Source: Flavihumibacter solisilvae (GTDB taxonomy: Bacteria > Bacteroidota > Bacteroidia > Chitinophagales > Chitinophagaceae). From it: a stretch of DNA of 64,000 nt. How positions within the stretch are numbered: position 1 is the first letter of the stretch; the number at the start of each line of letters is the position of its first letter. The position numbers and the translations under genes were made by a program. A model generated the notes under the pieces. That model had not been told where the DNA came from. It ran no database searches and saw only the letters and a list, made by a program, of their open reading frames with translations. This document shows positions 1 to 64,000 of the stretch, one piece after another. Location: assembly GCF_000814475.1 (NCBI RefSeq), contig NZ_JSVC01000015.1:1-64000 (forward strand). Reading direction: 5' to 3'.

Positions 1-1
1 A

Positions 2-304
2 TTCAATAAATTGGAGGAAAACTGGCAGGATCCTGATTTTGATATTCCAGATTACTGTAAGGAAATGGCAATGAGTAAATCGCAATTGTACAGGAAAACA
101 ATTTCACTTACGGGCCTCTCCCCAAATATACTTTTGAAAGAGTTCAGGCTTGAGAAAGCAAAAGAGCTCATGAAAAAACAGCGTCATACTATTTTGCAGA
201 TAACATTTGACTCAGGGTTTACCAGTCCTTCTTATTTTACCAAGTGTTTTAAAAAGAAATATGGCCTGCTTCCGATGGCTTATATTGACATGTTGCATCA
301 TTGA
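2..304 (+). CDS. AraC-family HTH domain, C-terminal fragment (cut by window start)
   Basis: The open frame runs from base 2 without a start, so only about 100 C-terminal residues of a longer transcription regulator are visible. They form a typical AraC/XylS DNA-binding domain: a first helix-turn-helix (DYCKEMAMSKSQLYRK), the linker GLSPNILLKEFRLEKAKELM, and a second one (ITFDSGFTSPSYFTKCFKKKYG) followed by the usual P-x-x-Y end. In Bacteroidota such domains sit either in stand-alone AraC proteins or at the end of hybrid two-component/SusR-like regulators; the missing N-terminus prevents a choice. The ATG-less TTG at base 11 is not a convincing start because the family alignment continues upstream of it. 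Confidence 0.9.
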   Translation, partial: FNKLEENWQDPDFDIPDYCKEMAMSKSQLYRKTISLTGLSPNILLKEFRLEKAKELMKKQRHTILQITFDSGFTSPSYFTKCFKKKYGLLPMAYIDMLHH

Positions 305-331
305 TGCTGCTACCTGCTGGCTCAATTTTAC

Positions 332-384
332 CATTTATTGAACGATTTGTTTCAACCGGATTTTCATTTATTGAACGATTTGTT
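332..384. repeat. two 20-bp direct repeats 33 bp apart
   Basis: The same 20 bases (beginning CATTTATTGAACG, ending TTTGTT) occur at 332-351 and 365-384. The 33-bp period equals about three helical turns, so a protein could contact both copies on one face of the DNA. They lie between the AraC-type gene and the DUF4242 gene and just upstream of a TAACTTTG -7-like element (410-417). An operator for a direct-repeat binding regulator, possibly the AraC-type protein encoded next to it, is the simplest reading. Confidence 0.6.
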
Positions 385-409
385 ACAGGCTTCCGGCAGT
401 ACTCACTGT

Positions 410-417
410 TAACTTTG
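410..417 (+). promoter_or_regulatory. candidate Bacteroidota -7 element (TAACTTTG)
   Basis: TAACTTTG fits the TAnnTTTG -7 consensus of Bacteroidota housekeeping promoters and lies 27 bp before the ATG at 445. No good TTTG is seen at the expected -33 position; the second direct repeat (365-384) lies in that area instead, which would suit an activator-dependent promoter. Confidence 0.4.
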
Positions 418-444
418 GTATCATTAATCATTAAACTAAAAGTT

Positions 445-831
445 ATGAAACAGCCTGGTAAACACAGCTTCATGCTTGTCATTATTCTTCTTTTCACAGG
501 ATCTGCAATCATGGCTCAGAACTCAGCAATTGTTTACGAAACCAAAAACAAGACAACAATGAAAACCTATCTGATTGAAAGAGAAATTCCGAATGCCGGT
601 AAATTAACAGCCGAAGAACTGAAGGCAGCATCCCAGAGATCCTGTGCAGTTTTAAAAGAAATAGGACCCCGCATTGAATGGGTACAGAGTTACGTGCAGG
701 GAAATAAACTAACCTGTGTGTATAAAGCAGAGAATGAGGAGCTGATCAGGGAACATGCCAGGAAAGCAGGTTTTCCGGCCAATACTATCAGTGAGGTAGT
801 TACAATCATCAATCCGGCTACGGCGAACTGA
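445..831 (+). CDS. secreted DUF4242-like protein
   Basis: The product has 128 residues. A signal peptide covers about residues 1-25 (hydrophobic core MLVIILLFTGSAIMAQ), and the mature part resembles DUF4242 proteins: a small ferredoxin-like fold with MKTYLIEREIPNAGKLTAEEL, SCAVLKEIGPRIEWVQSYV and a conserved C-terminal EVVTIINP. Some DUF4242 relatives bind nickel, but the role here is unknown. The open frame extends up to 301, but that stretch would translate the duplicated 20-bp repeats, so the ATG at 445 followed by the signal peptide is the better start. An intrinsic terminator follows at 883-915. It stands alone, downstream of the AraC-type gene. Confidence 0.8.
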   Translation: MKQPGKHSFMLVIILLFTGSAIMAQNSAIVYETKNKTTMKTYLIEREIPNAGKLTAEELKAASQRSCAVLKEIGPRIEWVQSYVQGNKLTCVYKAENEELIREHARKAGFPANTISEVVTIINPATAN

Positions 832-882
832 TGCATATCGCTGCTACTGCTGCAGTGTCAAAATCGCGCTTATTCGGTAAAT

Positions 883-915
883 AAAGCCGGCAGAATTCAG
901 TTCTGCTGGCTTTTT
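883..915 (+). terminator. intrinsic terminator after the DUF4242 gene
   Basis: AAAGCCGGCAGAA (883-895) pairs with TTCTGCTGGCTTT (901-913) with one wobble around a 5-nt loop, and a T run follows. It lies 51 bp after the stop at 831. Confidence 0.85.
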
Positions 916-1078
916 ACGACCTGCGTGGGCTTCATCTGAACACGATTGCAGACTGGCGAACAGGTCGGCCGAGTATGTTATTCCCTACGCAGGTTTTAAC
1001 AAAAGATTTCTTCCCAGGGTCTGATTGTTGCTGCATTTGGTTTATTAGACTCATTGTTTAATCTTAAAACGTGCGTAT

Positions 1079-1453
1079 ATGAAAACCAAACAATTTTTCG
1101 GCACCCTTGTCGGCATTTTACTGGCGATTACCTTGATAACAGCGTGCAGCAAAGACAATTATAAAGACGAGAAAAAAGACAACAATAACGGTAGCAATTC
1201 CTCTACAATCTACATGAAGAATTCAGTCTTTTCTCCTGCCAGTCTGCGGGTTAAGACAGGTACAACAGTAAAATGGAACAATGATGATACGATGGCTCAT
1301 ACCGTAACGGCAAATGATAATAGTTTTGATAGCGGAGAAATTCAGCCCGGCGGTAATTTCAGCAGGATGTACAACACCGTGGGAACATATCCATATCATT
1401 GTACGCTTCACCCGGGAATGACGGGAACCATCGAAGTAGTGGACGATTACTAA
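1079..1453 (+). CDS. cupredoxin (plastocyanin/amicyanin-like) lipoprotein
   Basis: A 124-residue type-I copper protein. Residues 1-23 are a lipoprotein signal with the lipobox LITAC (Cys23). A low-complexity acidic/Asn linker (24-42) follows. The cupredoxin domain covers about 44-120: His74 in MAHTV, then Cys108, His111 and Met114 in YHCTLHPGM, which is the complete copper-ligand set of amicyanin/plastocyanin-type proteins. It probably carries single electrons at the outer face of a membrane; its partner is not evident from the neighbours. Ends at a shared bidirectional terminator. Confidence 0.9.
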   Translation: MKTKQFFGTLVGILLAITLITACSKDNYKDEKKDNNNGSNSSTIYMKNSVFSPASLRVKTGTTVKWNNDDTMAHTVTANDNSFDSGEIQPGGNFSRMYNTVGTYPYHCTLHPGMTGTIEVVDDY

Positions 1454-1460
1454 AAAATGA

Positions 1461-1490
1461 AAAAATCCTCCGGTTTCCCGGGGGATTTTT
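1461..1490. terminator. bidirectional terminator between convergent genes
   Basis: AAAAATCCTCCGG (1461-1473) pairs with CCGGGGGATTTTT (1478-1490) around a 4-nt loop. It has A and T runs on both flanks, so it can serve both the cupredoxin gene (+) and the VOC gene (-). Confidence 0.85.
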
Positions 1491-1496
1491 CTTGTG

Positions 1497-1895
1497 TCAT
1501 GATGGAAATTCAAACAATTCTATCAGGTTTTTGGAAGGGTCCTGAAGGAGGATCTGCTTACCGCCAACACCTTGTACAATTTCATTCCGGAATGTTGCGC
1601 CTCGCTTCCTGAAATCCTGCACCACAGCCTCGATATTTTTTACCTGTAGCTGGATGCGATTCCATCCACCCGGGGCCGGCATGGTTCCGTCAGGCATGGC
1701 ATGACCCGCACCTCCCGCACCCGGACTGTTTATAAACAACCGGAGGTTTCCCAGTTTTAATGAAGCAAAAGCAGATTTTACATGCTGATCCGTTTCGAAG
1801 CCCAGAATGCCCGTATAAAAACCTACCGCAGCATCAACATCATTAACAATATATCGCACTGCTGCAAACTGATCTTCAGTAAGATACTTGTTCAT
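1497..1895 (-). CDS. VOC (glyoxalase/bleomycin resistance) family protein
   Basis: The 132 residues form one vicinal-oxygen-chelate module pair. The N-terminal half has FAAVRYIVNDVDAAVGFYTGILGF and the C-terminal half IQLQVKNIEAVVQDFRKRGATF ending in LLQDPSKNLIELFE, a terminal Glu typical of the metal site. The family includes glyoxalases, ring-opening dioxygenases and drug-binding proteins; substrate cannot be told from sequence. The first-half metal ligand is not the classic His, so it may be a binding protein rather than an enzyme. It converges on the cupredoxin gene. Confidence 0.85.
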   Translation of the reverse strand: MNKYLTEDQFAAVRYIVNDVDAAVGFYTGILGFETDQHVKSAFASLKLGNLRLFINSPGAGGAGHAMPDGTMPAPGGWNRIQLQVKNIEAVVQDFRKRGATFRNEIVQGVGGKQILLQDPSKNLIELFEFPS

Positions 1896-2078
1896 AACCT
1901 ATGGTTTCCTAATACCCATCAAAGATGGTACTACAAGTACCCGGGGGGGAACTTTGACGAAATTCTAAGGTAGCAGCCTCTCCGGTCATTTATCCGTAAA
2001 TATTGCGCTTATAAATAGAACAGCTTATATTTAAGTGACAGGTTTTAAGTATTTCATGCCAAAACTCAACTACATATT

Positions 2079-2564
2079 ATGAGAAACATGATCACCTATG
2101 GAATAGTACTTTCAGGTATTTTAACATTTGTTTCCGCCTGTGATACCAAAAAAGGAGAACCCACAACAGCTGCTATCGACAAAGAGCAGATAAAGAAGGA
2201 GATCCAGGCCAAGGAAAATGAATTTGCAGAAACATATAACGCGGGGGAAATCAAAAATATCGGCTACTATGCTGACGATGCGATAACCTTTTACCCAAAC
2301 AGGCCGGCATTGGTAGGCAAAGAAGCTATAATTGAATTCTTAAAAGCTGATTTGGTCGAAAACTCCAATAAGATCTCCTTCAAAACCGATGAAGTTTTTG
2401 TGTCAAACGATGGCAACCAGGTAGTCGAAATTGGCTATTTCCAGGTTATTGACTCAACCAACACTGCGATCAACAAAGGCAACTATATGAGTCTTTTTGA
2501 GAAGAGAAATGGCAAATATGTTTGCGTGAGGGATATGAGCGCTTCTGATGTTCTTATTCCATAA
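2079..2564 (+). CDS. lipoprotein with SnoaL/DUF4440-like domain
   Basis: 161 residues. A lipoprotein signal ends at Cys21 (FVSAC). Residues 38-158 fit the NTF2-like/SnoaL fold of DUF4440: an N-terminal helix IKKEIQAKENEFAETYNAG, YYADDAITFYPNRPALVGKEAI and a C-terminal strand GNYMSLFEKRNGKYVCVRDMSA. Proteins of this fold bind small hydrophobic ligands or act as simple isomerases; no activity can be assigned. It lies 13 bp from the end of the convergent gene at 2578. Confidence 0.8.
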   Translation: MRNMITYGIVLSGILTFVSACDTKKGEPTTAAIDKEQIKKEIQAKENEFAETYNAGEIKNIGYYADDAITFYPNRPALVGKEAIIEFLKADLVENSNKISFKTDEVFVSNDGNQVVEIGYFQVIDSTNTAINKGNYMSLFEKRNGKYVCVRDMSASDVLIP

Positions 2565-2577
2565 AAGAAATTCCTGC

Positions 2578-3621
2578 TTATCGTCTTCTCCCACCGCCTC
2601 CCCTGGCGCCGCCACCACCCCTGCCACCGCCACCACCGCCGCCCCGGGAACGGCCTGATTGCATCGTTGACGGAGACGAAAAGTTCGACCTTGATTGCCG
2701 GTCAGAAACGGAGGCACCGCCTGAACGACGGTCCGACTGACCTGTCGAAGGCCTGGTTGACGCAGAGGGCCTGTCGGACCCACGATTGGACCCCCTGTCT
2801 GATCCCCTGTTCCCTTGCCTGTCGGATGCCCTGTTCCCGTTATTATATCTTCCATTTGCGTTGTTATGCGCAACCCTGTCTGAACGGTTCCTGTTGCCGT
2901 TGTAGTTATTGAAAGTATTATGATTGTGAATGACAGTAGTGTTATGGTAACCATAACCACCGTGGTAATGGTAATGATTGGCGTGATAAATTCCTACTGC
3001 CATTACTGTGAACGCTGCAAAATATGGCGGATAGTAACCATAATGGTAGGGAGGGACATATGGCACATAGACAGGTGAATACACATACTGGACAATTGGC
3101 GTTGTTTCGACAACAACAGTGGTTGCCGGAACATTTACGGTTACTGGTTCCGGACCGGTATATCCCGGGTTAGCAGTGACTGAAGGCGTGCCAGATGACT
3201 TTGGTTCAACGATATAATTCTTGCCATACAGATCTTCATCCCCGACAATTTGCATCGTTACTTTCCCCTTCTTCTTTTCTAACATAATGACAGCAACATC
3301 CTGCTTTTCAGTCTTACTGACTTCAACCTGTAGTATAAACGTAAAACTTGAATCCTTTTGCTTCGTTACCACTTTAATAAAGTCGACTTTTTTATCGAGA
3401 TCCAGGTCGAGGTTGTTGATTCCCGTTTTTTGTTCATTCAGCGATTTTTCAAATGCTTCGATGGTTTTTGACTTTTGAAAAAGATCCAGTACTGCATAAA
3501 GATCCAGGTTGTCTCCCGGCAAGCCTAACATTGCAGTATCGCTTCCTGTGCTTTGGGAAAAAGCAGGCAGACTTACCACGCTCAGCACAATAGCCAAATA
3601 CGGTAACATGAATTTTTTCAT
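2578..3621 (-). CDS. secreted His/Tyr-rich protein with Gly-Arg-rich tail, unknown function
   Basis: 347 residues from the ATG at 3621 (an in-frame extension up to 3723 lacks signal-peptide character). A signal peptide covers residues 1-23 (ending PAFSQ). Residues 30-150 are a compact globular part of unknown family, rich in Lys/Asp. A Pro/Tyr stretch (QYVYSPVYVPYVPPYHYG) and a hydrophobic segment come next, then His/Asn-rich sequence (NHYHYHGGYGYHN), then a 100-residue tail of SDR/GNR repeats ending in a pure Gly/Arg run. The tail looks disordered and highly basic and could bind nucleic acid, polysaccharide or metal. I do not recognise a named family; similar His-rich exported proteins occur in Bacteroidota. 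Confidence 0.7.
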   Translation of the reverse strand: MKKFMLPYLAIVLSVVSLPAFSQSTGSDTAMLGLPGDNLDLYAVLDLFQKSKTIEAFEKSLNEQKTGINNLDLDLDKKVDFIKVVTKQKDSSFTFILQVEVSKTEKQDVAVIMLEKKKGKVTMQIVGDEDLYGKNYIVEPKSSGTPSVTANPGYTGPEPVTVNVPATTVVVETTPIVQYVYSPVYVPYVPPYHYGYYPPYFAAFTVMAVGIYHANHYHYHGGYGYHNTTVIHNHNTFNNYNGNRNRSDRVAHNNANGRYNNGNRASDRQGNRGSDRGSNRGSDRPSASTRPSTGQSDRRSGGASVSDRQSRSNFSSPSTMQSGRSRGGGGGGGRGGGGARGGGGRRR

Positions 3622-3764
3622 GACTGGTATATTTAAGGATCGACGCTTATCTAAGTTAACAAATCGCTTCCATAAACCTGATTTAACAGTAAAGTCAACC
3701 GGCGGGCCAGGGTTGCTTTCCATTTACCTTAACTTGATCGATTCAGGGAAACATACTGAGGACC

Positions 3765-5159
3765 ATGTCTCAAATGACGGACAGCAGTTTAACAATTTCA
3801 ACCCCGGGCAAAAACGCATTTAAATTGATGCTTTGCCTGGCAGCGGCATTGTTACTGACTTACTTGCTCAGGTCGCCGGCGTTTACTGTTTCGCAGGATT
3901 ATGTAATATTCCTCCTTTTTTTCTCTGTTGGACTGTGGCTGACGGAAGCTATTCCTCCCTTTGCTGTCGCATTATTTATCATGGCATTCCTGTTTTTTGC
4001 CCTCGGAAACCCCAGGTTTAACCCGCAACCACAGGACGCCTCTAAATACGTTCAGACTTTTTCCAGCAGCATCATCTGGTTATTACTCGGCGGATTTTTT
4101 CTTGCAGAGGCCATGACCAAAACCGGCATTGATTCTGAATTGCTGAAGCTCTCCCTGAAATTATCCGGAAGCAGGCCACGCACTATACTGTTTGCATTGA
4201 TGATTACCACGTTGGTGGCATCGATGTTCCTTTCCAATACGGCAACCACAGCAATGGTTATTGCAGCCATTATGCCTTTATTGAACCATCTGGGTAATAA
4301 GCCCTTCGCCAAAGCTTTACTGACTGGTATTCCACTGGCAGCGGCAGTCGGCGGAATGGGAACCATTATTGGCAGCCCGACAAATGCGATTGCTGCCGGT
4401 GCCCTGGAGAACGTGGGGATTACTATCAGCTTTTTAAAATGGATGATGGTCGGTGTGCCACTGGCATTGGTACTTATCCTGTTATCCTGGCGTCTGCTTT
4501 GTAAATTTTACATTCCAGACAACAGTTCTATTGCGATTGAATTTCTGCAGGAAAATGAACAGGAGCCGCTTCCTGGCCAAAAAAGAAACCGGCGGATTGT
4601 AATGGTAATTTTCGCTATTACAGTCCTGTTGTGGACCACCAGTTCATTGCATCAATTGAGTGTTTCCGCGGTTTCAGCCATTCCACTTGTTTTCCTGACG
4701 ATGACGGGCATCCTGAACGCATCGGATATGCGAAAGCTTCCCTGGGATACGCTGATGCTTGTTTCAGGCGGACTTTCCCTCGGTCTTGCATTACAGCACA
4801 CCGGCATGCTTGAATATTTTGCAGCAGGTATTACAGAATCCGGCTTTTCAACCGTATTGCTTTACTTCATTTTTGCATTCAGTGCCATGCTTTTCAGCAA
4901 TGTTATGAGCAATACCGCGACCAGCACGATCCTTATTCCGCTGGGAATTTACCTGATGCCGGCAGAAGCAGAAAGGATCGCTGTTATTATCGGGCTGGCC
5001 GCTTCAACAGCACTCTTATTACCGGTGTCTACTCCGCCGAATGCAATTGCGTACAGCACTGGCTTATTGAAGCAAAAAGATTTTTTACCGGGTGGTTTAT
5101 TGATGGGTATTATCGGGCCACTGTTGATCGTGTTATCCGTGATGCTCCTGCTCAGGTAA
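3765..5159 (+). CDS. DASS/SLC13-family anion:sodium symporter
   Basis: A 464-residue inner-membrane protein with about a dozen hydrophobic segments. It has the two inverted-repeat signatures of divalent anion/sodium symporters: Ser157-Asn158-Thr159 (SNTATTAMVIAAIMP) with the hairpin GSPTNAIAAG at about 203-212, and Ser382-Asn383-Thr384 (SNTATSTILIPLG) with STPPNAIAYSTG at about 422-433. These SNT motifs bind carboxylate and sodium in family members that carry succinate, malate, citrate or sulfate; the exact substrate here is not readable. It is divergent from the gene at 2578-3621 and ends at a bidirectional terminator. Confidence 0.92.
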   Translation: MSQMTDSSLTISTPGKNAFKLMLCLAAALLLTYLLRSPAFTVSQDYVIFLLFFSVGLWLTEAIPPFAVALFIMAFLFFALGNPRFNPQPQDASKYVQTFSSSIIWLLLGGFFLAEAMTKTGIDSELLKLSLKLSGSRPRTILFALMITTLVASMFLSNTATTAMVIAAIMPLLNHLGNKPFAKALLTGIPLAAAVGGMGTIIGSPTNAIAAGALENVGITISFLKWMMVGVPLALVLILLSWRLLCKFYIPDNSSIAIEFLQENEQEPLPGQKRNRRIVMVIFAITVLLWTTSSLHQLSVSAVSAIPLVFLTMTGILNASDMRKLPWDTLMLVSGGLSLGLALQHTGMLEYFAAGITESGFSTVLLYFIFAFSAMLFSNVMSNTATSTILIPLGIYLMPAEAERIAVIIGLAASTALLLPVSTPPNAIAYSTGLLKQKDFLPGGLLMGIIGPLLIVLSVMLLLR

Positions 5160-5232
5160 CAGCAGGAGGGCCGGTCAGTGCAACATTTGCAAGGAATTTT
5201 AGCGTCCTGGATTTCATTCTGCTGAAATTAAG

Positions 5233-5264
5233 GAAAATCCCCGGCTGCAGTCCGGGGGATTTTC
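5233..5264. terminator. bidirectional terminator
   Basis: GAAAATCCCCGG (5233-5244) pairs with CCGGGGGATTTTC (5252-5264) around a 7-nt loop, with T-rich DNA after it on the plus strand. It separates the convergent DASS gene and the unknown gene at 5267. Confidence 0.85.
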
Positions 5265-5266
5265 TT

Positions 5267-5836
5267 TTACAGCGTGAGATCCATTCTGCCCTCATTACCC
5301 GGGATATCCCTGGCCGTTACACTGACACTGCCGCCTGCAAGTGCAGGGTTGTCTGCTACTGTCGTGTACGTCCATTTATTCCGGTTGATCGGGTTAAGAA
5401 TGGCATTACCCTCTTCGACCAGTTCTCCTGTTGCCGTTCGGATGCTTACAATTACTTCAGAAACCCTGAAGTCATCTTTAGCTTTCACAACAATTGGAGA
5501 TCCTGCGAGTCCGGCATATTTGCTGACATCGATGCTTTTCACCGCAGGGGCCTTCAGGTAATCACGGAACGCAATGTTATATGCTGTTCTTCCAGAAGGG
5601 AGATTTCTTTCATATTCTGCCTTCATTTCAGAATCAGCTATTGCGCCCTTGGCGTATAAAGATGCCTCGCTAAAACGGTCCCGGACCTTTACCTGGTTCT
5701 CCGTTGGTTCTGCATCTTTGTCGACTTTTGGCAAACGTGCCATAAAGGTATCATCGCCTCTTTTTTTGTAGACGAACTGATTACCCATTTTCCCTCTTGC
5801 TCCTTTGACGAGCAAGTTTTCTGTAACCTTACTCAT
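5267..5836 (-). CDS. conserved hypothetical protein (possible DUF6266 relative)
   Basis: 189 residues with no signal peptide or membrane segment. The N-terminus LLVKGARGKMGNQFVYKKRGDD and the block TENQVKVRDRFSEASLYAKGA recall Bacteroidota proteins of the DUF6266 kind, which begin with a G-x-x-G-K-x-G-N motif and a T-x-x-Q-x-x-x-R-x-x-F block. The last 85 residues (SPIVVKAKDDFRVSEVIVSIRTATGELVEEGNA...WTYTTV) look like an Ig-like beta-sandwich. Function unknown. The upstream 570 bp hold the phased repeats described separately. Confidence 0.7.
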   Translation of the reverse strand: MSKVTENLLVKGARGKMGNQFVYKKRGDDTFMARLPKVDKDAEPTENQVKVRDRFSEASLYAKGAIADSEMKAEYERNLPSGRTAYNIAFRDYLKAPAVKSIDVSKYAGLAGSPIVVKAKDDFRVSEVIVSIRTATGELVEEGNAILNPINRNKWTYTTVADNPALAGGSVSVTARDIPGNEGRMDLTL

Positions 5837-6105
5837 GATTGTAAATTTTACGTTTTTAAAATTGTTTCGTCATTTACCGCTTCGGAAGAAAGTCTGGCGG
5901 GTCACGTCTCCCGTTTCAACTTACGTGATGCTTCCTCTGCGGTAAATCGGGAATAACTATAAGCAGAGGGTATTTAATTTCCAAACATTGTGCATCGAAA
6001 CCGGAAAATAGTTCGCGAGCGGTACCTGGAATGGCGCGAGCGGTTTTTTCAGGAAGCAAAATCGTATAGCCTTTAATGTGGGGAAGAATGATGAGGCTAA
6101 AAAAG

Positions 6106-6146
6106 ACGACCAAAATCTGGGTTTTTACGACCAAAATCTGGGTTTT
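6106..6146. repeat. 21-bp tandem repeat, two copies
   Basis: The unit ACGACCAAAATC...GGGTTTT occurs at 6106-6125 and 6127-6146 with a 21-bp period, two helical turns. Direct repeats with this spacing are the usual target layout of LytTR-type response regulators, and a LytTR protein is encoded at 36392-36799 in this window; the link is inference. Confidence 0.6.
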
Positions 6147-6168
6147 GAGTGCTGTGATAAAATTTAAT

Positions 6169-6201
6169 CCATGTGTCAACCATGTGTCATCCATGTATCA
6201 T
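6169..6201. repeat. 11-bp tandem repeat, three copies (CCATGTGTCAa/t)
   Basis: Units at 6169-6179, 6180-6190 and 6191-6201 read CCATGTGTCAA, CCATGTGTCAT and CCATGTATCAT. The 11-bp step is one helical turn. Confidence 0.75.
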
Positions 6202-6226
6202 CCCCTCTGAAACAGCATATTTTATA

Positions 6227-6270
6227 CATGGTTAATACAAGGTTTAAGCATGGTTAAAGCAAGTGTTACC
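6227..6270. repeat. 11-bp degenerate tandem repeat, four copies (CAtGGTTAAtA-like)
   Basis: Units at 6227-6237, 6238-6248, 6249-6259 and 6260-6270 read CATGGTTAATA, CAAGGTTTAAG, CATGGTTAAAG and CAAGTGTTACC. They keep the same 11-bp step as the preceding block, 26 bp downstream of it. Confidence 0.65.
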
Positions 6271-6331
6271 CACTTGCCTGATAAATTTAAAAATTCCCAG
6301 TGGACCAATCTCTGAACCGGGATTCGATGCG

Positions 6332-6339
6332 TAACTTTG
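6332..6339 (+). promoter_or_regulatory. candidate -7 element (TAACTTTG) for the barrel gene
   Basis: TAACTTTG matches TAnnTTTG and is 69 bp before the ATG at 6408. No clean -33 TTTG is seen 19-21 bp upstream, which would fit dependence on an activator bound to the repeats. Confidence 0.35.
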
Positions 6340-6407
6340 CGGCAACTCACTCCAACAACACCACGTAAAACGGTTAAGGCGATTGTTTCATCGCTAAAAC
6401 ATTTTTT

Positions 6408-6998
6408 ATGAAAAGGCAAGTGTACTTATGTGTGATCTTGATTGCATTACTGGCTCAATCTATTCAAACTAAAGCTCAGATCCAACAGGGCAATATACTT
6501 GTAGGCGCAGATATTGCGGATCTAAACCTTGGCCTCGATGAAGGCGGCAACTTTTCTTTCACGATTAATCCGAAAGCTGCTTTTTTCTTTAAAGATAATA
6601 TCGCGCTCGGCGGTTATTTAACTTTTGGACTCAGCACAGCCAAAGATGCAGGAACCAGTATCAATTATGGAGTAGGAGCGTTGGGCCGGTATTATTTCAG
6701 TCGTGACCAGGTAAACATCCTGCGCCAGGCAAGGTTCTTTGGGGAAGGAACAGTCGGGATTGATGGCGATAATCCCGCGGTCGGAGACAACACTAATGGG
6801 TTGGGAATCAGTTTCGGACCCGGCATTGCTTATTTCATTACGCCAAATATAGGGCTGGAGGGACTCTTTAAATACAATGGTATCATTGGTTTTGGATCCT
6901 CAACTACCTCAAACAATTTAACACTCAATGTAGGATTCCAGATTTATCTCCCCTCTTCCAAAGCGAAAGAAGTGAAGGAAGAGATAAAGCAGGAATGA
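6408..6998 (+). CDS. outer-membrane beta-barrel protein
   Basis: 196 residues: a signal peptide of about 24 residues (ending TKAQ), then alternating hydrophobic/polar strands with aromatic girdles (ILVGADIADLNLGL, FSFTINPKAAFFF, NIALGGYLTFGLS, YGVGALGRYYF, GISFGPGIAYFITPNIGLEGLFKYN) and a terminal strand NLTLNVGFQIYLP. This is the small 8-strand OmpX/OmpW-like barrel type common in Bacteroidota. The charged tail KAKEVKEEIKQE after the last strand is unusual. A long, repeat-rich upstream region suggests tight regulation. Confidence 0.8.
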   Translation: MKRQVYLCVILIALLAQSIQTKAQIQQGNILVGADIADLNLGLDEGGNFSFTINPKAAFFFKDNIALGGYLTFGLSTAKDAGTSINYGVGALGRYYFSRDQVNILRQARFFGEGTVGIDGDNPAVGDNTNGLGISFGPGIAYFITPNIGLEGLFKYNGIIGFGSSTTSNNLTLNVGFQIYLPSSKAKEVKEEIKQE

Positions 6999-7055
6999 CG
7001 CAGAAAGACAGGCATCGTAATTGTGGTAGCATAATTCCATTTGAGATTCAAGGTT

Positions 7056-9449
7056 ATGTTAAAATGCCACATTGCATACTGCCGGATAGTGATTTCGGTC
7101 ATCTGCCTTCTCGCTGTAAACACAGTTGCAGTTGCGCAAAAGGATGCGATCAAGGACATCGTCAAAGGATTCAGCGTATATAAGGGCGGCATCACGATTT
7201 ACTACCGGAACGATAGCGTTTATTTTGAGATTCCTGCAACTACGTTCGGAAAGGAACTGATATGGTATGCAGAAATTAAAAGTGGTCCTTTTATCCCGGG
7301 ACTAATGATGGCAGAAGCTTCCCCTGCGACATTTATCAACAAATGGAATATCCAGGTGGAAACTTATGGCAACAAAGTATTTATTAAAGACCGTAGCTCC
7401 ATACTTGACCTGAGGATCAACCAGGCAGAAAAGCCCTGGCTTGAAAAGTCACGGATGTTACGTTCGCTTGCTGAATCCAATACTTCGCCGATCCTGTTGG
7501 CATTGCCCATCAAGGCAAGGGGTGAAAATAACTCTATACTCGTGGATGTGACCGACGTGTTCACCCGCAACCTTGAAATGTTCGATCTCAGGAAAAAGTA
7601 TTACACTCTTGGCTCACAGGATACCCGCCGTAGTTTCATCTCGGACATTAAGACGTTTCCCAATAATATCCAGATCGCGAATACGCTGACTTTCGAAACC
7701 AGCCAGAGCAAGAGCGAGCTTGGTGCAATCAACTCTACGGCGGCTACAATAACCGTACAGCATAGTATTTACCTGCTTCCTGAGAAGCCAATGAAACCAA
7801 GGCTGTCTGACCCCCGTATCGGGTACTTCAATACGAATTTTACAGAGCTCCAGTATGAGAGCAGTGCCAAGCAGAAATCGTATATCTCCCGGTTCCGGCT
7901 GGAGAAAAAAGATCCTGATGCTGCAGTATCAGAGCCGGTGAAACCGATTGTGTATTATATCGGCCCGGATGTTCCCGAACGCTGGCGACCGATTTTCAAG
8001 GAAGCTGTTGAAATGTGGAATGAGGCGTTTTTGGCGGCTGGGTTTAAAAATGCGATCCAGGCAAGGGATCCGCCGGATGATCCTTTATGGAACGCGAATG
8101 ACCTCGGCAATTCAGTGATCCGCTGGGTCAGCCAGCCGGTAGCCAATGCCCTTGGTCCAACTGTAGTAGACCCACGAAGTGGCGAAATCATTTCGGCGCA
8201 TATCCTTGTCTGGGCTGACGTATTGAGCCTTGCTACGCGGTGGTATTACCTGCAGGGCTCGGGCGCTGACGAAAGGGCAAGAAAGCTCCCGCTTCCTGTG
8301 GAAGTAGAAAACGACCTGATGAGGTATGTGGTTGCACATGAAGTGGGCCATACTTTAGGACTACGCCACAATTACCGCGCAAGCCAGGCCTATTCCATTG
8401 ATGAATTGAGAGACAGCGATTTTGCCAATGAAAACGGACCAGTTGCCTCGATCATGTCTTACGGCCGGATCAACTACATCGCACAGCCCGGCGACAGTGT
8501 AAGGCGTCTTTTGCCCAAGATCGGCCCCTATGACATATTTGCCATTAAATATGGTTATCAGTCGATTCCGGAAACCACCACGCCTGAGGGTGAAGTTCCT
8601 GTACTTAATACCTGGCTTGCAGAACAGGAAGAGAATCCCATATTGCAATGGGGTGCAGAAGATGAAGCAGCAGGGCACGACCCGATGGTGCTTACTGAAA
8701 ACATCGGGAGCGATCGGATCGAAGCGGCAAGGCTTGGCCTGGAAAACCTGCGACGTGCAGTGCAAAATTTGCCCGAAGCCATCGCCTCAACACCACAGAA
8801 TTTCCGCTTGCTGAAACAGTATTATACTGCGGCAATGGCCGACAGGTCCAAGTTACTTGATGCCGCTACCAAAGAATTATATGGCGTTGTGGAGGTGAGA
8901 ACCCTTGATGTTCATTTGCCCCAGTTTAAACCCGTTTCAGCATACAGGAAAAAAGAAGTGGTCAAGTTTTTACTGACTGAATTGCGTGATGTTCCCGGCA
9001 TCATAACCGGCGGAATGAAAAATGTCTTCGAGCCCCATGAACTAACGGTCATGATCACCAGCAGCCAGGTAGATCTGATGAAGAGCCTGCTCAGCAACAA
9101 AGTCATCATGAGTTTCTGGAACACGGTATCCACTGATACTTTCGACTATAAGATTACGGATTACCTGCTGGACATCCAGGATGGACTGTTTTCTGAATTA
9201 AACAAACAGATGGTCGTGGTTACTGATCTCCGGAGGGAATTACAACGAAAATACATCCAGCGACTGACAGACCTCTTTGATCACGAAGACGAAGGCATAA
9301 CTTCGGATGTGCGGGCTTCCGCCCGGGAATGTATGAAACAATTGTTGGTCAAAATATCGGCGGCTGAACTGAAAACTACTGACAAGGTTACCAAATTGCA
9401 TCTTTCCGACCTGAAGGCAAGGCTGACGAAGAACCTGCGATCGAATTAG
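7056..9449 (+). CDS. secreted zinc metalloprotease (DUF5117/DUF4953 type)
   Basis: 797 residues from the ATG at 7056 (a TTG at 7041 is also in frame). A signal peptide covers about 1-28 (LLAVNTVAVAQ). The N-terminal half matches the beta-rich DUF5117 region; the catalytic part has the metzincin zinc site HEVGHTLGLRHN with His428, Glu429, His432 and His438, followed by the downstream SIMSYGRINY Met-turn. The C-terminal 300 residues are helical. Proteins of this type are widespread exported Bacteroidota metalloproteases of unproven substrate. It follows the barrel gene by 57 bp and may share its transcript. Confidence 0.9.
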   Translation: MLKCHIAYCRIVISVICLLAVNTVAVAQKDAIKDIVKGFSVYKGGITIYYRNDSVYFEIPATTFGKELIWYAEIKSGPFIPGLMMAEASPATFINKWNIQVETYGNKVFIKDRSSILDLRINQAEKPWLEKSRMLRSLAESNTSPILLALPIKARGENNSILVDVTDVFTRNLEMFDLRKKYYTLGSQDTRRSFISDIKTFPNNIQIANTLTFETSQSKSELGAINSTAATITVQHSIYLLPEKPMKPRLSDPRIGYFNTNFTELQYESSAKQKSYISRFRLEKKDPDAAVSEPVKPIVYYIGPDVPERWRPIFKEAVEMWNEAFLAAGFKNAIQARDPPDDPLWNANDLGNSVIRWVSQPVANALGPTVVDPRSGEIISAHILVWADVLSLATRWYYLQGSGADERARKLPLPVEVENDLMRYVVAHEVGHTLGLRHNYRASQAYSIDELRDSDFANENGPVASIMSYGRINYIAQPGDSVRRLLPKIGPYDIFAIKYGYQSIPETTTPEGEVPVLNTWLAEQEENPILQWGAEDEAAGHDPMVLTENIGSDRIEAARLGLENLRRAVQNLPEAIASTPQNFRLLKQYYTAAMADRSKLLDAATKELYGVVEVRTLDVHLPQFKPVSAYRKKEVVKFLLTELRDVPGIITGGMKNVFEPHELTVMITSSQVDLMKSLLSNKVIMSFWNTVSTDTFDYKITDYLLDIQDGLFSELNKQMVVVTDLRRELQRKYIQRLTDLFDHEDEGITSDVRASARECMKQLLVKISAAELKTTDKVTKLHLSDLKARLTKNLRSN

Positions 9450-9496
9450 GATAAGTCAATAAGGGATTAGCGACATTTATTGCCTATATTTCAAAA

Positions 9497-10210
9497 ATGA
9501 AATTTACACTAACCCTTTGCATTGCTGCTATATTGATGGCGTCCTGCTCAGACATGAGCAACCACTCCAATCGTTTAAGTAAGGAAGAAAAAAAAGAAGG
9601 ATTTGTATCACTCTTCGATGGTGAGTCGATGGAAGGCTGGCATCCTTACAATAAAGGCAAATCAGCCTCGCGGTGGACGGTTGTAAACGGTGAGCTGTAC
9701 TGCGATCCGAAGAGTAAGCAAGAACCGGTTGATCTTGTTTCTGACAATTCGTATGAAAATTTTGAACTTCGGTTTGAATGGAAAATATCGGCAGCGGGTA
9801 ACAGCGGCGTATTTATCAATGTGGTGGAAAAGCCGGGTGTGCCGGCAGCCTGGGCCTCGGGACCTGAATACCAGTTACTGGAATCTACACATCCAGACTA
9901 TGTAAAAGGCAGCAGCAAAATGCCGGGCTGTATATTCGGATTTACCCGGCAGGAAAATCCTGCTGAACTCAAACCGCTTGGTGAATGGAATGAATCAAGG
10001 ATCACACAGCAAAACGGAAAAATAGAGTTCTTCCTGAATGGCGTGCTCACAACCCAGCAGGATTTTACTTCACAGTCATGGCAGGATTCGGTCAGTAAAA
10101 CCTGGTTTAAGGAATGGCCGGAGTTCGGGAAACATACACAGGGTCATATTGCCCTGCAGGACTGGGCCAAGGGCATTTCATTCCGGAATATCAGGATCAA
10201 GGTGTTGTAA
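9497..10210 (+). CDS. DUF1080 (3-keto-disaccharide hydrolase-like) lipoprotein
   Basis: 237 residues. Lipoprotein signal with Cys17 (LMASC). From about residue 35 the protein is a DUF1080 jelly roll: GFVSLFDGESMEGWHPYN, WTVVNGELYCDP, NFELRFEWKISAAGNSGVFINV, GPEYQLLES and the end HIALQDWAKGISFRNIRIKVL. DUF1080 proteins are concanavalin-like; some cleave 3-keto-glucosides, others only bind glycans. The stop overlaps the convergent histidine kinase gene by 14 bp. Confidence 0.88.
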   Translation: MKFTLTLCIAAILMASCSDMSNHSNRLSKEEKKEGFVSLFDGESMEGWHPYNKGKSASRWTVVNGELYCDPKSKQEPVDLVSDNSYENFELRFEWKISAAGNSGVFINVVEKPGVPAAWASGPEYQLLESTHPDYVKGSSKMPGCIFGFTRQENPAELKPLGEWNESRITQQNGKIEFFLNGVLTTQQDFTSQSWQDSVSKTWFKEWPEFGKHTQGHIALQDWAKGISFRNIRIKVL

Positions 10211-11414
10211 CACTTTCTGCATTTTGTCTTTTCGGAATGAGCAGGTGTACCGTTGTGCCATGGCCGTGCCTGGAACTCGCAAAGATCTTTCCATTATGAT
10301 TGGCTATTATTTTTTTGCAAATGGCTAATCCAACTCCAGTACCGTCATATTCATCTTTCGAGTGCAACCGCTGACAGATTTTGAAGATCCGGTCCGCGCT
10401 TTCCTCGTGAAACCCGATGCCATTGTCCTTTACCTGGATGTGATGGTACCTGTTATTGATATCGAGGTTGTTATGGCGGATCTCATCTTTGGTAAGGGGG
10501 TAACAACTTATATTTATAAGTGGTGCAATTTCGGTACTGGTGAATTTTAAGGCGTTGGAAATCAGGTGGCCAAAGAGTTGGTGCATTTGAGATGGTACAG
10601 CATCAATTACCGGCATGTCAACGCACAGGATCTTTGCATTTCTTTCCTGTATAAACTGACTGTACTCAGACATGTTGTGCTCAATCACCTGCTGCAGATC
10701 TACTGTTGAAATTTTATCCACCCGCATGGAGAGCTGTGAGTATGACAAAACATCCCTGATCAGTGATAATGTTCTCAATGAGGACTTTTTTATTTTTTCT
10801 ATATAAGTACGGCACTGTTCATTTGAGTTTCCAAGACTTCTTTCCAGTAAATCTATAAAGACGGTGATCTTTCTTGCAGGCTCCTGGAAATCATGGGAAG
10901 TAATGTGGGCAAGCTGTTCAAGTTCGTTGTTATAACGCAACAGTTCCTGGTGAGCAGTGTCAAGTTGCCTGCTTCGCATGGCTGCAATATGCTCGGAGTT
11001 CTTCCGTGTGCGGACCTGCTGGGTAACGTCATGGCACAAAACGATTACTCCGGAAATTTGTCCGCTCGCATCTTTGTAGGGATGATATGCCAAGTCAAGG
11101 TATCCTTCTGTTTTGATGGATTTTTTGTAGACACAATAAGGGTGATCGTTCTGGTAGTCGGATTTTCCGGAGATCCTCACATTTTCAATGATGTGCCTGA
11201 AAAGTGGTTCTGCTTTTGGAATGACGTCGAACAGGGGCTTATTTAAAATGTCTTCCGTATTATGCCCGATCAGTTTGGCGTATGCGTCATTGACTATTGC
11301 GATTTTCAGGCTTTCACCCTTCAGCACCACAATTCCGGAAGAGATGTTATCAATGAGTTTCCTGATCTGGTCTTCCGGATCGTTCAGGTATTTTACAGAG
11401 CTTGGTTTTTCCAT
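10197..11414 (-). CDS. PAS-domain sensor histidine kinase (soluble)
   Basis: 405 residues without membrane segments. A PAS domain covers about 14-130 (IRKLIDNISSGIVVLKGESLKIAIVNDAY...LCHDVTQQV), a coiled linker 135-165, the dimerisation/phospho-acceptor region has His174 in ITSHDFQEPARK, and the ATPase domain has N (HLISNALKFT), G1 (VKDNGIGF) and G2 (GTGVGLAICKKI) boxes. No partner response regulator is adjacent. The gene starts 10 bp after the stop of the separate PAS-like frame at 11425-11853, which corresponds to the N-terminal module of longer kinases of this type. It may therefore be one kinase split in two or a two-gene unit. Confidence 0.88.
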   Translation of the reverse strand: MEKPSSVKYLNDPEDQIRKLIDNISSGIVVLKGESLKIAIVNDAYAKLIGHNTEDILNKPLFDVIPKAEPLFRHIIENVRISGKSDYQNDHPYCVYKKSIKTEGYLDLAYHPYKDASGQISGVIVLCHDVTQQVRTRKNSEHIAAMRSRQLDTAHQELLRYNNELEQLAHITSHDFQEPARKITVFIDLLERSLGNSNEQCRTYIEKIKKSSLRTLSLIRDVLSYSQLSMRVDKISTVDLQQVIEHNMSEYSQFIQERNAKILCVDMPVIDAVPSQMHQLFGHLISNALKFTSTEIAPLINISCYPLTKDEIRHNNLDINNRYHHIQVKDNGIGFHEESADRIFKICQRLHSKDEYDGTGVGLAICKKIIANHNGKIFASSRHGHGTTVHLLIPKRQNAESVTTP

Positions 11415-11424
11415 TTCTCACGAT

Positions 11425-11853
11425 TTACAGATACACAAATACGCCGGTGATATTTCCTTCCTGGCCAAAGATTGGGCTTAAGCTGAAACGCCGTTCTTCC
11501 TGCAATACTGAAGCCCGGGTCTTCATTACTTTTTCAATTGAAGTACTTAATGTTACCCAGATTTCGGACAGAACATTCATTGCCTTTTCTCCAATCACTG
11601 GCCTGCTTTTTCCACTACCGGGAATTGAAATGTATGAATCATTGCAAAAGAAAACCATGTCCTTACCCCATAGCAGCACCATCGGAATGGGTGAGTTCAG
11701 CAGGATTCCAAGGCAGGTAAAAAGCTCGCTGGGCAATTCTCCGGGTTTCCCCATTGGCGTCTCCGACCAATTTGTGCGCCTGATAAGTTCACCAGCTTTC
11801 CCGCCACCCTTTAAGGATGCCAGGTTGTCTACGGTCGAAAAATGTGCTTTCAT
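11425..11853 (-). CDS. stand-alone PAS-like sensor module (possible split N-terminus of the kinase)
   Basis: 142 residues. The pattern GGKAGELIRRTNWSETPMGKPGELP followed by LGILLNSPIPMVLLWGKDMVFFCNDSYI and FSLSPIFGQEGNITGVFVYL is that of the N-terminal PAS domain of many Bacteroidota/Proteobacterial hybrid kinases (family form: ELIRSFDWS-x-TPLG, ILNSRFPMFLWWG). In those proteins the chain continues straight into another PAS or the kinase core. Here it stops at 11425 and the kinase gene opens 10 bp later in another frame, so it is either a genuine separate sensor or the product of a frameshift or nonsense change. Confidence 0.65.
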   Translation of the reverse strand: MKAHFSTVDNLASLKGGGKAGELIRRTNWSETPMGKPGELPSELFTCLGILLNSPIPMVLLWGKDMVFFCNDSYISIPGSGKSRPVIGEKAMNVLSEIWVTLSTSIEKVMKTRASVLQEERRFSLSPIFGQEGNITGVFVYL

Positions 11854-11865
11854 GTGTTTATTGTT

Positions 11866-12231
11866 TCAATAGTAATTACCGTGTGCAGGAGATTGCGATG
11901 CAATATTCCTGAGGCCACTAAGGGACTTATTTCCATGCCTCAGATGAATGTCAATGTCTTGCCTGCTGTATAAAGCAGTTTTTACAGGGTTCGCTATTTC
12001 GACAAAGAGTGATGGACTCAGATACAAAAGGGTCTGCAGGTCGACCAGGTCTTCCAGAAACATACAGAACAAGGATATGGTTGCGGCAAAACAAATAGTT
12101 CCGACCGGCCAGGTTGACTGGCATGAGAAAAATATATTGCTACTATCGTTTTCAAGAATTTCCAGGTGGATGGATTCACCGCTTATTAAAACCGCAACAT
12201 GGTTAAGATTCTTACGCTCTGCGACCAGCAT
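11866..12231 (-). CDS. hypothetical small protein upstream of the PAS/kinase genes
   Basis: 121 residues, ATG at 12231, ending 12 bp before the PAS-like gene, so it could be the first gene of a three-gene unit. The sequence (HVAVLISGESIHLEILENDSSN, then a Cys/Phe-rich hydrophobic stretch) matches no family I know. An overlapping plus-strand frame (11948-12256) is basic and less protein-like. The call rests only on position and composition. Confidence 0.35.
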   Translation of the reverse strand: MLVAERKNLNHVAVLISGESIHLEILENDSSNIFFSCQSTWPVGTICFAATISLFCMFLEDLVDLQTLLYLSPSLFVEIANPVKTALYSRQDIDIHLRHGNKSLSGLRNIASQSPAHGNYY

Positions 12232-12298
12232 GTATGTAAAGTTTCCGCAAAGCTAACATTGAAGTATGCCCATGGCCTGCGGCAAATGACGCAAAATG

Positions 12299-12892
12299 TT
12301 AATTCGTTTTTTTGCGGATCCGGGTCAGGGTTTCACGGCTGATCCCAAGATAGGACGCCAGGTGGGTGAGTGGAATCCTTTGCAGCAATTGTGGCTTATG
12401 TTCAATGAGATAATGATATCGGTCGTCGGGTGACATTAGTTTGAAACTGTTGGAATGTTCGGACTCCTCCAGGTAAAGGCGTTGGAAGAACCGGAATAGA
12501 AAATTATAAAAGGTCGTACTGGTTTGGAATATCGGTACAGCCTCTGTCTTGAGCGCAGCATATACCGTAGTATTTTCCATGCAGACGAAATAGAATTTTG
12601 ATGGTGTTTCTTTCTGGAAGCTGTCAAAGTCGCACACGAAATCGTCTTCAAAGTAAAAGTGTACGTTTACTTCTATCCCGTTTTCCAGGCTGAAGGTGCG
12701 TATAGATCCCTTGAATATAAAGAAGAACTGGCGACAGACCTGGCCTTCTTTCAGCAACACTTCACCCTTTGCAAGGTGTTTCTCCAGCATGGTGTTGGCC
12801 CAGAGTGTAAAATCGGAATCAGATAGTGGGGCAATAGATTCCAGTTTTTGCCGGAACCTGGTAAGCGCCTCAGGTGTGTGGCTGATTTCCAT
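12299..12892 (-). CDS. Crp/Fnr-family transcription regulator
   Basis: 197 residues from the ATG at 12892 (the longer in-frame extension lacks similarity). A cyclic-nucleotide-binding-like beta-roll covers about 20-120 (HLAKGEVLLKEGQVCRQFFFIFKGSIRTF), and a C-terminal winged HTH has IPLTHLASYLGISRETLTRIRKK. The phosphate-binding signature of true CRP (GE...RSA) is not present, as usual for Bacteroidota members whose ligand is unknown. It is divergent from the epoxide hydrolase gene with 149 bp between start codons, which suggests local control of that gene. Confidence 0.9.
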   Translation of the reverse strand: MEISHTPEALTRFRQKLESIAPLSDSDFTLWANTMLEKHLAKGEVLLKEGQVCRQFFFIFKGSIRTFSLENGIEVNVHFYFEDDFVCDFDSFQKETPSKFYFVCMENTTVYAALKTEAVPIFQTSTTFYNFLFRFFQRLYLEESEHSNSFKLMSPDDRYHYLIEHKPQLLQRIPLTHLASYLGISRETLTRIRKKTN

Positions 12893-13041
12893 CGTGCCAA
12901 AGTTATGACATCGCCGCAATTTCACGCTGCTAAATGGCTGCTTCGCCAGTGACTTTGCCTGCCAGCATTGATTGCTACTTGGTATAGGGCCGTTGCCAGG
13001 GATAATTTTAACCCCTTTAAGGAAATTAAACAAGCAGAACA

Positions 13042-14334
13042 ATGAAAAGAACTAAAACCATCCTTGCGAAAACAGTGCTTGGCAGCGCGTTGGTTTTGCA
13101 GGGAACAATTGCAGGTGCACAAGCGGGGTCAACGAATCTTGCCAGGACCGATGAATCCATCCGGCCATTCAAAGTGCACATTGCTGAGGCGGATCTCAGG
13201 GATCTTAAGAAGCGCTTACAAGCCACCCGTTGGCCTGACAAAGAAACGGTGACGGATAAGTCGCAGGGCGCACAATTGGCGAAAGTGAAGGATCTTGTCA
13301 ATTATTGGGGAACGAAATATGACTGGCGGAAGGCGGAAGCAAAGCTGAACGCTTACCCGCAGTACATTACCAAAATTGACGGACTGGACATTCACTTCAT
13401 CCACGTTAAATCCCGCCACCCGAATGCAATGCCCCTCATCATTACACATGGATGGCCGGGTTCAGTATTTGAGCAGATAAAACTCATAGGGCCACTGACT
13501 GATCCCACAAAATATGGCGGCAAGGCCGAGGACGCCTTTGATGTTGTTATCCCATCACTACCCGGTTTCGGTTTCTCAGGGAAGCCGACCGAAGCAGGCT
13601 GGGGGCTTGAGCGTATCGGCCTCGCCTGGGATGTACTGATGAAACGCCTTGGTTACAAGCACTATGTGGCACAGGGTGGCGATTGGGGAGCTGGTGTTGT
13701 TGAGGCAATGGGTCGCCAGGCACCGGCAGGGTTACGGGGAATTCATTCCAACCTTCCGGCAGCTGTAACAAACGACGTAGGGGCAGCACTTGGAGGCGCT
13801 CCGCCAGCAGGCTTCACCGATAAGGAGCGCGCGGCTGTCGATGACCTCAGAACCTATGTACATAACGGCGGCCTGGCATACCTTAAAATGATGGGTGCCA
13901 GACCCCAGGCAGTTGGTTATGGGTTGACAGATTCCCCGACAGGGCTTGCCGGGTGGATGCTCGTTCACGGCGGATTTGATAAGTGGTCATTCGGTGAGGG
14001 CCCGAATCAATCACCAACAAAAGATGATGTGCTGGATAACTTTACCTTGTACTGGCTCACAAATACAGCGGCTTCTTCCGCGAGGATCTATTGGGAAAAC
14101 CGCGGCAGCGACCTGATCAGTTCAGCAGCACAGAAGACCAATGAGATCTCCGTGCCTGTGGCTATTACGGTATTTCCCGATGAAGTATTTCGTGCACAGG
14201 AAAAATGGGCTCGCCAGGCATTCAAAAATCTGGTCTACTTTCACGAAGCGGATCGCGGTGGACACTTTGCGATGTGGGAATATCCGGAGTTGTTCGCAAC
14301 CGAATTACGGGCGGCGTTTAAGTCTCTCCGTTAG
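13042..14334 (+). CDS. exported epoxide hydrolase, EHN type
   Basis: 430 residues. A signal peptide covers about 1-28 (VLQGTIAGAQA). The N-terminal EHN domain (RPFKVHIAEADLRDLKKRLQATRWP) is followed by the alpha/beta hydrolase fold: oxyanion motif HGWPGS at 136-141, nucleophile Asp214 in GGDWGA, and the C-terminal catalytic His408 in GGHFAMWE. Epoxide hydrolases of this type open epoxides to diols; related proteins process juvenile hormone-like or xenobiotic epoxides. A close paralogue without signal peptide lies at 43597-44805 (same block order, clear similarity throughout). The preceding Crp/Fnr gene is divergent. A terminator follows. Confidence 0.92.
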   Translation: MKRTKTILAKTVLGSALVLQGTIAGAQAGSTNLARTDESIRPFKVHIAEADLRDLKKRLQATRWPDKETVTDKSQGAQLAKVKDLVNYWGTKYDWRKAEAKLNAYPQYITKIDGLDIHFIHVKSRHPNAMPLIITHGWPGSVFEQIKLIGPLTDPTKYGGKAEDAFDVVIPSLPGFGFSGKPTEAGWGLERIGLAWDVLMKRLGYKHYVAQGGDWGAGVVEAMGRQAPAGLRGIHSNLPAAVTNDVGAALGGAPPAGFTDKERAAVDDLRTYVHNGGLAYLKMMGARPQAVGYGLTDSPTGLAGWMLVHGGFDKWSFGEGPNQSPTKDDVLDNFTLYWLTNTAASSARIYWENRGSDLISSAAQKTNEISVPVAITVFPDEVFRAQEKWARQAFKNLVYFHEADRGGHFAMWEYPELFATELRAAFKSLR

Positions 14335-14352
14335 TAACATTACTTCAAACCA

Positions 14353-14384
14353 AAAGGAGCGTACCCAATGCGCTCCTTTCTTGT
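14353..14384 (+). terminator. intrinsic terminator after the epoxide hydrolase gene
   Basis: AAAGGAGCG (14353-14361) pairs perfectly with CGCTCCTTT (14371-14379) around a 9-nt loop and is followed by CTTGTT. Confidence 0.8.
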
Positions 14385-14408
14385 TAATAAACGAAATAAA
14401 TGGTGCAG

Positions 14409-14810
14409 ATGAAAAAGAGCTTTTTGACCAGAATCATTGTTGCAGGGATCGCAACAATTGCATTTTCAGGTTTCACAATAGCGCAACAGCCCGGAGTCAG
14501 GCGCACGGAACTCCAGCGGTTTGATCTCAGTGCACCGGGCCGTGAAGTGATCCAGTCGCGGATCGACTTTGATCCCGGGACTTCTTTCGGGAAACACTCT
14601 CATCCTGGCGAGGAGATCATTTATGTTCTGGAAGGAATCCTGGAATACGAAATAGAAGGGAAGCCACCGGTCACATTAAAAGCGGGCGAAGTGTTATTCG
14701 TTCCCGCTGGTGTGGTGCACGCGGCAAGAAATGTTGGTACCACGAGGGGATCAGAACTTGCCACCTATGTAGTTCAGAAAGGGAAACCGCTATTGGTAAT
14801 GACGAAATGA
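14409..14810 (+). CDS. exported cupin-domain protein
   Basis: 133 residues from the ATG at 14409 (another in-frame ATG is at 14400). Signal peptide to about residue 26 (FSGFTIAQQ). One cupin barrel follows: motif 1 GTSFGKHSHPGEEIIYVLEGILEYEI with two His and a Glu as metal ligands, motif 2 AGEVLFVPAGVVHAARN with the last His. Single-domain cupins of this kind include small dioxygenases and regulators; substrate unknown. It shares orientation with the epoxide hydrolase but is separated by a terminator. Confidence 0.88.
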   Translation: MKKSFLTRIIVAGIATIAFSGFTIAQQPGVRRTELQRFDLSAPGREVIQSRIDFDPGTSFGKHSHPGEEIIYVLEGILEYEIEGKPPVTLKAGEVLFVPAGVVHAARNVGTTRGSELATYVVQKGKPLLVMTK

Positions 14811-14832
14811 ACAATAAAAAAACAAGATGTCA

Positions 14833-15270
14833 TTAACCTATTTTGTCAAGGGAAGCAGAGTTGATGCAAAACCGTAACCCCGAAGGTGGTGGACCATCCG
14901 GAAACACATGACCCAGGTGTGCGTCACAAACATTGCACAGCACTTCGATCCTTGTCATTCCCCATGAAGTGTCTTTGTGATAACTTATCACGTTATCTTT
15001 TATGGGTGATGTAAAACTTGGCCAGCCACTGCTGGAGTTAAACTTTGTGGTGCTGTCGAAGAGGTGTGTGCCACAGCAGATGCAGCCATAAACACCAGGT
15101 GCAAACAATTCACAGAACTCCCCGGTAAAAGCCCGCTCGGTACCGTGCTCACGTGTGACGTGGAATTGTTCAGAAGTCAGCTGTGCTTTCCATTCTTCTT
15201 TTGTTTTCGTTACTTTCCTGTCTGGTTCCAGGTTGGCCTGGCTCAGTTGTAACACATCATTCCAGTTCAT
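14833..15270 (-). CDS. msrB: peptide-methionine (R)-S-oxide reductase MsrB
   Basis: 145 residues, cytoplasmic. Repairs methionine-R-sulfoxide in proteins. All hallmarks are present: structural zinc pairs Cys63/Cys66 and Cys112/Cys115 (VLCNVCDAHLGHVF), the core SGWPSF, and the catalytic Cys135 in RFCINSASL. It converges on the cupin gene and lies 30 bp downstream of the flavoprotein gene on the same strand, so the two may be co-transcribed. Confidence 0.96.
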   Translation of the reverse strand: MNWNDVLQLSQANLEPDRKVTKTKEEWKAQLTSEQFHVTREHGTERAFTGEFCELFAPGVYGCICCGTHLFDSTTKFNSSSGWPSFTSPIKDNVISYHKDTSWGMTRIEVLCNVCDAHLGHVFPDGPPPSGLRFCINSASLDKIG

Positions 15271-15300
15271 GCTTTTCTGTTTTAAATATGAAGAATAAGA

Positions 15301-16641
15301 TTAGTCTTCCTGGTAACGGCGGATAAATTCCTGCCCGGCCTTGTCCTCCTGGCGCACGAAGGGCCTGATGATTAAACGGTTGCTTCGCTGGTACGTGAAG
15401 AATCGGTAAATCCAGTTGCTGAAAACAACGAGTTTATTTCTAAAGCCTACAAGGTAATAGATGTGGACGAACAACCAGGTTATCCATGCAAAAAAACCTT
15501 TAAGGTGTAGTTTGCCAGGAAGGTCACCCACTGCACCATTGCGACCAATTACTGCGAGGGTCCCTTTATTAAAATAGTTAAAGGGTTTTAATGGTTTCCT
15601 TCGCAGCAGCCTTGCCAGGTTTCCCGCCAGGTGCTTTCCCTGTTGAATGGCAGGTTGCGCTACCCCTGGAAGCCCTTTTGGATATTTTTTGGATTTCATC
15701 AGCGCTATATCACCGATTGCAAAAATATTCGGTAAACCCTGGACCTGGTTGAACTGATCTACAAGGATCCGCCCGTTTTCAATGCTTTCAGCTGGTACCC
15801 CATCTATGAGTGCCCCGGTAACTCCTGCTGACCAGATGAGCGTCTGGGTGGGAATTTCTTCGCCGGTACTTAGCCTGGCCAGTTCGCCGTCATAGTCTTC
15901 CACCCTTGTGCCCAGTTTCACAATAATTCCTTTCTTTTCAAGGAATTGTTGTGACCAGGAACCTGACTCGGGCGACATGAGCGGAAGCACCCTGTTATTT
16001 CCTTCAACGAGGTAGATATTCATCTTTTCAAAATCAAGGCCGCGATAGTCGCCGGGAAGAACATGTTCCCGCATTTCAGCCAGGGCACCTGCAAGCTCGA
16101 CTCCTGTCGGACCCGCGCCGGCGATCACAACATTCAGCATGCTTTGGCGGAGCGGCTCATCCCTGATGAGGCTGGCCTGTTCGAATGCCTGGAATAACTG
16201 GCTTCTGAGATTAAGAGCATCCGGAATTCGTTTGAGCGGAAAGGCGAATTTTTTAATCGATTCATTACCGAAAAAATTCGATTTTGTACCTGTTGCGATA
16301 ACTAAGTAATCATATTGCAATTCACCGATGAGCGTGGTGATGGTACGGGTCACGGGGTTTACGCCGGTTATCTTAACCAACCGGAAATGAAAATCTTCGC
16401 CGTTGTCAAACATTTTCCTGAATGGTTCTGCGATTGCATCCGGTTCAAGGCCGGCAGTGGCCACCTGGTACAACATTGGCCAGAAGCCATTGTAATTCTG
16501 CCGGTCGAACATCACGATCTGGAAATCTTTACCCGATAAGTTCTTGGCGAGGTTCACACCGCCAAACCCGCCACCGATAATTACCACCCGGGGTTTGGTC
16601 GTTTCCGGGATGTTTAACGAAAGATCATTAACGTAAAGCAT
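15301..16641 (-). CDS. NDH-2-like NAD(P)/FAD-dependent oxidoreductase
   Basis: 446 residues from the ATG at 16641 (an upstream in-frame extension is not protein-like). FAD-binding GGGFGG at about 24-29, NADH-binding GAGPTGVELAGAL, and the second FAD motif FAIGDIALM are in the order of type-II NADH:quinone dehydrogenases. The C-terminal part GFFAWITWLFVHIYYLVGFRNK with RSNRLIIRP is the amphipathic membrane anchor seen in NDH-2 of Bacteroidota and cyanobacteria. It would oxidise NADH and reduce quinone without pumping protons. Confidence 0.9.
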   Translation of the reverse strand: MLYVNDLSLNIPETTKPRVVIIGGGFGGVNLAKNLSGKDFQIVMFDRQNYNGFWPMLYQVATAGLEPDAIAEPFRKMFDNGEDFHFRLVKITGVNPVTRTITTLIGELQYDYLVIATGTKSNFFGNESIKKFAFPLKRIPDALNLRSQLFQAFEQASLIRDEPLRQSMLNVVIAGAGPTGVELAGALAEMREHVLPGDYRGLDFEKMNIYLVEGNNRVLPLMSPESGSWSQQFLEKKGIIVKLGTRVEDYDGELARLSTGEEIPTQTLIWSAGVTGALIDGVPAESIENGRILVDQFNQVQGLPNIFAIGDIALMKSKKYPKGLPGVAQPAIQQGKHLAGNLARLLRRKPLKPFNYFNKGTLAVIGRNGAVGDLPGKLHLKGFFAWITWLFVHIYYLVGFRNKLVVFSNWIYRFFTYQRSNRLIIRPFVRQEDKAGQEFIRRYQED

Positions 16642-16890
16642 TGTATAGCTTTTTAGAAATGAGAATTGAAATTTTGAGTACGTCAAATTTAACTTCACCA
16701 GCATGCCTTTGTCAAGCTCTATGCTTTCGTAGCGGACAAGACAATCCATGAACCGGACATTTGGGGCTTTTAAAAATTTCACAAACAGCTGCGGACACTT
16801 CAGTCACAACTCTGCCTGTCCCGGTAATCTGTCACTTGACTTCGTTTTCATTCCGAAATAAGTTTGCGTTACCGATCAAAAAAAGTATGT

Positions 16891-18366
16891 ATGAAAAATA
16901 GAATTGCGCTCAACTGGATCAACAACAAGTGGGTTGATAGTCACAACCATAAGAAGAGTTTTGATCCTGCCAGCGGGCAGGAGATTGGAACGTATGCAGA
17001 CGGTGGTAAGCGGGAGGCTATTGCTGCCATAGCTGCGGCAAAAAATGCGTTCACGAATTCGGAATGGAAAAGTGACCGGCAACTGCGTTATAAAGTCCTT
17101 AACCAATTGGCCGACCAGTTTGAACTCTATAAGGATCGCCTTGTGCAGATGCTGATGCTTGAAAACGGAAAAGTTAAAAGCGAAGCGGAATTTGAAGTTG
17201 GCCTTGCAGCTCCGAAACTTCGCTTTTACGCTGCAACCGTACTGACAGACTATGGTCGCGCATTGGAAACTAAACCCGGTTCCTTTAGCATGGTGTTAAC
17301 AGAACCCATTGGAGTGGCAGGAATTATTGCTCCATGGAATTCACCTGTTATCCTTATGGTTCGTTCTCTTGCTCCCGCATTGGCTGCAGGTTGTACGGTC
17401 GTTATTAAAATGCCATCGCAAACCGCCCAGGTAAATGAGTTGATAAGCAGGATCTTTGAATCTGTAAAAGATGTGCCTGCAGGGGTGTTGAACCTCTTTA
17501 CAGAATCAGGAAACGAAGGCGCTGCGTTCCTGGTTGAATCTACTGATGTACCCGCAATAAGTTATACCGGTAGCAGCAGGACAGGCCAGTTGCTGATGCG
17601 AAATGGTGCTGCCCAATTAAAGAGGTTCAATTTTGAATTGGGGGGCAAGACACCCATTATCATATTTGATGACGCTGACCTCGATCGTGCCTTGCCGGTG
17701 CTTGAAAAAGCGATCACTGTTTTTGCGGGACAATTCTGTATGACAGGAAGCAGGTTTCTCGTGCAGAAAGGAATAGCCGGCAATTTGAAAAAAAGACTGG
17801 TACACAGGCTTCAGAATGTAAAGGTCGGGCCCGCTTCAGACCCGGCAAGCGATATGGGACCAATGATTGATCATGCGAATGTGGAAAGGGTTGATAAGCT
17901 GGTTGAAGATGCAATAAGGGCAGGAGCGAAGGTGCTGGCGCGTGGCGGAAAGTTAACCTCAGGTGATCTTGCAAAGGGCGCGTTTTATGCTCCTGTTTTG
18001 CTGGAGGTGACCGATAACTCGATGAATATTGTCCAGGATGAAACCTTTGGCCCGGTTGCGACATTACAGCTGTTTGATACGGCAGAGGACGCAATTGCAT
18101 TGGCAAATGATAATGATTATGGTTTGGCTGCTTCGGTTTGGTCGCAGGATGTAGATCTTCCGCTTCAGGTTGCGAGAGAATTGCAGGCCGGTACAGTCTG
18201 GATCAATAACTGGGCACAGGTCACTGACGAATTCGAAGAAGGTGGTTATAAGTTCAGCGGGATAGGCAGGTTAAACGGCCTGGCTGCAATCCAGGCCTTT
18301 ATCGAATATAAACATGTGTTTCACCAGGCGGGTACAGTCAGCGACCCCAGGAACTCCCAAAAATAA
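16891..18366 (+). CDS. NAD(P)-dependent aldehyde dehydrogenase
   Basis: 491 residues from the ATG at 16891. An ALDH superfamily enzyme oxidising an aldehyde to the acid. Visible are the oxyanion Asn in APWNSPV, the catalytic base Glu249 in NFELGGKTP, the nucleophile Cys283 in GQFCMTGSR, and ETFGPVA near 387. Similar to betaine/aminobutyraldehyde-type ALDHs but substrate class cannot be fixed. Divergent from the NDH-2-like gene. The 3' end overlaps the convergent barrel gene by 29 bp. Confidence 0.92.
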   Translation: MKNRIALNWINNKWVDSHNHKKSFDPASGQEIGTYADGGKREAIAAIAAAKNAFTNSEWKSDRQLRYKVLNQLADQFELYKDRLVQMLMLENGKVKSEAEFEVGLAAPKLRFYAATVLTDYGRALETKPGSFSMVLTEPIGVAGIIAPWNSPVILMVRSLAPALAAGCTVVIKMPSQTAQVNELISRIFESVKDVPAGVLNLFTESGNEGAAFLVESTDVPAISYTGSSRTGQLLMRNGAAQLKRFNFELGGKTPIIIFDDADLDRALPVLEKAITVFAGQFCMTGSRFLVQKGIAGNLKKRLVHRLQNVKVGPASDPASDMGPMIDHANVERVDKLVEDAIRAGAKVLARGGKLTSGDLAKGAFYAPVLLEVTDNSMNIVQDETFGPVATLQLFDTAEDAIALANDNDYGLAASVWSQDVDLPLQVARELQAGTVWINNWAQVTDEFEEGGYKFSGIGRLNGLAAIQAFIEYKHVFHQAGTVSDPRNSQK

Positions 18367-19510
18367 TATAGTATGCCCAGGTGGTTGGGCCACGCGCAAC
18401 ATCAACCCCCATGCGGAGCTGGAACTTTCTTGCTACAAGATAGCGGAAACCGGCTCCGTAGTTGTACACCAGGGTAGCATCGCCGAATTCATCGAAATGG
18501 TCAAAAGCTTTGGCCAGTCCACCGAATGCTACTGCGCTCCAGCGCCGTTGGAAATCCCAGCGTTGTTCTGTTTCTACAATCAGGTTGGTATTTCCCTGGT
18601 AGCGGGCCATGGGGACCCCACGTAGGTCTATGAATGGGACGGCATAGAAAGGCGGGTCACCCAGCATCTGCTGGTAATCAAACCGAAATCCGGAAACCAG
18701 GCTCTTGCCGCTCGATTTCTGTTTCCAAACCGGTACGTACCAATATAGGAAGCCATTAATCTGCTGATAGGAATAATCACTGCCGAAAAAGTTTTCACTG
18801 AAGTTGATATGTGCATGCGCTTTGAGTCCTTTGTTCGGTGTGAACGTATTGTCACGGGTATCGAATTCTCCAAGGACGCCTAATTCGCCGATATTGCTTT
18901 TCACCTCCTTGTCTTTCACAAAATCAGGGAGTGACGCTTCATTCTGCATTTTCAGTTCAGTATGAACGAACAGGTACTGGATTCCCGTCAGCCACCTTGC
19001 ATCGGTTAATTGTTTCGCCAGGTAAAAATAGGCGGGAAGGGATCTGCCATTGAAACCGAACTTCATTTCCCCCAACTGGGCTGTCTCCCGGTAAAAGTCA
19101 AGGTTGATATTTGCATATCCTATAAACGCCTTATAACGCATCCGCAATTTATCAAGAGTGGCAGTTCTTCCTATACCTGTAAACCAGGTCTTGTTCGCAG
19201 TGTATGCAGCGGCTACAACCGTCATATCAGGAGGTACCGGAACGGTTCGGCCCTGCGACTGCAGAGGTGGATTCTTTTTCATAAAGACTGGTACGAACCC
19301 CAGCCCAAATCCACCAAGGGCAGGCTCGGTGACGATGATGGGAACAGGAATAAATCCATTTGCATTGATGATCCAGTCACTCAGGTCGAAAGCATGGTCA
19401 AGTGAGTCGCGGAAGGAGAATTGTTTATTGCGCGACTGGCCTTCGGTCGATACGGGAAGGCTAGCCGAAAACAGTATCAGCAGTATATAACACAGTGTAA
19501 ATAGTCGCAT
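18338..19510 (-). CDS. BamA/TamA-like surface antigen (D15) outer-membrane protein
   Basis: 390 residues. Signal peptide about 1-25. The body is a beta-barrel of the bacterial surface antigen D15 type: GELGVLGEFDTRDNTFTPNKGLKAHAHINFSENFFGSDYSYQQI is the typical D-x-R-d-N-x-x-P-x-x-G strand pair, and VPFIDLRGVPMARYQGNTNLIVETEQRWDF contains the R-G-x lid loop. There are no POTRA domains and the length is half that of BamA, so this is a short Bacteroidota BamA-like protein of unknown role. Tail-to-tail overlap (29 bp) with the aldehyde dehydrogenase. Confidence 0.85.
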   Translation of the reverse strand: MRLFTLCYILLILFSASLPVSTEGQSRNKQFSFRDSLDHAFDLSDWIINANGFIPVPIIVTEPALGGFGLGFVPVFMKKNPPLQSQGRTVPVPPDMTVVAAAYTANKTWFTGIGRTATLDKLRMRYKAFIGYANINLDFYRETAQLGEMKFGFNGRSLPAYFYLAKQLTDARWLTGIQYLFVHTELKMQNEASLPDFVKDKEVKSNIGELGVLGEFDTRDNTFTPNKGLKAHAHINFSENFFGSDYSYQQINGFLYWYVPVWKQKSSGKSLVSGFRFDYQQMLGDPPFYAVPFIDLRGVPMARYQGNTNLIVETEQRWDFQRRWSAVAFGGLAKAFDHFDEFGDATLVYNYGAGFRYLVARKFQLRMGVDVARGPTTWAYYIIFGSSWGR

Positions 19511-19595
19511 ACCTTCAGCCCGCTAAATTAAGCAGGTGAGGGGAGAGGGAAGTATTTTACGGTTAAACCAGGTGATTTGTGAATGCAGCCAATAT

Positions 19596-19650
19596 TGAAT
19601 AGGTCAATAAGTCAATAGGGCGGTGAATGCCCGACTTATTGACCTATTCA
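19596..19650. repeat. 55-bp perfect palindromic element (18-bp arms)
   Basis: TGAATAGGTCAATAAGTC (19596-19613) is the exact reverse complement of 19633-19650. Inside, GGGC (19618-19621) pairs with GCCC (19629-19632). It lies 23 bp beyond the stop of the RND pump gene and has no T run, so it is more like a REP-type stabilising hairpin than a classic terminator. Confidence 0.85.
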
Positions 19651-19672
19651 TTTATCGAACCATCGAAGTACA

Positions 19673-22600
19673 TCACACTACATGTATTGGTGTGAATCCG
19701 TCTTCGCTTTCTGCTGGTTCGTATTCTTCCACCATCATTTCTTCAATGGTCATTGGTTGTTTCTTCCTGCGATTAAACCAATTTATCCAGCGATCGAAAA
19801 TGGCATAGATTACCGGAACGATGATCAGGGTAAGGAACAGCGAACTGATCAATCCGCCGATGATCACCCACGCAAGTCCGTTCTTCCATTCAGCACCCGG
19901 ACCGGAAGCTATGGCAATCGGGATCATGCCGAATACCATTGCAATGGTAGTCATCAAAATTGGGCGCAGTCTTGCATGGTTCGCCTGGATCAATGCCTTG
20001 AAAGTTGTTTCGCCGGCTGCTTTCCTTTGGTTGGTGAAGTCTACCAGCATGATCGCATTCTTACATACCAATCCAATCAGCATGATAATACCAAGGATGG
20101 TGAATATGTTCAGTGAGTTATTGGTTAAACCCAACGCGAGCAATGCTCCGATAAAGGACAATGGGACGGAGAATAATACCACGAGTGGGTAAACGAAGCT
20201 GTCATATAGTGTTACCATAACCAGGTATACCAACAGGATGGCTGCCAGCAGTGCTACTCCCAGTGTACCGAAACCTTCCGACTGGTTTTCCATATCACCT
20301 CCCCAAACATAACTGACACCTGTTGGCTTGTGCAGCTTGTCGAATGCGGTCTGCCATTCGGCGGCAACAGTGCCGGACGGACGACCAACAGCCTGGCCCT
20401 GGATGGTGACGGACGGACTCTTGTCCCTTCTTTCCAACTGGCTGGGGCCTGACGATTCCGTTACTGTTGCAAACTGCGAAAGCTTTATCTGTTCGTTGCG
20501 GTCATTTACGAATTCGAGGTTACGCACGTCTTCAATATTCGACCTGTTGAAACTCTTATACCGGATATTGATATCATATTCATATTCACCTGCCCTGAAT
20601 TTGCCATCGGTATTTCCATTGAATGCAGTTTGCATGGTGAGGCCAACTGTCTGCAGGTTCAGGCCAAGACTCGCCATTTTATCCCGGTCAACCTGCACAT
20701 TGATTTCAGGGTTACCATCTTCAACTGTGAGTTTTGTTTCAGTAGCTCCTTTGATTTTCTTCAACTCCTCATGGGCCGCATTGGCAAATGCCATGGCACT
20801 ATCGAGATCCGGCGCCATTACTACAAGAGCGAGCGAAGCATTTTCCGCAGTACCCAAAATACTTACGGGTGTAGTTTTCACTTTTGATCCTACAAGTACG
20901 TCCTGTAATTCCCGTTTGGTTTTTGCTGCATAAACATAGGAGTCATCTGCGCGATGTTTCCTGTCCACCAGTTTCACCCTGATCTCTGATTTATAGGCAG
21001 TCGACTGGCTACCGGCCATTCCCTCGCTTGTCTGGCCCACAGTGGTAATCATATCTGTCACTTCCGGTTTGCTGCGCAGGTATTGTTCGGCTTTCTGGGT
21101 TGCCTGGTTGGTTTGTTCGATCGATCCGTCCTTAGGCAGCTCTATCTGAACAAGAAATTCTCCACGATCACTTTTGGCAAAGAATTCGCCGCCTATAAAT
21201 CCACCAGCCAGCATGTATAGGGAGCCAACGAACATGGCGAGTACGATCACCAGGGTAATCCGCTTATGATGCAGCGACCATTTCAGGATGCCGGTTATCC
21301 AATGCGTGAATGCAGTCAGCATTTTTTCAAAGCCAAGGATTGTTCTTCCGAATATGGTTTTGCCGCTGAGGTGTTCCAGCTTGCCATATCGAGACGAAAG
21401 CCATGGTACAATGGTAAAGGATGAGAGCAGCGACAATAGGGTTGCTATAATTACGACAACGCAGAATTGCTTGATGATATCGGAAACTAGTCCTGTACTG
21501 ACTGCGATCGGCAGGAACACCACTACGATTACCATAGTGATGGCAGTAACGGTGAAGCCGATCTCCTTTGTTCCTTCATATGAGGCGCGTACCCGGTTCT
21601 TCCCCATTTCCATATGGCGGTAAATATTCTCAAGCACAACAATGGCGTCGTCTACAAGGATTCCAACTACAAGCGAAAGTCCCAGCAGGCTCATCAGGTT
21701 AAGCGTATATCCGAAAAGTACCATGCCAATGAATGTTGCGATCAATGAAGCGGGAATGGATACCATCACGATCAGCGAGTTCCGGATGCTGTGCAGGAAG
21801 AAAAGCATTACGAATGCCACGAGCACAACTGCGAGCAGGAGGTCATGCACCACTGAGTCTGCAGCTTCAAGGGTGAATACAGTTGTATCATTGGCGACCG
21901 TAAGTGCAAGATTGCTGGAAGCATAATCCTTCTGGATCATGTTGATCTTCCTGGTGATCTCTTCACTTACCGCTACCGCGTTGGCATCACTTTGTTTAAT
22001 GACCTGGATGGCAATGGAGTTCTTCTGGTTCACCCTTGCAACTTTTTCCACTTCTTTCTGTGCATCCTGAACATCGGCAACGTCTGAGAGGCGTACGACA
22101 ACACCGTCGCGTGACAGCAACACCAGGTTCCGGAGTTCATCAACTGTTTTGTATTTACCCGACAGTCGAACCAGGATGCTTTGTTCGCGTGTCTGCACAT
22201 TTCCGGTGGGGAAGTCGAGGTTCGAGCCGAGGATCAATTGTTGAACCATCGGAACAGACAATCCATATCCTTTCAGTTTTTCCGCATCAAGGCTGACCTG
22301 GATCTCACGTTCCTGTCCACCTACAAGGTTTACCTGCGCCACGCCGTTTACGCGTGATAAGACCGGGCTGATGCGTTTGTCAACCAGGTCAAAAAAGGCA
22401 GACTCGTCCATTTTTGCGGAAGCTGATAAAGTCATGATCGGAAGATCATCCAGCGAAAATTTATTCAGCGATGGCGGGTCGGTGTCTTCGGGCAGATCTT
22501 TGAGAATAGCATTGATCTTGCGTTGTGCATCGTTTAATGCATAATCTGCATCGGCGCCACTGTTCAGCTGGATCGTAACCAGGGAAATATTCTCCATTGA

Positions 22601-22849
22601 TTTCGATTCAAGCTTCTTGATGTTTTCCAGTGATGCTACCGCGTCTTCTATTTTTTTGGTAACAGTGTTTTCTACTTCCGATGGGGAAGCGCCGGGATAT
22701 ACGGTGGTGATTGTGACCGCGTTGCTGGCAAATTTGGGAAGTAGTTCATATCCCAGCATTTTATAACTGAAAAGACCACCAAGTATGAGGATCGTAAATA
22801 ATACGATTACCAGTGACGGTCGTTTGATCGAGATTTCGGCAATTTTCAT
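19673..22849 (-). CDS. RND multidrug efflux pump, inner-membrane permease (HAE-1 type)
   Basis: 1058 residues, the normal RND length. Two repeats each with one N-terminal TM helix, a large periplasmic porter/docking region and five further TM helices. TM4 carries the proton-relay pair in GILVDDAIVVLENI (two Asp), the usual AcrB-type site. Exports drugs, bile or solvents using proton flow. Third and last gene of TetR-TolC-adaptor-pump: the adaptor gene ends 14 bp upstream. The last 30 residues are an acidic cytoplasmic tail (MTIEEMMVEEYEPAESEDGF), longer than in E. coli AcrB. Confidence 0.96.
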   Translation of the reverse strand: MKIAEISIKRPSLVIVLFTILILGGLFSYKMLGYELLPKFASNAVTITTVYPGASPSEVENTVTKKIEDAVASLENIKKLESKSMENISLVTIQLNSGADADYALNDAQRKINAILKDLPEDTDPPSLNKFSLDDLPIMTLSASAKMDESAFFDLVDKRISPVLSRVNGVAQVNLVGGQEREIQVSLDAEKLKGYGLSVPMVQQLILGSNLDFPTGNVQTREQSILVRLSGKYKTVDELRNLVLLSRDGVVVRLSDVADVQDAQKEVEKVARVNQKNSIAIQVIKQSDANAVAVSEEITRKINMIQKDYASSNLALTVANDTTVFTLEAADSVVHDLLLAVVLVAFVMLFFLHSIRNSLIVMVSIPASLIATFIGMVLFGYTLNLMSLLGLSLVVGILVDDAIVVLENIYRHMEMGKNRVRASYEGTKEIGFTVTAITMVIVVVFLPIAVSTGLVSDIIKQFCVVVIIATLLSLLSSFTIVPWLSSRYGKLEHLSGKTIFGRTILGFEKMLTAFTHWITGILKWSLHHKRITLVIVLAMFVGSLYMLAGGFIGGEFFAKSDRGEFLVQIELPKDGSIEQTNQATQKAEQYLRSKPEVTDMITTVGQTSEGMAGSQSTAYKSEIRVKLVDRKHRADDSYVYAAKTKRELQDVLVGSKVKTTPVSILGTAENASLALVVMAPDLDSAMAFANAAHEELKKIKGATETKLTVEDGNPEINVQVDRDKMASLGLNLQTVGLTMQTAFNGNTDGKFRAGEYEYDINIRYKSFNRSNIEDVRNLEFVNDRNEQIKLSQFATVTESSGPSQLERRDKSPSVTIQGQAVGRPSGTVAAEWQTAFDKLHKPTGVSYVWGGDMENQSEGFGTLGVALLAAILLVYLVMVTLYDSFVYPLVVLFSVPLSFIGALLALGLTNNSLNIFTILGIIMLIGLVCKNAIMLVDFTNQRKAAGETTFKALIQANHARLRPILMTTIAMVFGMIPIAIASGPGAEWKNGLAWVIIGGLISSLFLTLIIVPVIYAIFDRWINWFNRRKKQPMTIEEMMVEEYEPAESEDGFTPIHVV

Positions 22850-22863
22850 CCGGATAATTTTTT

Positions 22864-23931
22864 TTACTGAATAATGTTCACCTTGCTGCCATCAACCAGG
22901 TTGATCTGGCCACTGGTAATTACGGGTGTTCCTTTGCTGATGCCTTCAAGCACTTCAACTTTATCGCCAATAACCCGGCCTGGTATAACTGATTTCAAGC
23001 GGGCGACACCATTCTCGGGTACAAATACCTGGCGGCTGTTTACACTTCCGACAAAGGCGGTACGCGGGATCATGGTTGTCGCGGCCTGGTTCGGGAAATC
23101 GAATACTGCGGTTCCATACATTCCTGCCCTCAACTGGTTGCCGGCATTATTGGTAATGATGATCTCTACGGGGAAGTTGAGAGCAGCGTCTGCTTTAGGG
23201 GCAATAAAACTGATCTTCCCATTAAATAATTTGTCTGGGAATACACTTGCTTTCACTTTTACCTGCTGACTTGTCTGCAGGTTTGCAACCTGCGCTTCGT
23301 TAACCATCACCATCAGTTTCAGTGAGGAAACGTTGACGATATCGAAAAGTGCTGTTCCCGGTGAAACTACAGTTCCCGGTTCAATGTGCCGCTTGTTTAC
23401 CACCCCGCTGATCGTTGCACGAATACTGGCATCGCCCAGGTTAATCCGCGCCTGGTCCAGTTTCGCTTTCGTGTTTTCCAGTCCAAGCCGTGCCTGGTCC
23501 AGTTGCTGCTGGGTTACACCGCCGGTTTTAAAAGCATTCTCATAGCGTTGCAGATCAGCCTGGGCTGTCTGGAAGTTGGCTTCAGCATTCCGCATGTCGA
23601 CAGAGAGCTGGTCAACCCGGATCGTGGCAACGGTTTGCCCTTTCTGTACATAACTTCCTTCATCAACCAATACCTGTACAATGCGACCGGATTTTTCCGA
23701 GGCGAGACTAAGCTCCTGGGCGGGAGTGAAAGTGCCGTTTGAAATTACATCCAGGCTGGGCACTTCCCAGGTAGCTGCCGTAACCCTTACAGCAACCGCA
23801 GCATTTGACTGCGCAACGATCTTTGTTTTTTCTTCTGACTTTTTCTTATTATTTGAAAGCACTTTGGCTATTGCTCCCAGTGAGACAATTATTACGGCAA
23901 TGGTTATTCCGATCGTGATGACTTTTTTCAT
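22864..23931 (-). CDS. RND efflux periplasmic adaptor (membrane fusion protein)
   Basis: 355 residues. One N-terminal membrane anchor (ITIAVIIVSLGAIAKVL), then a split biotinyl-lipoyl domain (SGRIVQVLVDEGSYVQKGQTVATI ... ASIRATISGVVNKRHIEPGTVVSPGTALFDI), a helical hairpin between (ANFQTAQADLQRYENAFKTGGVTQQQLDQARLGLENTKAKL) and beta-barrel/membrane-proximal domains. It bridges the pump and the TolC channel. It lies 7 bp downstream of the TolC gene. Confidence 0.95.
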   Translation of the reverse strand: MKKVITIGITIAVIIVSLGAIAKVLSNNKKKSEEKTKIVAQSNAAVAVRVTAATWEVPSLDVISNGTFTPAQELSLASEKSGRIVQVLVDEGSYVQKGQTVATIRVDQLSVDMRNAEANFQTAQADLQRYENAFKTGGVTQQQLDQARLGLENTKAKLDQARINLGDASIRATISGVVNKRHIEPGTVVSPGTALFDIVNVSSLKLMVMVNEAQVANLQTSQQVKVKASVFPDKLFNGKISFIAPKADAALNFPVEIIITNNAGNQLRAGMYGTAVFDFPNQAATTMIPRTAFVGSVNSRQVFVPENGVARLKSVIPGRVIGDKVEVLEGISKGTPVITSGQINLVDGSKVNIIQ

Positions 23932-23938
23932 CGTACTG

Positions 23939-25321
23939 TTAGTTTAAAAGTGTTTTTAAGTTTCCCTGTGCCTTGATAAGCTGGATCTCAGCGATCCGGT
24001 AATCAAGAAGTGCGGCTGAATAATTGTTTTGTGCTGAGGTCAGGGAGCTTTCTGCGTCGAGCAGGTCGGTAAGCGGCGCAAGTCCCTGGTGATAGTTGTT
24101 CATACTGTTTGAATACACTTCTTCGGCAAGAGCTACATTCTCTTCCTGGTTGTGTAAGGTGATGATGCTGTTCTGTAACTGCGTTTTCGCATTCTGGTAA
24201 GTCAGGTTGAGTGAGAGTTCTGCATCTTTGAGGTCCTCCCTTGCTTTCTGGATCTCTATATTTGACTGCCTCACTTTCGAGCGGGTAGCAAACCCGTTAA
24301 ACAGTGGGACCTTAAGGCTTAAGCCGACTGTCGCATAGTCGAACCAATTGGCACCGTTTCCCCCGCTCTTCCCGATCGGGAATGATTGTCCGAGTCCCTG
24401 GTAGCCATAGTTTCCTGAAAGCGACAGCGAAGGATAGTTTGCTGCCTTGTTGGCTTCTTTCTGTAACTCGAGCAATTCCTCTTTTTTCTTGAGGGCCTTG
24501 TAATCCGTCAGCTTCCTGATATCAGGTACCGGGTCTATTGATGCCAATTGCGGTTTAATACTGTCCAGTTGCGTAGCGGGTATATGGATAGCAGTTTCGA
24601 TAGGCATTCCCATATAAAATTTCAGCATGTTCTCCTGCAATTGCACGGCATTGATCAGGCGCTGCCGTTGTGCCTGGATATTGGAGAGACTGACCTTAGT
24701 CCTGTCGAGATCAATTTTCTTCGCCAGCCCGTTTTTATATTGTCCTTCAATAATTGAAATCAACCGGGTGGTGGATGCCAGGTTACTGTCCACCACAACC
24801 AGCTGCTGCCGCTGTACCAGCACCTGGTAATATTGTGTCGCCACCTGTTCGATTACCTGTTCATCGGTTAAACCCGACAGGATTTTATAATATTCTTTTG
24901 TCGTTTTTGCAGCCTTCAATGCGGTAAAAACAGATTTGTCCAGTACCGTTTGGGATAACGAGACAGAGGCACCACTATTCCATTTCTGTCCAAAGGGAAT
25001 CAGTAATGTTGTGCCGGGTTGTCCTGCCAGTTCGCCGGGAACTGCGCTCAGCTGTAAGATAGGATTGTACGTCAGGTTACCATTTGCATTCACCTGGGGC
25101 AATGCCCTGGATTTTGCCTCGTCAATGATGTTCTGGCTGTTTTCTTCATCGAGCCTTGCTTTCACGGCTGTGGATTTGTTTTGCAGCGCGTGTTGCAGGG
25201 CGTCTTTCAACAGGAGTGGTGCCGGTTTGTCTTGTGACCACGCTGCCGTAAAGATGCTGACACCTGCCAACAGCAAGACCAGGTGTTTGCTTAGACTTCG
25301 AAGCAATGGGAAATGTGTCAT
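23939..25321 (-). CDS. TolC-family outer-membrane efflux protein
   Basis: 460 residues from the ATG at 25321; the open frame reaches 25441 but that part overlaps the TetR gene and is not signal-like. A signal peptide ends at about residue 30 (GVSIFTAAWSQ). Two OEP repeats with long helices (LKDALQHALQNKSTAVKARLDEENSQNIIDEAKSRA; LAEEVYSNSMNNYHQGLAPLTDLLDAESSLTSAQNNY) and barrel strands (VNANGNLTYNP, LSLSGNYGYQG) form the trimeric export duct. Second gene of the efflux operon, 25 bp after the TetR stop. Confidence 0.94.
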   Translation of the reverse strand: MTHFPLLRSLSKHLVLLLAGVSIFTAAWSQDKPAPLLLKDALQHALQNKSTAVKARLDEENSQNIIDEAKSRALPQVNANGNLTYNPILQLSAVPGELAGQPGTTLLIPFGQKWNSGASVSLSQTVLDKSVFTALKAAKTTKEYYKILSGLTDEQVIEQVATQYYQVLVQRQQLVVVDSNLASTTRLISIIEGQYKNGLAKKIDLDRTKVSLSNIQAQRQRLINAVQLQENMLKFYMGMPIETAIHIPATQLDSIKPQLASIDPVPDIRKLTDYKALKKKEELLELQKEANKAANYPSLSLSGNYGYQGLGQSFPIGKSGGNGANWFDYATVGLSLKVPLFNGFATRSKVRQSNIEIQKAREDLKDAELSLNLTYQNAKTQLQNSIITLHNQEENVALAEEVYSNSMNNYHQGLAPLTDLLDAESSLTSAQNNYSAALLDYRIAEIQLIKAQGNLKTLLN

Positions 25322-25346
25322 GTGATTTGTTAGACTATTTGGGTGT

Positions 25347-25967
25347 TTAATGCTCTGTAAGTTCCTGGTGCAGTTCCGCGATGGCTCCAGGCGCAATGAT
25401 GCCGAAGAGGAAGAGGCGTATCGACTGCCGGAAAACCTCATCCTTAGGGTAAGTACATACCTGTTCGGAAGCCAGTTTAAAATCCGCGCGCAGATGCCGG
25501 TCCATGATGGCGACTACGAGCGGCGGCTGCAGGTCTTCCCGGAAGACACCGCTCTTTATTCCTTGCGTTAGGGCGGGTTCTAGTTTCTGATTAAATACGA
25601 GGCTTATTGCACTTTCCAGCGAGCTGTGTTCCAGCGGGTAATGCTTTTGCAGGTCGGAAAAGAAAAGGGGACTTATCTTCTTGCAGAAATGAATATTCGC
25701 TTCCATGAAGCCCACCAACTTTTGAAGCTGACCCGCACTACTGGCGGCTGCTGCCGCAACCGCCTTTTCATAGTTTTCCGCAACCAGCCCGGAAACGTAT
25801 TGTACCAGCTCATGGCGGGAGTTAAAAAAACGGTATAGTGTCTTTTTGGAAACCGCCAGCCGCGCCGCGATGTCATCCATCGTGAAAAAGCTGATACCCT
25901 GGGTAGTAAACATGTTGTAAGCAGCGTCCAGGATCAATTCGTCAACTTTTCGACTATTTCGGTTCAT
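25347..25967 (-). CDS. TetR-family regulator of the RND efflux operon
   Basis: 206 residues. N-terminal HTH: ILDAAYNMFTTQGISFFTMDDIAARLAVSKKTLYRFFNSRHELV. The C-terminal ligand domain is variable, as in all AcrR/TetR repressors. It is the first gene of the operon with TolC, adaptor and pump, so it should repress its own operon until a pump substrate binds. Three copies of an ACTTTTCGACTAT-like sequence surround its start codon (see the operator entry). Confidence 0.93.
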   Translation of the reverse strand: MNRNSRKVDELILDAAYNMFTTQGISFFTMDDIAARLAVSKKTLYRFFNSRHELVQYVSGLVAENYEKAVAAAAASSAGQLQKLVGFMEANIHFCKKISPLFFSDLQKHYPLEHSSLESAISLVFNQKLEPALTQGIKSGVFREDLQPPLVVAIMDRHLRADFKLASEQVCTYPKDEVFRQSIRLFLFGIIAPGAIAELHQELTEH

Positions 25968-25997
25968 TAGTCAAAAGTATAATGACTTTTCGACTAT
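25945..25997. promoter_or_regulatory. candidate TetR operator cluster
   Basis: ACTTTTCGACTAT occurs at 25945-25957 and 25985-25997 in the same orientation, and the near-inverted copy TAGTCAAAAGT at 25969-25979 between them. The inverted copy and the right-hand copy form a palindrome with a 5-bp centre covering the promoter area of the TetR gene (start at 25967). Autoregulation is the natural reading. Confidence 0.55.
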
Positions 25998-26104
25998 ATG
26001 GTATAAAAAGTCAGTTTTTAATGTTAATAGATCGTGAATTCCCTATGATTCCGGCAGAAGAATTATTTCTTATTTTTGGACCAAATGCATTAAATCGACC
26101 AGAT

Positions 26105-26704
26105 ATGTCGAATAGTCAAATAGAAAAGGACCCTATGCGGGAAGAAATCCTGAATGGTGCCAGGATTTTGTTTGAGCGGTTCGGGTTCAAAAAGACCACG
26201 ATGGAAGATATTGCAAAGCAGATAGGGAAATCTAAGAGTGCTTTATATTATTACTACAAAACCAAGGAAGACATATTTGAGGCTGTAGTCCTGCACGACA
26301 TCGATACGCAGCAGGCAGTTGCGGTAAAAGCAGTAGAAGAGGAAGCTTCGGCCCCCGGTAAATTCCGTGTATTGTTTACCACGTTGTTGAAGGATGTGAC
26401 CGAGAAAGCTACCAGGTTTTCTTTTTTCAGGTCTGATATCACTGAAAATCCATTTCTCCTTACCAATATTATCAAACGTCGAGACAGCGTGATCGAGGAG
26501 CAGATCAAAGACATCTTGATTGTGGGCATCAGCCGGCATGAAGTAAGGATGATGAACAATGCCGAAATCTCCCTTTGGTCCAAAATGGTGAACCTGACCA
26601 TGCGGGGCCTGGGCACTAAAATGTTCCTGGAAGACGAACATTTTTCCGAAAGCCAGCTTGAGTTTCTCGCAGATACTTTATTTAAGGGAGTGATGGTTGC
26701 ATAG
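26105..26704 (+). CDS. TetR-family regulator, divergent from efflux operon
   Basis: 199 residues from the ATG at 26105 (the frame is open back to 25982, which would overlap the operators). HTH: ILNGARILFERFGFKKTTMEDIAKQIGKSKSALYYYYKTKEDIF. The C-terminal ligand domain includes FFRSDITENPFLLTNIIKRRD. It starts 138 bp from the first TetR gene in the opposite direction, so both may read the same intergenic operators. Its target beyond that is unknown. Confidence 0.9.
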   Translation: MSNSQIEKDPMREEILNGARILFERFGFKKTTMEDIAKQIGKSKSALYYYYKTKEDIFEAVVLHDIDTQQAVAVKAVEEEASAPGKFRVLFTTLLKDVTEKATRFSFFRSDITENPFLLTNIIKRRDSVIEEQIKDILIVGISRHEVRMMNNAEISLWSKMVNLTMRGLGTKMFLEDEHFSESQLEFLADTLFKGVMVA

Positions 26705-26779
26705 TTTACGCAAACAATTTCTTTCCGGTGATCATGATCATTTGACTAATTTGTCTCAGGATCAAAAGTCTTCTTCATC

Positions 26780-29488
26780 GTGAAAGATCTGTCGCGTCGT
26801 AAATTTCTCCGGAATGGCAGCCTGGGGTCTGCATCGCTTTTACTATTCAACCTGCCTGCCTGGGCAAGGGAAATTACATCATTTATTGCCGAAGGACAGT
26901 TTGCTGTACACAACATTCCGGCCGATAAAAACCTCGACCCCGCATGGGTTCGGTCCTTATACAAGCGAACCATTCCCTCTACCTATTTTAAGTCGCTGAA
27001 TGAATTGAAATTTATCGGTATGCCCGCAGGCGGACTTCATGCAGGTACGGTTTACCTTGGTGGAGATGGACGCCTTTGGTTGTGGGGAATTTACAATGAT
27101 TCGCGTGAAGGTGTAGATCCCAAAACCGTTTTATGGAATGATGGCACCCGTGAAGTAAGTGTACGAAATCGTGATGGAGCCAATTACGTAGAACCAACTT
27201 TAGCGGCAAACCGGCGTGTGCTCGAACAGGGCTTTGCCATAAGCTTTGATTTCAATTGGAAAAAGATCACCAGGGAATTAAAAGAGGAGGATTGGGACGA
27301 AATAAAATTTGAAGCCAGCTATCCACAGGCGACGATCCGCTACATATCAAAAGGTTTACCGGTCGAAGTGGTGGTAAAAGCCGGTGCTATTTTCATTCCC
27401 CTTGATGCTGATAACTCTGCTTTACCGGCCACAGTGTTTTCTATCAATGTACAAAATCGTTCAACGAAACGATTAACTGTATCTATAGGAGGCTGGTTTG
27501 AAAACGGTGCGAATAAGATAACAGCAAAAGATGCGGACGGTATGCGTCAGAATGTTGCTTCCAGGCATAACGGTTTCGCCAGTATCAAAGGTCAGTTTCT
27601 TGCAGCAAAACCTGATGCATCGTCGCAGCGCGATTCGGGAACAACCTGTATAACCTGCATGGGCAAAGATGTACTTATCAACACATCCGCAACCCCCTGG
27701 CCGGTAACAACTGAATTTTTTACTGCAACAAGTGAAAGTCCTGCCGAAGCAAATCCAAATGAAAAACTGGTTAGCAGCCTTGTGACGAACAACTTTGTTG
27801 AACCAGGTGCAGGTACTGAAACGAATTTTATCCTGAGTTGGCATTTCAATCACCCGCTTTTAAAACTTGACAAACTGCCTGAAACCCAACAGGGATACTA
27901 TTACGGCAAACGGTTCAGGGACGCTGCTGAGGTGGGTGCATACATTGCAGCCAATTTCAAAAAACTCCATGGTAATACCCTGTTGTGGCAGAAAACGTAT
28001 TACGATTCCACATTGCCGCACTGGTTTCTTGAACGATGCCTCCTGAACATCGGAACACTTGCGACCGCGAATACCTATCGTTTTGCAAACGACCGTTTCT
28101 GGGGATGGGAAGGTGTAAATGCATGCGAAGGAACCTGCACCCACGTTTGGCAGTATGCGCAGACGATGGGCAGGATCTTTCCTTCCCTCGAACGTGATGC
28201 ACGGCAACGGACAGATCTTGGAATCGCCCTTCAGCAGGATGGCGGCATAATATTCAGGGCCGAATATGAAAGCCGTCCCGCTATTGATGGCCAGGCTGGT
28301 ACTCTGCTCCGTATCTATCGCGAGCACCAGGTGAGTGCCGACGATCATTTTCTTAAAACAAACTGGCCCAATGTGAAACGTGCCGCAATTTTTATGCTAG
28401 CGCAGGATAAAAATGGTGATGGCATGACAGATACTCCCATGGAAAATACGCTCGATGCAGTTTGGGAAGGTGAAATAGCGTGGATTGTGGGCCTTTGCAT
28501 TGCCGCCGCCAAAGCCACACAATATATGGCGGAAGAAGTTGGCGACATGGCATTTGCCGATCAATGCCGTGAATATGTTGAGAAAGGAAACAGGAACATG
28601 GCGGAGAAGCTTTTTAATGGCGAATATTTCATCCATAGGCCTGATGGAGTGCTGGGAAAAAAGAAGCTTGGCTCTTATAACACCTGCCATATAGACCAGG
28701 TGTATGGTCAGAGCTGGGCATGGCAGGTCGGACTTGGCAGGCTTTGGGATAGAGAGAAAACCCTCTCTGCACTTCGCTCATTATGGAAGTACAATTTTGC
28801 GCCTGATGTTGGTCCTTATATTAAAACTCATACCGGCGGACGGCCATACGCGCTTGCAGGTGAAGCAGGGATGGTGATGAATACTAATCCCAAAAACGAG
28901 CCCTTTGCATATGGTGAAAACATGACCTGGCAACTGGGTTATTTTCATGAATGCATGAGTGGTTTCGAACACCAGGTGGCGTCTCACCTGATGGCCGAAG
29001 GGATGACGGATGAAGCGCTTATACTGACAAGGGCTATCCATGACCGTTACCATGCGGCAAAACGTAACCCCTATAATGAGATCGAGTGCAGTGATCATTA
29101 TGCACGTGCAATGGCCAGTTATGGCACTTTCATTTCCGCCTGTGGCTTCGAATATCATGGTCCAAATGGCTATATACGTTTCGCGCCGAAATGGTCCGCT
29201 GACAATTTCAAAGCTCCCTTCACCGCAGCTGAAGGCTGGGGCTCCTATTCACAAAAAAGGCTGGGTAATTCACAGGTTCACACTATCGAAGTGAAATATG
29301 GCATTCTTCAGTTGTCTGAATTGGGATTTGACTGGAAAGTTGGTTTGCCACCACGCAAATCTGTTGTTACCGCCGGGAATGAACAGATCGCTCATGAACT
29401 CAGTATCTCAGGCACCGCTATCAGGATTAAGCTTTCACGGAAGGTGGTGGTAAAAGCCGGTCTTCAAATGATTATCTCCATAAATTAA
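26780..29488 (+). CDS. Tat-exported GH116-family glycoside hydrolase (glucosylceramidase type)
   Basis: 902 residues, GTG start at 26780. Residues 1-30 are a twin-arginine signal (RRKFLRNGSLGSASLLLFNLPAWA). The GH116 N-terminal beta domain covers about 60-370 (FIGMPAGGLHAGTVYLGGDGRLWLWGI, NFILSWHFNH), and an (alpha/alpha)6 catalytic domain about 400-850 has WEGVNACEGTCTHVWQYAQ, the acid/base-region loop DKNGDGMTDTPMENTLDAVWEGE and QVYGQSWAWQVGLG. GH116 enzymes split beta-glucosides or beta-xylosides, including glucosylceramide (GBA2). Residue roles are assigned by family analogy. A SusCD locus starts 248 bp downstream on the same strand. Confidence 0.88.
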   Translation: MKDLSRRKFLRNGSLGSASLLLFNLPAWAREITSFIAEGQFAVHNIPADKNLDPAWVRSLYKRTIPSTYFKSLNELKFIGMPAGGLHAGTVYLGGDGRLWLWGIYNDSREGVDPKTVLWNDGTREVSVRNRDGANYVEPTLAANRRVLEQGFAISFDFNWKKITRELKEEDWDEIKFEASYPQATIRYISKGLPVEVVVKAGAIFIPLDADNSALPATVFSINVQNRSTKRLTVSIGGWFENGANKITAKDADGMRQNVASRHNGFASIKGQFLAAKPDASSQRDSGTTCITCMGKDVLINTSATPWPVTTEFFTATSESPAEANPNEKLVSSLVTNNFVEPGAGTETNFILSWHFNHPLLKLDKLPETQQGYYYGKRFRDAAEVGAYIAANFKKLHGNTLLWQKTYYDSTLPHWFLERCLLNIGTLATANTYRFANDRFWGWEGVNACEGTCTHVWQYAQTMGRIFPSLERDARQRTDLGIALQQDGGIIFRAEYESRPAIDGQAGTLLRIYREHQVSADDHFLKTNWPNVKRAAIFMLAQDKNGDGMTDTPMENTLDAVWEGEIAWIVGLCIAAAKATQYMAEEVGDMAFADQCREYVEKGNRNMAEKLFNGEYFIHRPDGVLGKKKLGSYNTCHIDQVYGQSWAWQVGLGRLWDREKTLSALRSLWKYNFAPDVGPYIKTHTGGRPYALAGEAGMVMNTNPKNEPFAYGENMTWQLGYFHECMSGFEHQVASHLMAEGMTDEALILTRAIHDRYHAAKRNPYNEIECSDHYARAMASYGTFISACGFEYHGPNGYIRFAPKWSADNFKAPFTAAEGWGSYSQKRLGNSQVHTIEVKYGILQLSELGFDWKVGLPPRKSVVTAGNEQIAHELSISGTAIRIKLSRKVVVKAGLQMIISIN

Positions 29489-29736
29489 GATCAGCCCTGG
29501 AGACTTACGTCAATAAGCAGCCGAAATTCAGCCGGCCAGATAATTTATGTCTGCGATTTTTTGGTTTTTTAGTTAATTTTTTTATCTTTTGTGATTACTA
29601 CGACCTGCCAGGGTATCGCTTTCATATTCACATTAGAGTAACCAAATCGTAACATAAGGGTAATGCTTTGTCCCCATGCTGCATTGCTACGCGGGATAGT
29701 TTTGCCCCTTCAAAAACCAAACATCAATTACTGCTT
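29489..29736. promoter_or_regulatory. leader region of the SusC operon with TAGTTTTG box
   Basis: 248 bp without a gene. TAGTTTTG at 29697-29704 fits the TAnnTTTG -7 consensus and lies 32 bp before the SusC ATG at 29737. No clean -33 element at 19-21 bp is seen. A T-rich stretch (29557-29596) could act as terminator for the GH116 gene but lacks a clear hairpin. Confidence 0.4.
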
Positions 29737-32718
29737 ATGAAAAGTTTGCTTTTTTGCATGCTGTTTTGTTGTTGCCTGCCGTTTGCAAGAGCCCAGGAAA
29801 CACAGCAGTCCATTTCCGGCATTGTCCGGAATGAAGCCGGTGAGCCATTGGAAGGCGTGAGTATCCGCGCTGAGAACACCGGCAGTGGTACTGTCGTCAC
29901 GACCACTTCCAACAACAAAGGTGTATTTACTTTCAGCCGGCTGCCAAATGGACCTTACCGGCTTACCTTCACCCATATCGGGTTCACCGACAGGGTCGAA
30001 AATTATGTCCTAAACGACAGGTCAATTTCATCACTGGCAGTAGGGTTGCAGCGTGGCGCGTCTATAGCTGGTGACGAGGTTGTTGTAGTAGGTTACGGTC
30101 GCGCCAGCAAACGAGACCTGACCGGTTCAGTAAAATCAATAAAGGCCGCCGACTTCAACCGCGGGATCATCAACTCGCCACAGGACCTGTTACAGGGAAA
30201 GATCTCGGGCGTGAATGTTACTTCAACGAGTGGTGAACCTGGCGGTCTTCAAAGCATCACAGTCAGAGGCCCCGGGGGAATCCGGACAAGTAATACTCCT
30301 TTGTTTGTAGTGGACGGCATTCCACTCGATAATTCTTCGCCTGGGGGTGCAACAAACCCATTGAATTTCCTGAACCCGCAGGACATTGAGTCGATTGACG
30401 TATTAAAAGATGCCTCTGCAACTGCGATTTATGGATCAAGGGGTGCAAACGGCGTAGTGCTGATTACTACCAGGAAGGGCAAAGCAGGATTCAATAATCT
30501 CGCTTATAATTTCAGTGGTGGCTTCAGTAAGCTGGCCCGCAAACTACCTGTCTTCAACGCGGCTGATTACAAGCGTGAAGTAGCCGCACTTGGCGGTGAA
30601 GTAGAAGACTTTGGTGGTTCTACCGACTGGCAGGATGAAGTTACCCGCACTGCCTTTACGCAAAACCATAATCTTGCTCTCTCGGGTGGCAATGACAGGC
30701 TTACCTATTATGGTTCATTCGGAATGCAACAGCAGGAAGGTGTGCTGAAAGGCAATATCCTGAAGCGTTATAACGGGCGGATGAACGTTAGTCAGAAGCT
30801 GTTTGATAACCGGGTAGTAATTGACGTGAACCTGAGTGCTAATAACACGGTTAACCAGCGGCCTGATATCGCAGGGTTGATAGGCGGTTCCCTGTCCAGC
30901 AATCCTACCATTCCTGCCTATGATGAAGCCGGTAAGCCATACCAGTTCGAAAACGGGATCAACCCGCTTACCGTTCTTGACCTTGAAAAAGACCTTACTA
31001 CAATTAACCGTATCCTGGGAAATGTCAGTGGCGCCGTGACCATAGTAAAAGGATTGGTGTACAAATTGAACTTTGGGGTAGATAATTCTACTTCCACCCG
31101 TGATGTACAATCCCTTCCAAACACAGTTCCGCTGCGGCAGGGCAGGTTGGCAACCCTGAACAATTATAACCGGAACTATCTTATCGAAAATTATATCACT
31201 TATTCCGGCGATCGGGGTGATCATAAGTACACCATCCTCGGCGGACATTCTTACCAGAAGGTCTACCTGCAGGGTCGTGGTACAAGCATTAATAATTTCC
31301 CGATCGGTGGCGTTGAACCGATTTATAACCCGGGAACAGGATTGGAACTTACACTGGCGAATAACAGGCCCTTCGGTTATGCAGAGATCAATGAACTGCA
31401 ATCCTTTTATTCGAGGCTTAACTACCAGTTCCGAAATAAGTACCTGTTCACTGCTTCATTGCGCGCAGATGGTTCTTCCAAGTTCGGTGACAATAACAAG
31501 TATGGTTACTTCCCATCATTTTCTGCTGCATGGATAGCTTCCAAAGAAGATTTCCTCAGTAACTCGATCTTCAGCAACCTGAAGCTCCGGGCAGGGTGGG
31601 GACAAACCGGTAACCAGGAGATCCCGGCGAAAATCACCCAGGCATTGTTTACTGTTTCGGCCGGTACAAGCTACCCGCTTTATCCTGCAGGAGCATATCC
31701 CCCGGGAGCCAGTTATACGAGGCTGGCAAATCCCGATCTTCAATGGGAAGTGTCCAGGCAGACAGACGTTGGCGTTGATTTCGAGATACTCAATGGAGCA
31801 TTAAGCGGAACAGTGGATTACTTCAGGAAAGTGACTGATGATATCCTGCTCCTGGTGATTCCGGCAGATCCCGTTCAGCCAGCACCCACCGTTTGGAACA
31901 ACGTGCCGGATATGACCATTACCAACCAGGGACTTGAGTTTGATCTCCAATACCGTGGCAGGGCGGGAAAGGACTTCTCTTATAGCATCGGTGGTAACTT
32001 AACCTTAATCAAAAACCGGGTGGAAAATTCACCATACTCAGTAATTCCATCGGGTTCTGCGTCCGGGGCAGGACTTACTTCAGCTACCATCAACGGTTAT
32101 GTAAATGGGGAACCCATTGGTACCTTCTATATGCAGCGATTCACCGGGTTCGATGAAAACGGGTTGAGCACATATGAAGATGTAACCAAAGATGGTATTG
32201 TGAATGACAAGGATCGGCTTGCTTTGGGGTCAGCACTGCCTACGCGGACATACAATCTCTTCCTGAACATGGCATACAAAGGGTTTGACCTCTCGGCCAA
32301 TTTCAACGGTGTAGCGGGTAATAAGGTTTATGACAATACCGCCAATGCGGGCTTTTATAAACTCCTCCTTTCCAAAAGCGTAAACACTACACCCGAAGCC
32401 ATTAAATATCCCGAGGAAGCTGTGACTAATGCTGCTCCCGTTTCATCCAGGTTCCTGAAAGATGGGAAATATTTCCGCTTTAATAACCTTACTGTCGGGT
32501 ATAATTTCAATACCATGAAACTTGGCATCAGTAAGGCGATCACGGCTATGCGCCTCTCGCTTACCGGCCAGAATCTCTTTGTGAGCACACCGTATAACGG
32601 GTATGATCCCGAAGTAAATACAGATCGTGCGATCGAGAGTGCATTATCATATGGAATCGATTATTTAAGTTATCCCAAGGCCCGCACATTCCTGCTTGGC
32701 TTTAATGTAACCTTTTAA
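29737..32718 (+). CDS. SusC/RagA-family TonB-dependent outer-membrane transporter
   Basis: 993 residues from the ATG at 29737. A signal peptide covers about 1-20 (FCCCLPFARAQ), then a CarboxypepD-regulatory-like domain (QQSISGIVRNEAGEPLEGVSIRAENTGSG, about 23-105). The SusC plug begins at VVVVGYGRASKRDLTGSVKSI, with PLFVVDGIPLD and DATAIYGSRGANGVVLITT, and a 22-strand barrel ends in the aromatic strand RTFLLGFNVTF. It imports an oligomer bound by the SusD partner using TonB energy. Its stop overlaps the next frame by one base; with SusD and the phosphodiesterase/phosphatase it forms one operon. Confidence 0.95.
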   Translation: MKSLLFCMLFCCCLPFARAQETQQSISGIVRNEAGEPLEGVSIRAENTGSGTVVTTTSNNKGVFTFSRLPNGPYRLTFTHIGFTDRVENYVLNDRSISSLAVGLQRGASIAGDEVVVVGYGRASKRDLTGSVKSIKAADFNRGIINSPQDLLQGKISGVNVTSTSGEPGGLQSITVRGPGGIRTSNTPLFVVDGIPLDNSSPGGATNPLNFLNPQDIESIDVLKDASATAIYGSRGANGVVLITTRKGKAGFNNLAYNFSGGFSKLARKLPVFNAADYKREVAALGGEVEDFGGSTDWQDEVTRTAFTQNHNLALSGGNDRLTYYGSFGMQQQEGVLKGNILKRYNGRMNVSQKLFDNRVVIDVNLSANNTVNQRPDIAGLIGGSLSSNPTIPAYDEAGKPYQFENGINPLTVLDLEKDLTTINRILGNVSGAVTIVKGLVYKLNFGVDNSTSTRDVQSLPNTVPLRQGRLATLNNYNRNYLIENYITYSGDRGDHKYTILGGHSYQKVYLQGRGTSINNFPIGGVEPIYNPGTGLELTLANNRPFGYAEINELQSFYSRLNYQFRNKYLFTASLRADGSSKFGDNNKYGYFPSFSAAWIASKEDFLSNSIFSNLKLRAGWGQTGNQEIPAKITQALFTVSAGTSYPLYPAGAYPPGASYTRLANPDLQWEVSRQTDVGVDFEILNGALSGTVDYFRKVTDDILLLVIPADPVQPAPTVWNNVPDMTITNQGLEFDLQYRGRAGKDFSYSIGGNLTLIKNRVENSPYSVIPSGSASGAGLTSATINGYVNGEPIGTFYMQRFTGFDENGLSTYEDVTKDGIVNDKDRLALGSALPTRTYNLFLNMAYKGFDLSANFNGVAGNKVYDNTANAGFYKLLLSKSVNTTPEAIKYPEEAVTNAAPVSSRFLKDGKYFRFNNLTVGYNFNTMKLGISKAITAMRLSLTGQNLFVSTPYNGYDPEVNTDRAIESALSYGIDYLSYPKARTFLLGFNVTF

Positions 32719-32729
32719 TGTGTACTGAA

Positions 32730-34418
32730 ATGAAAAAACAACTATTCATATCAATAGCCGCATTTGGCATTTTACTGTCAACCGGATGCACGAAGCTGAA
32801 TGAAACTGTATTGGATGAATCATCTGCAGGTGGACTGACCGATAAGCAGGCCGCAGAAAGTATGATCGTCCCGGTATATGCAACACTTCCCAATCTTTTC
32901 ACCCATACCAACTATTTTGCCTTAAATGAAATCTCAACCGATGAAGCTATCCTGCCATATCGCGGGGGAACGGATTGGGGTGATAACGGGATCTATATTG
33001 CCATGCACACACATAATTATACAAGTACTGATCCTAACCTGCGCAATACCTGGAACCTGATTTTCCAGGGGATTTCCCGGTCACTTACGGCTATTACGAC
33101 ATTGCCAGGAATAAATGACGCGTCTGCAAAAACTTTCCTGGCAGAAGCAAGGGCGATGCGGGCCTACTATTCTATGCTGACCCTTGATATGTTCGGACTG
33201 ATCTTTGTTAAAGAAGATCCTACTGCTTTATCGGAGATCAAAAGGGGAAGTGAAGCTTACGATTATATCCTTAATGAATTCCTTGCTGCGGAGCCAGACC
33301 TTTCGAGCGATGTGACACATGGACGCATGTCAAAGCAGGCGGTATGGGGACTGCTGGCACGACTGTACCTCAATGCTGCTGTATATAAGAATTTATATGC
33401 AGGGCAGTTCACTTTTGCTGGCGAGGATATGGACAAAGTGATCGAGTACTGCGACAAAGTGATCAATTCAGGGCGCTATGAATTGTCGCCGGAGTATTTT
33501 GCGATCTTCAACGATAACAACGACACCAATAAAGAAATTGTGTTCGCCGTTGACCAGCGTGCTGACCTGAACGGGCACAACCGGATGGCATATTTTTCCT
33601 TATCGGGCGACCAGTTCCCGTTACCTGAATTTGTAGGCGCTAACGGAACGGATGGTCCGGCAATCACTCCCGATTATTATCGTACCTGGGAAAATGCCTA
33701 TGCGCCGGAAGATCCGAAAGTGGACCCAAGGTTCTACAAGGAGAACCTTTCTATTTATTCCAACGCCAATGACACCTGTGTTCCGGCAGCGAATTTTTAT
33801 ATCAATCGTGGAATATTACGTGGACAGCAATATGGCTTGATCCGCCGTAATGGCGTGTTTCTGAAATGTGCGAACGGTAATATGCTTGTCGGCAAGCTTT
33901 TCCATGATACACGCAACCGCCCTACTCTGCCGGTTGATTTTACCGAGAAAGTTGATTTTTCAGTAGAAGGGAGTAATTATCCTTCCGGTTACCGCGTAGA
34001 GAAATATGAATTCAGCCGCAAGTCTGCCAGCGGGCGGAACTTCGGCGAAGCAAATATTGTGATAGTTCGGTTGGCTGACATTTACCTGATGCGTGCTGAA
34101 GCGAAACTTCGTAAGAGCGGCGATGCGGCAGGGGCATTGGCAGATGTAAACCTGGTGAGAGCATCACGTACAGCGAGAACGCCGGCACCACCTGCACTTT
34201 CCAACATGGACCTGGATCTTCTTTTCCGTGAAAGGGGTTTTGAATTGTATTGGGAAATGCTGCGTCGTTCGGATATGATCCGCTTCGGAAAGTACGAAGG
34301 CACCTGGACTGAAAAAACAGATGCGAATCCACAAAAAAGAATTTTCCCGATTCCGCAGACTGCAATTGACGCAGCGAGCAATCTTCCCGGTTATCTTGTG
34401 CAAAATCCCGGTTACTAG
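32730..34418 (+). CDS. SusD/RagB-family nutrient-binding lipoprotein
   Basis: 562 residues from the ATG at 32730 (an in-frame ATG at 32718 is less signal-like). Lipobox LSTGC at about residue 20. TPR-like SusD core: YATLPNLFTHTNYFALNEISTDEAILPYRGG, LAEARAMRAYYSMLTLDMFG, WGLLARLYLNAAVYKN, and the late NIVIVRLADIYLMRAEAKLR with LLFRERGFELYWEMLRRSDMIRFGKYEG. The lid over SusC that catches the substrate. Substrate is not readable from SusD sequences. Confidence 0.95.
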   Translation: MKKQLFISIAAFGILLSTGCTKLNETVLDESSAGGLTDKQAAESMIVPVYATLPNLFTHTNYFALNEISTDEAILPYRGGTDWGDNGIYIAMHTHNYTSTDPNLRNTWNLIFQGISRSLTAITTLPGINDASAKTFLAEARAMRAYYSMLTLDMFGLIFVKEDPTALSEIKRGSEAYDYILNEFLAAEPDLSSDVTHGRMSKQAVWGLLARLYLNAAVYKNLYAGQFTFAGEDMDKVIEYCDKVINSGRYELSPEYFAIFNDNNDTNKEIVFAVDQRADLNGHNRMAYFSLSGDQFPLPEFVGANGTDGPAITPDYYRTWENAYAPEDPKVDPRFYKENLSIYSNANDTCVPAANFYINRGILRGQQYGLIRRNGVFLKCANGNMLVGKLFHDTRNRPTLPVDFTEKVDFSVEGSNYPSGYRVEKYEFSRKSASGRNFGEANIVIVRLADIYLMRAEAKLRKSGDAAGALADVNLVRASRTARTPAPPALSNMDLDLLFRERGFELYWEMLRRSDMIRFGKYEGTWTEKTDANPQKRIFPIPQTAIDAASNLPGYLVQNPGY

Positions 34419-34437
34419 TAATTACAAACAATAAAAG

Positions 34438-36261
34438 ATGACGTTGAAAACCCGTATTTGTCTCGCCGTGATAAGCCTGTTTTTTCAAGATCTGTCGTGG
34501 GCACAAACCGCGAATGTAAAAGCGCAGGAATATCACGGCGGGCATACCGGTTATACTACCGGTAATGCCCATTCGCATAACGACTATGAGCGGCCATTCG
34601 CTTTCTGGACTTCCTGGAACCAGGGTTTCGGTTCAATTGAAGCAGATATTTTTCTCGAAGGAGAGGAGCTGCTTGTGGCTCATGATAAAGCGCAGCTTGC
34701 GGGGAAACGGACACTCGATTCTCTTTATCTCCGGCCGCTTGAACAATGCATCAGGAAAAATAACGGGAAGGTTTATTCCGGGAATGACCGCAGGCTGCAG
34801 CTCATGATCGACATCAAGACGGCAGCCACTCCGACCTTGCAGAAGCTTGTGGAAAAACTGAATGCATATCCTGCAATTACCTCCTGCAAGACAGTAGACA
34901 TCGTGATCTCAGGTAACCGCCCTGATGCTGCCACCTTTTCCAGTTGGCCCGAATGGATCAGGTTTGATGGCGACCTAAAGCTGGAGTACAGCAAAGAAGC
35001 ATTGCAAAGAATTAACATGCTGAGCGGCAATTTCAAAAATTATTCTTCCTGGAATGGCAAAGGTCGTCTGCCGGAAGCTGAAATGCGGAATTTGCAGCAA
35101 CTGGTCGACAAAGCGCACAGGTTAAATAAAAAGATCCGTTTCTGGAATGCGCCTGACATGATCAATAGCTGGTATACCTATATAGATCTGGGGTTCGATT
35201 ATATCAATACGGACCATGTGGAAGAACTGGGTACCTTTTTCCGCCAATTACCCGACAGGTATGTGCAGAAAATTTCGCAGCATGACGTATACCAGCCATT
35301 GCATAAAAATGATGGCAGGACTAAGAAAGTAAAGAATGTTATTCTGCTGATCGGTGACGGAACGGGACTACCACAATGGTATGCCGGCTACACTGCAAAC
35401 GGTGGAAAATTGAATGTATTCAATATGCGGTACACCGGTTTGTCAAAGACCAGTTCATTCGATAATTACATCACCGATTCTGCACCAGGCGCCACTGCAT
35501 TTTCCAGTGGGGAAAAAACCAACAACCGTGCAGTGGGAGTAGACCATTCGGGAAACAGGCTGATCCTGCTGCCTGAGATCCTTCAGCGGAAGCGCATAAG
35601 GAGTGGCGTTATTACATCCGGGGATATACGCGATGCGACACCTGCGTCATTTTATGCGCACCGGTCAGAAAGAAGCGACTATCGTGGTATCGCCAATGAC
35701 CTGGTACAATCACACCTCAGCCTGCTGATGGGATCGGGGAAGCTTGAAATCCCGACCCTCGATAGCATTAAATCGTTAAATAAAAACCTGAAACTGGAGA
35801 CAGATGAAGTTGCTGGTCGTCCGGCTGCCGAAAGGAACGGGTGGGCAGGCAATGCATTTGATTCGGCAGTCGCTTTACTCTCGACAGGAAATGAAGGTTT
35901 TTTCCTGGTTGTGGAAGGTGCACAGATTGACCATGGCGGACACGCGAACAAACTGCCTTACCTGGTGGCTGAAGTACTGGACTTTGATAAGGTTATCGGT
36001 AAAGCGATGTCATTTGCCGATACGAATGGCGAAACCCTGGTGATCGTAACGGCAGATCATGAGACCGGAGGTTTGACCCTGACAGCAGGTGATATCGGGA
36101 GGGCTGTAGTAGGCGGGCAATTTTCAACATCGGATCATACTGCGATTCCTGTGCCTGTCTTTGCTTATGGACCAGGGGCAAATCTCTTTACAGGTGTTTT
36201 TGAGAATACGGCAATCTTCAAATTTATCCTGCAGGCATTTGGTTTTCCTTCACAAAAATAG
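34438..36261 (+). CDS. GDPD/PI-PLC-like domain fused to alkaline phosphatase
   Basis: 607 residues, exported (signal to about residue 23, LSWAQ). Residues about 42-285 are a phosphodiesterase TIM-barrel: GNAHSHNDYERP, GSIEADIFLEGEELLVAHDK (Glu, Asp, His of the metal site), LQLMIDIKTAATPTLQKLVE, ending INTDHVEEL. Residues about 300-605 are an alkaline phosphatase: VILLIGDGTG, ITDSAPGATAFSSGEKT with nucleophile Ser348, VEGAQIDHGGHAN and VTADHETGG for the zinc sites. Together they could release an alcohol and free phosphate from a phosphodiester. Third gene of the SusCD operon, 19 bp after SusD. Confidence 0.9.
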   Translation: MTLKTRICLAVISLFFQDLSWAQTANVKAQEYHGGHTGYTTGNAHSHNDYERPFAFWTSWNQGFGSIEADIFLEGEELLVAHDKAQLAGKRTLDSLYLRPLEQCIRKNNGKVYSGNDRRLQLMIDIKTAATPTLQKLVEKLNAYPAITSCKTVDIVISGNRPDAATFSSWPEWIRFDGDLKLEYSKEALQRINMLSGNFKNYSSWNGKGRLPEAEMRNLQQLVDKAHRLNKKIRFWNAPDMINSWYTYIDLGFDYINTDHVEELGTFFRQLPDRYVQKISQHDVYQPLHKNDGRTKKVKNVILLIGDGTGLPQWYAGYTANGGKLNVFNMRYTGLSKTSSFDNYITDSAPGATAFSSGEKTNNRAVGVDHSGNRLILLPEILQRKRIRSGVITSGDIRDATPASFYAHRSERSDYRGIANDLVQSHLSLLMGSGKLEIPTLDSIKSLNKNLKLETDEVAGRPAAERNGWAGNAFDSAVALLSTGNEGFFLVVEGAQIDHGGHANKLPYLVAEVLDFDKVIGKAMSFADTNGETLVIVTADHETGGLTLTAGDIGRAVVGGQFSTSDHTAIPVPVFAYGPGANLFTGVFENTAIFKFILQAFGFPSQK

Positions 36262-36270
36262 CTTCAGCCT

Positions 36271-36325
36271 TTTCTTAAACCAGCTTATGTTTTTTCCATG
36301 GCATAGTCCGCACATTTGTGTTGTT
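36271..36325 (+). promoter_or_regulatory. operator-promoter cassette, copy 1
   Basis: About 46 of 55 bases match 42102-42156. It contains CTTAA (36274-36278), a 6-bp centre ACCAGC, then TTATG (36285-36289), a T run, and CACATTTG (36311-36318), close to the TAnnTTTG -7 box. It drives the LytTR gene at 36392. Confidence 0.6.
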
Positions 36326-36391
36326 ATCAGCCCGCTACCCACAACATATTTGAACATTGTAACGAAACAAACCTGGTCACTTTTAAAAAGA

Positions 36392-36799
36392 ATGAAAATG
36401 GAATCGCTGGCAAAATCACATTATGACACTTATGGTGAGCATGCAGTGCAGGAAGGAAGCAAGACAAGCTTTCTCGTGTACAAGAATCACACGTACCGAA
36501 CCATTCCCACGGAAAGTGTGGCTTACTTCACACTTAAGTTTGGCGGAATCGTCCTGGTTGCAATGGACGGAAAGGAATATACCCTGAATTATTCGCTGGA
36601 GCATATCCAGCATCTGGTGTCTTCCCGGCAGTTCTTCCGCCTTAACCGGCAATACCTGGTCAACTTCTCTGCTGTTGCAGAGGCTGAACATTACTTTGCC
36701 CGTAAACTACTTGTTAAACTGATCATCCCCACTACTGAGAAGCTGCTGGTTTCAAAAGAAAAGGCAAGCAGTTTTCTGCACTGGCTGGAAAACCGTTGA
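36392..36799 (+). CDS. LytTR-domain DNA-binding protein without receiver
   Basis: 135 residues from the ATG at 36392 (36398 is also possible; the longer open frame overlaps the phosphatase gene). A short N-terminal arm is followed by one LytTR domain: SFLVYKNHTYRTIPTESVAYFTLKFGGIVLVAMDGKEYTLNYSLEHIQHLVSSRQFFRLNRQYLVNFSAV. The F-x-R-x-N-R-x-Y-L-V signature is intact. LytTR domains bind pairs of ~9-bp direct repeats about two turns apart. With no receiver domain, its signal must come by other means, as in stand-alone LytTR proteins of Bacteroidota. It shares its promoter cassette with the gene at 42190. Confidence 0.9.
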   Translation: MKMESLAKSHYDTYGEHAVQEGSKTSFLVYKNHTYRTIPTESVAYFTLKFGGIVLVAMDGKEYTLNYSLEHIQHLVSSRQFFRLNRQYLVNFSAVAEAEHYFARKLLVKLIIPTTEKLLVSKEKASSFLHWLENR

Positions 36800-36816
36800 T
36801 CGCCGGGAATGATATA

Positions 36817-38706
36817 CTATTGGCGTAAAAACCGGCCAGTGATCCGTGTATCACCTTTTTTGATCAGTACCAAATACGACCCGTTGGGCAGGTGGCTGGT
36901 GTTTAATTGGTATTGGTTGGAGCCGCCGCTCAGTTGCTTCGATTCTTGCGAATGATTTCTGCCGTTCATGTCAACAATTTCAATCGTAACAGATTCGGTT
37001 TTTGGATTGCTGATTACAAGGTTCAGCTGGCCCTGGCTAACGGTCGGGAAGAGCTTTTCCAGGGAGAACCTGTTGTCGCCAAATTGGACTTTCAATGCCG
37101 TACTATAAGCCGGCTCGCGGTTTTCAGCAACTGTCCTGATCCTGTAATAGCTTCCGTTCATAGGGCGCGGATCAATGAACTTATAATTTTGTTCACCGAT
37201 GCCATCCGTAGGGATCTGGCCAATGACCGCATAATTCCCATTCAGGGATGAAGCCCTTTCCACCTCGAAATAACTGCTGCCCTGGGTGTTGGCGGTCCAG
37301 CTTAATTGTACTGAAGTTTGTTGCGGTACTGCCCTGAAATCTGTAAGCTTTATGGGCAATACCACACCGATCATTCCGACGCCAAACGATATTCCTGAAG
37401 ATCCGATCGTTGGTATCGTCGTGCTGCGGTTAACAGTATTCAGCAGGCCATTTCCTGCACCGAATGAGGTCGTCCAGTCATTGGCTGCCGCATTAAAATA
37501 GGACATACCGATGTTGGAAGTCAGCTTCGCAAATGAAGGGCCCTCTAATGGCTCCTGCCACCCCAGGTTAATGGAAGTTGGAGTAAAGTTGGCTGAAGAA
37601 GTGACCCGCCATACAGCATCTACCAGGTTCGATTTCTGGGCATTGCTAAATGCGGTACCATTCGATTGGCCATTATTTGTCATGCCTTCGAACACAGCAA
37701 TAGTCAGGGTTGGAAAAGTAAGCCATCCCCGTTGTATTGACAGGGGCAGGTAGTTGTTTGCTGTTCCGATAGGGAACTCGAGTTCGAATAAAAGGATGGA
37801 AAAGGTTTTTGTAGCTGTGCTGGATCTGCCTAACTGGATATAATTGGTTGCGGATGCGCCGCTGATGGATGCGTTCTGGTTAATTTTACCGTTTGATTCC
37901 AGGAGCCTGATAAAACTTGAGCTGGCCGACGTATTCAGGAAACTTATATCTCCATCCTGGTTCATCTCTGCATTGTTTCCTTTAAAATCGATAATGCTGT
38001 TATTCATATTCAAGGCAGCTTCCTGGTTGTACCTGGCTGTATTCCCATCGAAGTTGATGAAGCTGTTGGTGAGGGAGACAGTGCCATTACTGGTCAGCGT
38101 TACTGAATTGCCTGTAATATTTACAGTTGACGATTGAAGCGACAGGTTGCCGGTGGTAGTAAAAGTTTTGTTATTGCCGTTAAGTGTAAGTGTTCCCGAG
38201 GTAAGTCCAAAAGTCGAATTGGCACTTATGGAAAATGTATTGTTTACGGTAAAAGCGGAGCCATTAAAGGAAGCAGTAAAGTTGCCTGATGTTCCGGACC
38301 GGCGGATTTCCAGGTTATTGAAAGTCTGGTTTCCTGCTGCATATGAAGTTGTACCCGATGTATTTTCAAATATGGCTGTCGATAATGTACCCCAGTTGAT
38401 ACTGGTTCCGGCTGTAAATGTTACCGAATTGCTTTGCATCAGGAAGGTGAAATTCCTGCCTGGCATCGTCACATTGGAGGTGTTATTCCAGGTGTGGCCG
38501 GCCCTGATTGTAATGGTATTGTTATTGTTCAGAGAAGCGGATGATGGAGCAGTGGTTGCATTGACCCAGCTGGATCCGTTGAATGACTGCCAACTCGCTG
38601 GCGCATTGAGCCTAACAGTACCATTTGAACGGTAGTCGCCGTTGCGTTGTGCCCACGCGTATGCACACAGTAAAGTCATCAATAGGAGTACGGATGTACG
38701 TTTCAT
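36817..38706 (-). CDS. secreted T9SS cargo protein with repetitive beta domain
   Basis: 629 residues from the ATG at 38706 (the frame is open to 38811). Signal peptide about 1-20 (LLCAYAWAQ). Residues 25-300 are Asn/Ser/Thr-rich strands of a right-handed beta-helix look (NTFSISANSTFGLTSGTLTLNGNNKTFTTTGNLSLQSS...). Residues 445-540 resemble a fibronectin-III-type unit (VQLSWTANTQGSSYFEVERASSLNGNYAVIG). The last about 80 residues are a type-A type IX sorting domain (LEKLFPTVSQGQLNLVI, ... NTSHLPNGSYLVLIKKGDTRITGRFLRQ). Predicted to be exported and attached to the cell surface by the type IX system; ligand unknown. Confidence 0.85.
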   Translation of the reverse strand: MKRTSVLLLMTLLCAYAWAQRNGDYRSNGTVRLNAPASWQSFNGSSWVNATTAPSSASLNNNNTITIRAGHTWNNTSNVTMPGRNFTFLMQSNSVTFTAGTSINWGTLSTAIFENTSGTTSYAAGNQTFNNLEIRRSGTSGNFTASFNGSAFTVNNTFSISANSTFGLTSGTLTLNGNNKTFTTTGNLSLQSSTVNITGNSVTLTSNGTVSLTNSFINFDGNTARYNQEAALNMNNSIIDFKGNNAEMNQDGDISFLNTSASSSFIRLLESNGKINQNASISGASATNYIQLGRSSTATKTFSILLFELEFPIGTANNYLPLSIQRGWLTFPTLTIAVFEGMTNNGQSNGTAFSNAQKSNLVDAVWRVTSSANFTPTSINLGWQEPLEGPSFAKLTSNIGMSYFNAAANDWTTSFGAGNGLLNTVNRSTTIPTIGSSGISFGVGMIGVVLPIKLTDFRAVPQQTSVQLSWTANTQGSSYFEVERASSLNGNYAVIGQIPTDGIGEQNYKFIDPRPMNGSYYRIRTVAENREPAYSTALKVQFGDNRFSLEKLFPTVSQGQLNLVISNPKTESVTIEIVDMNGRNHSQESKQLSGGSNQYQLNTSHLPNGSYLVLIKKGDTRITGRFLRQ

Positions 38707-38917
38707 AATAGGTATTAAATCTTGATCGACGGATTGCGTCTTTGCGTAGGATTTCTGGATTGCTGGTCTTTGGATACGAAATTGGACGATTATTCTGCGA
38801 TTCGGGTTCAAAGCAAATGAAATAAGTGGAAAGTATTATTCTTCCATAGGTAGTATTCGACAGAATGGCTAAAATGAACGATAAGTGTAAACGACTACGG
38901 CTCATTTGCCGCAAGCC

Positions 38918-38948
38918 TTTGAAATTCACGGATTGGCTATTATGTTTG
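38918..38948 (+). promoter_or_regulatory. consensus Bacteroidota promoter
   Basis: TTTG (38918-38921), 19-bp spacer, TATGTTTG (38941-38948) is an exact TTTG-N19-TAnnTTTG match. It lies 54 bp before the ATG of the lipoprotein gene at 39003, so the 11-bp repeats (38969-39001) fall in the untranslated leader. Confidence 0.7.
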
Positions 38949-38968
38949 CACTGCTTAATAAACCAAGG

Positions 38969-39001
38969 AAACCCTGACTAAACCCTGACCAAACCCTGCC
39001 T
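38969..39001 (+). repeat. 11-bp tandem repeat in the leader (AAACCCTGAcy, three copies)
   Basis: Units at 38969-38979, 38980-38990 and 38991-39001 read AAACCCTGACT, AAACCCTGACC and AAACCCTGCCT. The block ends one base before the ATG at 39003, so it would occupy the ribosome-binding region of the mRNA. Confidence 0.75.
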
Positions 39002-39002
39002 T

Positions 39003-39800
39003 ATGAAATATTCATTGCTGGCAATAATGTTATTTGCCGCATTCCTGTCCTGCACGCCCGACAGTCCATCCGAGACTTCCGAACTCATCCCCTCCAGGTA
39101 TGATACCTGTCGCATTGCTTTATTAAGACAGGGTACGGATACTGTTATCAGTATTGCCTGGAATGAAAGAGGACAGCTGGTTGAAGGCGGTAATAGGCGG
39201 TATGAATATGATATGAACAACCGGATCATCAGATCCTTTCATCCGACCCAAAAGAATGAGGTGTTTTTCTCTTATGACAACCAGGGACGCTTAGTTGGTG
39301 CCACCCATGTAAGGGACCATTCCGGCACGTTGGCTCCGGACACTACATATTACGAGTTTGAATACGAATGGTGGGAAAAAAAGCCCCGCAAGCGACACAT
39401 GTATTATGATGAACGTAACGGGGGCAAGGCTGTTTGCCAGACTTACCAGTTTATGTACAATACATCCGGTGATATTGTCAATGCTATTCTGTTTCTGTCC
39501 AATGGACAGCGGGTACAGGAGATTACCTATTACCATGATACAACAAAGAATTTCCTTGGCAGCTTATCAATTGCCGACGGTTGTACAAATGATATAAACG
39601 CCGGTTGGTTCGATTACCTGGTTTCGCCCTGGAATGAACACAATATCCTGTCCGCAACAAGTGTTTCTTATGGTGGCTGGCCAGGTTCAAATGAGGTAAT
39701 TACCTACAAGTATTTTTTCAACGAGAATTATGTGGACAGCATTATCATAAATGACGGCAGGCGTTTCAAGCCTGTAAGTTTAGGCTATCTCTGCAAATAG
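39003..39800 (+). CDS. lipoprotein with YD/RHS-like beta repeats, unknown function
   Basis: 265 residues. Lipoprotein signal with FLSC (Cys17, about). The mature protein carries short strands of the N-x-x-G-x-L / Y-x-Y-D type (WNERGQLVEGGNRRYEYDMNNRIIRSF, FFSYDNQGRLVGAT, YQFMYNTSGDIVNAILF), as in DUF4595-like and RHS/YD proteins of Bacteroidota. Function unknown. It is followed on the same strand by a second, larger lipoprotein with the same kind of repeats. Preceded by a consensus promoter and a tandem 11-bp repeat. Confidence 0.75.
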   Translation: MKYSLLAIMLFAAFLSCTPDSPSETSELIPSRYDTCRIALLRQGTDTVISIAWNERGQLVEGGNRRYEYDMNNRIIRSFHPTQKNEVFFSYDNQGRLVGATHVRDHSGTLAPDTTYYEFEYEWWEKKPRKRHMYYDERNGGKAVCQTYQFMYNTSGDIVNAILFLSNGQRVQEITYYHDTTKNFLGSLSIADGCTNDINAGWFDYLVSPWNEHNILSATSVSYGGWPGSNEVITYKYFFNENYVDSIIINDGRRFKPVSLGYLCK

Positions 39801-39910
39801 TTTTTCCATACAAATTGATTTTTTGCCTCCAAATGCTAAAATTCTGTTAAGGCGATTTTTCTACCCAACGCTTTTGTTTCCGGTGAGGGTATTACTGGAA
39901 AATAAAAACG

Positions 39911-41440
39911 ATGAAGCAATTATCATTAAACCTTATCACCCTAGTATTAGTAACCGTTTTCAATGCCTGCAGCAAGGAAAAGATTGAAAAACCGCTGCCA
40001 CAACCCGGTCAACCCGTAAATAGTTCCTTCCGCATTGTGATTGATAACCTGCCAGCTGCTGGCCAGTCACACGAAGGATTATATGCAATCGCCACCGTAA
40101 CCAATGAACAGGAAGAAGCGGTAATGGCCGATCGAAAACTGCCTTTGACCTTGGATGGCAAGTACAGTTCAGCAGAACTGAAACTTCCGGCGGGTAAGTA
40201 TAAGCTGACGAAATTTGTTGTTTTTGGAAAAGACAATAAGGTGATGTTTGCCGCACCGCGATTGGGCTCCGACCAGGCTGCCGGTGTACAGAAGCCGTTA
40301 TCGGCTGCTTTTTCCCTGCCGACTACAGAAGTGCTGGCGGTAAAAGTGGAAGTGCTTTTCGTAATTGCCGGAGAGCAGCCTTCTCATTACGGTTACCCGG
40401 CTGGTACTTTTAACGAACAGCCTGGAGGTCCCGCACCTGACAACAATCCCAATTTCAGGATTAAACTTAAAACAGTAATCTCCAATGGGAATGTAGTATA
40501 CGATAGCATTGCCTCGCTTTTAAAAATAACTACCTGGGACGAACGAAATGAATGGTCAAGCCGTGAACTGCAGCTTGAACCGGGTACCAATGATATAATC
40601 CTGCCGAAATCAGCTTTGAAGTTCAAATTCCAGGTTTGGAAATGGGGACACACCGACGAAATGACCCTGCTCCGCCAGGACCTTGATTCCAATACCGTTT
40701 ATACTATCGGTGGTCGCCGTGCTGCAAAAAGGCTGAAATCTGAATTGGTATATACACTCGTATCAGGCGCCTACAAGGCCGAAAGTAAAAATGAATTCAT
40801 CTACGGGCCAAACGGAAAGCTGAATAAGATCATTTACCGCTTGAAAAGAAAGGACGGAACTCCTTACATTGCCAATACCGAAGATTTCAATTATTCTGGT
40901 GACCGGGTGGAGTCAACTGTAAAGTCCGACGAATTTGGCAACTTCATCAGCTTTACTACGTTCCAGTATGATGCCCAGGGTAAATTGGTTGACATCAGGC
41001 AAACTGACAATAGCACAGGGGCAACCAGGGCTGCAGTAAGTTATCAGGCTTTGGACGGTTCATTTATGATACAGGCCAGGTATGGCTTTAGTACCGGTAT
41101 GATGTTGAACAGCAACATGACTATGACCGGAGGCAATATGGTAAAATTGGAAGCCGCAACGGCAAATGGGAACAGCGAAACTGGTCTTTACCAGTACGAT
41201 TTTAACATCAACCCTTATGCTAATATGGGCTGGCCGGACCTGATGTTCAGCCGGAATTCCAAAAATAATCTTACCGGTCAGCAGAAAACTTATCATGGCA
41301 GTTTTCCTACAGCAGATCCGTACAGTTTTGAATACAAATATGATGATTTCGGCTACCCGCTTGAGCTTATTAAAAGCTTTAAGTCGCCCACCACAGGCCA
41401 GCACCTGTTTACCACGAAAACAGTTTACAACTATTATTGA
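39911..41440 (+). CDS. two-domain lipoprotein with YD-like C-terminal repeats
   Basis: 509 residues. Lipobox FNAC at Cys20. Residues 37-275 form a beta-sandwich-like part (RIVIDNLPAAGQSHEGLYAIATVTNEQEEAV, ELKLPAGKYKLTKFVVFGKDNKVMFAAPR), reminiscent of surface adhesin/DUF4784-type domains but not identified. Residues 285-505 have YD-like units (NEFIYGPNGKLNKIIYRLKRKDG, TTFQYDAQGKLVDIRQTD, FEYKYDDFGYPLELIKSF). Probably a surface lipoprotein; role unknown. A strong terminator follows. Confidence 0.75.
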   Translation: MKQLSLNLITLVLVTVFNACSKEKIEKPLPQPGQPVNSSFRIVIDNLPAAGQSHEGLYAIATVTNEQEEAVMADRKLPLTLDGKYSSAELKLPAGKYKLTKFVVFGKDNKVMFAAPRLGSDQAAGVQKPLSAAFSLPTTEVLAVKVEVLFVIAGEQPSHYGYPAGTFNEQPGGPAPDNNPNFRIKLKTVISNGNVVYDSIASLLKITTWDERNEWSSRELQLEPGTNDIILPKSALKFKFQVWKWGHTDEMTLLRQDLDSNTVYTIGGRRAAKRLKSELVYTLVSGAYKAESKNEFIYGPNGKLNKIIYRLKRKDGTPYIANTEDFNYSGDRVESTVKSDEFGNFISFTTFQYDAQGKLVDIRQTDNSTGATRAAVSYQALDGSFMIQARYGFSTGMMLNSNMTMTGGNMVKLEAATANGNSETGLYQYDFNINPYANMGWPDLMFSRNSKNNLTGQQKTYHGSFPTADPYSFEYKYDDFGYPLELIKSFKSPTTGQHLFTTKTVYNYY

Positions 41441-41457
41441 TTCCTGTATTATGGACA

Positions 41458-41492
41458 GCCCGCTGAACTATTTGTTTTGCGGGCTTTTTTTT
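41458..41492 (+). terminator. intrinsic terminator before the Crp/Fnr gene
   Basis: GCCCGC (41458-41463) pairs with GCGGGC (41479-41484) around a 15-nt loop and is followed by nine T. It ends only 18 bp before the ATG at 41510, so the regulator must start its transcript inside or just after this hairpin, or be expressed by read-through. Confidence 0.85.
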
Positions 41493-41509
41493 TGGAAATT
41501 GGTTGCCGG

Positions 41510-42097
41510 ATGTCAGAAAACCTGTACAATCATATAGCTAAATTCATCCCGCTTGTCCGCGAAGATTTCGCCGAAATTATGCTGTTCTTTGACAGCCAGT
41601 CGGTAAAGAAGAAGCAAAACCTTGTAGAGGAGGGGAATGTCTGCCGGGCCAATTATTTTGTAGAGAAGGGCTGCCTGCGCATGTTTTTCCTGGATGTTGA
41701 CGGAACAGAGCAGACCATCCAGTTCGCCATTGAGAATTGGTGGATGACGGATATCGAAGCATTCAATAAAGGGAAAAAAGCTGCCTTTTCGATCCAGGCT
41801 GTGGAAAACACGGAAGTGCTCGCGATCACCAAATATGAAATGGAAAGAATGCTTGGTACCTATCCTTTGATGGAAAGCTATTTCCGGCAGGTTTATGAAA
41901 GGGCTTATGCCGCTTCGCTGTTCCGTGTAAAGTATATCATGCGGTTGTCCAAGGAAGAGATTTATGACCATTTCTCTGGTAACTTTCCTGAATTTGTACA
42001 ACGGATCCCGCAGAAGGTCCTGGCCTCTTTCCTGGGTATAACTCCAGAGTACCTGAGTGAGATCAGGAAGAAACGGATGACCAGGAAAACGAAATAG
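41510..42097 (+). CDS. Crp/Fnr-family transcription regulator
   Basis: 195 residues from the ATG at 41510 (a TTG at 41477 lies in the terminator). Beta-roll domain: KKKQNLVEEGNVCRANYFVEKGCLRMFFLDVDGTEQTIQFAIENWWMTD; C-terminal HTH: RIPQKVLASFLGITPEYLSEIRKK. It is of the same type as the regulator at 12299. It lies just before the AhpD-like gene and is a candidate controller of the CTTAA-N6-TTAAG cassette. Confidence 0.92.
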   Translation: MSENLYNHIAKFIPLVREDFAEIMLFFDSQSVKKKQNLVEEGNVCRANYFVEKGCLRMFFLDVDGTEQTIQFAIENWWMTDIEAFNKGKKAAFSIQAVENTEVLAITKYEMERMLGTYPLMESYFRQVYERAYAASLFRVKYIMRLSKEEIYDHFSGNFPEFVQRIPQKVLASFLGITPEYLSEIRKKRMTRKTK

Positions 42098-42101
42098 CTC
42101 C

Positions 42102-42156
42102 TTTCTTAAACCAGCTTAAGTTTTTTGCGTGGCATAATTTCCAAATTTGTGTTGTC
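42102..42156 (+). promoter_or_regulatory. operator-promoter cassette, copy 2
   Basis: Contains the perfect palindrome CTTAA-ACCAGC-TTAAG (42105-42120), a T run, and CAAATTTG (42142-42149) at exactly the same distance as in copy 1 (37 bp from the operator start). It drives the gene at 42190. Confidence 0.65.
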
Positions 42157-42189
42157 AATAAACAATCAAATTTATAAAGTCACACAACA

Positions 42190-42633
42190 ATGGAAAACAG
42201 AGTTAATATTCAAAATGCACAACCTGCAGCATATAAAGCAATGTATGGATTGGAAGCTTTCCTGGCTGGTACTGAACTGACCAAAACACAAAAAGAATTA
42301 ATTAAGATCAGGGCGTCCCAGATCAATGGATGTGCATTCTGTATAGATATGCATACCAAGGATGCCTTGAAATATGGCGAAAGCGCCCAACGGATATTCC
42401 TGTTGAATGCCTGGCGCGAAACTGACCTGTTTACTGAAGAAGAAAAAGTTATTCTTGCGATAACTGAAGAAGTTACGCTTATTCATCAGAATGGCTTAAC
42501 TGCAGCCACCTATGAAAAGGCAAAGAGATTTTTCAGTGAAGATGTAATTGCCCAGCTTATTGTAGCTGTAGTGACCATTAATGCCTGGAACAGGATAGCA
42601 ATCAGCACAAATTTACCTGTTCCAAAAGGATAA
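42190..42633 (+). CDS. carboxymuconolactone decarboxylase / AhpD-like protein
   Basis: 147 residues, cytoplasmic. AhpD core with the redox pair Cys48/Cys51 and His55 in INGCAFCIDMHTKDAL. Such proteins are alkylhydroperoxidase-type reductases or related decarboxylases; the CxxCxxxH site favours peroxidase/thiol chemistry. It sits between Crp/Fnr and TetR regulators and an epoxide hydrolase, and shares its promoter with the LytTR gene. A strong terminator follows. Confidence 0.92.
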   Translation: MENRVNIQNAQPAAYKAMYGLEAFLAGTELTKTQKELIKIRASQINGCAFCIDMHTKDALKYGESAQRIFLLNAWRETDLFTEEEKVILAITEEVTLIHQNGLTAATYEKAKRFFSEDVIAQLIVAVVTINAWNRIAISTNLPVPKG

Positions 42634-42656
42634 TGGAATTTGCAGGTATATGCACA

Positions 42657-42686
42657 CCCGCAGAACAATTGTTCTGCGGGTTTTTT
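42657..42686 (+). terminator. intrinsic terminator after the AhpD-like gene
   Basis: CCCGCAGAAC (42657-42666) pairs perfectly with GTTCTGCGGG (42671-42680) around AATT, followed by six T. Confidence 0.93.
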
Positions 42687-42725
42687 GTCAGTTGGGCTTT
42701 AACAGATTTTTTTGTTGGGTTATTT

Positions 42726-42739
42726 GGAATGTACGTTCC
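42726..42739. promoter_or_regulatory. palindromic TetR-type operator (GGAATGTACGTTCC)
   Basis: GGAA-tGTACg-TTCC is symmetric except for one position pair. It lies 61 bp before the TetR gene at 42801 and fits the size and symmetry of AcrR/TetR operators, so autoregulation is likely. Confidence 0.55.
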
Positions 42740-42800
42740 TTATATTCTAAATTTGATGGCTGGGGATACCTGTTAACTTCAAAATCTATAATTTTATATT

Positions 42801-43385
42801 ATGCCGAAGGAAGTAATGTTTGATGAAGAAACGGCGTTGCAAAAAGCTAAGGAGTTATTCTGGCGAAAAGGTTATAACGGGACATCCATGGATGAACTGA
42901 CAAAGGCCATGGGTCTGAGCCGTTCAAGCATATACAATACCTTCGGGGACAAGCAAAGTTTATTTATCCAAAGCCTGAACCACTACAAAAAAAGTCAACA
43001 CGATAAGTTGATGCAGTCGCTGGTAAAATATGATTCGCCCTTGAAAAAACTACAGGCAATCTTCCGGGTATCAATAGATGAACTTATTAAAGATACGGAC
43101 CGCAAAGGGTGTCTTATCGTAAACACGACGACTGAGCTGGCGAATCTGGAAAATAATATTTCCGTGTTTGCAAAAGGGAATTTGGAAGATCATGAAAAGT
43201 TTCTACAGGACCTGGTAAAAAAGGGACAGCAATCAGGTGAGATCAATAAATCAATTCCGTCACTCGCCCTGGCAAGGCATTTGTTTAATAGCCTTATTGG
43301 ATTAAAAGTAATGGCTCAAACTACGGGTGACAAGAAGACATTGGATGATATAGCCAAAGTCAGCCTTTCGGTGTTGCAGAATTAA
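42801..43385 (+). CDS. TetR-family regulator
   Basis: 194 residues. HTH: ALQKAKELFWRKGYNGTSMDELTKAMGLSRSSIYNTFGDKQSLF, and the C-terminal domain contains the frequent GCLIVNTTTELAN motif of the AcrR subfamily. Probably controls itself and perhaps the epoxide hydrolase gene that follows after 211 bp. Confidence 0.93.
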   Translation: MPKEVMFDEETALQKAKELFWRKGYNGTSMDELTKAMGLSRSSIYNTFGDKQSLFIQSLNHYKKSQHDKLMQSLVKYDSPLKKLQAIFRVSIDELIKDTDRKGCLIVNTTTELANLENNISVFAKGNLEDHEKFLQDLVKKGQQSGEINKSIPSLALARHLFNSLIGLKVMAQTTGDKKTLDDIAKVSLSVLQN

Positions 43386-43596
43386 AGTCAGTATACCGCC
43401 TATATCGTTTTCCGGTTTCAGCAATCCGCAAACCCGCACGCATCCTTTCGTGCCCACGGGAAAGCGCTTACAAATCAATGCTGGTTGAGCAATGAATTAA
43501 GTCCGTCTATCCAGGCCGGTTTCCCCACCGACTGGGACAGGAATGTCTTTCGATATGTCAAGCGTTCACATTCATTAATCACTTAAATTTTGAAAA
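43386..43596. other. 211-bp gap between TetR and epoxide hydrolase genes
   Basis: No gene or clear promoter was found. An AAGCGCTT palindrome lies at about 43462-43469. On the minus strand short protein-like stretches are broken by stops and match nothing I recognise. Confidence 0.3.
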
Positions 43597-44805
43597 ATGA
43601 AACAGGCAGAAAGCACAGCCGCTCCTGCAACGGGAGCAGACATCAGGCCATTTAAAGTGAATTTTTCCCAGGCCGAACTTGACGATTTGAAACGCCGTAT
43701 CCTTGCAACAAAATTCCCGGAGAAAGAAGCAGTTAATGATTTTACTCAGGGAGTTCCACTGGCAACAATAAAAGAGCTTGCACGCTATTGGGCTTTTGAC
43801 TATGATTGGCGGAAAGTGGAGGCAAAACTTAATTCGTATCCCCAGTTCATAACAGAAATTGACGGCCTGGATATTCATTTTATCCATGTTAAGTCACAAC
43901 ATGCAAATGCAGCTCCGCTCATTATTAACCATGGCTGGCCGGGTTCCATCATCGAGCAGCTGAAGATCATTGATCCGCTGGTCAATCCCACCGCGTATGG
44001 TGGCACTGAGGCAGATGCGTACCATGTTGTAATTCCATCCATGCCCGGTTATGGATTTTCCGGGAAACCTACCAGCACGGGCTGGGGGCCTGAGCGCATT
44101 GCCAGGGCCTGGGTAACTCTCATGAACAGGCTGGGATATGAAAAATTCTTTGTTCAGGGTGGAGACTGGGGGGCAATAATTGTCGATATTTTGGCGGCGC
44201 AATCGCCCGACAATGTGCTGGGATTGCATACCAATATGGCAAACGCGGTTCCGGCTGAACTCGACAGTGCAGCCGCTGCCGGCAAGCCTGCACCTGCCGG
44301 ACTTTCAGCAGAAGAAAAAGCAGCTTACGAACAACTTAGCTTTTTCTACAAACATGTGTATTATGCATATTATATGGGTACGCGTCCGCAGACATTGGTG
44401 GGACTAACCGATTCTCCTGTCGGACTGGCAGCATTCATGATAGATCATGATCCATGGAGCCTCGAGTTGATTGCCCGTTCCTTCTCCGGTGTAAACGAAG
44501 GACTAACGCGCGATGATGTGCTGGATAATGTCACATTATTCTGGCTGACCAATACAGGAGTTTCTGCCTCACGGTTGTATTGGGAGAATAAAAACCCATT
44601 CTTTCCTCCTAAGGGAGTTAAAGTGCCTGTGGCAGTGAGCGCATTCCCGGATGAGCTTTGCCCGATGCCGAAGAGCTGGGCTGAAAAAGCATATCCCAAG
44701 CTGGTTTATTACAAAAAGCGCGACAAAGGCGGTCACTTTGCAGCATGGGAACAACCTAAAAGCATCGTAGAGGATATCCGGGCAGGTTTTAAATCGTTAC
44801 GCTGA
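43597..44805 (+). CDS. cytoplasmic epoxide hydrolase, EHN type (paralogue)
   Basis: 402 residues with no signal peptide, unlike the paralogue at 13042. EHN domain RPFKVNFSQAELDDLKRRILATKFPEKEAV, oxyanion motif HGWPGS, nucleophile Asp190 in GGDWGA, cap region YKHVYYAYYMGTRPQTLVGLTDSPVGLAAFM, and catalytic His380 in GGHFAAWE. The two proteins align block by block over the whole mature length and both end AGFKSLR/AAFKSLR. Predicted to detoxify epoxides inside the cell. An inverted repeat at 44829-44858 follows. Confidence 0.93.
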   Translation: MKQAESTAAPATGADIRPFKVNFSQAELDDLKRRILATKFPEKEAVNDFTQGVPLATIKELARYWAFDYDWRKVEAKLNSYPQFITEIDGLDIHFIHVKSQHANAAPLIINHGWPGSIIEQLKIIDPLVNPTAYGGTEADAYHVVIPSMPGYGFSGKPTSTGWGPERIARAWVTLMNRLGYEKFFVQGGDWGAIIVDILAAQSPDNVLGLHTNMANAVPAELDSAAAAGKPAPAGLSAEEKAAYEQLSFFYKHVYYAYYMGTRPQTLVGLTDSPVGLAAFMIDHDPWSLELIARSFSGVNEGLTRDDVLDNVTLFWLTNTGVSASRLYWENKNPFFPPKGVKVPVAVSAFPDELCPMPKSWAEKAYPKLVYYKKRDKGGHFAAWEQPKSIVEDIRAGFKSLR

Positions 44806-44828
44806 TTATCGCTGATATTTGAATGACA

Positions 44829-44858
44829 ATGGGACGTGATGAAAATGTCACGTCCCAT
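44829..44858. terminator. perfect 11-bp inverted repeat after the epoxide hydrolase gene
   Basis: ATGGGACGTGA (44829-44839) pairs perfectly with TCACGTCCCAT (44848-44858) around an 8-nt loop. There is no T run, so it may be a weak terminator or mRNA 3'-end stabiliser. Confidence 0.6.
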
Positions 44859-44919
44859 CCGATGAGTTGCGTGCCGTGTGAGAGCATATCACGACCATAG
44901 ACACCTTGTCCCGCTTTAA

Positions 44920-45050
44920 TTATTTACCAGTATATCTACAGCCAGGTTTTACCTGGAGCATGGCCTCGTCGCAGGCAACAATAATGAAGTTATACCGTTT
45001 GCGACAAATTGCTTAGCCAGTTCTAAACCAATTCCTGCCGGGCTGCCGGT
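44920..45050 (-). pseudogene. remnant of a short-chain dehydrogenase (frameshifted)
   Basis: Read on the minus strand from 45050 the sequence gives TGSPAGIGLELAKQFVANG, the nucleotide-binding start of an SDR (compare TGxSxGIGLELA). At about 44990-45000 the frame must shift by one to continue YNFIIVACDEAMLQVKPGC, the next SDR strand (normally YDLIIAAxDE), up to a stop at 44920. A TAA stands directly before the first residue. Only about 44 residues of a 250-residue enzyme remain, so this is a decayed fragment. Seen by eye only. Confidence 0.6.
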
Positions 45051-45141
45051 TTAACCGTCGGCTGATGCGACTGTGGAAATTGATCACCTATTCACCTGCC
45101 CACCGGTTTACCTATTGACATATTAACTTAAATTGCTTTCG

Positions 45142-47778
45142 ATGAAAATGTCAGAACCTCAGGGGCCGGAAACTGCTCCATCCGAAGTCAAAGCCGAAAG
45201 GGTAAGCAATATATTGCTCGACCTGGGCCACGACATCACGAGGGTGCGGGAAAAAAATGACCTGATCATCCTGTTTACCCGGCGGATAAAGAGCTTGTTT
45301 TATTTCTCACATGCAACTGTCAGCCTGATCAGTCCACAGGACGAAACATATGGTGCTTTCCTGCTGGATAATATTTATTCGCCTTTATTGAAGGATCACC
45401 GTTACCTTAAATTGGTCACTACTCAAAACACGTTGAACGAATCCTTTATGCAGGCGGTGCTTAGATCGGATGTCCCAATCTCCTTTCTGCTGGAAGATGT
45501 GATCGACCAACCGTTATGTCCGCCTTTCCTGCCTGTTTATTACGAAGTTGGCATCAGGGAAGTGTTGATGACTAAGCTGATGATAGAAGAAAAACCAATC
45601 GGCTTCTTTCATGTCTATACGGACAGGCCAGGCAGCTTTACGCCGGAATTCCGAAGTATAATCAAAGGCATCGCTCCGCAGCTTTCAAGTGCTATCTCCA
45701 ACATTCTTAAAAACGAAGAGCTTCTTAAAAAGGAGAAGGAAAAATCGTTTCTGTTGGATTTCAGCAGCGACATTGCGACCGTAAGAACAAGGGAGGAGCT
45801 GGCTGTTGCTGCAGGCGCAGCATTGAATAAATTGACTGCACTGCACGGTTATGCGATTTGCAGGATCAATCAGGATGGACAAACCATGAGCTCCTATATA
45901 TTAGATGCCGGTAGGTTTACGCCGGGCGATGAAAATGAACAGGATTTCCGTGACGCCAGCTTCCCGGTCAACGATGGCCTGCAGAATCGTGTACTCGATA
46001 GTCCGATTCCTTTACTGTTCAGTATTGACCGCGAGGTACAAAGAGGAATAACATCTGTTTACCTGCATTTCTTGAAAAGTAAAGGCTATAAAACAATGGC
46101 CGGTATCAGACTGCGGAACGGTGAAACAAACCTGGGCATTCTTTGGCTGGCAATTGAAGAAATTAACATCCGGTTGTTACAAGGCATTTGTGCACAAATC
46201 TCCACCGCCATGGCGAATATCATGGCTAATGAGGAAGTTGCAAAAAAACAACGGGACCTGGCTTTCCTGTTGGATTTCAGCAGAGATGTGGCGCATGTCA
46301 GAACGAAACCGGAACTTGAAGCTGCTATCTTCAGGGTATTCGATAAATTACTGCATACGAAGTTGTCACTAATACAAGTGATAGGAGAGGATAGCGTTAC
46401 CCTTTATCCATTCATGTATGACCAGGCACTGCGCAATGGATCAAATGAATATTTTGATGAAAAAGTTGTTGTGCCTGGCACAGTAAAGGAAAGCTATACG
46501 GCAAAAGTGCTTGCGAGTGAAGAGGGATTGGTATTTAATGTGGATGAAGAAGTAGCCAGCGGCAATGCCCGTGCGAAATTCTGGAAAGCGACGGGGTTGG
46601 GAAATATGTATAGTCTTCCATTGCGGGTTGGTGACAAAAATATTGGCACACTGTGGCTCCTTGCAAACAGTTTAAGTGAGTTGGTACTCCAGGGACTGGC
46701 GGCACAGATATCTATCGCCATTGCCAACATCCAGGCGAATGAAAAACTGTTTGCTTATAAGAAGCAGCTTGAAAATGAAAACCTTTACCTGAAAGAGCAG
46801 ATAGGGAAGATTTACAACTTCTCTGAGATCATTGGGAGTGGGCCACAGATGCAGGAAGTTTACAAGCTAATGTCGCTTGTGGCAGATTCGAATACCACGG
46901 TATTGGTACTTGGCGAAACCGGCACCGGGAAGGAATTGATAGCAAGGGCCATTCATAATGCGTCATCGAGGAAAGATAAACTTATGGTGAAAGTGAATTG
47001 TGCCGCATTACCAGCAAATCTCGTCGAAAGTGAACTGTTCGGACATGAACGGGGTGCGTTCACCGGGGCTTTCGATCGCCGGATAGGAAAATTTGAGCTC
47101 GCTAATCAAAGCACGCTTTTTCTTGATGAGATAGGTGAACTGCCATTGGAGGCGCAGGCAAAATTACTTCGGGTGATCCAGGAACGTGAAGTGGAAAGGG
47201 TGGGTGGCAAACAGACCATTAAAGTGGATGTCCGCCTGGTAGTGGCTACCAACCGCGACCTGGAAAACGAAGTAAAGGCAGGGCGATTTCGTGCAGACCT
47301 TTTTTTCCGCCTGAATGTATTTCCAATTAATCTGCCGCCACTGCGTGACAGGATCGACGATATTGAACCACTCGCAGAATATTTCGTAGCGAAATACAGT
47401 AAGAATGCTGGTCGCAGGGTCATGAAAATATCCCCACGGGTTTTCCAGCAACTGCGCAGCTATACATGGCCAGGAAACGTACGCGAACTGGAGCACCTGA
47501 TTGAGCGCAGCGTATTGCTTACTACCGAAAATACTTTGCAGGAAGTCTTCATTCCCCGTAAGCCGGCTACAGATCAGCAGGAAAACAATTTTATCATTTC
47601 CAACCGTTCCCTTGAGGAAGTTGAACGCGCTTACATTATTGAAGTGTTGAAACGATGTGCCGGTAAGATTTCGGGTACAGGTGGTGCTGCTGAGATCCTT
47701 AAAGTGCCAGGCAACACGCTGCATTCCAAAATGAAAAAACTTGGAATCACCAAGGCTGATTATTTTAGTAAATCGTAA
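45142..47778 (+). CDS. sigma-54-dependent activator with three GAF-like domains
   Basis: 878 residues from the ATG at 45142 (a TTG at 45133 is in frame). Three repeats of about 170 residues begin with [36 protein letters not shown] and [18 protein letters not shown] and each ends in [12 protein letters not shown]-like helices: tandem GAF sensor units. A coiled linker leads to the AAA+ domain: Walker A GETGTGKE (591-598), the sigma-54 contact loop GAFTGA (638-643), Walker [11 protein letters not shown], and arginine-finger region. A Fis-type HTH ends the protein ([23 protein letters not shown]). It activates sigma-54 promoters; a candidate lies just downstream at 47894. Confidence 0.95.
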
Positions 47779-47821
47779 TTTCCTTTCTCCTCTCCCCCGT
47801 ATTACGTGAATTCTTTCGTGC

Positions 47822-47841
47822 TTTCACTGAATAAAGTGAAA
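47822..47841. promoter_or_regulatory. candidate upstream activator site for the sigma-54 activator
   Basis: TTTCACT (47822-47828) and AGTGAAA (47835-47841) form a perfect palindrome with a 6-bp centre. Its midpoint is about 88 bp before the start point expected from the -24/-12 promoter, in the normal range for enhancer-type sites. Confidence 0.45.
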
Positions 47842-47893
47842 AAAAGTTCTACTCTTGAAAGCTAGTGGTTTGATTTTCATTCAATTAACTGTT

Positions 47894-47909
47894 TGGCATT
47901 TCGTTGGCC
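47894..47909 (+). promoter_or_regulatory. candidate sigma-54 (-24/-12) promoter
   Basis: TGGCATTTCGTTGGCC has GG at 47895-47896 and GC at 47907-47908, the required spacing of the TGGCAC-N5-TTGC consensus, with two mismatches outside the invariant GG and GC. It lies 40 bp before the ATG at 47948 and directly behind the gene of a sigma-54 activator. Confidence 0.6.
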
Positions 47910-47947
47910 TTATTAGTAGCGAATCACAAACACAAAAATGTCAAGTT

Positions 47948-48700
47948 ATGAAAATCGTAGTCATCGGGGGCACAGGCCTCATTGGAACAAAAGTAGTTGA
48001 TAAACTTCGCCAGCTGGGTCACCAGGTTATTGTCGGTTCACCTAGTACCGGGATCAATACGATTACGGGAGAGGGACTGGCAGAAGCCATGAAAGAAACA
48101 GACGTCGTTATAGACCTCGCAAATTCTCCGTCATTTGAAGACAATGCTGTAATGGAATTCTTTAAAACCGCTGGCAAAAATCTTCTGGCAGCAGAAGTGA
48201 ACGCAGGTGTCCGTCACCATATTGCGGTTTCCATCGTGGGAGTGGACCTGATAGACAGTGGCTACATGCGGGCCAAGATGATGCAGGAAAAACTGATCAG
48301 AGAATCTGGAGTATCGTACACCATTATTCGCAGTACCCAGTTCTTCGAATTTTTGGCGGGTATCGCGAGTTCCGGTGCGCAGGGTAATGAGACGCATGTA
48401 TCCGGTGCAAAATTCCAGCCCATTGCAGCAGAAGATGTTTCATCTTTTGTAACCCAGACTGCATTGTCCGAGCCAATTAACGGCCACTTTGAAATCGCCG
48501 GTCCTGATCGCAGTACCATGGCTGATTTTGTTGCCCGCTACCTGCATCTTACAAACGATCCACGCAAGGTTGTATCAGATGACAAGACTCCATATTTCGG
48601 TGCTGTACTTAAGGATTCAGAACTGGTGCCCCAGGGCCAGGCTAAAGTGGGGGCCATCTCCTTCGATAAATGGATGGAAAGCCAGCTTTCAAAAGCTTAA
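47948..48700 (+). CDS. NmrA-like NAD(P)-binding protein
   Basis: 250 residues from the ATG at 47948; the open frame reaches 47855 but would include the sigma-54 promoter. An atypical SDR/NmrA fold with N-terminal dinucleotide motif VVIGGTGLIGTKVV, strand VIDLANSPSFED, and HHIAVSIVGVD, YTIIRSTQFFEFLAGI. No YxxxK catalytic pair, as in NmrA-like redox sensors and SDR_a5 proteins. It may sense NAD(P) redox state or reduce a small quinone. Likely target of the sigma-54 activator upstream. Confidence 0.9.
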   Translation: MKIVVIGGTGLIGTKVVDKLRQLGHQVIVGSPSTGINTITGEGLAEAMKETDVVIDLANSPSFEDNAVMEFFKTAGKNLLAAEVNAGVRHHIAVSIVGVDLIDSGYMRAKMMQEKLIRESGVSYTIIRSTQFFEFLAGIASSGAQGNETHVSGAKFQPIAAEDVSSFVTQTALSEPINGHFEIAGPDRSTMADFVARYLHLTNDPRKVVSDDKTPYFGAVLKDSELVPQGQAKVGAISFDKWMESQLSKA

Positions 48701-49171
48701 CTGGTTGCCTGCTACCTGTTGAAACGAAGATGACAGGTGTCAGCTTGCCGAGGCGGTTGTAATGGGAGTGCACTTTCTACCTGTTCGTGCACGAGGACTT
48801 CCCTACGCCGGCGTACGGTCCTAACGAAAACCGGTCAACAACACGGCAACTCACCAGGAACCAGGCAATATCTGTCCAAAAAATGATCCCGTTTTTAAAA
48901 CCAATCATGATCAGCCCTTTTTTATTGTCTAACCCGCCTGTCAGCAAAGACCAGGATAAACGCCCGGATTCCCGGGTCGGCCAATCCGTCATTAAAGCAA
49001 ACAAAGGCAATGAATCACCCGGTAATGCTCCAGGCCCAACAGAAATCAAACCAGGCAGATTTGAGCAAAGTATTTCTGTCGGCAGCCCGGACAATTTGTT
49101 CTGATTGATTCACACGCTAAAAATCCAGCCCTTCCGAAAAGTTCTTCCGGTATAAAATTTAAACAAACTCA
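48701..49171. other. 471-bp region without a convincing gene
   Basis: Two 105-residue frames overlap on opposite strands (48777-49094 minus, 48787-49104 plus). The minus-strand one has two hydrophobic stretches, the plus-strand one is Pro/Lys-rich; neither resembles a known family. ACCTGT/ACAGGT (about 48714-48738) can form a small hairpin after the NmrA-like gene. The region may be a decayed gene. Confidence 0.4.
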
Positions 49172-49906
49172 ATGATGAGCACTTTTAAGAATGTAGTATT
49201 GGTACACGGCGCTTTCGCCGATGGCTCGAGCTGGTCCGATGTTATTCCCCTGCTCAGAGACAATGGATTTAATGTCATCGCTGTGCAAAATCCGCTCACC
49301 TCATTGGAAGATGATGTTGATGCGACAAATAGAGCTATTGAATCTATGGATGGACCTGTCCTGCTGGTTGGGCACTCTTATGCAGGTATGGTGATTACAG
49401 AAGCAGGCAACCATCCGAATGTGGCTGGTCTTCTCTATGTCTGTGCAATGGTTCCGGATGACGGACAGTCTGTCGGTGATGTGATTAAAGGATTTAATAC
49501 ACCGGCCGCTGCAGAATTCAGGCAGGACAAATTTGGATTCCTGACTCTTTCATCGAAAGGAATCCATGAGAATTTTGCCCAGGATCTGCCTCCAAGATCC
49601 CGGGAGATCTTGTATGCTGTTCAGGTTCCCTGGGCTTTAAAAGCTCTGTCAGGCACTATTAATAAAGCTGCCTGGAAAACCAGGCCTTCCTGGAGCCTAA
49701 TAGGTACCGATGACCAGACGCTTGGAACGGAATTACTCCGCGCAGGAGCGAACAAGATCAAGGCAACGACTCTTGAACTTAAATCCAGTCATGTTCCAAT
49801 GCTTTCAATGCCCGATAGGGTGGCTGCGTATATCGGCAGGATTTCCGAAGAATTGGAGAAATCCGCGGTTTCAAAAAAAGAAGTGGAAGAGTCAATTGGT
49901 CAATAA
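49172..49906 (+). CDS. alpha/beta hydrolase (esterase-like)
   Basis: 244 residues, cytoplasmic. Opens with VVLVHGAFADGSSW (oxyanion HG), nucleophile Ser69 in the elbow GHSYAG, a probable Asp in SLIGTDDQTLG and catalytic His in LKSSHVPMLSMPD. This compact type is common among Bacteroidota and Burkholderia stress loci; substrate unknown. Either of two adjacent ATGs (49172, 49175) can start it. A long hairpin follows. Confidence 0.92.
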   Translation: MMSTFKNVVLVHGAFADGSSWSDVIPLLRDNGFNVIAVQNPLTSLEDDVDATNRAIESMDGPVLLVGHSYAGMVITEAGNHPNVAGLLYVCAMVPDDGQSVGDVIKGFNTPAAAEFRQDKFGFLTLSSKGIHENFAQDLPPRSREILYAVQVPWALKALSGTINKAAWKTRPSWSLIGTDDQTLGTELLRAGANKIKATTLELKSSHVPMLSMPDRVAAYIGRISEELEKSAVSKKEVEESIGQ

Positions 49907-49922
49907 GAGGAAGTTAATAGTT

Positions 49923-49960
49923 GATAAACCCTTGCTGGTAATGTGCCGCAAGGGTTTATC
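49923..49960. terminator. hairpin between convergent hydrolase and adaptor genes
   Basis: GATAAACCCTTGC (49923-49935) pairs perfectly with GCAAGGGTTTATC (49948-49960) around a 12-nt loop. Only short T stretches follow. Likely terminator for the plus-strand hydrolase and possibly the minus-strand efflux operon. Confidence 0.8.
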
Positions 49961-49990
49961 GTTTCTATCGCTGTTTAGCTGCAACAAGCT

Positions 49991-51112
49991 TTAGTCCATT
50001 TTAATTGCCTCCACGGCTGCCCCATTCCTTACTTCTTCACTGGCAAATTTTACGAGCGTATCATTTACGGAAAGATTGCCTGAGATCTCGGTCTTTCCTT
50101 CGAAAGCCCGCGTCGCAGACACGGGTATCCATATGGTCTTGTTATTTTGGATCCTGATCACAAATACACCTTCGGTAGAATTGAGTATTGCTGATGTCGG
50201 CACGACAAGTGACCGCTGTCCCTTGAGTAAAGGAATCCGGACTTCCGCTACCATTCCCGGCAGCAGCTTTTTTTCTGTATTGTCAACATCCATTTCAATT
50301 CTTTCTGCCCTCAGGCGATTATCGAGGGCACCTGCAAGTCGGGTGATTGTGGCTGTGAATGTGTCAGTTGGCAATGATCGAAATGTGAATGTCACTTTAC
50401 TATTGTTGCTAAGGTAACCGGAATATGCTTCAGGTACACTCACTACAAGCCTTAGCTTTTTTTGCTCTACCAGAGTAAAGATGGGAAACTCGGATCCACG
50501 GCCGGAGGGTCCGACATAAGCGCCTGCACTTACATTCCGGGAAGAAATGACCCCGCTAAATGGAGCGCGGATCTGCAGGTAATTCCTGTTGCTCACCACT
50601 TCATTATATTGAGCACGTGCAGCATTCAGCGAGGCTTCATCAGATTGTTGTCTTGCCAAAGCCAGTTCAAGATCGTTCGGTGAAATGGTACCTGGTGTTT
50701 TGCTGGTTTCCAGAAGGCGATTGTAGGTCGCCATGCTGCCTGTATGGATCGCTTCCTGCATCTTCAATCTCGAAGCTGCCGCCGATAGCTGCGAGTTGAT
50801 TTCGGGTGCTTCCAGTGTAGCGAGCAACTGACCGGCTTTCACTTCGCTTCCGACATCAGCGTAAAGTTTCGCAACGAAGCTGTTAACTTTTGCAAACAGG
50901 TCTACATGCTGGTATGCAGCGAGTTCACCAGGTATTTTGATTGATGTCGAAAGTGAATCTTCCTGCAGGCGGATGGCTGCAATTGAGGCAGGTCCTGCCG
51001 GGGCCACTGCGGCCTTTGCTTCATTATTAGCGTGCGAAGAATTGCAGGCCTGCAGTATCAGCAATGGCAAGCCGGCCAATAACAATCCGGATATGTGCGG
51101 TAAGTATTTCAT
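49991..51112 (-). CDS. RND efflux adaptor lipoprotein
   Basis: 373 residues. Lipobox LQAC with Cys23, so it is anchored by lipid rather than by a TM helix. Lipoyl halves (VNSFVAKLYADVGSEVKAGQLLATLEAPEI ... YLQIRAPFSGVISSRNVSAGAYVG), a helical hairpin between them, and barrel domain (KLRLVVSVPEAYSGYLSNNSKVTFTFRS). Links the RND pump encoded 29 bp upstream to its TolC partner. Last gene of the five-gene efflux operon. Confidence 0.95.
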   Translation of the reverse strand: MKYLPHISGLLLAGLPLLILQACNSSHANNEAKAAVAPAGPASIAAIRLQEDSLSTSIKIPGELAAYQHVDLFAKVNSFVAKLYADVGSEVKAGQLLATLEAPEINSQLSAAASRLKMQEAIHTGSMATYNRLLETSKTPGTISPNDLELALARQQSDEASLNAARAQYNEVVSNRNYLQIRAPFSGVISSRNVSAGAYVGPSGRGSEFPIFTLVEQKKLRLVVSVPEAYSGYLSNNSKVTFTFRSLPTDTFTATITRLAGALDNRLRAERIEMDVDNTEKKLLPGMVAEVRIPLLKGQRSLVVPTSAILNSTEGVFVIRIQNNKTIWIPVSATRAFEGKTEISGNLSVNDTLVKFASEEVRNGAAVEAIKMD

Positions 51113-51141
51113 AATATTCTATTAGCGGTTTATGGTTTCAG

Positions 51142-54100
51142 TTATATGCTTGATGGTATGTAATGAATGCTCTCTTCGTCTTCCGGATCCAGTGAAACGC
51201 TGGTTGTCGTTGCCTTCTGTTGTCCCCATGCGAAGGCCAGTGGCAAAACGAACAACGCGGCGAAGGTGGAAGCGACCAGTCCGCCTATTACAGCTCTTCC
51301 CAACGGCGAAGACTGGTCGCCCGCTTCGCCGATACCTAATGCCATGGGAATCATTCCTACCACCATGGCCACCGCAGTCATCACAATCGGGCGAAGCCTC
51401 AGTGACGCCGCTTCCCTTGCTGAAGAAATGGCATTGCCATTAATTTTTCTTAGCTGCTCTGCGTTGGTTATCAGCAGGACTGCATTGGATATGGATACAC
51501 CCACCGACATAATTATTCCCATATATGACTGCAGGTTCAGTGTAGATCCCCAGGCCAACAGCAGCGCAAGCGACCCGATCAGCACAGCTGGCACCGTCGC
51601 CAGGACTACACCGGATACCTTAAACGACTGGAAGTTCGCTGCAAGCATCAGGAAAATCACCACTATCGCAACGATCAATCCGCTCTGCAGACTGTTAAGT
51701 GTGTCCGTCAGGGTTGTGCTCATTCCGATCAGTTCAACGTTAAGTCCTCTCGGCAATTCGCCAAGACCGGCTTTAGCCTTGTCGACATCATTTATTGCTG
51801 TTGCAAGGTCTTCCTTATTGACATTGGCTGTAACCGTCAACATGGGGATGGACCCAAGGTTATCGATTTCACCATAGGCCAGTCCATCGCTGAACGTTGC
51901 CACATCACCCAGGTTCGGCCGTGAGCCATTCCTAAGGACGGGAATCTGGCTGATATCATCCTTGCTGGAAATTTTGTCTTCCGGCACCTGCACCTGAACC
52001 CCATAACTGTATCCGGCATTCTCATCTACCCAGATATTTTTTTCAGTATACCGCGATGAAGAAGTCGATGCGATCAATGACCTTGATACATCACTGATAT
52101 CCAGGCCGAGCTGCGCTGCCCTGGCACGATCGATATTAATATTGATCGCAGGGTAATGAATGGACTGACCGATCTGGACGTCCCTCAGATAAGGGATCTT
52201 TTTCATTTCAGTTACCATTTTCTGCGCATATTCTTCATTTAGTTTTTTATTCCTTCCTGAAAATCGGACCTCGATTGGTGTAGGTGATCCCTGGCTCAGG
52301 ATCTTGTCGGTCAGTTCAATTGGCTCGAACGACAGTTTCATTAAAGGGTTCAGTGCCGCTGCTTTTTTTCTTATTGAATCCTTCAGTTCATCGAGGTTAG
52401 TGCTGTAGTGTTCACTTAATGCAACCTGTACTACAGATTCATGTGGGCCGGCCATCCATAGATATATGGGACTGATGGAAAACAATTGCGGATGGTTGCC
52501 GACATATGCAGACGTGATCGAAATATTATCTTTCCCGATAAGATCTTTTACGGCGTCTATGAATTGGAGAGTTTGGGTTTCAGTCCGCTCGATACGTGTG
52601 CCATCGGGCAGGCGTAAGCGCACCTGGAATTGCTTGCCGTTTACTTTGGGAAGTACATCCCGGCCAATACTGTTTACGAGTAATGCAGCGAGTCCGCAGG
52701 CCAGCACAATATACCCGGCAACTATAGGTTTACGGTATGGCATCATCCTGTCTATGAACCGCAGGTAGCGTTGGCGGATCTTTTCAAACAAACCTTTTTT
52801 ATGCGCATTATGTTCTTCCAGTACCGCATGGTGTTTCCCCTTCATCAGCCAGTTGGATAGGATAGGAACGAAAGTCTGCGCCAGGAAATAAGATGTTATC
52901 ATGCTGAAGCCGATTGCGAGCGCCAGCGGCAGAAATAAAGAACCGGGGATGCCACCCATCGTGAATGCAGGTGCAAACACTGCAAGGATACACAGGAGGA
53001 TCAGCAGTTTGGGAAATGCGATCTCCTTACATGCATCCCAGATGGCGAGCGACTTAGGTTTTCCCATATCAAGATGCTGGTGAATATTCTCAATAGTGAC
53101 GGTGCTTTCATCAACAAGAATCCCAATAGCCAGGGCAAGTCCGCTCAGCGTCATGATATTGATTGTCTGGCCGAACAAGTTCAGGAACAGAACGGATGAG
53201 ATTACGGAAATAGGAATAGTCAGGATTACAATTATCGCTCCGCGCAGGTCGGCGAGGAAGAGCAATACCATCAACCCGGTAAGGATCGCACCGATAATTC
53301 CTTCGCTCAGCAGGCTCTTTACAGAGTTCATCACATAATCAGACTGGTCAAATTCATAACTAAGTTTCACGTCTTCGGGAAGTTGCGACTGGATTTTAGG
53401 AATGGATTTCTTTAAATTCTGCACAACTTCCCAGGTGGAGGCATCTGCATTTTTGGCAATACTCAGGTATACAGACCTTCTGCCATTAACGAGGCCATAC
53501 CCCGCCGTAATGTCTGCACCGTCTTCAATAGTCGCAACATCGCGGAGGTAAAGATTCTGAATTCCACCTTTGAATAATGGGATGTCGCCAAATTCCTTTA
53601 CCGTTTTGATCGTTGTATTGGCCGGAGTAATATAGTTCTTATCGCCTATCCTGACATTGCCCGATGGCGCTGTCTGGTTGTTGAGCCGGAGGGCTTCCAC
53701 CAACTGGTCGGGTGTGAGGTTATGCTGCCTGAGACGATCAGGATCCGCTTTTATAACAACAGTCCTGATGTTACCGCCCAGGGGAGGGGAAGCCACCAGT
53801 CCAGGTATACTCGTGAATGAGGATCTTACATATACATTTGCCAGGTCGAGCAATTCGTTATTGCTTCGCTTGTCGCTTCTTAATACGAGTTGTCCTACAG
53901 GTAATGTGGATGCATCGAACCTGATGATGAATGGTGGGTTGGAACCAGGTGGAAAAACCGACTGGATCCTGTTGGCAAAGGCCGATACTTCAGCTGCAGC
54001 CTGTGCCATATTGGTAGCGGGGTAAAAACTAAGCTTCATCAAAGTCAGGCCCTGGATATTCTTTGTTTCAATACTCTTCAGGCCGTTTACAAAGAGAAAT

Positions 54101-54309
54101 ACATTGATATAATTTTTCGCAAAGAACGCCTCCATCTGTGCCGGAGTGTAACCGCCAAATGGATGCGAAACATATATTACGGGAAGGTCGAGTTTGGGAA
54201 AGATATCGACCTTAATGGAATTCACGGCTTTGACGCCGAAGAAGAAAAGTCCGGCTACCAGTACCAGGATAGTAATTGGTTTCCGCAGTGCGAATCGAAT
54301 CAGGTTCAT
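51142..54309 (-). CDS. RND efflux pump permease
   Basis: 1055 residues with the usual twelve TM, two-repeat RND layout. In TM4 the sequence is GILVDESTVTIENI: the second Asp of the classic DD pair is Glu, as in a sub-branch of RND pumps common in Bacteroidota and Acidobacteria. The N-terminal MNLIRFALRKPITILVLVAGLFFFG and the HPFGGYTPAQMEAFF porter region also fit that branch. Substrate unknown. Preceded by TolC (16 bp) and followed by the adaptor. Confidence 0.95.
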   Translation of the reverse strand: MNLIRFALRKPITILVLVAGLFFFGVKAVNSIKVDIFPKLDLPVIYVSHPFGGYTPAQMEAFFAKNYINVFLFVNGLKSIETKNIQGLTLMKLSFYPATNMAQAAAEVSAFANRIQSVFPPGSNPPFIIRFDASTLPVGQLVLRSDKRSNNELLDLANVYVRSSFTSIPGLVASPPLGGNIRTVVIKADPDRLRQHNLTPDQLVEALRLNNQTAPSGNVRIGDKNYITPANTTIKTVKEFGDIPLFKGGIQNLYLRDVATIEDGADITAGYGLVNGRRSVYLSIAKNADASTWEVVQNLKKSIPKIQSQLPEDVKLSYEFDQSDYVMNSVKSLLSEGIIGAILTGLMVLLFLADLRGAIIVILTIPISVISSVLFLNLFGQTINIMTLSGLALAIGILVDESTVTIENIHQHLDMGKPKSLAIWDACKEIAFPKLLILLCILAVFAPAFTMGGIPGSLFLPLALAIGFSMITSYFLAQTFVPILSNWLMKGKHHAVLEEHNAHKKGLFEKIRQRYLRFIDRMMPYRKPIVAGYIVLACGLAALLVNSIGRDVLPKVNGKQFQVRLRLPDGTRIERTETQTLQFIDAVKDLIGKDNISITSAYVGNHPQLFSISPIYLWMAGPHESVVQVALSEHYSTNLDELKDSIRKKAAALNPLMKLSFEPIELTDKILSQGSPTPIEVRFSGRNKKLNEEYAQKMVTEMKKIPYLRDVQIGQSIHYPAININIDRARAAQLGLDISDVSRSLIASTSSSRYTEKNIWVDENAGYSYGVQVQVPEDKISSKDDISQIPVLRNGSRPNLGDVATFSDGLAYGEIDNLGSIPMLTVTANVNKEDLATAINDVDKAKAGLGELPRGLNVELIGMSTTLTDTLNSLQSGLIVAIVVIFLMLAANFQSFKVSGVVLATVPAVLIGSLALLLAWGSTLNLQSYMGIIMSVGVSISNAVLLITNAEQLRKINGNAISSAREAASLRLRPIVMTAVAMVVGMIPMALGIGEAGDQSSPLGRAVIGGLVASTFAALFVLPLAFAWGQQKATTTSVSLDPEDEESIHYIPSSI

Positions 54310-54325
54310 ACGCTGCTATCTTGAA

Positions 54326-55723
54326 TTATTGTAATTGGTTTTGGAAAACGGAATAGTCGCCGGCGGCAGCAGCCTCCAGTAACAGGGCCTGCCAGATGTT
54401 GTTGATCGCTACATCCCGGTCCGTTTCAGCTCTGACGAGTGTATATGCTGCCTGGGCTACATCAACAAGGTTCGTAAGACCGTTGCGATACAGCACTGTT
54501 TTTTGCAGGTATGCGTCGGATGCAGCCCGCACCTGTACGGGCGCTTCCTGGTAAACGGAGATGGCGTTCCGGCTTTTTGTTGCTGCGAGTTGTTGTTGGA
54601 GTTTTACCTGTTGTACCACAAGAGTGTTTTCTTCCGACAATCCCCGGCTTATGAATTTCTGCGCTTCGTATTGTTTTGACAGTCGGAATACCTGTGTAAT
54701 GTTCCAGGTAGCACCGAGCCCGACGAGATAGTTGGTGCGCGTGGGTTTTATCCCGTCAAAATATCCTTTGTTGTAATTATGCTGGTCGAGCGAATAACCG
54801 CTTTCAAAACCAGATCCTCTTGTTTGTATTAACCCCACCACAGAAAAGGCAGGATAATATGATTTTTTTATCAGTCTTGCCTGCTCATCACTGACAGCGA
54901 TCCTGCTTTTCGATAGTTGGAGCAACGGATGCCTTGTACTGTCAAGGGCAAATTGTTCAATTACAGGGGCTTTATAAAGCATGGATGTGTCTACCGTGAA
55001 TTCAGCCGCTTCTGAACCGGTTCCAAGAAGTTGGGTCAGGTCGTTCTTTAATTGTTGTTCGGCATCGATGGCCCTTGTCAGCAGAATTTTTGCATTCGAA
55101 AAGTCTGCGTTCGCCAGGGAAGAATCGACACCTGCAACCAGGCCGTTCATTGCCCTGGCCTGTACGATTCGTCGGAGTGTGTCGGCCCTGTCGAGGTTCC
55201 TCTTATAGGAAAATGAGATCTGGTGTGCGGCAAGAAGGTTTAGGTAAACTGCGGTCACTTTTACCTGCTGCTGGAAAATCTCCTGTTGCAGGTCCTTATT
55301 ATCCCTTTCTGCTACAGCTTTTGCAACGGTCACTTTTTGTTTGGCACGACCAAAAGTGAAGAAGTCCCAGTTTACGTTCGTGAGGTACAATGCACCAAAT
55401 GCGGCATTCCAATTCTGGTCCGGCAAAGGCAATCCTGATGATGCGGCTGATAGTCCGCCGAATCCGTACAACGGACCATTCTGGCCGTTCACAGTGCCAT
55501 AAGCCTGCTGGAACCCAAAATTCAGGTTGGGGAGATAATCTCTTTTTGCCTGCTCAACAAGCGATTGCGATGCCAGCGCATAATTGTTTTTAGCTTTAAT
55601 GGTGCCATAGTTTTGGGTTGCTTTTTCTACTGCACCTTTCAGGGTCAACACCGGTTGTGCACCGGCGATCGAAAAGAAGAGAAATACAAGGCAAATGGTA
55701 AATGAAATTCTTGTCTTCAACAT
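54326..55723 (-). CDS. TolC-family outer-membrane efflux protein
   Basis: 465 residues. Signal peptide about 1-22 (LVFLFFSIAGAQP). Two OEP repeats with long helical segments (LKGAVEKATQNYGTIKAKNNYALASQSLVEQAKRDYLPNLNFGFQQAYG; RNGLTNLVDVAQAAYTLVRAETDRDVAINNIWQALL). The exit duct of the pump encoded downstream. About 100 bp separate it from the histidine kinase gene upstream. Confidence 0.94.
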   Translation of the reverse strand: MLKTRISFTICLVFLFFSIAGAQPVLTLKGAVEKATQNYGTIKAKNNYALASQSLVEQAKRDYLPNLNFGFQQAYGTVNGQNGPLYGFGGLSAASSGLPLPDQNWNAAFGALYLTNVNWDFFTFGRAKQKVTVAKAVAERDNKDLQQEIFQQQVKVTAVYLNLLAAHQISFSYKRNLDRADTLRRIVQARAMNGLVAGVDSSLANADFSNAKILLTRAIDAEQQLKNDLTQLLGTGSEAAEFTVDTSMLYKAPVIEQFALDSTRHPLLQLSKSRIAVSDEQARLIKKSYYPAFSVVGLIQTRGSGFESGYSLDQHNYNKGYFDGIKPTRTNYLVGLGATWNITQVFRLSKQYEAQKFISRGLSEENTLVVQQVKLQQQLAATKSRNAISVYQEAPVQVRAASDAYLQKTVLYRNGLTNLVDVAQAAYTLVRAETDRDVAINNIWQALLLEAAAAGDYSVFQNQLQ

Positions 55724-55823
55724 ACACTGATTGTTTTAGCGTCTGATTTCATATGCAAAACAATCGTATGGATTTGAAGCGATTTTGAACCAATTCTGAT
55801 GAGATTTTGAAGATTCTATTACG

Positions 55824-57143
55824 TCAGGCCGGCTCAAGTATTAATGGCGGATAGCCATGATCAGGGCGTGGCTCATTTTTGAAGTCGCCTTCTTTGTTGA
55901 ATTGTACCCGGATATGGTGCCAGGACTCATGGTAATCATAACTAACTTCAAAATTGGATACTTCGCAGATCTGTTTTACAATCGCGAGACCAAGCCCGGT
56001 GCTTTCGGCCGACTGGTTACTTTTACGGAATCGCTTGAATAATTCATCCGGTGGCAATTCTGGTGGAAGGCCTGTATTTGAAATATAGAGATGCGAATTG
56101 GTAAGCTCAAGGTCTATGGATCCTCCTTCGATATTATGCCGGATTGCATTACTGATCAGGTTGTTTAACAGTATTTCTGCTAAAGTCTGGTGAATGTTCA
56201 GGTAAATGCCACTGTCCATCCTGCTGTTTATTTTGAGTTGCTTCAGTTCGATCCTGTCGTTATACATTCCCACAACTTCTTTAGCCAGCCTGCAGAACTT
56301 GATCTGTGATGGCTTGAATTCAAGGTTGTCCAGTTTTGTCAGCAGCGTTAGTGACCTGTTGATCCGGGATAGCTTTTCAATGGCGATCTGCATTTCCTCG
56401 ATCAGTTTTGCCTGGGGTTCATCAATGCCCGTTTCCGCAAGAAGTTCAAGTTTGCTTTGCAATACTGCAAGAGGTGTCTGTAGTTCATGAGACGCATTTT
56501 CGCTGAATTCTTTTACTGCTGTATAATCCTCGATTGCCTTATCGGTCATGTGCGATACGAAACAATTGAGTTCCTTGAACTCTTTTGTAGTAGTTTGCAT
56601 CAACCTGACCTTGTCCTTTTTGGTAATGTCAAATTGTTTAATGGCGCTCATGGTATGCCTGAATGGCGACAACAGGTATCTCGAAAGCAGGGCGCCGGAA
56701 ATTACGACAGCAACAGCTATAAGCAGGAGTTTCCAGACAAGTGTCCATACCAGCGAGCTGAAATAGAGATAACTGCGTGTGACGTAATTGTAAGATGTCA
56801 CTTTGTATGTATCATTACCTGCCTGGTACCAGGAAATGACATTAAGACGATGTTCATTCCTGCCTATATGACTATTGTAATGCTCTGTTTCCTGGACCTG
56901 CGTTTTGGAATGCGGTATATTGCCAGTGATCCTGGTTATCGTAATTGGTGTGCCGGTAGTATTGATATCCCTTACACCAGCCAGTAGCAGAGCGCCGATG
57001 GAATCATTCTGGGCGGTGAGACGTTGGGTTTCATGTTCCCTTATATGCTTTGCAATAGAATTACGGGCAGTAAACATCGTCAGGCACATGATGAGCACGA
57101 TGATAACAATATACCAGAATGTTATTTTACTGATCAACTTCAT
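55824..57143 (-). CDS. membrane sensor histidine kinase of the efflux operon
   Basis: 439 residues. Two TM helices (about 5-25 and 132-153) enclose a periplasmic sensor of about 100 residues. A HAMP-like linker follows, then His219 in SENASHELQTPLAVLQSKLELL, N box (NNLISNAIRHN) and G2 box (STGLGLAIVKQI). The start overlaps the response regulator stop by 4 bp (ATGA), so both are translated together. It should sense an envelope toxin or metal and induce the efflux genes that follow. Confidence 0.95.
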   Translation of the reverse strand: MKLISKITFWYIVIIVLIMCLTMFTARNSIAKHIREHETQRLTAQNDSIGALLLAGVRDINTTGTPITITRITGNIPHSKTQVQETEHYNSHIGRNEHRLNVISWYQAGNDTYKVTSYNYVTRSYLYFSSLVWTLVWKLLLIAVAVVISGALLSRYLLSPFRHTMSAIKQFDITKKDKVRLMQTTTKEFKELNCFVSHMTDKAIEDYTAVKEFSENASHELQTPLAVLQSKLELLAETGIDEPQAKLIEEMQIAIEKLSRINRSLTLLTKLDNLEFKPSQIKFCRLAKEVVGMYNDRIELKQLKINSRMDSGIYLNIHQTLAEILLNNLISNAIRHNIEGGSIDLELTNSHLYISNTGLPPELPPDELFKRFRKSNQSAESTGLGLAIVKQICEVSNFEVSYDYHESWHHIRVQFNKEGDFKNEPRPDHGYPPLILEPA

Positions 57144-57823
57144 ACCTTGTTCGCATTAAACTTATACCCCACACCATAAACGGTTTCAATATAGTCTGCG
57201 CCCCTGGCTGCGCTGATTTTTTTCCGCAGGTTTTTAACGTGTTGGTATACAAAGTCAAAATTGGCCAGGTTGTCTGTATAGTCGCCCCACAGGTGAGTGG
57301 CGATGGCCTGGCGCGACAATACCCTGTTTTTATTGATCAGGAAGTAGAGTAAAAGGTCGTACTCCTTTCTGGTTACGTCAAGCGGGGTGTCGTTCACCAG
57401 GACTTCCATCCTGTCGGTGTCGAGCGAAATATCATTAAATATAATAGTGTCTGTTCCTTCAAGTTTCTTCCTTCGGTAAATGGCTTTCAGCCTTGCGTTC
57501 AGTTCGGAAAGGTGGAACGGTTTGGTCAGGTAGTCATCAGCGCCGTTTTCCAGTCCATTTATTTTGTCATCCAACGCATCCCGTGCTGAAATGATCAGCA
57601 GACCGCTTGAAATTTGTTTGTTTTTAATGAAATCCAGGATATCAAAGCCGCTGCCATCAGGTAACATCAGGTCCAGCAGGATGCAGTCATAGCTGAACAT
57701 CAGCAATTTGTCCTCCGCAGTTTTTACATCATGGGCGCGTTCATATACATAGCCTTCTCCCTGCAGGAAGTTGCAAATACTGTCAGCGAGCTGCCGGTTG
57801 TCCTCAATTACAAGTACTTTCAT
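57140..57823 (-). CDS. OmpR/PhoB-family response regulator
   Basis: 227 residues. Receiver domain with acidic Glu7/Asp8, phospho-acceptor Asp51 (CILLDLMLPDGSG), Thr/Ser and Lys in SARDALDDKINGLENGADDYLTKPF. The C-terminal winged helix has LDVTRKEYDLLLYFLINKNRVLSRQAIATHLWGD and VYQHVKNLRKKI. First gene of the operon RR-HK-TolC-RND-adaptor, in the style of CusRS-type loci. Confidence 0.96.
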   Translation of the reverse strand: MKVLVIEDNRQLADSICNFLQGEGYVYERAHDVKTAEDKLLMFSYDCILLDLMLPDGSGFDILDFIKNKQISSGLLIISARDALDDKINGLENGADDYLTKPFHLSELNARLKAIYRRKKLEGTDTIIFNDISLDTDRMEVLVNDTPLDVTRKEYDLLLYFLINKNRVLSRQAIATHLWGDYTDNLANFDFVYQHVKNLRKKISAARGADYIETVYGVGYKFNANKV

Positions 57824-57978
57824 GACCGTTAAAATTGGACAAACAATCTGATGGAATCTTGAAGTTTATTTAAACCTGCTTTGCCGTTCCAAATGTACGG
57901 TTTTGAAGGCGTTATGCTATTGTAGCCAACAGGTCGATCCGGCAATAGGTGAAAGATATCTTAAAAGGAACCATATAA

Positions 57979-58011
57979 TTTGGAAAACTGACCGAACGGT
58001 CACTATATTTG
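57979..58011 (+). promoter_or_regulatory. promoter with embedded TetR operator (site 1)
   Basis: TTTG (57979-57982), 21-bp spacer, TATATTTG (58004-58011) forms a Bacteroidota promoter. The palindrome TGACCGAACGGTCA (57989-58002) fills the spacer. The same 14 bases occur at 58640 and 59226. Confidence 0.75.
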
Positions 58012-58030
58012 TGTTGTCAATTCAAACAGC

Positions 58031-58621
58031 ATGTCAAAAGGAGAAGCAACAAGGCAGTTTATCATCGAGAAAGCCGCTCCCATTTTTAATAAAAAGGGAA
58101 TTGCTGCTACTGCCATGAGCGACATTATGGATGCAACCAAGCTTGCAAAAGGTAGTCTATATGTGCATTTTGAAAATAAAGATGTACTGGCGGCGGAAGT
58201 AGTTGACCACAATTTGAATCTTGGAAGAAAGAAGTTGCAGGCAGCCCTTAATATTGCTGGTACCTCGAAAGAGAAGTTATTTACCTATATAGATGTTGTT
58301 ACTGATATCCTGAATCCGCCTGTTCCTGGTGGGTGCCCGATGATCAATTTTGGAATGGAAGCAGATGATACCAACCCGGAGATTAAGCAAAAGATCAACC
58401 AGGCAATAGAATCGACCCAACAGTGGATATCAGATATTATTAAACAGGGAATCAAGGCAGGAGAGTTCCGGCCGGACTGGAACCACAAGGAGTTCGCAAC
58501 TATCATGTTTGCCATGGTAGAGGGTGGAATAGTGATAGGCCGGGTCGCAGGAAATAACACAAAAATTAAAGCTATAGGAAAGGCACTCAAGCAAATGATA
58601 AGCAGCCAGCAGCTTACTTAA
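58031..58621 (+). CDS. TetR-family regulator of the Ohr cluster
   Basis: 196 residues. HTH: FIIEKAAPIFNKKGIAATAMSDIMDATKLAKGSLYVHFENKDVL. C-terminal domain of the YP-type TetR group with VVTDILNPPVPGGCPMINFGMEADDTNP, where the Cys in GGCPMIN is frequent in regulators that react with electrophiles. Its own promoter and both Ohr genes carry identical operators, so it most likely represses all three units. Confidence 0.94.
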   Translation: MSKGEATRQFIIEKAAPIFNKKGIAATAMSDIMDATKLAKGSLYVHFENKDVLAAEVVDHNLNLGRKKLQAALNIAGTSKEKLFTYIDVVTDILNPPVPGGCPMINFGMEADDTNPEIKQKINQAIESTQQWISDIIKQGIKAGEFRPDWNHKEFATIMFAMVEGGIVIGRVAGNNTKIKAIGKALKQMISSQQLT

Positions 58622-58639
58622 TTTTTTTTGCTTCATAAG

Positions 58640-58653
58640 TGACCGAACGGTCA
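58640..58653. promoter_or_regulatory. TetR operator, site 2 (TGACCGAACGGTCA)
   Basis: Identical to site 1; it sits between TTTG (58627-58630) and CATATTTG (58652-58659), a near-consensus promoter with a 21-bp spacer, ahead of the first Ohr gene. Confidence 0.75.
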
Positions 58654-58694
58654 TATTTGAATAACGTTTTATCTTAATCATTAAACAACAAACG

Positions 58695-59123
58695 ATGCAA
58701 ACAGCAATCAGAACAGGTGAACAAGTATTGTACACTGCTAAGACTCACACAACAGGTGGCCGTAACGGCGCATCCAAAAGTTCCGATGGAAGACTTGATT
58801 TGAAACTGACACACCCGGGTGGTAAAGGCGAAGGCACAAACCCGGAGCAACTCTTTGCAACAGGATGGTCGGCGTGTTTTATCAGTGCGTTGGAAATTTC
58901 AGCAGCCGGAGCAGGCTTTAAATTACCTGCCGAAACAGCTATTGATGCCGAAATCGACCTGGCAAAATATGACCAGGGTTATTTCCTGAAAGCCCGCATG
59001 AATGTAAGTCTTCCGGGCCTCGACCGGGAAACAGCCTTCAAATTGATCGAGGAGGCGCATAATACCTGTCCTTACTCGAAATTGTCAAGGGGTAATATTG
59101 ATGTCGAGTTTAATCTGATTTAA
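58695..59123 (+). CDS. ohr: Ohr/OsmC-family organic hydroperoxide reductase (copy 1)
   Basis: 142 residues. Reduces organic hydroperoxides using a reactive cysteine pair: Cys61 (GWSACF) and Cys125 (NTCPYSKL); the Arg/Glu partners (GGRNG, PEQLF) are in place. It is about nine-tenths identical to the copy at 59280. Regulated by the TetR operator 42 bp upstream of its start. Confidence 0.95.
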   Translation: MQTAIRTGEQVLYTAKTHTTGGRNGASKSSDGRLDLKLTHPGGKGEGTNPEQLFATGWSACFISALEISAAGAGFKLPAETAIDAEIDLAKYDQGYFLKARMNVSLPGLDRETAFKLIEEAHNTCPYSKLSRGNIDVEFNLI

Positions 59124-59225
59124 AACTCAGGTATCATGAAGGCAGTACGGATCATGAAGGTAGGGTGGCGTAAGGAATATCAGAAGTAACTCAAAAACGG
59201 AAAGTAATTTTTTTTAATTCAGAAA
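59124..59225 (+). other. scar of the tandem duplication between the two Ohr genes
   Basis: After Ohr copy 1 comes ATCATGAAGGCAGTACGG (ATG at 59136), which mirrors the start of the DUF1223 gene after copy 2 (ATCATGAATGCAGTTGG at about 59718). The frame 59136-59189 would code only 17 residues (MKAVRIMKVGWRKEYQK). It is best explained as the leftover 5' end of a duplicated DUF1223 gene. Confidence 0.5.
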
Positions 59226-59239
59226 TGACCGAACGGTCA
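59226..59239. promoter_or_regulatory. TetR operator, site 3 (TGACCGAACGGTCA)
   Basis: Third identical copy, 41 bp before the second Ohr gene. The -7 region here (CATTTAGG) is weaker than at the other two sites. Confidence 0.75.
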
Positions 59240-59279
59240 TTTAGGCTACGAATTTATCTTAATCATTAAACAACAAACA

Positions 59280-59708
59280 ATGCAAACAGCAATTAAAACA
59301 GGTGAACAAGTATTATATACTGCCAAGACTCGCACTACAGGCGGCCGTAACGGCGCATCCAGGAGTTCCGATGGAAGACTGGACTTGAAACTGACTCACC
59401 CAGGCGGTAAAGGCGAAGGCACAAACCCTGAGCAATTATTTGCAACAGGATGGTCGGCATGTTTTATCGGTGCTTTAGAAATTGCGGCGGCCGGATCAGG
59501 CCTCAAACTGCCTGCAGACACAGCCATTGATGCCGAAGTGGACCTGGCAAAATATGACCAGGGTTATTTCCTGAAAGCCCGCATGAATGTAAGTCTTCCG
59601 GGCCTCGACGAGGAAACTGCCTTCAAATTGATCAATGAAGCACATAATACCTGTCCTTATTCAAAATTATCAAAGGGTAATATTGACGTCGAATTTAATT
59701 TAATCTAA
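59280..59708 (+). CDS. ohr: Ohr/OsmC-family organic hydroperoxide reductase (copy 2)
   Basis: 142 residues, same active-site Cys61 and Cys125 as copy 1. Differences are conservative (for example SALEISAAGAGFK versus GALEIAAAGSGLK). Its DUF1223 neighbour begins 12 bp later and should be co-transcribed. The pair arose by tandem duplication that included the operator and leader. Confidence 0.95.
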   Translation: MQTAIKTGEQVLYTAKTRTTGGRNGASRSSDGRLDLKLTHPGGKGEGTNPEQLFATGWSACFIGALEIAAAGSGLKLPADTAIDAEVDLAKYDQGYFLKARMNVSLPGLDEETAFKLINEAHNTCPYSKLSKGNIDVEFNLI

Positions 59709-59720
59709 AAATCAGTCATC

Positions 59721-60464
59721 ATGAATGCAGTTGGTACAGTGCTGTTATTCGGTAGTTTATGGGGAGCGTTTTACCTGTCAGGGGCAAAAGCTCGCGAGGC
59801 AGAAAAGAATGAAGGATTCGCAGTCGTTGAATTATTCACATCCGAGGGCTGCTCAAGTTGTCCGCCTGCTGACAGGCTGATCGAAAAGCTCAGTGCTTCC
59901 AACCAGGACAAACCTGTGTACATCATGGCATATCATGTTGATTATTGGGATCACCAGGGCTGGAAGGACAGGTTCAGCTCCGGTGATTACTCCCGCAGGC
60001 AAAATCAGTACGCAGATTGGTTACGTGTTCAATCATTGTACACGCCGCAAATTGTCGTGAACGGATCTGAAGAGTATGTGGGATCAGATGAACAGTCAGT
60101 TACAAATGCCATTTCCAGATCATTAGGGAACAAATCAACAGACGAATTGGTATTGAACAGTCGCATAGAAGGGAAGGATATCAACGTCAGTTACGAGGCA
60201 AAAAGTAAAGGTCAGGATGTGAACCTCGTGTTTGCCCTGGTTCAGAAAAAAGCTCAATCGGATGTAAGAGCCGGGGAAAATACCGGCAGGAAATTATCAC
60301 ATGTACAGATAGTCAGGAAACTTGACCAGGTAAAAATCAGTGATAAAGGAAAGGCAACTATCCCGCTACCTGCGGATATTAAAGGCAATGACTGGGAATT
60401 GATAGGCTTTGTTCAAAATACAGCTAACGGACAGATCACAGCTGCTGCTAAAAGTGCACTCTGA
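59721..60464 (+). CDS. exported DUF1223 thioredoxin-like protein
   Basis: 247 residues. N-terminal hydrophobic segment (VGTVLLFGSLWGAFYLSGA) as signal or anchor. DUF1223 domain: VVELFTSEGCSSCPPADRLIEKL with the redox pair Cys44/Cys47, YHVDYWDHQGWKDRF, and YTPQIVVNG (cis-Pro loop of the thioredoxin fold). Its position behind Ohr suggests a thiol-redox role in peroxide stress; its reductant is unknown. Confidence 0.92.
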   Translation: MNAVGTVLLFGSLWGAFYLSGAKAREAEKNEGFAVVELFTSEGCSSCPPADRLIEKLSASNQDKPVYIMAYHVDYWDHQGWKDRFSSGDYSRRQNQYADWLRVQSLYTPQIVVNGSEEYVGSDEQSVTNAISRSLGNKSTDELVLNSRIEGKDINVSYEAKSKGQDVNLVFALVQKKAQSDVRAGENTGRKLSHVQIVRKLDQVKISDKGKATIPLPADIKGNDWELIGFVQNTANGQITAAAKSAL

Positions 60465-60500
60465 TCATTTCCACCATTAATCATTTATCAAACTTTTTTT

Positions 60501-61349
60501 ATGAAACAAAACCAGGTATGGTTTGTTACCGGGGCTTCAAAAGGCTTTGGTTTCGAAATAACAAAAGCCGCGCTTAAAGCCGGTCACAAAGTAGTGGCCA
60601 CCGTGAGGAGCAATCCCGGTCGGCTTAGTTCCCAGTTTAATAGCAAGGACCTGTTTGTCGTAGTGCTCGACGTTACAAAAGAAGGGCAGGTCAAAGACGG
60701 AGTAAAACAGGCAATTGACCAATTCGGAAGGATAGATGTGCTCGTGAATAATGCGGGTTTCGGCTTGCTTGGCGCAATAGAAGAAATCTCGGATTCAGAA
60801 GCGAAAAGGCAATTTGATACCAACGTATTTGGCTTACTGAACGTCACAAGAGCTGTCCTGCCATTCATGCGAAAGGAACGCTTGGGGCATATTATTAACA
60901 TCTCATCTGTTCTCGGGTATGCCACATTGTTTCCCGGACTCGCGATCTATAGCGCAACCAAGTTTGCCGTGGAAGGAATTTCAGAAGGGCTTTCGCTGGA
61001 ACTCGAACCGTTTGGCATCTCTGTTACGGCAGTGGCACCCGGACTTTTCCGAACGGATTTTACTTCCAGTGACTCGTATCAGAATGCAGAAGCAGAACTG
61101 GAAGCGTATAAAGACACAGTGGGCCTGCGCAGGGTAGCAGTGAAAGACCTGCATGGCAACCAGCCCGGTGATCCGGCGAAACTTGCGTCTGTAGTTGTGC
61201 AGATCGCATCTGGTGATCACCCGCCGCGGCATCTGCCGATTGGAAGGGATTCTGTAGCTGCCATCAGGGCAAAATATAATTCAACAGCGAAGGAAGTGGA
61301 TGAATGGGAGGAACTATCCAGCAGTACGGATCATGCAGTAGTTGCATAA
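60501..61349 (+). CDS. short-chain dehydrogenase/reductase (SDR)
   Basis: 282 residues, classical SDR. Cofactor motif TGASKGFGFEI (10-20), NNAG (83-86), catalytic Ser at about 135-136 (IINISSVLGY), Tyr150 and Lys154 (YSATK). The basic residues after strand 2 (ATVRSNPGRL) favour NADPH. Probably reduces a carbonyl compound; same strand and 36 bp after DUF1223, so likely in the Ohr cluster transcript. Confidence 0.94.
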   Translation: MKQNQVWFVTGASKGFGFEITKAALKAGHKVVATVRSNPGRLSSQFNSKDLFVVVLDVTKEGQVKDGVKQAIDQFGRIDVLVNNAGFGLLGAIEEISDSEAKRQFDTNVFGLLNVTRAVLPFMRKERLGHIINISSVLGYATLFPGLAIYSATKFAVEGISEGLSLELEPFGISVTAVAPGLFRTDFTSSDSYQNAEAELEAYKDTVGLRRVAVKDLHGNQPGDPAKLASVVVQIASGDHPPRHLPIGRDSVAAIRAKYNSTAKEVDEWEELSSSTDHAVVA

Positions 61350-61370
61350 CTTTGGAAAACCCAGATACAG

Positions 61371-61405
61371 AGCCCGGCAGGACTAATAGTCCACGGGCTT
61401 TTTTT
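61371..61405 (+). terminator. intrinsic terminator after the SDR gene
   Basis: AGCCCG (61371-61376) pairs with CGGGCT (61394-61399), with an inner GGACTAATAGTCC hairpin (61380-61392), followed by seven T. Confidence 0.88.
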
Positions 61406-61441
61406 GACTTTATTCCGTAGCATCAGAAATTATTGTGATGA

Positions 61442-62374
61442 TTGTTTGGAACGGGATCGGATTCTGCGTTACTTGGGATCCGAATTCCCTTGGGCCAACA
61501 TATACATAGTAAAAACAGTCCTCATCCCCATGTGCATGACACGGGAAATATTGCTGTTGCCTTTGTGATGAATACTCTATTTGCCGTAGTTGAACTGGCA
61601 GGTGGACTGATCACCAACAGTGTTGCCATTCTTTCAGACGCATTGCATGATTTTGGTGACAGCTTATCACTTGGAACAGCCTGGTACTTCCAGCGCAAAA
61701 GCCGAAAGGCCAGTTCGGAATCTTACAATTATGGCTACCTGCGATTCTCATTAGTAGGAGCATTTATCAATGCAGTTGTACTGCTGGTCGGAAGCATCTT
61801 TATCATCCATGAAGCAGTCAGCAGGTTGACGAAGCCGGTACAGCCTGATCCGGGTGGTATGATCATACTTGCAGTTTTGGGAATTGTGGTCAATGGTGCT
61901 GCTATGCTCAGGCTCCGGAAAGGAAGTAGTGTGAATGAAAAAATGGTGTCCATTCACTTCCTTGAAGATGTATTGGGTTGGCTGGCAGTAATGATCGGCG
62001 CCGTGGTCATGATGTTTAAAGATATTCCTGTGTTGGACCCGATCCTGTCCCTGGCTATCGCAGCTTTTGTGTTGTTTAATGTATATCGAAATATAAAACC
62101 GGCATTCCAGATCATTTTGCAGGGCGCTCCGGATGGACTTGGTGAAACTGAAATCAGGCAACTGGTGGTTGACGGGACAGAAGTTCTTGATCTCCATGAT
62201 TTTCATTTGTGGACACTCGACGGTGAACATCACATTTTATCGATGCATATTGTCGTTAACAGGAATATGGATCTGAAAAATGCTGAAGTGTTAAAAGAGA
62301 ATATCAAACGGAAACTTCATGAACTGCATATTACCCACGCTACAATCGAAGTTGAGTATGACCCGGATCATTGA
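61442..62374 (+). CDS. cation diffusion facilitator (CzcD-type) transporter
   Basis: 310 residues if read from the TTG at 61442, which directly follows an in-frame TGA; no ATG is available before Met43. A His-rich N-terminus (HIHSKNSPHPHVHD) leads into six TM helices: TM2 and TM5 metal site HxxxD-type ALHDFGDS and the second D in FLEDVLGWLAVMIGAVV. The C-terminal domain (LHDFHLWTLDGEHHILSMHIVV) is the ferredoxin-like metal-sensing part. It exports Zn/Co/Cd by proton exchange. Start codon is uncertain: TTG 61442, a later TTG at 61490, or a lost ATG. Confidence 0.9.
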   Translation: MFGTGSDSALLGIRIPLGQHIHSKNSPHPHVHDTGNIAVAFVMNTLFAVVELAGGLITNSVAILSDALHDFGDSLSLGTAWYFQRKSRKASSESYNYGYLRFSLVGAFINAVVLLVGSIFIIHEAVSRLTKPVQPDPGGMIILAVLGIVVNGAAMLRLRKGSSVNEKMVSIHFLEDVLGWLAVMIGAVVMMFKDIPVLDPILSLAIAAFVLFNVYRNIKPAFQIILQGAPDGLGETEIRQLVVDGTEVLDLHDFHLWTLDGEHHILSMHIVVNRNMDLKNAEVLKENIKRKLHELHITHATIEVEYDPDH

Positions 62375-62377
62375 GTT

Positions 62378-63196
62378 TTAGCTGGCGGGTATCCAGGCTG
62401 CTATTCTTAATGGTCCGCCGCTGCCGCCTTTTATTTTCATGGGCAGTGCCATAATATAAATGCCCGATGCGGGCAAAGCCTGGATATTGGCCACATTTTC
62501 AAAAGCCGGGATATTATTACCCATCAGTACCTGGTGCGTTCTAAAGTCTTTTGACTGTCCATAATCGATACTTGGTGTATCGAGCCCTGCTGCTTTAATT
62601 TTTCGATTATTTACCAGCCAGGTTGCAGCATCGGGGTGCAGGCCCGGAAAATGTAATTGATCAAGGGCCGCAGGTCCTTTGGCATTGGTTCCGAAATACC
62701 TGGCAGCATCGGGGTAGTAAGCACCGAATCCGGTACGGAATAACACGATACTGCTGTCAGGGATAGTTTTATGCTCTTTCTCCCAACTTTCAATATCGGC
62801 TATGCTTACCTGGTAGTCGCTGTTCGCCAGCGCCTTAGCTGAAACATCAATCACTACTGCGTTGCCACAGAGCTGTTCAATGGTCAACGCGTCCACGCTC
62901 ATCCTGCCTTCGGCGAAATGGACAGGCGCGTCGAGGTGTGTTCCGCCATGTTCCGGGCTGCAGAACGAATATGCGGAGTAATAGTAGCCGGCTTCCGTGC
63001 GCCCGTTAAAATTCGTATCTAGTCGAAAAGTTGTGGTTGCAGTGGGCCAGTATAAGGTCTGGTTCGAAAATTCGTAGCTCAGATCGATCCATTTTCCTTT
63101 TGAGAAAAAAGCAGCCGCATCTGGTTTCTGTGGTTCGGGTGTCTGGCATCCGGCAAGAATTAGCAAGGCAGAAATACAGAAGTTTATTTTGCACAT
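62378..63196 (-). CDS. cyclase-family (kynurenine formamidase-like) lipoprotein
   Basis: 272 residues. Lipobox LAGC with Cys17, so it is an exported lipoprotein. The fold is that of metal-dependent cyclases/arylformamidases: WIDLSYEFSNQTLYWP, the metal site HGGTHLDAPVHF with His83, His87, Asp89 and His93, and VLFRTGFGAYYPD. Members hydrolyse N-formylkynurenine or cyclise polyketides; an exported form suggests a different amide or lactone substrate. It ends 3 bp from the convergent CDF gene. Confidence 0.92.
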   Translation of the reverse strand: MCKINFCISALLILAGCQTPEPQKPDAAAFFSKGKWIDLSYEFSNQTLYWPTATTTFRLDTNFNGRTEAGYYYSAYSFCSPEHGGTHLDAPVHFAEGRMSVDALTIEQLCGNAVVIDVSAKALANSDYQVSIADIESWEKEHKTIPDSSIVLFRTGFGAYYPDAARYFGTNAKGPAALDQLHFPGLHPDAATWLVNNRKIKAAGLDTPSIDYGQSKDFRTHQVLMGNNIPAFENVANIQALPASGIYIMALPMKIKGGSGGPLRIAAWIPAS

Positions 63197-63221
63197 CGTA
63201 AAAATGGTTTATGCAATCAGG

Positions 63222-63989
63222 TCAGGCAACGATCGTGACTTCAATCCCCATGTCCATAAGTGATTTTCGCATATGATCGGAAATACCACTATCGGTAATG
63301 ATCTGTACGATTTCGTCTAATGCGCATATTCGGCCAAATCCGCGCCTGCCGAACTTGCTCGAGTCGGCAAGTACAATGGTCTTTTGTGCCGTAGCCATCA
63401 TCTTCCTGTTTAGTCGCGCTTCTTCCACATGGGTGGTGGTCAGGCCAAACTCAAGATCAATACCATCAACCCCTATGAACAATTTGCTGCAGGCAAAATC
63501 ATCGAGTGCACGTTCTGCATACACCCCCGTCGCGGAGGAGGAGCTTTTTCGGAGCATCCCACCCAGCACCAGCACTTCAATTTCAGGGTGCTGGTTAAGT
63601 TCAGTGGCCACGTTCAGGGCGGCAGTGATCACAGTGAGGTTTCCTTTTGGTTTAATATTCCTGGCAAGCGATAACACTGTGGTGCCCGAACCGATAATAA
63701 CACAATCATTCGGTTCAATCAACTCCGCCGCCACCGCGCCGATTTCGGTCTTCTCATCTGCATGAAGCTTCTCCTTTTCACTAACATGCCTGTCACTGGT
63801 ATACGGGTTACCTGCTGTAGCACCACCGTGCGTCCGGAACAAGAGGTTTTTATCCTCAAGTAATTTCAGATCCTTTCGGATGGTTACAGATGATACTTTC
63901 AAATCCCTGCACAGCTCCAGCACGTTTACGTTTCCTTCCTCTTTAAGTCGCAGCAGGATTAATTGATGTCTTTCCGCTAATGTGCTCAT
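63222..63989 (-). CDS. DeoR/GlpR-family transcription regulator
   Basis: 255 residues, complete; starts 11 bp from the window end. N-terminal DeoR HTH: HQLILLRLKEEGNVNVLELCRDLKVSSVTIRKDLKLLEDKNLLFRTHGGA. C-terminal sugar-phosphate sensor of the ribose-5-phosphate isomerase-like fold: CVIIGSGTTVLSLARNI, KLFIGVDGIDLEFGLTT, IVLADSSKFGRRGF. Such repressors react to phosphorylated sugars. The target genes probably lie beyond the window; the cyclase gene follows 25 bp downstream on the same strand. Confidence 0.95.
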   Translation of the reverse strand: MSTLAERHQLILLRLKEEGNVNVLELCRDLKVSSVTIRKDLKLLEDKNLLFRTHGGATAGNPYTSDRHVSEKEKLHADEKTEIGAVAAELIEPNDCVIIGSGTTVLSLARNIKPKGNLTVITAALNVATELNQHPEIEVLVLGGMLRKSSSSATGVYAERALDDFACSKLFIGVDGIDLEFGLTTTHVEEARLNRKMMATAQKTIVLADSSKFGRRGFGRICALDEIVQIITDSGISDHMRKSLMDMGIEVTIVA

Positions 63990-64000
63990 AATGAATACAA

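What the first reader, a model, noticed from the sequence alone, without database searches (positions are those of the whole stretch)
47822..47948. Self-contained sigma-54 circuit: activator gene, palindromic site, -24/-12 promoter, NmrA-like gene
The gene at 45142-47778 codes a GAFTGA-type sigma-54 activator with three tandem GAF units. Directly behind it lie a perfect TTTCACT/AGTGAAA palindrome and, 53 bp further, TGGCATTTCGTTGGCC with GG and GC at the invariant distance. The next gene is an NmrA-like NAD(P)-binding protein. A small-molecule-sensing activator that switches on one redox-sensor-like protein would be a compact regulatory module. The sequence of GG/GC and palindrome is seen directly; the link is inference.
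Basis: partly seen in the sequence, partly recalled or inferred. Interest (0 to 1): 0.7.

Follow-up and report, generated by a model that had tools for sequence, protein, structure and literature searches.

The report
Sigma-54 switch for redox-detox genes
A gene for a ligand-sensing transcription activator sits just before a conserved DNA switch (two binding sites and a sigma-54 promoter) that appears to turn on a redox enzyme gene; in relatives the same switch stands in front of other peroxide- and toxin-handling genes, so this looks like an undescribed stress regulon of the Bacteroidota rather than a one-gene circuit.

Summary
In detail: a GAFTGA activator with three GAF modules (45142-47778), a TTTCACT/AGTGAAA palindrome (47822-47841), TGGCATTTCGTTGGCC (47894-47909) and an NmrA-like gene (47948-48700). 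By consensus alone the promoter is unremarkable (282 matches at 3 mismatches, 308 expected). Comparison decides it: a nearly ungapped 121-bp block is conserved in 23 aligned regions (window, own paralogue, 21 others). With window and paralogue left out, the operator, a TTGA element and the promoter each rank first of about 128,000 window positions.

Two corrections. The palindrome is the second of two dyads 30 bp apart. The circuit is not self-contained: the block recurs in the own genome at a duplicated pair and before an esterase/hydrolase operon, and in relatives before peroxiredoxin-DsbA, bestrophin, AhpD-like, YCII and hydrolase genes. 16 of 16 Bacteroidota NmrA loci carry it, 0 of 64 others. 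The -24 GG and -13 G hold; the -12 C does not. The NmrA-like protein keeps a Ser-Tyr-Lys triad: enzyme likelier than sensor.

Best reading: an undescribed GAF-sensing sigma-54 regulon for electrophile/peroxide detoxification. Binding, transcription and ligand are untested.

The parts
45142..47778 (+). Sigma-54 activator (bEBP), 878 aa: three tandem GAF modules (about aa 14-190, 196-365, 371-535), AAA+ with GAFTGA, Fis-type HTH_8
   Evidence: Pfam PF00158 6e-72, AAA_lid_14, HTH_8; GAF modules by self-BLAST, AF2, Foldseek
47795..47808 (+). UAS1: degenerate dyad CCC-N8-GTG; commonest in relatives C(A/C)C-N8-GTG
   Evidence: alignments A1/A4; leave-out PWM rank 1 for the whole UAS block
47818..47820 (+). 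extra conserved GTG, 9 bp after UAS1 and 4 bp before the CAC of UAS2
   Evidence: A4, at least 90% conserved
47822..47841 (+). UAS2: TTTCACT-N6-AGTGAAA palindrome (core CAC-N8-GTG, 47825-47838), 30 bp centre to centre from UAS1
   Evidence: rank 1
47870..47888 (+). conserved TTGAnTnTCAnTnnTTTGAT-type element between UAS and promoter; candidate IHF/HU bend site
   Evidence: rank 1 of 127,962 in the leave-out PWM; strict IHF-like YAAN4TTGATW (consensus recalled) in 5 of 23 rows against a mean of 0.14, largest 2, in base shuffles
47894..47909 (+). -24/-12 element TGGCATTTCGTTGGCC
   Evidence: GG-24 and G-13 invariant in A4; 40/40 and 39/40 in non-redundant sites outside training, -12 base C16 T11 G8 A5
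47919..47921 (+). predicted transcript start (12 bp after C47908), leaving a 5' leader of about 28 nt
   Evidence: inference from -12 spacing
47948..48700 (+). NmrA-like atypical SDR, 250 aa, GGTGLIG cofactor motif, invariant S95/Y106/K110
   Evidence: PF13460 1.3e-11, PF05368 at cut-off; alignment A2; AF2 pLDDT 94.3; Foldseek SimC7, complex I subunit, UDP-galactose epimerases, QOR2
49172..49906 (+). alpha/beta hydrolase (Abhydrolase_6), likely functional partner; no R1 site of its own; read-through from the NmrA promoter untested
   Evidence: PF12697 2.8e-24; R1 on the window; paralogues lie downstream of the C75 and C5 sites of the own genome
43597..44805 (+). epoxide hydrolase (EHN), upstream neighbour whose paralogues also lie beside the C75 and C5 sites
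   Evidence: PF06441 9.8e-39

Best explanation
The window holds the anchor locus of a sigma-54 regulon. The three-GAF activator (no site of this type was found before its own gene) senses a small molecule or redox signal through its GAF modules, binds two CAC-N8-GTG-type dyads 30 bp (about three helical turns) apart, centred near -118 and -88, and reaches RpoN-polymerase waiting at the -24/-12 element by a DNA loop, perhaps helped by an IHF/HU-like bend at the TTGA element. This switches on the NmrA-like oxidoreductase next door and, in trans, further operons with the same operator-promoter block: an esterase and an alpha/beta hydrolase in this genome; peroxiredoxin-DsbA, AhpD-like, bestrophin, YCII and NDH-2-like genes in relatives. 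The likely job is clearing electrophiles, peroxides or their products. Shown here by sequence: anatomy, conservation, near-fixed spacing, duplication, recurrence before redox/detoxification genes, co-occurrence with the activator. Inferred: binding by this activator, sigma-54 dependence, IHF/HU role, stimulus, enzyme activities.
For: The pair lies within the fetched 1.5 kb in 25 of 32 loci examined. 120-122-bp block nearly ungapped in the 23 of those 25 regions aligned (L069, L070 left out as diverged); column identity 0.80 (UAS) and 0.82 (promoter) against 0.53 in the spacer and 0.42 in the leader. Leave-out PWM ranks. R1 in own genome: window 1.5e-22, C75 6.9e-18, C5 2.5e-11; the next, 7e-3, is the minus-strand reading of the window palindrome. 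R1 over 394 family genomes: 46 with E<=1e-4, 80 match rows. At E<=1e-7, 25 of 28 site genomes have the activator (E<=1e-180) against 10 of 366 without such a site (Fisher 2.4e-28; relatedness and training overlap not corrected). I annotated 27 sites outside the training set: by a simple ORF caller (ATG, 70 aa or more) 26 have a codirectional ORF within 500 bp or overlapping the site, and 23 have at least one gene of the recurring redox/hydrolase classes in the fetched stretch. 16 of 16 Bacteroidota NmrA loci have the block, 0 of 64 others at E<=1. rpoN present.
Against: No binding or transcript data. G137 and G341 carry the site without a three-GAF orthologue (only 653- and 672-aa activators, 56-58% over the AAA+ part); G349 (88% complete) has no match at E<=1e-100, so another activator may read the operator. 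10 genomes with a diverged activator (41-59% identical) lack a strong site. Named loci L083 and L100 have the block (L100 weakly, 2.3e-4) but no activator in the fetched 5 kb on either side. 4 of 27 annotated sites (L215, L225, L229, L230) show none of the named classes; L227 and L237 count only through their own hydrolase, which served as reference; L217 and L232 have a doubtful first ORF. 26 of the 80 R1 rows, weak or partial, were not examined. The -12 C is variable. The IHF idea rests on a partial motif. Ligand unknown.
Confidence: 0.78

Rival explanations
1. A strictly local circuit: the activator controls only the neighbouring NmrA-like gene, and sites elsewhere are by-products of duplication or gene shuffling that carried the promoter along.
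For: Most of the strongest sites lie between activator and NmrA; the own C75 site belongs to a duplicate of the whole pair.
Against: The C5 site of the own genome precedes an esterase operon with no activator in the 12 kb fetched; peroxiredoxin-DsbA genes follow the block in 7 of 27 annotated loci, one of them at E 6.6e-20.
Confidence: 0.1
2. The operator is read mainly by another regulator (a related sigma-54 activator or a repressor binding the CAC-N8-GTG dyads), and the adjacent three-GAF gene is a passenger.
For: G137, G341, L083 and L100 have sites without a detected three-GAF gene. TetR and cNMP-binding regulator genes lie near the window locus.
Against: Co-occurrence 25 of 28 against 10 of 366; two dyads 30 bp apart, with the better one 47-50 bp from the promoter block in 35 of 40 non-redundant sites, is enhancer geometry; activator and NmrA-like gene stay together in Mucilaginibacter, Flavobacterium, Chryseolinea and Dyadobacter.
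Confidence: 0.12
3. The -24/-12 match is a coincidence and the gene uses the primary sigma factor; only the operator is real.
For: The window's promoter is 3 mismatches from consensus, a level met about 300 times by chance; the -12 C is variable.
Against: The element is kept at nearly fixed distance in 23 of 23 aligned rows and ranks first in the leave-out scan; Flavobacterium (L088, L092, L095), Olivibacter (L099) and Chitinophaga pinensis (L100) show TGGCAC forms; no TAnnTTTG box overlaps it by eye.
Confidence: 0.03
4. A second sigma-54 (rpoN2 cluster) rather than the household RpoN serves these promoters.
For: 23 of 28 strong-site genomes have two or more rpoN matches, against 91 of 366 others (counts read by hand; relatedness not corrected); the -12 deviates from TTGCW.
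Against: Five strong-site genomes (G212, G354, G377, G379, G400) have one rpoN match only, including G379 with the best site of all.
Confidence: 0.08

Closest known systems
NtrC/NifA/FhlA/NorR-type sigma-54 activators with paired upstream sites and IHF-assisted looping (mechanism recalled)
   Same: GAFTGA AAA+ domain, Fis HTH, GAF input, dyads about 90-120 bp upstream, -24/-12 promoter
   Different: Three GAF modules (two or four in some orthologues); scores below the NCBIfam cut-offs for FhlA (419.8 against 830) and NorR (380.6 against 476); predicted targets are redox/detoxification genes; Bacteroidota
ECF41 sigma factors and their COE targets (PMC3426412, passages seen)
   Same: The same gene classes: carboxymuconolactone decarboxylase, oxidoreductase, NmrA/epimerase; regulator encoded beside its target
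   Different: ECF41 is an extracytoplasmic-function sigma factor with promoter TGTCACA..CGTC, reported to control a single target gene or operon; here a sigma-54 activator with several predicted targets
Sigma-54 regulon of Flavobacterium psychrophilum (PMC9723704, section 15 part 1 of 2 read)
   Same: Bacteroidota, one sigma-54, -24/-12 motif, three PF00158 proteins
   Different: The printed selection of targets is mainly chaperones, proteases, motility and exported proteins; no NmrA-like or peroxiredoxin gene in it (one thioredoxin-family gene)
Cross-phylum sigma-54 survey PMC12316311 (passages seen)
   Same: Predicts sigma-54 promoters in Bacteroidota
   Different: No occurrence of NmrA or Chitinophag- in the main text; peroxiredoxin noted for Proteobacteria in the passage seen
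NmrA / QOR2 / SimC7 / complex I NAD(P)-binding subunit (atypical and extended SDRs)
   Same: Rossmann fold, Foldseek E about 1e-11, NAD(P)-binding motif
   Different: 13-24% identity to the ten closest folds; Ser-Tyr-Lys triad kept; no assigned substrate

Membership tests
sigma-54 bacterial enhancer-binding protein | AAA+ sigma-54 interaction domain with Walker A and GAFTGA | tested here: met
   PF00158 6e-72; GETGTGKE and GAFTGA in sequence
sigma-54 bacterial enhancer-binding protein | C-terminal Fis-type HTH | tested here: met
   PF02954 over cut-off (27.4 against 22)
sigma-54 bacterial enhancer-binding protein | binds UAS and activates RpoN holoenzyme | not testable with these tools
   needs footprint and transcription assay
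FhlA or NorR | NCBIfam equivalog cut-off | tested here: not met
   419.8/830 and 380.6/476 bits
sigma-54 promoter | GG at -24 and GC at -12, 10 bp between | tested here: met
   met in the window; GG 40/40, G-13 39/40, but C-12 only 16/40 in non-redundant sites outside training
sigma-54 promoter | rpoN in the genome | tested here: met
   three in own genome; 383 of 394 family genomes
sigma-54 promoter | rpoN-dependent transcript start | not testable with these tools
   no transcript data
IHF-assisted sigma-54 promoter | IHF site between UAS and -24 | tested here: inconclusive
   conserved TTGA element; strict motif in 5 of 23 rows
NmrA (PF05368) regulatory protein | Pfam cut-off | tested here: inconclusive
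   27.0 bits against 27
NmrA (PF05368) regulatory protein | catalytic Tyr lost (recalled, not from a call) | tested here: not met
   Tyr106 and Lys110 invariant in 23 of 23
ECF41 system | ECF sigma factor beside the COE gene | tested here: not met
   the adjacent regulator is a bEBP

The most novel reading that the evidence does not exclude
A phylum-wide, undescribed sigma-54 stress regulon: in Bacteroidota a modular GAF-array activator (2, 3 or 4 GAF units over one fixed operator type) has taken over control of the COE-type redox/electrophile genes that ECF41 sigma factors run in other bacteria, and extends it to peroxiredoxin, DsbA-like, bestrophin and hydrolase operons. The number of GAF modules would set which signals are combined, while the operator stays fixed.
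Probability: 0.45. Interest if true: 0.65.

Novelty: new member of a known kind. Interest (0 to 1): 0.5.

Why it matters
Sigma-54 biology in Bacteroidota is thinly studied (my judgement; the searches listed one mapped regulon). This gives a concrete predicted regulon with operator, promoter, activator and targets, seen in Chitinophaga, Paraflavitalea and Longitalea and also in Chryseolinea, Mucilaginibacter, Sphingobacterium, Olivibacter, Flavobacterium and Dyadobacter, and it can be tested with one deletion and one footprint. Activators with two to four GAF modules above the same operator type are a natural series for asking how GAF arrays gate an AAA+ activator. It also gives these NmrA-like oxidoreductases a functional setting: they seem to be switched together with peroxide and electrophile enzymes.

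Tried and rejected
Consensus search for -24/-12 in the window: not informative. Whether the second sigma-54 is needed: rejected as general, since 5 of 28 strong-site genomes have one rpoN match. Autoregulation of the activator: no R1 match in 44806-45141 up to E 10. Single-dyad search in the own genome with one mismatch: 12 hits counting both strands against 2 in the reversed-pattern control; places beyond the R1 sites not claimed. Rfam on 47000-49300: one match, below the gathering score. Terminator scan of 47700-50100: 6 found, 2.5 expected; the only plus-strand one, 47740-47754, is inside the activator gene; no sigma-70-type match on the plus strand before 49172, but that consensus does not suit Bacteroidota. 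PADLOC: RtcR/PspF models match only the shared AAA+ part. Literature: 10 searches; in their listings, capped and seen as titles and abstract starts, I saw no paper on this activator-NmrA pair or regulon; the library holds open-licence papers only.

Rows left out: A1/A4 use 23 of 25 pair loci (L069, L070 dropped as diverged); A2 23 of 25 (L055, L058 dropped); A3 21 of 25 (L055, L058, L076, L078 dropped). The regexes fix the letters they search, so counts of those letters are not independent. One search scored only the two best candidates per genome. Of the 80 R1 rows, 22 are training sites, 2 belong to L069/L070, 3 are reverse readings, 27 were annotated (26 fetched plus own C5) and 26 weak or partial ones were not examined. 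Of the 43 sites, three named ones (L079, L082, L085) proved identical to training rows and were removed; all counts of independent sites now use the remaining 40. In one search, 21 of 80 loci failed my gene-calling and were dropped from the neighbour tally. PF00158 also rings in archaeal controls, so only the 14 strong of its 19 matches were taken as activators. The strict Ser-Tyr-Lys regex matched 15 of 16 Bacteroidota and 42 of 64 other named homologues (L099, the sixteenth, has Y-x-x-G-K).

Full report
What is in the window. The stretch 45142-48700 reads as the finder described. The activator is a full bacterial enhancer-binding protein: Pfam Sigma54_activat 6e-72, AAA lid, HTH_8. Its first 535 residues are three GAF modules: BLAST aligns each with the other two, AlphaFold draws three repeats (mean pLDDT 70.7, the AAA+ part poorly modelled), and Foldseek finds PDE5A, PDE6C and phytochrome structures. 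The next gene codes an atypical SDR, best as NAD_binding_10 and only at the cut-off for NmrA. Its model is confident (pLDDT 94.3) and resembles SimC7, a complex I subunit, UDP-galactose epimerases and QOR2. Ser95, Tyr106 and Lys110 are invariant in 23 of 23 orthologues aligned, which points to an enzyme.

Is the promoter more than chance? Not by consensus: 282 matches at up to 3 mismatches where 308 are expected. So I turned to relatives. The window lies in a 5.4-Mb genome of 75 contigs. Related activators were sought in 99 relatives (12 genomes, own included, at E<=1e-100) and in 394 family members (35, own included, at E<=1e-180). Of 32 loci examined, 25 have the NmrA-like gene within the fetched 1.5 kb downstream; of the other seven, G212 and G021 have it 2-3 kb on. 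The regulatory block of one family member, L061 (G308), is identical to that of a named locus, Paraflavitalea pollutisoli (L079), which NCBI places in Chitinophagaceae, so the window's family is probably that one.

The footprint. In 23 of the 25 intergenic regions aligned (the window and its own paralogue among them), a block of 120-122 bases stands out: C(A/C)C-N8-GTG, 9 bp, GTG, 4 bp, CAC-N8-GTG, then about 50 bp with a TTGAnTnTCAnTnnTTTGAT element, then TTGGCATNNNNTTGG. Column identity is 0.80 in the operator, 0.82 in the promoter, 0.68 around the TTGA element, 0.53 in the spacer, 0.42 in the leader and 0.30 before the operator; the last bases before the start codon are also conserved (0.83). 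With the window and its paralogue left out of the matrix, operator, TTGA element and promoter each rank first in the window, and the plain spacer ranks 527th. The finder's palindrome is thus the second of two dyads 30 bp apart, centred near -88 and -118 from the predicted start at 47919-47921.

Not self-contained. A model of the block (R1) finds three strong places in the own genome: the window, a duplicate pair on contig 75 (activator 69%, NmrA 79% identical) and contig 5, where it precedes an esterase and an Abhydrolase_6 gene (family by BLAST to the window's P0003) without an activator in the 12 kb fetched. Over 394 family genomes 46 have a match at E<=1e-4, in 80 rows (scored with stricter filters). 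I annotated 27 of these rows, those outside the training set and nearly full-length; 26 weak or partial rows were not examined. By a simple ORF caller 26 of the 27 have a codirectional ORF within 500 bp or overlapping (all but L215; the first ORF of L217 and L232 is doubtful). In 23 of 27 the fetched stretch holds at least one recurring class: peroxiredoxin with a DsbA-like protein (7), NmrA-like (9), esterase or alpha/beta hydrolase (10, one of them weak), a roughly 106-aa protein without Pfam match (9), bestrophin (5), YCII (4), AhpD-like CMD (2), NDH-2-like (1). Reference genes for several classes were taken from these same loci, and L227 and L237 count only through their own reference. Pfam identities of the references are; the hydrolase of L237 was named by eye. 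L215, L225, L229 and L230 show none of these classes.

Independent checks. Of 43 sites outside the training rows (27 above and 16 named), three named ones turned out identical to training rows. In the remaining 40, GG-24 is present in 40 and G-13 in 39; the -12 base is C 16, T 11, G 8, A 5; the dyad-to-promoter distance is 47-50 bp in 35, and 79-80 in 4 where the other dyad, 30 bp further off, scores best (best-scoring placements, so slightly favourable). Of 80 named loci holding an NmrA homologue, all 16 from Bacteroidota carry the block (E<=2.3e-4), and 0 of 64 others reach E<=1 (phylum assigned from the genus in the record titles, three genera looked up, the rest recalled). A regex for the -24/-12 alone finds it in 13 of the 16 and 0 of the 64. 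Fourteen of the 16 have an activator in the locus, L083 and L100 do not. In the non-Bacteroidota loci the neighbours look like cupin, CMD, LysR and a few ECF sigma genes (59 of 80 loci usable; names read from the sequences by eye).

Co-occurrence. At E<=1e-7, 25 of 28 site genomes have the activator, against 10 of 366 without a strong site. The three exceptions were searched again: G137 and G341 have only shorter relatives, G349 none at E<=1e-100. The activators without a strong site are diverged ones, 41-59% identical.

Which sigma-54. The own genome has three rpoN genes, two of them in clusters with a response-regulator activator and PAS histidine kinases. Two or more rpoN matches occur in 23 of 28 strong-site genomes and 91 of 366 others (counts read by hand), yet five strong-site genomes have a single one, so a second is not required.

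Modularity. Orthologues with 703-705 aa lack the middle GAF (L074, L075); those with 1068-1081 aa carry an extra GAF1-like unit (L069, L070). All four loci keep the operator type, though the L069 and L070 sites are weaker (1.3e-8 and 9.6e-10).

Comparison with the known. The mechanics are those of NtrC/NifA/FhlA/NorR-type activators (recalled); the protein is below the cut-off of each of the 25 NCBIfam models shown (26 matched). The target set matches the COE genes that ECF41 factors govern elsewhere, including NmrA-domain proteins (PMC3426412, passages). The mapped sigma-54 regulon of F. psychrophilum lists mainly chaperones, proteases, motility and exported proteins (PMC9723704, section 15 part 1). 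The 2025 cross-phylum survey has no mention of NmrA or Chitinophaga in its main text (PMC12316311, passages). No paper on this regulon was seen in the listings of ten searches of an open-licence library.

Verdict. This is a predicted sigma-54 redox/detoxification regulon with the window as its anchor. Kind: known; member: new as far as the searches go.

Noticed in passing
G000 C9 (L180:1626-7512) and C1 (L181:1345-7712): Two paralogous clusters: a second-type rpoN followed by a response-regulator sigma-54 activator and two PAS histidine kinases. Two or more rpoN matches occur in 114 of 394 family genomes (counted by hand; split genes in fragmented assemblies may inflate this).
   Followed up: partly
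L074, L075, L069, L070: Number of GAF modules in orthologous activators changes between two, three and four.
   Followed up: partly
L177:5769-6793 (G000 C5): The esterase behind the third site is read as two overlapping ORFs of 236 and 105 aa, so the gene is interrupted here or misread in the assembly.
   Followed up: no
L226 (G354 C1:623000-632000): The activator next to the NmrA site is in three separate ORFs, although the operator is kept.
   Followed up: no
L213:1668-1985, L231:4925-5245 and others: A protein of about 106 aa (MKNYxxLxDALxDLRxRGY...) without any Pfam match in the two copies tested recurs in 9 of 27 annotated loci.
   Followed up: partly
window 39911-44805 and 49991-54309: Neighbours: cNMP-binding regulator, AhpD-like CMD, TetR regulator, epoxide hydrolase, and a HlyD/RND efflux pair on the minus strand; the C75 paralogous locus also has a TetR-like ORF, two epoxide hydrolases and, by eye, an RND gene.
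   Followed up: partly
G347 and other g129 genomes: Several weak R1 matches cover only model positions of about 40-119 (spacer plus promoter), perhaps other sigma-54 promoters.
   Followed up: no
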